This document shows, in pieces, positions 1 to 22,295 of a stretch of DNA of 22,295 bases. Source of the stretch: a virus; the IMG/VR virus record IMGVR_UViG_3300021364_002684, positions 1-22,295 of that record; one strand, 5' to 3'. The notes below the pieces were generated by a model that saw only the letters and a list, made by a program, of their open reading frames with translations, made no database searches and was not told the DNA's origin. The translations under genes were made by a program, and so were the position numbers. How positions within the stretch are numbered: the stretch's first letter is position 1; each line of letters begins with the position of its first letter.

Positions 1-208
1 GCGTTCAATTCCTGTAGAGATTTCAGGCGGGGGCGCTCAAACAAATAATGTGAGTGTTAATGTTAATGTAAATAACGATGGAAGTGCCGAAACAACAACC
101 GAAGGAGAGTCTAGAGAGATGGGCAGAGCAATTGCAGCGGCTGTACAGCGAGAAATACAATCACAGAAACGCCCGGGCGGACTACTTAGTCCATATGGAT
201 CACGATAA
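1..208 (+). CDS. Tail tape measure protein, C-terminal end (partial)
   Basis: An open frame enters from the left edge (first full codon at 2) and stops with TAA at 206-208, giving the last 68 residues of a protein. The tail has an alternating V/N stretch (VSVNVNVNNDG), an acidic patch, a short amphipathic segment (MGRAIAAAVQREIQ) and ends RPGGLLSPYGSR. A basic, Gly/Leu ending of this kind is typical of tape measure proteins of lambda-like phages, and the next gene is gpM-like, exactly where the tape measure gene ends in lambda. The tape measure sets tail length and is threaded through the tail tube. Only the extreme C-terminus is present, so the call rests largely on position. The stop overlaps the next start (TAATG), suggesting translational coupling. 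Confidence 0.75.
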   Translation, partial: RSIPVEISGGGAQTNNVSVNVNVNNDGSAETTTEGESREMGRAIAAAVQREIQSQKRPGGLLSPYGSR

Positions 209-594
209 TGTCTGCTCAATTTCAATTTACAATTCCTGCATCAATTACAGGCGGCTCAGATCAAGTAGTCACAGCAGACAGAGGACTCTCAAGAAACGCT
301 ATTCCTAGAGTTCTTGTCGCTAAATTTGGCGATGGTTATGAGCAGCGAGTTTCAGATGGGGTGAATCCAAACGATCAAACTTTTATGATTACTTTTAATA
401 ATAGAGCTGCGGCGGATATCTATAATATTGAGAAGTTTTTCAATGAAAATATTGGAAAAGCGTTTACATTTACGGTTGCTGATAAAGCAGGAAATACAGC
501 TCAAAAAGTAGTTTGTGAAGATTATAATATTACATATGTTTCTGAAAATTTTCATTCTATAACTGCAAATTTACGAAGAGTGTACGAGCCATGA
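208..594 (+). CDS. M: Minor tail protein, lambda gpM family
   Basis: A 128-residue protein resembling the lambda minor tail protein M family (Phage_min_tail). The diagnostic stretch is residues ~33-55, PRVLVAKFGDGYEQR followed by a G/N/P/N/D turn, where FGDGYEQR is the family signature. The remainder is predicted beta-rich, ending RRVYEP. gpM-type proteins form the ring joining the tail tube to the tip complex around the tape measure C-terminus. The start at 208 is chosen because it forms a TAATG overlap with the tape measure stop. The 3' end overlaps the gpL-like gene by ATGA (591-594). Length is slightly above lambda gpM (about 109 residues). Assignment by motif and gene order agree. Confidence 0.9.
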   Translation: MSAQFQFTIPASITGGSDQVVTADRGLSRNAIPRVLVAKFGDGYEQRVSDGVNPNDQTFMITFNNRAAADIYNIEKFFNENIGKAFTFTVADKAGNTAQKVVCEDYNITYVSENFHSITANLRRVYEP

Positions 595-2513
595 GCATAA
601 AAAGAGTAACAGTAACTACAGAAGATGCGTCTGTCAATCTTACCAATAGAGATTCTCTTGAGGTAACTTTTACTCAAAATGCGTATCCTTTAAATGTTAC
701 AAACATAACAAATTGTACCGTAACTCCAACTTCAATTGCAGCCACAGATAATGTATTTACAGCAACTTTCCCGAATGGAGAATTGGGCAGTTATTCTTTT
801 GATATATCAAATACAGGTCCAGAAGTGCCTGATGGTATTTTTCCAGATATAGCATCTCCTGGCCTTAACTCAATAGGTCAGTGGTCAGTACTGAGAGAGG
901 TAACAGGCGGTGTAAGCTATGAAAAAACCAAATCAACCACTTATTTACCTTGGAACTCTTCTGGAGGATTACCCTTCGCCACTAACTCTACAGGAGACGA
1001 CTGTAATACGGGAATATCTAATACCGCGAATGTTATTATAAATAACAGTGGCAATCTTCAGTTTGACTCTAGTGTATTTTACCCTACTTTTCTTACTCTC
1101 GCCCCAAAAATAACTATAAATATAGTAGCTTATTCTGCTGAATTTGATTTAACTCAAGGAGAATATGTAAGAACACATCAGTTTTCTGGAAGCACTGCTA
1201 ATTCACGAGCTTGGATGTATAATAAAGATACAGACACATATACTCAAATGACTACGGATTCTTCGGTTACTCATGCAAATGCTGTTAAAGCCCCTGCAGA
1301 CGGCACTTACATAGTTGTTATTGCTTCTGGTGTACATGCATTTGCAAGTCAAACAGGCACTCGGACAGGAAGAAGTACTTGGGATGATTTTATTGCTTAT
1401 GATGTAAATGGAAATGCGAAGAGAACTATAACTATATCAGGTCTTGTATCCAAGTCTCCCGCGGAGCTAATAGAAAATACTCAAATACAAGAGGTGGGAG
1501 ATTCTTTAGTTCACCTTTTTGAATTGAAACTTCCAGAGCCTCGTTCTACAACTTTATTTTTGCATGATGGACTAAATTTTGACTCCGGTTCAGGTAAAAA
1601 TATATATTTTCCAGCTAAAGACGGCGGCTCAGTAGATGAGTATATAGCATTTCCTATTACTATACAGGGCTTAGAAACAAAAGCAGGAGGGGGCTCAAAT
1701 AGGCCCACTTTAGCAGTAGCAAATATTCCTGTGTTAAGTAGAACTCTTACAAATAATACTGATGGCACAGACGATGAAACAAATCTTGAACAGATTTTTA
1801 CAGACGAAGGTATGTCTAGCGCAGAAGATTTTTTAGGGGGAACTTTAACTTATAGAAGTACCTTGCTAAAGTATACATATGATACCGCGTCTTTACCTTC
1901 TGCAGGTGTTCTTCCTATAGAATATCCTTCTTTTACCTATATTTTAGATAGAGTTTCCCGAGAAGATAACATATCTATTGAATTTGAGTTAGGAACTCCG
2001 GCAGATTTGGATAATGTTATGATTCCAAATAGAAGGGCTGTTGGCAAATACTGTGCTTGGGAGTACCAAGGTGGTTTATATAAAAGGGGTGGCTGTAGTG
2101 TTCCTGCAAATGTATTTGGATCTTTTTTCGACGAAGATGATAAGCTTATTACGGCAAGTATAGGAGCTACATCTGGAAATTACGCCATTGATGTGTGGAA
2201 TTCGGGTATAACATATTCTGCAGGATCTAGAGTAAGAAAAGTATTTTCAGGCGCTGCCGGAGGCTGGAGAATATATGAGTCACTTATAGCAGTTCCTGCA
2301 AATAAAGACCCTGAAACAAATTCTTTATATTGGAAAAGAATTGATGTTTGTGGTAAAAGAATTAGATCTTGTAAGATGAGGTTCCACGTAGATACTAGCA
2401 AAATAAATTCCACTCCGTCTTTAGCAGGAACACTTCTTACAGACCCAACATATTTTAATACAAGTAAGTCTTTACCATTCGGAGGCTTTCCAGGGTCAAA
2501 GAAATTTAAATGA
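591..2513 (+). CDS. L: Enlarged minor tail protein, lambda gpL family with Fe-S cysteines
   Basis: 640 residues, against about 232 in lambda gpL. The gpL-like part starts near residue 287: NTQIQEVGDSLVHLFEL, then a beta-rich segment with the conserved RPTLAVANI (lambda has RPTLTVSNL). Four cysteines at residues 488, 502, 587 and 594 occur as YCAWEYQG...GGC and DVCGKRIRSCKMRF, matching the C-terminal cysteines of lambda gpL that bind an iron-sulfur cluster. The C-terminus keeps FGGF. Two parts are unusual. About 285 N-terminal residues form a beta-rich, S/T/N-rich extension I cannot assign. Cys502 and Cys587 are separated by 84 residues (22 in lambda); this insert includes W..G..Y.AGS.V and a later YW, like small carbohydrate-binding (CBM5/12-like) modules of phage tails. 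It overlaps M and K by ATGA. Likely role: tail-tip ring between gpM and gpJ. Confidence 0.87.
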   Translation: MSIKRVTVTTEDASVNLTNRDSLEVTFTQNAYPLNVTNITNCTVTPTSIAATDNVFTATFPNGELGSYSFDISNTGPEVPDGIFPDIASPGLNSIGQWSVLREVTGGVSYEKTKSTTYLPWNSSGGLPFATNSTGDDCNTGISNTANVIINNSGNLQFDSSVFYPTFLTLAPKITINIVAYSAEFDLTQGEYVRTHQFSGSTANSRAWMYNKDTDTYTQMTTDSSVTHANAVKAPADGTYIVVIASGVHAFASQTGTRTGRSTWDDFIAYDVNGNAKRTITISGLVSKSPAELIENTQIQEVGDSLVHLFELKLPEPRSTTLFLHDGLNFDSGSGKNIYFPAKDGGSVDEYIAFPITIQGLETKAGGGSNRPTLAVANIPVLSRTLTNNTDGTDDETNLEQIFTDEGMSSAEDFLGGTLTYRSTLLKYTYDTASLPSAGVLPIEYPSFTYILDRVSREDNISIEFELGTPADLDNVMIPNRRAVGKYCAWEYQGGLYKRGGCSVPANVFGSFFDEDDKLITASIGATSGNYAIDVWNSGITYSAGSRVRKVFSGAAGGWRIYESLIAVPANKDPETNSLYWKRIDVCGKRIRSCKMRFHVDTSKINSTPSLAGTLLTDPTYFNTSKSLPFGGFPGSKKFK

Positions 2514-2821
2514 TAGATGAAATATATAACCATTTTGAGAGAGAGTACCCACGAGAGGGTTGCGGTGTAATCATCGAAGGAGATAAATTTATTCCTTGTA
2601 AAAATATTGCAGAAGATGATTATAGCTTTAAATTTTGTCCACAAGAGTATATAAATTTAGTAATGAAGTATAAAATTAAAGCAATTGTACACAATCATAT
2701 AAACTCTCCAAATACCCCTTCACAAGCAGATTTAAATAATTGTAAAGTACTAAATCTGCCTTACTATATTTTTACATATCCAGAGATGTCATTAAACATA
2801 GTAGATCCTAAGGAGATTTAA
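2510..2821 (+). CDS. K: Tail assembly protein with JAMM/MPN metalloprotease fold, N-terminal half of lambda gpK
   Basis: 103 residues. The JAMM zinc-metalloprotease motif is complete: Glu16 in YPREGCG, then H61-N-H63, seven residues, S71-x-x-D74 (HNHINSPNTPSQAD). Lambda gpK has this JAB/MPN domain followed by an NlpC/P60 peptidase domain. Here the protein stops after the MPN domain and the next start comes at once, so the second domain is absent. In lambda, K is needed for tail-tip assembly and may process I or help penetrate the wall; the substrate here is unknown. The start at 2510 overlaps the L stop (ATGA). An AGGAG at 2811-2815, inside the 3' end of this gene, serves the next gene. Confidence 0.88.
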   Translation: MIDEIYNHFEREYPREGCGVIIEGDKFIPCKNIAEDDYSFKFCPQEYINLVMKYKIKAIVHNHINSPNTPSQADLNNCKVLNLPYYIFTYPEMSLNIVDPKEI

Positions 2822-2822
2822 A

Positions 2823-3467
2823 ATGTTAAGAACAGTGCACTTAGAGGGAGAGCTGGGAGAAAAATTTGGATTTGAAAGGCAAATTCAAGCAGACTCTTTT
2901 AAAGATGTTCTTCTTTGCCTTCAAGCAAATTTTGAAGACTTTAAAGTATATTTAGCAGATTGCTATGAAAAAGGAATTTATTTTACTTGGAAAATAAATA
3001 ATCAAGAATTAACTTCTCCAGACGAAATGCTCTTACAGTACCCTCAAGGAGATATGGTGATTAGTCCCATTCCTGCTGGAGAAATAAATATTTTAAAGTC
3101 TGCTTTTAAGGTCCTTGCAGGTGCAGCATTACTAATTACAGGAGGAGCTTTAATTTTAGGAGGTTCATACCTGATACTTGGAAGCGTAGCTTTTTTAGCG
3201 GGCCAATACTTATTTTCTCAAGGTATGTTTGAACTTTTATCAGAAGATCCCTCAACAGATGCAAATGATGATGTTTCCCACTTATTTTCAGGAGCAGAGC
3301 AAAATATTAGTGAGGATGATCCTATTCCAGTTTGTTATGGAAGATTACGAATTCCCGGTCGTCCAATAAGTTTTGAAATTCGTAACGAGGATGGGTTTAT
3401 TTCAAGTGTTTCAGGCAATAACTCAAATAGAACAGGAGCAGGCAATACAAGAAAGCTGGGGAATTAA
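2823..3467 (+). CDS. I: Tail assembly protein, lambda gpI family
   Basis: 214 residues. The N-terminal ~85 residues look like the ubiquitin-like fold of lambda gpI (MLRTVHLEGELGEKFG start, ending PIPAGE). A Gly/Ala/Leu-rich hydrophobic stretch follows at residues ~92-135 (ALLITGGALILGGSYLILG), typical of the family, then an acidic linker and a C-terminal segment with DPIPVCYGRLRIPG. The PIPV.YG.LR motif is the usual C-terminal mark of gpI-like proteins. gpI acts early in tail-tip assembly around gpJ; its hydrophobic region could contact membrane. The start is supported by AGGAG seven bases upstream. It sits between K and J as in lambda. Confidence 0.9.
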   Translation: MLRTVHLEGELGEKFGFERQIQADSFKDVLLCLQANFEDFKVYLADCYEKGIYFTWKINNQELTSPDEMLLQYPQGDMVISPIPAGEINILKSAFKVLAGAALLITGGALILGGSYLILGSVAFLAGQYLFSQGMFELLSEDPSTDANDDVSHLFSGAEQNISEDDPIPVCYGRLRIPGRPISFEIRNEDGFISSVSGNNSNRTGAGNTRKLGN

Positions 3468-3472
3468 TAGGA

Positions 3473-6400
3473 ATGACTGATTTTAACGCACTTATCAATA
3501 GCTTCAAACAACCAGGCCTTACCAGCGCATTTACGGGCTCAATTGGTCAAAATATCTCTGCGACTGATGTTTTATGTGAGGGCCCAATATGGGGGTTAGT
3601 AGATGGAGCTGCCTCTCTTTATCTAGACAATAATCCTGCTTTGCAGGCAAAGCTAAAGTCTTTTGCCCCCAATAGGGCTGAGGAAGGTAGTGATCGATCG
3701 GGAACTATTACTTTTTCTAATGGAGTGGTGGGAACTGTAGATGATAACACTTTTATACCAGAAGATTTAATAAATAATACAAATTCTTCGCGAGTTATTC
3801 GATTAATTCAGCCAACAACTCTTAATCTTACTTTAGGAACTCTTACAACAACAGGAACTTATAATACTTTAACTATTACAGGAACTGGATTTTCCGCAAG
3901 TGACCACTCGACACAATTTGGAAAGCGAGAGGCAGTCTTAATAGCAGGTAGTACAGAAATTTTTGGTAATTTTTTTGTAACTGGCTCAACTAGTGCTGTA
4001 TTTTTCTGGGGGCAGGGAGGACCTGTACTTGATCCAGATAACCTACCAAGCTCGGCACAATTAAAAATAGTATTAGTTTCTGCTATTGTAAGTATAGACC
4101 CCTCTGCCGGTACGGTAACTCTTTCTAGTACTGATATATCAGGCAATGCTCAATCATTTAATGGAACTTTTGGATTTAATATAAGTCAGTCCGGGTTTTT
4201 TAACGCCAGCGAAGGCACCACAGGATCAAGCACATTTAATCCCGATTCGGTAACAGGAAAAATTGATAATCTTTTTGTCCAAGAAAATACTGGCTGGGAG
4301 GACCAAGAGCCTATACGGGATGTAGGGGGAGTAGGCGGAGCTTCAGTAATACAAGGCTCTACTAGTGGCATTAACTTGCCCGCACTAAAAATGTTAAATC
4401 CGGCAAACGCTGCAGCAAATGGCGTACTTTTATTTGACACTAGTGGAATGCCAAATACTGCAGATAATGGAGACTATCCTGGCACCCCTGATTTTAGTGA
4501 TACAAATAATTCTCCTACTATACTTAATAGTAGTGATTTTGGATTAGACACTGCGGCTAAAATCGCAGAAGCAGATAAAATTAGATTTGACATTACTTAT
4601 CCTCAAGGAATATTTAGTCAAGATCAAGAGAAAGGAGATCGTCATACAAATTACGCATTTTATGATATAAAGATAGAGTTTCAAATCAATGGAGGAACAA
4701 CTTATCAAGATCCTATTGAACCTTTTGGGGGTCTTGTAAAGCATAAAGGTAAAAAACAATCTGCATTAAACTTTCAACATCAAATAGACTTAGAGCCGTA
4801 TAGATACTTAAACTTTACAAATTTTAGAGTAAAAATAATAAGAGTTACTCGGCATATCGGGCTGCCCGTAACTTCATCAGGAGGCATAGACGGCGGGAGA
4901 TTTAATACAAATAAGCAAAGATATACTGTATTGCTTAAATCTCAAGTAGATAATTTACAAGCAATAAATGAAGATAAATTCAGCTATCCTTATTCTGCTA
5001 TTGTTAACTCTACTTTCTCTTCCCGTAGTTTTAAAGATTCCCCAAAAAGAAGTTATGATATTAAAGGTAAGCTTGTTAAAGTACCTACTGCATATACTCC
5101 TAGAGATTACGCACCTTTGGGAAAAGCTATTTATGCTAATTTTTGGGACGGTACATTTAAAGATGAGCCCGAGTATACGGATAATCCTGCATGGATTTTT
5201 TATGATATTGTTACAAATAATAGATACGGGGCTGGAAAATGGATTAAAGAATCAGATATAGATAAGTATGCCCTCTATCGTATTTCTAAATTCTGTGATG
5301 AATTAGTAGATACTAATGATGTTGTGCCCGCTACTTTTGGAAAAAGAGGAGAATATTACAAAATTGTCTCTCTCGGGGATACAGACTGGAATACAGTCGC
5401 AGGAACATCCGGAACATCATACTCGGAAGACGATGTAATTAGAATAAAATCTGTGCCAACAGGAACAGGAGAGATAAGTCTATTAGAGCCTAGATTTAGA
5501 ATGAATATTCTTCTGACTAAAGCTCTGCCTGTGTATAAAGTTTTAAAAGATATGGCTAGTGCGTTTACTTCCATGTTATATTGGATGGACGGTCAGCTTA
5601 CTCTTGTTCAGGATACCCCCCAAGACCCTGTGGCAGTTTTTACAAAAGCAAATGTTATAGACGGTAGATTTACATATGAAGGCTCCTCTATAAAAAATAG
5701 GCCGAATCAAATAATTGTAAATTGGAATGATCCTACAATTGACTATGAACTTACTCCTCTTATTGTAGAGGATAGTGCTGATATAGTAAGAGCAGGCAGA
5801 GTTATTACAGAGGAGTGCGTTGCTTATGGAGTTACCTCGGAATCGCAAGCAATTCGTTATGGTAAATGGAAACTTTGGACTGCTCAAAATCAAAAAGAAA
5901 TAGTATATTTTAATACTTCTTTAGAGGGTAATTACTTACGACCGGGAGATATAATAAGCGTACAGAATGCTGATAGAAAAGGCGCACAGTTTGGAGGTAG
6001 AATTCAAAGCTCTACAGCTAGCTCTGTTACTCTCGACAGGGAGATAACACTCTCAGGAGGAACTTATGAAATTTTTGTTGTAGCCACGGCTCCTGGAGCA
6101 GTCTATACGGGATCACCTGATATAACTATAAATGGAGTAACTTATAGCAGAGGCGATTTATTGCCTGAAGCTCATATTTATACAGATACAAATAATAATG
6201 GAGTTCGAGACACTTTAACTTTAACCTCTTTAGATAGTGAAATTTTAGCATCTAATGCTTTTGATGCTAGTGGTAATCCTATTCCTGTAGAGTGGAAGCC
6301 TTATATTACAGCAGAAGGTCATCAAATAACACAAACTTCGGGATCTATTACAACAGTTAATCTAGTAGGCTCTAATACGTTTACTTCTACCCCTGTTGCC

Positions 6401-7897
6401 GGCGGAGTATGGAGTATTAAAGAAATAGGAGGCACCGGAACAGCTAAAGAATATAGAGTCCTAAATATAGAAAAAACAGAAAAAAATATACACGCTATTT
6501 CTGCTGCAGAGCACTTTAATGAAAAATTCACTGCAGTTGAAGGAAAATATGATTTAGGGTCAGTGCCCGAAAATACTGATGCCCCCGAGAAAGAGCCAGA
6601 GGAGATACCCCCTCCTACAAATTTACTTGTTAGCCCCTCAGGGCCTACGGCGTTCCCCGATACCAGTCTACTTCTTACATTTACCGCTCCTGATACTAAT
6701 TTTGTGGCAGCATACCAAGTTCAAACCAATATTGATGATGTAGGAATGTTTACACAAACTGAAACACATAAAGAGTTTAAGGGAATAATCGCTAATAGAT
6801 ATTCTTTTAAAGTCAGAACAATGTCTCCCAAAGGAGCAGTCTCAGAATGGGCAGAAACCGAATATTCTGCAGCAAGCCCTGGTATAGGAACGGAGAATCC
6901 AGATAATATTCATGGCTTGAAGAAATGGATTACAGCATCTCAACCCGCCGAAATAGTTAGAGACATAGGGGATACTACAAATGAGAAATACAGTAATAGT
7001 TCTCCTTATTTTCTTGTAGACTTTTATCAAAAAGATCCTACAGCGCCTGAGTATGCATATTATCACTGGAATAGTACCGGGAGCTTATTAGGGGTTGGAC
7101 CTGGTGCTATTGACGCTACCACAGGACTACCTACTGGAGGAGATACCGCTATTGCAATTCAAAATGTTCCTGCAGCGGCTTTATCAACTCATATAGTTAG
7201 AGCAGAAGACCCGGCTACAAATAAAGTATACGAATATAAAGCGGGCGCATTTGTGGCAAATGCACATAGAAATAACCCAACCACTGGAGAAGTACATAAA
7301 TTTTATAAAATTACTTCGAATAGATCTGAAAGCGATTATGGCGAAGAGGTTTTTAGATTTAAAAAATACCCTGTTCAAATTGCACAAAGAGAATCTCCAA
7401 GTAATTTTAAAACTATTACAACTGAAACACCTAATGGCAAAGTAGATTTATCAAGTGTTGTAGATAACGATACACGAGAGTTGTATATTGTATTTGACTA
7501 TAGTGTTCCTAAGCTATTTTTAGCGGAGTGGGACAGCAATGCGAACGGAGATGGCCCAGGATTCTGGAGAGATGCAAATGAAACTATGGCTAACGCTTGG
7601 ACAGCTCTTACAGTCACTTCAGCATCTTTAGCTGCAAATACAAACAAACTAGTTGGCACAGGAACCTCTTTTCTTTCAGAGGTTCAAATAGGGGATGTTA
7701 TTAGTTTAGCAAATTTATCTACTTTAGGTGAAACTTTGGGGGATGCTGCAATAGTTACAAATGTAGCGTCAGATACAGAACTTAGTATAGATAGAACTTT
7801 TACATCCGCCAAAAGCTTAAGTAACTTATATGTTCCTACTTATAGACCTGCACTAAATGATGATGCTATTGCTGCTGATATTTCGAGGCCTTCATAA
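3473..7897 (+). CDS. J: Tail tip hub/host specificity protein, lambda gpJ family
   Basis: 1474 residues (lambda gpJ about 1132). The N-terminus has the family signature CEGPIWGLVDG with a following YLDNNP (residues ~35-55). Residues ~100-260 form a T/S/G-rich insertion. The conserved hub follows: YPYSAIV (~504), RSYDIKGKLVKVP, and WDGTF...NPAWIFYDI (~558-580), with RYGAG downstream. A 45-residue module (GEYYKIVSLGDTDW...GTGEI, ~626-668) splits the usual CDE...EPRF loop. DGQLTLVQD and RPNQIIVNW mark the later hub part. A fibronectin-III-like domain lies at ~1046-1137 (PPPTNLL to WAETE). The C-terminus carries a GTGTSF...GDVISL...SDTELSIDRTF module (~1381-1446). gpJ trimers form the tail tip and bind the receptor; the C-terminal modules are the likely specificity part. 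The stop overlaps the next start (TAATG). Confidence 0.93.
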   Translation: MTDFNALINSFKQPGLTSAFTGSIGQNISATDVLCEGPIWGLVDGAASLYLDNNPALQAKLKSFAPNRAEEGSDRSGTITFSNGVVGTVDDNTFIPEDLINNTNSSRVIRLIQPTTLNLTLGTLTTTGTYNTLTITGTGFSASDHSTQFGKREAVLIAGSTEIFGNFFVTGSTSAVFFWGQGGPVLDPDNLPSSAQLKIVLVSAIVSIDPSAGTVTLSSTDISGNAQSFNGTFGFNISQSGFFNASEGTTGSSTFNPDSVTGKIDNLFVQENTGWEDQEPIRDVGGVGGASVIQGSTSGINLPALKMLNPANAAANGVLLFDTSGMPNTADNGDYPGTPDFSDTNNSPTILNSSDFGLDTAAKIAEADKIRFDITYPQGIFSQDQEKGDRHTNYAFYDIKIEFQINGGTTYQDPIEPFGGLVKHKGKKQSALNFQHQIDLEPYRYLNFTNFRVKIIRVTRHIGLPVTSSGGIDGGRFNTNKQRYTVLLKSQVDNLQAINEDKFSYPYSAIVNSTFSSRSFKDSPKRSYDIKGKLVKVPTAYTPRDYAPLGKAIYANFWDGTFKDEPEYTDNPAWIFYDIVTNNRYGAGKWIKESDIDKYALYRISKFCDELVDTNDVVPATFGKRGEYYKIVSLGDTDWNTVAGTSGTSYSEDDVIRIKSVPTGTGEISLLEPRFRMNILLTKALPVYKVLKDMASAFTSMLYWMDGQLTLVQDTPQDPVAVFTKANVIDGRFTYEGSSIKNRPNQIIVNWNDPTIDYELTPLIVEDSADIVRAGRVITEECVAYGVTSESQAIRYGKWKLWTAQNQKEIVYFNTSLEGNYLRPGDIISVQNADRKGAQFGGRIQSSTASSVTLDREITLSGGTYEIFVVATAPGAVYTGSPDITINGVTYSRGDLLPEAHIYTDTNNNGVRDTLTLTSLDSEILASNAFDASGNPIPVEWKPYITAEGHQITQTSGSITTVNLVGSNTFTSTPVAGGVWSIKEIGGTGTAKEYRVLNIEKTEKNIHAISAAEHFNEKFTAVEGKYDLGSVPENTDAPEKEPEEIPPPTNLLVSPSGPTAFPDTSLLLTFTAPDTNFVAAYQVQTNIDDVGMFTQTETHKEFKGIIANRYSFKVRTMSPKGAVSEWAETEYSAASPGIGTENPDNIHGLKKWITASQPAEIVRDIGDTTNEKYSNSSPYFLVDFYQKDPTAPEYAYYHWNSTGSLLGVGPGAIDATTGLPTGGDTAIAIQNVPAAALSTHIVRAEDPATNKVYEYKAGAFVANAHRNNPTTGEVHKFYKITSNRSESDYGEEVFRFKKYPVQIAQRESPSNFKTITTETPNGKVDLSSVVDNDTRELYIVFDYSVPKLFLAEWDSNANGDGPGFWRDANETMANAWTALTVTSASLAANTNKLVGTGTSFLSEVQIGDVISLANLSTLGETLGDAAIVTNVASDTELSIDRTFTSAKSLSNLYVPTYRPALNDDAIAADISRPS

Positions 7898-9378
7898 TGA
7901 GCACTACAACTGACATAAAATTTGAGTTTTATATAGATAGTACTTCTGACCAAGATACTTCTACCTCACTGAGTCCTGCAGATGCAACAGATCTTGGACT
8001 CAATGCAGGGGTTGTTGTAGACCAGTTAGGTGGAGGGATAACTTTTAGTAATGCTGGTAGTATCAAAGGAGGAAAAACCGCTTGGGATGTAGGTATAGGA
8101 TTTTGGTTAGGTTATCAAAACCAAAACTATAGAGTTGCAATAGGGGATCCTGCGAATGAAAAAGTAACTTGGGACGGAGACGATCTCGTAATAGATATAG
8201 ATTTGTCTAATTTAACAATTAATGGAGGATCCTCAGGACAAGTACTCTCAACAGATGGAAACGGTTCATTAAGTTTTACAGATATAGTTTTCCCGTCTAT
8301 GAATTTAAATGATTTAGCTGATGTTACTTTATCAAGTTTGGCACAGAATAATATTTTGCAATATAACGGCACAAACTGGGTAAATGCTACTGGAGATATA
8401 TTTCCCTATTCGCTTACTGGCTCTGGGGGCACCGGAGGGGGCGGAGCTTCTCCTAAAGTATCGCTTTTAAATGGCAATAGCGCTGTTAAAGGTGAGATTA
8501 CATTCACGGAAGGCAATAATATGACTATTACTAGAAGTGGTAATAATCTAACATTTGCATCTACTGTGTCCCCCACCCCCAGTCTATGGACACAGACTGG
8601 TAATGATATTTATTATAATAGTGGAAATGTTGCAATTGGTACAAGCTCTCCTCATTCCACCCACCCTTTAAAGATCATGGGGACTTTATTTTCACAAGGA
8701 ACCTCTTCTAGCCCCGGTCTTAATGGTATAATTTTGGATTCAAGAACTACAGGAGGTAATAGTAATCAATGGTGGCAATTAGTTCAAGAGCCTGGAGGAG
8801 ACCTACATCTCACTAGAAATGCCAACGCCGCCAATGCCTTAAAGGTCGGTAGAAGTACTGGCACATTTATGATTCCTGCCGGTGTCTGTTTGAATGGAAC
8901 TGTAACGTATGATTCAAGTAATGTACTAGATGATTATGAGGAGGGCACAATATCTGGAGGGTCAATGACAATATCCAACTCTTCTTCGGGTGGCACTACG
9001 CAATCCGGCACTACTCATTTAGATGGCAATTATTTACGAACATTGGAATATGTAAAGGTCGGAAATGTTGTTCATATTAGTTTTGCATTTAGAATAAATA
9101 ATACTCAAAATCTAACTACTACTTCACCAATTTATCTTAGTCTTCCTTTTGCAGCCACGGGAGTTATACACACAGGGCCTGTTAATGTTTTGAACGCCCC
9201 ATCCTCGGGTAGTAGTAATTATAATGCAAGACTGGAGCATGCATATTCTTTTATTTCAGTAGGAACTTCTAGAATGGGGTTCGCTTACAATATATCGGGC
9301 AGTACAGCTACGCTTTTTACTTTGGCGGAACTTTTTGACGTAAATATGAGAGGAAGTATTACATACCTTACAAGTTAA
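7897..9378 (+). CDS. Putative tail fibre / receptor-binding protein
   Basis: 493 residues, beginning on the TAATG overlap with J, with a GAGG at 7885-7888. Visible modules in order: a beta-rich N-terminus of ~100 residues with D-x-D turns; a VLSTDGNGSLSFTD linker; LNDLADVTLSSL (~137-148), a phrase common in marine phage fibres; a Gly-rich hinge (GSGGTGGGG, ~175); GNVAIGTSSP (~243), a repeat typical of trimeric fibre shafts; NVLDDYEEGT (~343), which usually opens a C-terminal beta domain ending in a LSLPF-type strand, also present here. These features fit a trimeric fibre bound to the gpJ tip. Receptor and exact attachment cannot be read. Coupling to J suggests the two are made in similar amounts. 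Confidence 0.75.
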   Translation: MSTTTDIKFEFYIDSTSDQDTSTSLSPADATDLGLNAGVVVDQLGGGITFSNAGSIKGGKTAWDVGIGFWLGYQNQNYRVAIGDPANEKVTWDGDDLVIDIDLSNLTINGGSSGQVLSTDGNGSLSFTDIVFPSMNLNDLADVTLSSLAQNNILQYNGTNWVNATGDIFPYSLTGSGGTGGGGASPKVSLLNGNSAVKGEITFTEGNNMTITRSGNNLTFASTVSPTPSLWTQTGNDIYYNSGNVAIGTSSPHSTHPLKIMGTLFSQGTSSSPGLNGIILDSRTTGGNSNQWWQLVQEPGGDLHLTRNANAANALKVGRSTGTFMIPAGVCLNGTVTYDSSNVLDDYEEGTISGGSMTISNSSSGGTTQSGTTHLDGNYLRTLEYVKVGNVVHISFAFRINNTQNLTTTSPIYLSLPFAATGVIHTGPVNVLNAPSSGSSNYNARLEHAYSFISVGTSRMGFAYNISGSTATLFTLAELFDVNMRGSITYLTS

Positions 9379-9392
9379 TTATTGGAGAAATT

Positions 9393-9617
9393 ATGGCTTT
9401 AACAAAACAAACCCATGTGGACAAGATAGAAATTATAGAGACTGTAACTGAAGACGGTACTCCTATCACTTTTGTTCAAATAAGACAAAAAATACAAATA
9501 GTAGAAGGCTCTGAAGTTATCTCAGAGTCCTCTACTAGATATATTTATAGTGCTGGAGACGACTATAGCTCTGAGAGCACAAAAGTGCAAAATATTTGCA
9601 ATGCTGCATTTTCTTAA
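9393..9617 (+). CDS. Small hypothetical protein, marine phage type
   Basis: 74 residues with a good ribosome binding site (GGAG at 9384-9387) before ATG 9393. It starts MALTKQTHVDKIEI and ends VQNICNAAFS, with alternating beta-like strands between (TFVQIRQKIQIVEG). Short proteins with a similar MALTK..H.DKIE opening and IC(N) ending often accompany fibre genes in marine phages, as I recall, but no function is known to me. There is no signal peptide, membrane segment or catalytic motif. It is the last gene before the promoter gap at 9618-9723, so it probably closes the tail-tip transcription unit or is read through from it. Confidence 0.65.
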   Translation: MALTKQTHVDKIEIIETVTEDGTPITFVQIRQKIQIVEGSEVISESSTRYIYSAGDDYSSESTKVQNICNAAFS

Positions 9618-9618
9618 C

Positions 9619-9641
9619 TATTTTTACCCCTGTGAAAAATA
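9619..9641 (+). other. AT-rich inverted repeat after the tail-tip gene block
   Basis: Arms TATTTTT (9619-9625) and AAAAATA (9635-9641) are exactly complementary, and AC/GT can pair inside with one bulged G. It lies two bases past the stop of the 74-residue gene. The stem has almost no GC and no T-run follows, so it is not a convincing intrinsic terminator. It may simply mark the operon end. Confidence 0.3.
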
Positions 9642-9645
9642 ACTC

Positions 9646-9674
9646 TTGACATTTTATGTCGGTATTGGTATAAT
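9646..9674 (+). promoter_or_regulatory. Consensus sigma-70 promoter with extended -10
   Basis: TTGACA at 9646-9651, a spacer of exactly 17 bases, and TATAAT at 9669-9674; the bases before the -10 are TGG, giving an extended -10 (TGnTATAAT). All twelve core positions match the bacterial housekeeping consensus. Transcription would start near 9681, giving a leader of about 43 bases before ATG 9724. It lies in the only gene-free gap of the window and points at the fibre/adhesin block. The expectation that it is strong and host-polymerase-driven comes from general knowledge of sigma-70 promoters. Confidence 0.85.
9648..9660 (+). promoter_or_regulatory. Inverted repeat over the -35 box, possible operator
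   Basis: GACAT, TTT, ATGTC forms a perfect inverted repeat with five-base arms and a three-base centre. The left arm contains the last four bases of the TTGACA box, so a dimeric protein bound here would block RNA polymerase. No matching second copy was noticed. Short palindromes also arise by chance in AT-rich DNA, so the regulatory role is only a suggestion. Confidence 0.3.
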
Positions 9675-9697
9675 CATTCTAATTAAATATTAAAAGC

Positions 9698-9709
9698 CTC
9701 CTTAAGGAG
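9698..9709 (+). promoter_or_regulatory. Palindromic ribosome binding site of the BppU-like gene
   Basis: CTCCTTAAGGAG is a perfect 12-base palindrome. Its right half is a strong Shine-Dalgarno sequence (AAGGAG), 14 bases before ATG 9724, which is rather far. In the RNA the CTCC half can pair with GGAG around a TTAA loop, giving a small hairpin that could partly hide the ribosome site. A four-pair stem is weak, so the effect may be slight. Confidence 0.4.
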
Positions 9710-9723
9710 TACGTTGAAATCTA

Positions 9724-10056
9724 ATGGATATAATTCAAGTAGTAAAAGGCGATACCGGCCCGCAACTTAGAGCAACTGTAACTCGTTCAGATACGGGAAC
9801 AGCTTTTGTGGGCTCATCAGATACAAATCTACGTATTCGCAAGAAGGGCACTTCTACTATAATTTCAACTATTCCTTTAGATACTGTGGAATCATCTCTT
9901 TCTGCGGGTAGTCTAGTATTTCCATTAAGCAGTTTTTTAACAAACTCTGCAACAACAGATGGCTTTTATGAAGCAGAAATAGAATTCACTTTATCCGATG
10001 GTCAAATTATGAGCGTATTCGAGTTAATTGACATTAAGGTTAGAGATGACTTTTAA
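9724..10056 (+). CDS. Small BppU N-terminal-like virion protein
   Basis: 110 residues. It begins IIQVVKGDTGPQLRATV and continues with TNLRIRKKGT, LDTVESS, GSLVFPL, DGFYEAEIEF and DIKVRDDF. The succession GDTGP, a 'val/leu-arg' strand, then 'G.Y.AE...T..DG' and a closing 'VRDD' is the pattern of the N-terminal domain of baseplate upper protein (BppU-like) that anchors receptor-binding proteins in lactococcal and many other phages. In those proteins it is usually followed by further domains; here it stands alone. It is the first gene behind the 9646 promoter. An adaptor role for the following fibre proteins is inference. Confidence 0.6.
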   Translation: MDIIQVVKGDTGPQLRATVTRSDTGTAFVGSSDTNLRIRKKGTSTIISTIPLDTVESSLSAGSLVFPLSSFLTNSATTDGFYEAEIEFTLSDGQIMSVFELIDIKVRDDF

Positions 10057-10058
10057 TT

Positions 10059-10244
10059 ATGAAAAAAAGTTTTATTTATACAGTAAAGCCCAACTTAGGA
10101 AGGTTTCCTGAGCTAAAATCGGCCAAAGCAACCACTCCTCATGCAAAATTTGTAACACTGGATACTCCAAGTTCTATAAATATACTTAGGAATGTTCCTT
10201 TATTAAAAAGCTCGGAGGTAGTACACCCAAGTGTGAGGATTTAA
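10059..10244 (+). CDS. Small basic hypothetical protein
   Basis: 61 residues between two genes without room for anything else; starts MKKSFIYTVKPNLGRFP and is rich in Lys, Pro and Ser. The ribosome site is poor, so it may be translated by coupling to the stop two bases upstream. No motif recognised. The frame follows the local pattern (start directly after one stop, stop directly before the next start), which supports a real gene. Function unknown; perhaps a partner of the 684-residue protein. Confidence 0.5.
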   Translation: MKKSFIYTVKPNLGRFPELKSAKATTPHAKFVTLDTPSSINILRNVPLLKSSEVVHPSVRI

Positions 10245-10245
10245 A

Positions 10246-12300
10246 ATGTCACTAGATAGCAAGATTTCAATTTTACTATCTCAGTTGAAAAATAATCCCG
10301 AGCTACTAAATAAAAATACAACTGCAGCCAGGCTAAACGAAGTTTCAGTCCCCAATGAGCCTTTATTTGCAGGAATAACAGGAAACATGCCCACTATGCT
10401 TGGGGCAGCTTCCTTGATAAATGATCCCAACTTGTTCAACGTAGAGTTGGATCTATTTATCCTACTAAAAGAACAGCTTGTAAGTCGTTTAAAACTAATT
10501 GATGTTCTTTCAATCTCTCAAGACAAGGTTTTTAAAGACATACTGGCAGGTAGAGAAGATGTTTTAAGAACTGTAACAAAACCTCTACAAAGCATAGTAG
10601 AAATAGATCAATTTATAAAGTTTTTAAGAAGATTCAATTTAGCAGATTCTTTCACTATAAGCGACTCAGAAACTTTAAAAGCTACTAAAAGTCTGGTAAC
10701 TTCATTAGAGGCTCTGGACGCTTTAAGTAAGAAAACTGCAATTAAAAAATCAGAATTGTTAGATTTATTAGATGAAATAATTGTAAAGAGAACTGCGCGA
10801 GTAAGACCCCGGGACAAAATTGGTCTTACGAATATAATAAAAGTCCCAAAAGCAAAACTTGCAGTAGATAGACTAATTATACAAGATTTTACTCCTGCAT
10901 TCAAGACTAGTACAGAAAAAGAAGACACAGCAGCTTTAAATGCAATATTTAAAGATATAAAGCCTACAAAAGTTTTAGAAGAAGATATAGCAACAAGAAG
11001 TTTTACTCTAAATCCTAAAGCAATTTTTCGTACTAATAGAATTAGTGCAAAGTCTAAAGCTCAACTGAAAGCTTCTTTCGATGTATTAGAACAAATACAA
11101 TTATTCAAAAGAGTAACAAGGGATGTTAGTATTCTAAGACGTTCTACTTTCTCTGCGAGAACAAATGAATTAGTTTCAAGATTTTTATTTACTGTAGATA
11201 GAGCAGGTACAAAGTCCAAGCATAAGTTAAAAACTACTACAGAAAAGAAAGACTTAGTAACTGCATCTATTGATAGATTTTTTAAAGTAAATACAAATTT
11301 ACTAGAAAGATATAATATTAGAGACGGAATAATTAAACCCGCAAGATTTAAACAAACTGTAGACAATTTTGCATCCTTTAGTAGAGTTTCAAAAAAGTTT
11401 GATAGGTCATTAGAAGACGTATCGGATTTAATTATAAAAATATCTTTAAATCCAAATTTAGCAGAAAGAGATAAAGTACAGATTTTAAATTCTATACTTA
11501 CACCAAAAGCAAAATTTAGTACAGAAAAAGTACAGACTAGTGAGTTTATTAAACTTAAGTTTCCTTTTAGACTTTTCGAAGTATTTGATATAATAGATGT
11601 AAAAATAGTTAAGTTTTTAAATAAGCAGATAATATTTCCAGAAATTGCAGAAACCTCCGATACTTCAATACAAGCAAAAAGTTTAATTTTTAGTTCCCAA
11701 ACTGGGTTGAGCACAAAAGACAGAGACTACGGAGGGATCGGAGATATATTTTTTACTTTTGGGAGAAAGATAATAGAGCTAGTAACTATTGTTGACAGAG
11801 TAAAAAAAGAGTTTAGACGGCCTCGAAAAGACTCGTTAAAAATAGCAGATTTAATTCTAGAAGGGCGAGCTAATTTAATTTCATCAAGAATTTTTGCAGA
11901 TGATAATAGACTTGGGACTTTAGTAGGAAAAGCTCTTATTCCTTTTACGGTTGGTATTCAAGATATTAAGTATGCAAACTCGTTAGAAAAAATTAGATCT
12001 GAAAAACTAAACACACTAAGTTTTATAGTAACACCTGCACTTGCAGAACAAATAACAGAAAGATTTTCGGTAGATGATAGTTTCAATCCTTATTTACTTA
12101 ATAAAGTAAAAGAGTTTAGAATTGGACTAAAAGACACAACACTGAAAAAACTTCAAGAAAAAACTGACGGTATTAGAGACACACTCTCTTCTTCAGAAAA
12201 AGGCTACGCTTGGATGAGGGATGAAGAGTACACGAGAGGAGCATATTTTTTACAGCCATATGTTGCTACAATACCCCCTGGCAGATCACGCCAATTTTAA
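10246..12300 (+). CDS. Large lysine-rich repetitive protein of unknown function
   Basis: 684 residues with an unusual make-up: rich in Lys, Ile, Leu, Ser, Thr and Asp, poor in Gly and Pro, with no Cys or Trp through most of its length. A degenerate short repeat is visible: a hydrophobic/Asp strand followed by Lys or Arg, for example RFNLADSFTISDSETLK (~133), KLAVDRLIIQD (~207), RFLFTVDRAG and RLFEVFDIIDVKIVK. This recalls the 'DSFTLSD' repeats of long marine-phage structural proteins. The C-terminus departs from the repeats (GYAWMRDEEYTRGAYFLQPYV, split here as GYAWMRDEEY and YFLQPYV), similar to the aromatic 'YF..DYV' endings of such proteins. Probably a virion rod or fibre, given its place among fibre genes. 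Arg is mostly AGA, unlike the next gene. No enzyme motif seen. Confidence 0.6.
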   Translation: MSLDSKISILLSQLKNNPELLNKNTTAARLNEVSVPNEPLFAGITGNMPTMLGAASLINDPNLFNVELDLFILLKEQLVSRLKLIDVLSISQDKVFKDILAGREDVLRTVTKPLQSIVEIDQFIKFLRRFNLADSFTISDSETLKATKSLVTSLEALDALSKKTAIKKSELLDLLDEIIVKRTARVRPRDKIGLTNIIKVPKAKLAVDRLIIQDFTPAFKTSTEKEDTAALNAIFKDIKPTKVLEEDIATRSFTLNPKAIFRTNRISAKSKAQLKASFDVLEQIQLFKRVTRDVSILRRSTFSARTNELVSRFLFTVDRAGTKSKHKLKTTTEKKDLVTASIDRFFKVNTNLLERYNIRDGIIKPARFKQTVDNFASFSRVSKKFDRSLEDVSDLIIKISLNPNLAERDKVQILNSILTPKAKFSTEKVQTSEFIKLKFPFRLFEVFDIIDVKIVKFLNKQIIFPEIAETSDTSIQAKSLIFSSQTGLSTKDRDYGGIGDIFFTFGRKIIELVTIVDRVKKEFRRPRKDSLKIADLILEGRANLISSRIFADDNRLGTLVGKALIPFTVGIQDIKYANSLEKIRSEKLNTLSFIVTPALAEQITERFSVDDSFNPYLLNKVKEFRIGLKDTTLKKLQEKTDGIRDTLSSSEKGYAWMRDEEYTRGAYFLQPYVATIPPGRSRQF

Positions 12301-12312
12301 AGGAGAACCTAA

Positions 12313-14280
12313 ATGTATATAGACGATTGTCGCTTAAAAGGTGTTGTAAACCTAGTCCTTCGTGATAAAGATGGAAAGGTAAAGCAACATAAAACAATTC
12401 GTAACAAAGTTACGAAAGATGGTATCGCTCACATTATCGGTCGTATGATTGACGATGGACAAGATCGTGCAGGCAAGCATAAAATGCCCCGAATGATGAG
12501 CCATATGGCGATCGGAATTGGGGCAGCAGCTCGTTCTGATAAAGATCGATATACTCATACGGACTTTGATAACCTTCCAAAAGTGTTAGGTATTAGTGAC
12601 AGTGGCGGTACTCAAGCTAATCTAAAAGTTGCTAGAAAACAGGCAGCTATTCCAAAAGCATATGACCGTATGCTTCAAGACGAGCGCGGCTTCCGTGTTC
12701 AACTTATGAAAGACACTACTCTTGCAAGTGATTATGTGCCACTTATAAATGTGCACCTTGAGCAAGATGGCTCAACCGCAATGCATACTACGGATAGTGC
12801 GGGAAATAGTCAATTAATTTTTGTTACAGGTAGTGGCGGTGGCGCGACTTTAAAGCGACTAAGAAAGGGACTTCAAATAACTGGCCTTACAGGAGGTACT
12901 TCAAACACTGGCCCTGTTGGTGGCAGTGCGGATAATGTTAAAAATGCTCAAACTATAAAAATTGCTAAGATTGAAACAGGAGTTCCTAATTCAACTTCTT
13001 CGAGACTTACTCTTGATGGAACACTTAGTTCGCCCCCGGGAAACTCTGTAACCGATGTTCATATTGATGTAGAATATGTTGATGCAATTGCTTTAACAAG
13101 TTATAATATTAATCCTGCGCATCCAACCCATACCGCCGTGCGCTCAGTGTTTGAAGCTCCAACAGGGGCAACTCATGGCACAGGGCCCTTTGCTGCAGCA
13201 TCAGCTAGAAGCGGTACTATAGGCGGCCCAAATGCTGACTATCTTGAAGATGGTAAAGGGATGTTGGGTATTACTCGTGGACAAATTGGCGCTTTCTATG
13301 AGCGAGAGTTAGAATATAATATTCAGCTTACTCATACTGAGCAAGACGGGCTGCCTATTGATCTTACTCAAAGTCCGGGCGGAAATCCGAGTGTCCTCAC
13401 TACTGTTGATGAGGCCGGTTTTGCAGTTCTTGATTCCGGTGTAGCCAGGTTTCCCTTTGTGGGCGCTGAAGAAGATAAGCCGTCCGGAACTGCAACTGTA
13501 GGTGCCTCGACAACTGCAGGTACTAACACTGCGACTACTCGTGGTACAGAATTTATTCAGTTTGGTACAGCAGTTGATGGCATCTTCCAAGGAGCACTTG
13601 TAGGCTCAAGTATTGTTGCAAATAGCGCAGACGGTACTGCGGAAGGTTATCCGCCCGAAGAAAATAACTACGGGGTTGCAGGAGGTCTAAATATTGCAGG
13701 AACAGGTGTAGATGCTTTGGCTAGTACATTTAGTGCATTTCTTAACTATGATTTTGGAGGAGGCACGTATTCTCCAAATGCTGTAGCGGGAGCAAAGAAA
13801 AATGGAGATCGTATTGTATACGTTGCTACATTTAAAGAAAATAACCCTCGCCCAGAGCAAGACTATGATAGATTCAGCGGTACTGTAGGTACTCATAGAG
13901 CTCCTTTAAATCGTATTTACCCAATTACAGAGGCGGGTATCTTTAATAAGCATATTCCAGATATTGGAGTTTTTGACGTTGGTGATCGTTCATATACAAC
14001 CACAGACGGCTCTAATTCAGAACTAGCTCATATTGATGCAAGAGCAAATACAGCAACAGGATCTACTATTGACTATACTCTCACTAGTGGTACAGACCAT
14101 AATCCTGTTGAAGGTGTTTTGACTCAAGACGGTAAATCAATTACTGCGGCAGCTTTTGGCTTTACTAAAGGCCCCTTGACTCAGACAATGCTCTGTCGTA
14201 CAACTTTCGATCCGGTCAATAAAGCAACCGCAGATACTCTGCAAATTACTTGGTCAGTTCAACTTCAAGATTTGACATAA
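12313..14280 (+). CDS. Putative virion structural / fibre protein
   Basis: 655 residues behind a strong AGGAG (12301-12305). The N-terminus (MYIDDCRLKGVVNLVLRDKDG, then RNKVTKDGIAHII and SHMAIGIGA) and the C-terminus (PITEAGIFN at ~537, then MLCRTTFDPVNK and LQITWSVQ near the end) frame a family of phage structural proteins in which 'EAG(I/L)FN' and 'M..RTTF..(I/V)NK...L.ITW' are conserved. The middle (~165-520) is a large Gly/Thr/Ala-rich insertion. No catalytic site seen. Codon use stands out: arginine is mainly CGT/CGC/CGA, while neighbours use AGA almost throughout, which fits either high expression or separate origin. Likely an abundant tail or decoration protein. Confidence 0.6.
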   Translation: MYIDDCRLKGVVNLVLRDKDGKVKQHKTIRNKVTKDGIAHIIGRMIDDGQDRAGKHKMPRMMSHMAIGIGAAARSDKDRYTHTDFDNLPKVLGISDSGGTQANLKVARKQAAIPKAYDRMLQDERGFRVQLMKDTTLASDYVPLINVHLEQDGSTAMHTTDSAGNSQLIFVTGSGGGATLKRLRKGLQITGLTGGTSNTGPVGGSADNVKNAQTIKIAKIETGVPNSTSSRLTLDGTLSSPPGNSVTDVHIDVEYVDAIALTSYNINPAHPTHTAVRSVFEAPTGATHGTGPFAAASARSGTIGGPNADYLEDGKGMLGITRGQIGAFYERELEYNIQLTHTEQDGLPIDLTQSPGGNPSVLTTVDEAGFAVLDSGVARFPFVGAEEDKPSGTATVGASTTAGTNTATTRGTEFIQFGTAVDGIFQGALVGSSIVANSADGTAEGYPPEENNYGVAGGLNIAGTGVDALASTFSAFLNYDFGGGTYSPNAVAGAKKNGDRIVYVATFKENNPRPEQDYDRFSGTVGTHRAPLNRIYPITEAGIFNKHIPDIGVFDVGDRSYTTTDGSNSELAHIDARANTATGSTIDYTLTSGTDHNPVEGVLTQDGKSITAAAFGFTKGPLTQTMLCRTTFDPVNKATADTLQITWSVQLQDLT

Positions 14281-14296
14281 GTAAAGAAGACGTTTA

Positions 14297-16174
14297 ATGT
14301 CGCATCCTAGAACTTCCTCAAGCCTACCTGCTAATGGGGTAGGCAGCCCTGTAACAGTCGATGGCATTACATATGTCTGGAATACTGTTACAGGTCGTTG
14401 GGAAACACAAATTAGTAAGAATATTAATATTGTTACTAAAGACACGGATGCCGACTATGTAATACCTCTTTCTTCTTTTAGTAGCCCTCTTGCATCTAAA
14501 GAGGGCCAATCTGTTGCACATAAACCAAATGAAGAACTGTTAACAGTAATTGAAGTAGATACTAACTTTATACAATTAAAGCAAGGTATCGCAAGTTTAG
14601 AAAGAGAGCTTACTTACTGGACTCATGAAATAGAGGAAGAAGCAGGCAGAATCAACTCTTTGAATAGTATTTTATTTGATTCTAATAATCAAGTAGATTT
14701 TGTTTCAAAAACAACTGGAGGCACTTTTGGAGGTATTGTTTCTGCAGGAACTCCAACATCGACAAATCAGAATAATTCAGATCTAGTTACTACTCAGTAT
14801 CTACAAAGAGAATTTGGAACTTTAAACAGAAGTTTAATACCTAACCAAGTAGCTACTAATCTTGACTTGGGTAGCTCTTCCAATGGTTGGAGAGATATTT
14901 ATGTTCAGCAAAGTATCCTACCCGATTCATCAGCTACTATACATGCTACGGAGCTAAAAGACGATCCCAATAATCCAAATCAACAAGTAACAGTACGCTA
15001 TAGAGATGTAGACATTGGCTCTTTTACAAACCGCTTTAGAGATTTATATGCTCATAGTGGTAACTTCTTTGGCGGCACAGTAAATATTGGAGATGCGTCA
15101 CTTTCCGAAACTACTTCGGGCGGGTTACTAATACCAAATAATAGTTCTATTGGTACAGAAGCGAATGAAATTCCTTCTTCTTTTGCAAACACTCTTATAG
15201 ATGAAAGATTTGCAGTAACTGGCCAAATATCTGAGAGACTTGTTGGAACATTTACAACATCAGGAAATGTTTCTGCAAATAATCCTGTAAAAATATTATC
15301 AACAGGAAAAGTGGTAGCAGTAACTAGTACTACAGCAAGCGATGCCTTTGTAGGTATAGCACTAGAGACAAAAAATAGTAATCAACAAATAAAAGTAGCT
15401 GTTCATGGAGTTGTTGGAGGGTTCTCTGGGCTAACATCAGGAACCACTGTTCATATAGAACAAAATGGCACAATTACTCAAACCAAAACAACTACTACTC
15501 AAAAGATAGGTGTAGCAGTATCTACAACAGAGATATTTTTATTCTCTATTTCTAACTTAGATACTTATGTAATCGGCAGGTCAAAAATAGGTCTGGAAGA
15601 TTTATCTGCTTCGGTTGTATCTCCTGGTAGTGGAAGCGGTAATTTTTCCTATAATAATACTACAGGCACTTTTACTTTTACTCCACCCGATTTAAGTCCT
15701 TATGCTACTTTACAATATGTAAATCAAGAAATAACAGGATTAATTGATGCAGCCCCGGGGGCACTCGATACACTAAATGAGTTAGCCGCAGCAATAGGCG
15801 ATGACGCAAATTTTTCAACAACTGTAACAAACAATTTAGCTACAAAAGCCCCTTTAGCAAGCCCTACTTTTACAGGTATTCCTACAGCTCCTACAGCTAG
15901 TTCTACAACTAATAATACACAGCTTGCGACTACGGCTTTTGTACAAAATTTGGCAGGCGCTCAAGAAATCGGGGACTTATCTGATGTAGATATTAATAGT
16001 GTACAGGATGGGCAAGTTTTAGCATATAGTATTTCTGCTCAAAAATTTATAAATCAAAATCAATCAGGTGTAGGCTCAGGCACAGGGGGCGCAGTTAATT
16101 TTATTGTGGATGGCGGATCAGCTACAACAGTATCTAACGACATAATAATTTTTCTTGACGGAGGTAGCGCATAA
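14297..16174 (+). CDS. Tail fibre protein with short coiled coil and TLNELAAA module
   Basis: 625 residues. Modules in order: an N-terminal VDGITYVWNTVTGRWE segment (~21-36), as in several marine phage fibre N-termini; a probable coiled coil at ~88-130 (IQLKQGIASLERELTYW); RSLIPN followed by LGSSSNGWRDIYV (~180-205), a shaft repeat echoed by SFTNRFRDLYA; a beta-rich domain of ~140 residues (SGNVSANNPVKIL onward); GPGALDTLNELAAA-type trimeric segment (~484-500, here AAPGALDTLNELAAA) with KAPLASPTFTG and NTQLATTAFVQ; a LSDVDINSVQDGQVL linker; and a C-terminus ending FLDGGSA. The ribosome site is weak (AAGAAG region 14284-14290). It ends immediately before the next ATG. The modules indicate a trimeric fibre; the receptor is unknown. 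Confidence 0.8.
   Translation: MSHPRTSSSLPANGVGSPVTVDGITYVWNTVTGRWETQISKNINIVTKDTDADYVIPLSSFSSPLASKEGQSVAHKPNEELLTVIEVDTNFIQLKQGIASLERELTYWTHEIEEEAGRINSLNSILFDSNNQVDFVSKTTGGTFGGIVSAGTPTSTNQNNSDLVTTQYLQREFGTLNRSLIPNQVATNLDLGSSSNGWRDIYVQQSILPDSSATIHATELKDDPNNPNQQVTVRYRDVDIGSFTNRFRDLYAHSGNFFGGTVNIGDASLSETTSGGLLIPNNSSIGTEANEIPSSFANTLIDERFAVTGQISERLVGTFTTSGNVSANNPVKILSTGKVVAVTSTTASDAFVGIALETKNSNQQIKVAVHGVVGGFSGLTSGTTVHIEQNGTITQTKTTTTQKIGVAVSTTEIFLFSISNLDTYVIGRSKIGLEDLSASVVSPGSGSGNFSYNNTTGTFTFTPPDLSPYATLQYVNQEITGLIDAAPGALDTLNELAAAIGDDANFSTTVTNNLATKAPLASPTFTGIPTAPTASSTTNNTQLATTAFVQNLAGAQEIGDLSDVDINSVQDGQVLAYSISAQKFINQNQSGVGSGTGGAVNFIVDGGSATTVSNDIIIFLDGGSA
15748..15960 (+). repeat. TLNELAAA / TTAFVQ module, copy 1
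   Basis: This segment encodes the module PGALDTLNELAAA, then FSTTVTNNLATKAPL and ending ATTAFVQ. Related copies lie at 17677-17890 in the next fibre and at 20803-21020 and 21455-21666 in the last one. Shorter copies of only the PLASP to TTAFV half occur at 17050-17155 and 18395-18492. The protein sequence is strongly kept while codons differ. Such segments are common in the shafts of trimeric phage fibres. Confidence 0.8.
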
Positions 16175-18967
16175 ATGGCAGCACGAATACAGCTAAGAAG
16201 AGATACTTCTAGTAACTGGAGCTCTACCAATCCAACTCTTAATTCAGGAGAATTAGGAGTAGAAACTAATACTAGTAAGATAAAACTGGGAGACGGCAGC
16301 ACTGCATGGAACTCTTTAGATTATGTTGTATACCCTCTTTCATTCTCTGACTTACTTAATAAGCCCACTACTATATCCGGGTATGGTATTACAGATGCTT
16401 TTGATGGTGCTTTCAGCTCTTTATCAGGTACGCCTACTACCTTAGCAGGCTATGGAATTACTGATGCTCTATCAGCGAGCGCAGCACTGGAAGATCTTTC
16501 AAATGTTTCTATTTCCAGCTTACTTAATAATCAATTTATAAAGTACACCGGAACAAACTTTGTAAATCATACTTTAACTTTTTCTGATATTACTTCTACC
16601 CCTACAACTGTGGCAGGGTATGGTATTACAGATGCGCTAACAACTGTATCTTTTTCTCAACTTACAGGCAAGCCTACTACCATATCTGGCTATGGCATTA
16701 CCGATGCTTTTGACGGTGCTTTTACTTCCTTAACGGGTAGACCAACAACTATATCTGGATATGGTATTACGGATGCTTTTGACGGAGCTTTTAGTTCTTT
16801 AACGGGTAGACCAACTACTATAGCGGGCTACGGTATTACTGACGCATTTAATGGCTCATTCACAGCTCTTACAAATACACCTACTACCATATCTGGCTAT
16901 GGCATTACCGATGCTTTTGACGGTGCTTTCAGCTCTTTAACCGGAGTTCCTACTACAATTGGTGGTTTTGGAATTACTGATGCTTTTGATGGAGCTTTTG
17001 GCTCCCTTACAGGCAGGCCCACTACCTTAGCAGGTTACGGCATAACAGACGCAGCACCTTTAGCGAGTCCGGGACTTACAGGAACTCCTACAGCTCCTAC
17101 TGCTACATTAAATACTAATAATACTCAGATAGCAACTACTGCATTTGTAAATACAACTGTAGAAGATTCTATTGATACAAATAATACTGTATATTTTCAA
17201 GATAATGCACCAACTTTTTCAGTTTTTGATGAGATCTGGATAGATACAAATGCAGGAGGCCTATACAAGTCTGTAGCATCTACATCGACAGTGCCTCTTG
17301 ATAGTAGCATGGTTTCTACTAGCTCGGCTAGTATTACAATTCCTGCAGCAGGAGCATCTGATACGAGACTAGAATTAGATACAGGACTCCCTAGTGGGTC
17401 TGTTTCTTTTATAGCTCCAATATTTATAGAGTCTTTTTCCAGCACTGGAGTCAATGACCCTACACTTGGTATTGTAACTTATGCTGATGATACTCAGGCA
17501 ACAATAGACTCTAATTCTATTAGTAGGGCTACAGGTAATGCGCTTGATACAAAAATTAAAAGCTTTACTTTTACTTCAGAAGGTACTACGAACAGTTCTA
17601 ATTCTCATATAACTTTAACTGTATCAGGGCATCCGGTTTGGACACTACAAGACTCTGATATACAATCAAAAGTAGACGCTGTAATTGACTCTGCTCCAGG
17701 AGCTTTAGATACTTTAAATGAGCTAGCAGCAGCACTAGGGGACGACCCTAACTTTTCTACAACAGTTACAAACAGTTTAGCAACAAAAGCACCTTTAGCT
17801 AGCCCTACTCTATCAGGGACCCCTACAGCACCTACAGCAGCAAGCTCTAGTAATAGCACTCAAATAGCTACAACTGCTTTTGTGCAAACAGCGGTAGCAG
17901 GGACGGTAAATCTTACAGACTTTAGTGTTACTTCTAATAGTGCTTCCGGAGGAGGCGCCCTTAGTTATAATAATTCTAGTGGCGTATTTAGCTATACACC
18001 TCCTGATTTAAGTAGTTTTTTAACTTCGGTATCTTTCAGTTCTTTAACAGGTAAACCTACAACTGTATCAGGATACGGTATTACAGATGCTCTAACTACC
18101 GGGGCAGACGCAGATATTGGTAGTAATGATTTTATTACGACAGGTAAGGCATATTTTTCAAACGTATTTTCTCAAACGTCTAACCTGCCGAATGCAAGCA
18201 CATACCATGGTATGTTTGCCCATGTTCATGCAACAGGAGCAGCTTATTTTGCTCACGCAGGAAACTGGGTTAGGTTAGCAAATCAATCAGAAGTATTCAG
18301 CGGAGTATTTGCTGATCTTACAAGTAAGCCTACTACGCTAGCAGGTTATGGTATAACTGATGGAGCAACAACTAATGCTCTTAATTTTAAGGCCGATTTA
18401 GCAAGTCCCGGGTTTACAGGCACTCCTACGGCCCCAACAGCACCTTCTAGCACTAATACCACTCAAATAGCTACAACTGCTTTTGTTCAATCCGCGGTAT
18501 CCGGCGCTACTAGTTCGGGTGCAAATGTTTCAGTATCAAGTTCTGCACCAAGTAGTCCTTCTGCGGGAGACTTATGGTTTGATGATGATGCTTTAGTACT
18601 TTATGTTTATTACGCCGATGGCGACTCTAATCAGTGGGTGCAAACTAATCCTTCTTCGGGTGGCGTATCGGTAACAGAAGAAAAATACAAAGAAAAGACC
18701 AGTAACTATGTGGCTGTAGCGGGAGAGAAGTTAATAGTAGATACTTCTACTGCTGTAACAATAACACTCCCAGCTAGTGCAGTAATCGGGGATGAAATAA
18801 GAATTATTGATGGAACAGGAAATGCCGCAACTAATAATATAACTGTAGCAAGAAATGGACATAAAATTGAAGGTGCTACATCCAACCTAACAATTGATTT
18901 AAATAGAGCAGCTTTTGGCTTAGTATATTATAATACTACCCAAGGTTGGCTACTCACGGAGCGATAA
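16175..18967 (+). CDS. Long tail fibre with Mtd-N-like head and G-I-T-D-A repeat shaft
   Basis: 930 residues, GGAGG at 16160-16164. The head (RIQLRRDTSSNW...ELGVETNTSKIKLGDGSTAWN, split by a short linker) matches the N-terminal domain of major tropism determinant-like proteins, used to attach fibres. Then come nine 'GYGITDA' units (~70-293), six of them at exact 69-bp spacing; PLASP/NTQIATTAFV segments; a TLNELAAALGDD module (~512); two further GITDA/GITDG units flanking an HGMFAHVHATG domain (~678-700); PSAGDLWFDDD (~796) with a SNQWV strand; and a C-terminal domain (~830-930) with VDTSTAVTITLPA, NNITVARNGHKIEG and a GWLL end, common at phage fibre tips. Likely a trimeric side or tip fibre. 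It overlaps the next gene by TAATG. Confidence 0.85.
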   Translation: MAARIQLRRDTSSNWSSTNPTLNSGELGVETNTSKIKLGDGSTAWNSLDYVVYPLSFSDLLNKPTTISGYGITDAFDGAFSSLSGTPTTLAGYGITDALSASAALEDLSNVSISSLLNNQFIKYTGTNFVNHTLTFSDITSTPTTVAGYGITDALTTVSFSQLTGKPTTISGYGITDAFDGAFTSLTGRPTTISGYGITDAFDGAFSSLTGRPTTIAGYGITDAFNGSFTALTNTPTTISGYGITDAFDGAFSSLTGVPTTIGGFGITDAFDGAFGSLTGRPTTLAGYGITDAAPLASPGLTGTPTAPTATLNTNNTQIATTAFVNTTVEDSIDTNNTVYFQDNAPTFSVFDEIWIDTNAGGLYKSVASTSTVPLDSSMVSTSSASITIPAAGASDTRLELDTGLPSGSVSFIAPIFIESFSSTGVNDPTLGIVTYADDTQATIDSNSISRATGNALDTKIKSFTFTSEGTTNSSNSHITLTVSGHPVWTLQDSDIQSKVDAVIDSAPGALDTLNELAAALGDDPNFSTTVTNSLATKAPLASPTLSGTPTAPTAASSSNSTQIATTAFVQTAVAGTVNLTDFSVTSNSASGGGALSYNNSSGVFSYTPPDLSSFLTSVSFSSLTGKPTTVSGYGITDALTTGADADIGSNDFITTGKAYFSNVFSQTSNLPNASTYHGMFAHVHATGAAYFAHAGNWVRLANQSEVFSGVFADLTSKPTTLAGYGITDGATTNALNFKADLASPGFTGTPTAPTAPSSTNTTQIATTAFVQSAVSGATSSGANVSVSSSAPSSPSAGDLWFDDDALVLYVYYADGDSNQWVQTNPSSGGVSVTEEKYKEKTSNYVAVAGEKLIVDTSTAVTITLPASAVIGDEIRIIDGTGNAATNNITVARNGHKIEGATSNLTIDLNRAAFGLVYYNTTQGWLLTER
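16385..17050 (+). repeat. Array of 69-bp (23-residue) GITDA units in the 930-residue fibre
   Basis: The GITDA codons start at 16385 and 16454 (69 apart), at 16622, and then in a regular run at 16694, 16763, 16832, 16901, 16970 and 17039, each exactly 69 bp after the last. The consensus unit is TTISGYGITDAFDGAFSSL with a short TG(R/K)P link. Segments 16673-16722 and 16880-16929 are identical over 50 bp, 207 bp (three units) apart. The other copies differ at many synonymous sites. Confidence 0.9.
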
Positions 18968-20256
18968 TGACAAATTATTCAACTATACGAGGTAGTACTG
19001 GGGGAGGCGGTGCTGGAGTTACTGCTTATGCTAATTATGCGTCTCTTCCTACGTCGGGAAACTCTGAAGGAGATTTAGGCTTTACTCAAGATACCGATGC
19101 TTTATATGTATGGGATGGAGCAGCGTGGGATAGAATAGATAATGGAGACGAGTCTCCGGTAATAATTACAGAGCCTCCGACAACTCATGATCTTGATGCT
19201 GGAGGCTCTACAACTTCAATATCTATGTCTGCCCAAGACCCTGAAGGCTTTGATATTACTTATGGTATTGCTTATAAAACAGCAAATAATACACGTCCTG
19301 TACAGCTTGGCGGAGACACTACAATTAATCAATCTACTGGCACCTACACTTTTACACCAAGTACAAACACAGCGAATTCGGGTACATTTAAAGCTCGATT
19401 AAGCGCTTCTGACGGTGCAAATGTTACTACACGCTTTGTAGATGTTGAGTTAGATTTTACTATGGATATGGAATACTTAGTAGTCGCTGGAGGCGGTGGA
19501 GGCGGTGGAAATCGCGGAGGGGGTGGCGGTGCCGGTGGCCTACTGTATGCTCCTAGTTTCAGTACAGACAGAGGAAGAACCTATACAATTACTGTAGGTA
19601 CTGGAGGAAACAAAGGAGATGGTTGGTTTACTTGGGGTTCTAATGGTGGAAACAGTGAAATTTCTGCAACAGGAAATGCGGGCTGGACAACTGTAACAGC
19701 TATAGGTGGAGGCACCGGAGGCCAAGGAGCCGGCAGCGGCGCTGCAGGAGGCTCTGGAGGCGGCGCAAGTAAAGTAACCACTAGTACGGCAAGTACTTAT
19801 TACGGAGGAGCAGGAACACCAGGTCAAGGGTACGATGGTGGAGATGAAGTAGGAGTAGGGGGTGCTGGCGGTGGTGGAGCTGGCGCTGCAGGAGGAACAA
19901 GCCCTTCTGGTGCTGGAGGTATTGGAGTTCAAAATTCAATTACAGGTACTGCTGTTTACTATGCTGGTGGTGGTGGCGGGGGAGAACAAAATTCAAGCTC
20001 CTCTGGAGGTGTTGGAGGTACCGGTGGCGGGGGTGCTGGTGGTGACGGTAACGGAACAGATGGAACAGATGGCCTTGGCGGAGGCGGTGGAGGCGGTGGT
20101 GACGGTAACGGAAATGCCGGCGGAGATGGAGGAAATGGCGTAGTTATTATTCGTACAACTGCAACTGCACTTTCAACAACAGGGTCGCCAACAGTAACTC
20201 AAGATGGCAACTATAATATTTATAAGTTTACAGCTAGCGGAACTATAGCTTTTTAA
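18967..20256 (+). CDS. Glycine-rich adhesin-like tail protein
   Basis: 429 residues. The start is ATG 18967 (TAATG overlap, GGAG at 18958-18961, five bases away); an upstream in-frame TTG at 18946 lacks these supports. Residues ~20-63 form a small domain (ALYVWDGAAWDRI), ~64-165 an Ig/cadherin-like domain (SPVIITEPP, QDPEGFDITYGIAYK, TGTYTFTPS, DVELDF). From ~166 comes MEYLVVAGGGGGGG and a long Gly-rich region to ~393 with TYTITVGTGG and NGVVIIRTT strands, closing YNIYKFTASGTIAF. This is the glycine-rich domain widespread in phage adhesins; poly-Gly runs may pack as polyglycine-II helices, as in the gp38-type adhesin of phage S16. A role as a distal adhesin for the fibre encoded just upstream is inference. 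Confidence 0.78.
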   Translation: MTNYSTIRGSTGGGGAGVTAYANYASLPTSGNSEGDLGFTQDTDALYVWDGAAWDRIDNGDESPVIITEPPTTHDLDAGGSTTSISMSAQDPEGFDITYGIAYKTANNTRPVQLGGDTTINQSTGTYTFTPSTNTANSGTFKARLSASDGANVTTRFVDVELDFTMDMEYLVVAGGGGGGGNRGGGGGAGGLLYAPSFSTDRGRTYTITVGTGGNKGDGWFTWGSNGGNSEISATGNAGWTTVTAIGGGTGGQGAGSGAAGGSGGGASKVTTSTASTYYGGAGTPGQGYDGGDEVGVGGAGGGGAGAAGGTSPSGAGGIGVQNSITGTAVYYAGGGGGGEQNSSSSGGVGGTGGGGAGGDGNGTDGTDGLGGGGGGGGDGNGNAGGDGGNGVVIIRTTATALSTTGSPTVTQDGNYNIYKFTASGTIAF

Positions 20257-20266
20257 GGAGTAAACA

Positions 20267-22295
20267 ATGGCATATAATTTTCCAAACAGTCCAAGTAATG
20301 GAGATACTGTTACAGTAAACGGTATTATCTATACTTATATCTCTGCGGACAATGCTTGGAAAACAGGCACTGGGCAAACTCCTGCTATTTTAAGTGATGG
20401 TAGTACACCCACTTTAGGTAGTGGAATTACAGCAGCAGAAATAAGAGCTCTTATTGGGTCTGTTGATCTTTCCTCTGTAGATAGTAATATAATACCAGAT
20501 GGAGACGGTACAAGAGACATTGGGTCCAGCTCTGCAAAATTCAAAGATTTATATCTCAGTGGCAATACTTTACATTTAGGGACTCAGACTTTACAGTCGG
20601 ATTCGTCGTCAATTATACTCTCTCAGCTAAAAATTGGGTCGGGCTCAAATCAAGTTACATTAAGTGGAGGTGCCGGAGGTACTTTAGAAACCGGAGGCAC
20701 TACTATTTTTAGCGGAGTATTTGCCGACCTTACAAGTAAACCTACTACACTAGCAGGATATGGTATTACAGATGGAGCTACTACAAGTTATGTAACTACT
20801 CAAATAAATAATCTTGTTGCCTCAGCTCCAAACACGCTCAATACTTTAAATGAACTTGCTGCAGCTCTTAATGATGATGCTAATTTTTCTACAACTGTAA
20901 CAAATAGTTTAGCCACCAAAGCTCCTTTAGCCTCACCCGCTCTAACCGGGGCTCCTACTGCCCCGACTGCAAGTACAGGAACTAATACTACTCAAATAGC
21001 TACAACCGCATTTGTTCAAGCCAATAAGTTTAGTGGAACATTTAGTGCTCTAACAGGTAAACCTACTACGATATCTGGGTATGGAATTACTGATGCTTTT
21101 GATGGAGCGTTTAGTTCTTTAACAGGTAAACCTACTACGATATCTGGGTATGGAATTACTGATGCTTTTGATGGAGCGTTTAGTTCTTTAACAGGTAAAC
21201 CTACAACTGTTGCAGGGTATGGAATTACAGATGCTGCGTCTACAGGTGCAGATATTGATATTGGTAGCAATGACTTCATAACTACTGGTAAAGTTTATTT
21301 TGCGAATATGTTTTCACAAACTTCAAACTTACCAAGTGCTACAACATATCATGGTATGTTTGCTCATGTGCACGCTACAGGGGCTGCATATTTTGCACAT
21401 AGTGGAAGTTGGGTGGAGCTTGCAAATAAAAGTTATGTAGATACTCAAATTAACACAGTTATAGACTCTGCTCCCGGAGCTTTAGATACTTTAAATGAGC
21501 TAGCAGCTGCACTAAATGATGATGCTAATTTTGCAACTACAGTTACAAATAGTCTTGCATTAAAAGCGCCTTTAGCAAGTCCTGCCCTTACAGGAACTCC
21601 AACTGCTCCTACAGCAGCAAGCGGCACAAATACTACACAGGTAGCAACAACTGCATTTGTACAGGCGGCAGTTTCAGGTTCAGGAAGTTATAATGATGCA
21701 TCAGTAGATAGTCATTTAAACAGAAGTACTGCTTCGCCTAATGAAGTATTATCTTGGAATGGCAGTGACTATGACTGGGTAGCACAGTCTGGGGGTGGAG
21801 GCGGTGGCGCATCTGTAACTACATCTGATGCTTCACCTTCTTCGCCAAGCGCGGGGGACCTTTGGTACAACACAGATGCGGGCGGCTTGTTCTTGTACTA
21901 TACCGATACTGACTCAAGTCAGTGGGTAGAAGTTGTAGGAAAAACTGGACCTACAGGTGCTACGGGTGCTGCAGGCACTGCTGCTATTAGTCGATATGCA
22001 AATGTTGCAGGTTTTCCAGCAAGTCCAACTGCGGCAGATTTAGCGTATGCAAATGATACAAATACTGTATATGTGTATAATGGTACTGAATGGGATAGAG
22101 TATCTGCTGGTGTTGATGAAAGTCCAGTCATTATTACAGAACCTCCTACAACTACTCAATCGTTAAATACTGACGGTAGTACAAGCACGGTTACAATGAC
22201 TGCTCAAGACCCCGAAGGGTTTGATATTACCTATGGTATTGCTTATAAAACTACTGGAAATACAAGACCTTCACAGCTCTCTGCAGACACTACTA
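20267..22295 (+). CDS. Tail fibre protein, 3' end beyond the window (partial)
   Basis: An open frame from ATG 20267 runs past the right edge (at least 676 residues). AAGGAG at 20255-20260 overlaps the previous stop. N-terminus: TVTVNGIIYTYI and AWKTG, like the 14297 fibre head; then DIGSSSAKFKDLYLS, a GITDG unit, two TLNELAAALNDD modules (~191 and ~402), three GITDA units at exact 69-bp spacing (two identical in DNA), an HGMFAHVHATG domain, a Gly run, PSAGDLWYNTDAG, five collagen-like triplets (GPTGATGAAG) and finally an EWDRV and ESPVIITEPP segment. That last part parallels residues ~20-115 of the glycine-rich protein upstream, so this fibre probably continues with an Ig-like and perhaps a glycine-rich tip. 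Confidence 0.85.
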   Translation, partial: MAYNFPNSPSNGDTVTVNGIIYTYISADNAWKTGTGQTPAILSDGSTPTLGSGITAAEIRALIGSVDLSSVDSNIIPDGDGTRDIGSSSAKFKDLYLSGNTLHLGTQTLQSDSSSIILSQLKIGSGSNQVTLSGGAGGTLETGGTTIFSGVFADLTSKPTTLAGYGITDGATTSYVTTQINNLVASAPNTLNTLNELAAALNDDANFSTTVTNSLATKAPLASPALTGAPTAPTASTGTNTTQIATTAFVQANKFSGTFSALTGKPTTISGYGITDAFDGAFSSLTGKPTTISGYGITDAFDGAFSSLTGKPTTVAGYGITDAASTGADIDIGSNDFITTGKVYFANMFSQTSNLPSATTYHGMFAHVHATGAAYFAHSGSWVELANKSYVDTQINTVIDSAPGALDTLNELAAALNDDANFATTVTNSLALKAPLASPALTGTPTAPTAASGTNTTQVATTAFVQAAVSGSGSYNDASVDSHLNRSTASPNEVLSWNGSDYDWVAQSGGGGGGASVTTSDASPSSPSAGDLWYNTDAGGLFLYYTDTDSSQWVEVVGKTGPTGATGAAGTAAISRYANVAGFPASPTAADLAYANDTNTVYVYNGTEWDRVSAGVDESPVIITEPPTTTQSLNTDGSTSTVTMTAQDPEGFDITYGIAYKTTGNTRPSQLSADTT
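21052..21189 (+). repeat. Exact tandem duplication of one 69-bp unit
   Basis: Bases 21052-21120 and 21121-21189 are identical, including every third codon position. A third, diverged unit begins at 21190. Each unit encodes the 23-residue GITDA repeat, so the frame is kept. Identity at silent sites points to a recent duplication. Confidence 0.93.

Follow-up and report, generated by a model that had tools for sequence, protein, structure and literature searches.

Promoter site and chance expectation

The question raised by this locus is why a promoter of perfect bacterial consensus should stand inside the tail gene block of a phage, and at what stage of infection it would be used. The window, i.e. 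the whole stretch of 22,295 nucleotides that was analysed (positions 1 to 22,295 of the IMG/VR record IMGVR_UViG_3300021364_002684), contains at 9646-9674 the hexamers TTGACA and TATAAT, separated by a 17-nt spacer that carries a TG extension, and the site is thus exactly as claimed in the original prediction. It is the sole 12/12 promoter match in the window, the runners-up reaching 10/12, and it has every element of a sigma70-type promoter with an extended -10 box (TTGACA, a spacer of 16-18 nt, TGn and TATAAT). The site occupies a gap of 106 bp (9618-9723), the flanking open reading frames (ORFs) ending at 9617 and starting at 9724. The features of the locus are the following:

9393..9617, + strand: upstream 74-aa ORF, PHROG 6228 (unknown function), at a position that is variable among relatives
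9635..9639, + strand: AAAAA tract, UP-element-like, 5' of the -35 box, invariant in 14 representative sequences
9646..9651, + strand: -35 hexamer TTGACA, unchanged in the window and all 18 relatives
9652..9668, + strand: 17-nt spacer with TG at 9666-9667, TG invariant, mean pairwise identity of the spacer 69%
9669..9674, + strand: -10 hexamer TATAAT, unchanged in the window and all 18 relatives
9675..9677, + strand: start of the discriminator, CAT, late-type, invariant in 14 representatives
9681..9723, + strand: predicted 5' leader, with a putative start about 7 nt past the -10 box; leader conserved in relatives
9698..9709, + strand: short hairpin CTCC-TTAA-GGAG, arms almost invariant, loop variable (4-5 nt)
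9724..10056, + strand: gene X, 110 aa, first gene 3' of the promoter, beta-sandwich (AlphaFold model, pLDDT 88)
10059..10244, + strand: 61-aa ORF, no PHROG or Pfam match
10246..12300, + strand: 684-aa ORF of the fibre region, no significant family match and no cultured-phage match by tblastn of the 684-aa protein
12313-14280, 14297-16174, 16175-18967 and 18946-20256, + strand: further fibre-like open reading frames

In dinucleotide-preserving shuffles, searched on both strands with spacers of 16-18 nt, 0.02 perfect matches are expected per window, and the exact form with a 17-nt spacer and TG was found in none of 1,500 shuffles. Sites scoring at least 9/12 were not in excess (60 in the window, against a shuffle mean of 56.6). 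Judged from its sequence and conservation, 9646-9674 is very likely a working promoter for the housekeeping (sigma70-type) RNA polymerase of the host.

Conservation in relatives

Relatives were gathered by means of gene X, which gave 16 in IMG/VR and two more at 56-58% identity, 18 in total. The perfect site is kept in 18/18 of these relatives, all with at least 56% identity of the downstream gene, and stands 76-79 bp before the ATG. Close relatives with the same gene order that lack the boxes, which had been named as grounds for giving up the original prediction, were therefore not found. Among 14 representatives, the AAAAA tract, both hexamers, the TG and the CAT that follows TATAAT are all invariant; identity is 100% in the hexamers and TG but 69% in the spacer, and the fourfold-degenerate sites of gene X are 47% identical (14 usable sites). 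In the relatives at 56-58% protein identity the spacer is altered and both boxes are retained. This pattern, with invariant hexamers and TG around a spacer at 69%, is that of promoter elements under selection. Within the spacer, A (9656) and GT (9658-9659) are likewise invariant in the 14 representatives, perhaps as contacts of a factor. The gene position directly upstream is filled by five unrelated families across the relatives.

Distant homologues of gene X (32-42% identity) belong to other phages, and the TTGACA/TATAAT pair is absent from them. In these other phages, the motif TGn[TG]A[ATG]AAT was seen 20-27 bp before the gene X homologue in 5/5 distinct loci (L051-L057), with about 0.01-0.02 expected per locus; the pattern was picked post hoc and overlaps stop codons, so that it is a lead only.

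The leader RNA was also considered. GGAG of the short hairpin is likely the Shine-Dalgarno element and precedes the ATG by 14 nt. The arms suggest a hairpin on the basis of their letters; no covariation was found across relatives, and the folding energy of the leader in the window is not unusual (z -0.36). A riboregulator in the leader was dropped as a candidate, given the ordinary folding stability and the lack of covariation.

Genes around the promoter

The model of gene X matches BFVD entries that include phage proteins named BppU (N-terminal domain), and its weak PDB matches include tail-tip chains of T5/DT57C. The likeness to baseplate proteins with a BppU N-terminal domain is one of fold only, and no sequence-family match was found in PHROG or Pfam; gene X may hence be taken, from its predicted structure, as a BppU-N-like baseplate protein. 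A homologue was found in none of about 85,000 bacterial and archaeal genomes, so that there is no lead to a prophage. No DNA match to a cultured phage was obtained for the fibre region. The ORF at 18946-20256 has a Pfam glycine-rich domain (PF21722). The fibre-like ORFs at 12313..20256 likely lie within the block transcribed from the promoter, with its presumed extent reaching that far. There are no tRNA genes in the window.

The tail-tip proteins of the window are lambda-like (L, K, I and J). Tail-tip modules are exchanged upstream of the promoter, being lambda-like L-K-I-J in G009, G007 and the window and T5-like Dit-pb3 in G014 and G015, while the fibre block behind the promoter is the same in both sets.

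Kinship with phage T5

The window is a 22-kb fragment that holds tail genes only and no early genes; the T5 core genes were found in its relatives, with AY543070 as the reference sequence of T5. In the longer relatives TerL is 47-49% identical to that of T5, and D5 is 50% identical. These relatives carry T5-like DNA polymerase, the two-part NAD ligase (ligA/ligB), D5, D2, D3 and D10-D15, as well as T5-like portal, protease and capsid (MCP) genes and pb6. Some of them (G014, G015) have T5-like pb3 and Dit, and others have a lambda-like set, as the window does. The replication, packaging and head genes of the T5 core, which would be asked of a member of the Demerecviridae, are thus present in the relatives; T5 pb1 (ltf), pb4 and pb5 gave no tblastn match at 1e-4, and for this reason the label Demerecviridae is not claimed, but only T5-like kinship. 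By these gene comparisons, the phage, an uncultured marine virus, is T5-like and distant kin of coliphage T5. In the long relatives, whose contigs are classed as linear and possibly incomplete, no sigma factor, no integrase and no T7-type polymerase were found; the search for the last recovers T7's own.

Promoters of the relatives

The long relatives G009 (94.6 kb) and G015 (72.5 kb) each contain 23 sites of 11-12/12, against 2.1-2.5 in shuffles, and 10 perfect promoters each, against 0.05-0.1. A similar A-tract lies 5' of most of the strong promoters in these genomes. On the late strand, promoters recur at about -33 kb (methyltransferase), at -24 to -26 kb (directly past terL), at -15 to -18 kb (past the major tail protein) and at 0 kb, the last being the equivalent of 9646-9674. 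Judged by the T5 homologues in the relatives, the site of the window belongs to the strand that carries the late virion genes in a T5-like genome.

The promoters of the relatives fall into two classes by the letters that follow TATAAT. AT follows in 30/31 promoters of the early region and in 1/38 of the late region, the regions being assigned from the gene content of the relatives (Fisher p ~3e-17, for counts that are not independent, orthologous sites being repeated). When each distinct sequence is taken once, the figures are 21/22 early and 1/17 late. The site at 9646-9674 reads TATAAT|CAT, which is of the late class and differs from the early AT type.

Another perfect promoter is likewise conserved directly past terL: TTGACAATTTATCT...GGCTATAATGCAA (L019:7947-7975, i.e. 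G009:27947-27975), with equivalents in G002, G010, G014, G015 and G016. Its -10 box overlaps a putative start codon of the HNH-like gene, and the transcript might therefore be leaderless. Clusters of strong promoters in regions of uncertain coding were also seen at L018:13700-13850 (G009) and L025:10040-10423 (G015); most of their discriminators are rich in GC (TATAAT|TGGCGCGCC, TATACT|ACCAGG) and fit neither main class, and the regions possibly encode a stable RNA or contain an origin.

Comparison with T5 promoters

In T5, all three temporal classes of genes are transcribed by the sigma70 holoenzyme of the host, and early as well as late genes are preceded by strong sigma70 promoters (PMC7472727). 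PJ5 and PG25, both late promoters, are situated among the tail genes and are active late (PMC7472727). On the T5 map, PG25 is located between the tape measure gene and the Dit-pb3-pb4-fibre genes, and PJ5 lies in T5.146, ahead of the gene for the major tail protein. The original prediction regarded a housekeeping promoter among virion genes as anomalous, but it has precedents in T5. The site at 9646-9674 resembles PG25 and PJ5 in being a strong sigma70-type promoter with an upstream A-tract, inside a late tail block and serving virion genes. PG25 reads TTGATA/TATAAT and PJ5 TTGACA/TATACT, whereas 9646-9674 is a perfect 12/12 with TG; unlike both, it sits past the tail-tip cassette, before the BppU-N-like gene and fibre genes without T5 homologues.

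With the T5 early promoters (such as PN25, PH207 and P15a) it shares the -10 box, the upstream A-tract and the host polymerase. These early promoters mostly have a -35 box of the TTGCTT/TTGCTA kind and an AT-type discriminator, in contrast to TTGACA and CAT at 9646-9674. T5 early promoters have been described as having an ATATT discriminator in common (PMC7472727), and the annotated ones were found here to be mostly of the AT type. The late promoter PG25, however, reads TATAAT|ATT, so that the discriminator rule is only a tendency in T5. It is stated that early/late switching in T5-like phages with one host sigma factor is unresolved (PMC7472727). Literature searches turned up no further mapping of T5 late promoters, nor any paper about the promoters of marine T5-like phages.

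Proposed role and alternatives

The reading that best accounts for these results, to which a probability of roughly 80% is given, is that 9646-9674 is a sigma70-type host promoter, belonging to a series of about four to five late promoters that are distributed over the late operon of this marine T5-like phage. Host polymerase, which the phage probably controls in a T5-like manner, would initiate near 9681 in the late phase of infection, and the transcript would cover gene X, the putative BppU-N-like baseplate gene, and the fibre genes behind it. The promoter would thereby boost fibre and baseplate expression regardless of the distance to the previous promoter, which lies about 15-18 kb upstream in the relatives, and would keep fibre expression steady whichever tail-tip or adhesin cassette sits upstream. 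No terminator-like site precedes the promoter in a scan of the window, so that read-through from upstream probably also occurs and the promoter would reinforce rather than isolate the block. The proposal that the downstream genes can be expressed independently is thus upheld in part: a probable host promoter able to drive the baseplate and fibre genes is present, but the block is not clearly isolated.

The original prediction had raised the possibility of early, continuous or lysogenic expression; for early or lysogenic expression no support emerged. An early or constitutive promoter, or one used in a lysogenic or carrier state, would make fibre proteins apart from the late programme, and a site of maximal consensus could indeed be read by unmodified host polymerase upon entry of the DNA. 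The AT-type discriminator of the late promoter PG25 also makes the class rule a soft one. Against this stand the late-type CAT and the position in the virion block, the lack of an integrase in the long relatives and of a gene X homologue in the bacterial genomes, and the fact that T5 keeps equally strong sigma70 promoters late; this explanation is considered improbable. Slightly less credit still is given to the view that the region is conserved chiefly as a recombination joint for the exchange of tail-tip cassettes, with the promoter likeness secondary or inherited. It would explain why one conserved block meets five unrelated upstream gene families and why the first codons of gene X are identical in DNA as well. 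A joint of this kind fits poorly with the fact that A-tract, boxes, TG and discriminator are conserved although the spacer changes, which holds down to 56-58% protein identity, and with the recurrence of other late promoters at fixed places of the late region. That the site is a functionless chance match in AT-rich intergenic DNA is hardly credible; the ordinary number of weaker matches would agree with it, but a perfect match was expected only 0.02 times and is kept in all 18 relatives.

The late-promoter reading may be extended tentatively, to an idea that is rather doubted than favoured: on host promoters that are otherwise near-perfect, discriminators of two kinds (TATAAT|AT early, other letters late) would act as a code that sets the timing, and the invariant late promoter would be a fixed border that keeps fibres expressed during upstream cassette swaps.

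On the present comparison, 9646-9674 very probably functions as a late promoter; promoters of this kind are known from T5, and this one belongs to a distant marine group. As the group keeps the same kind of difference between early and late discriminators on nearly identical promoters, it allows the discriminator idea to be tested independently by comparison. A perfect host promoter among virion genes does not have to mean early or lysogenic expression.
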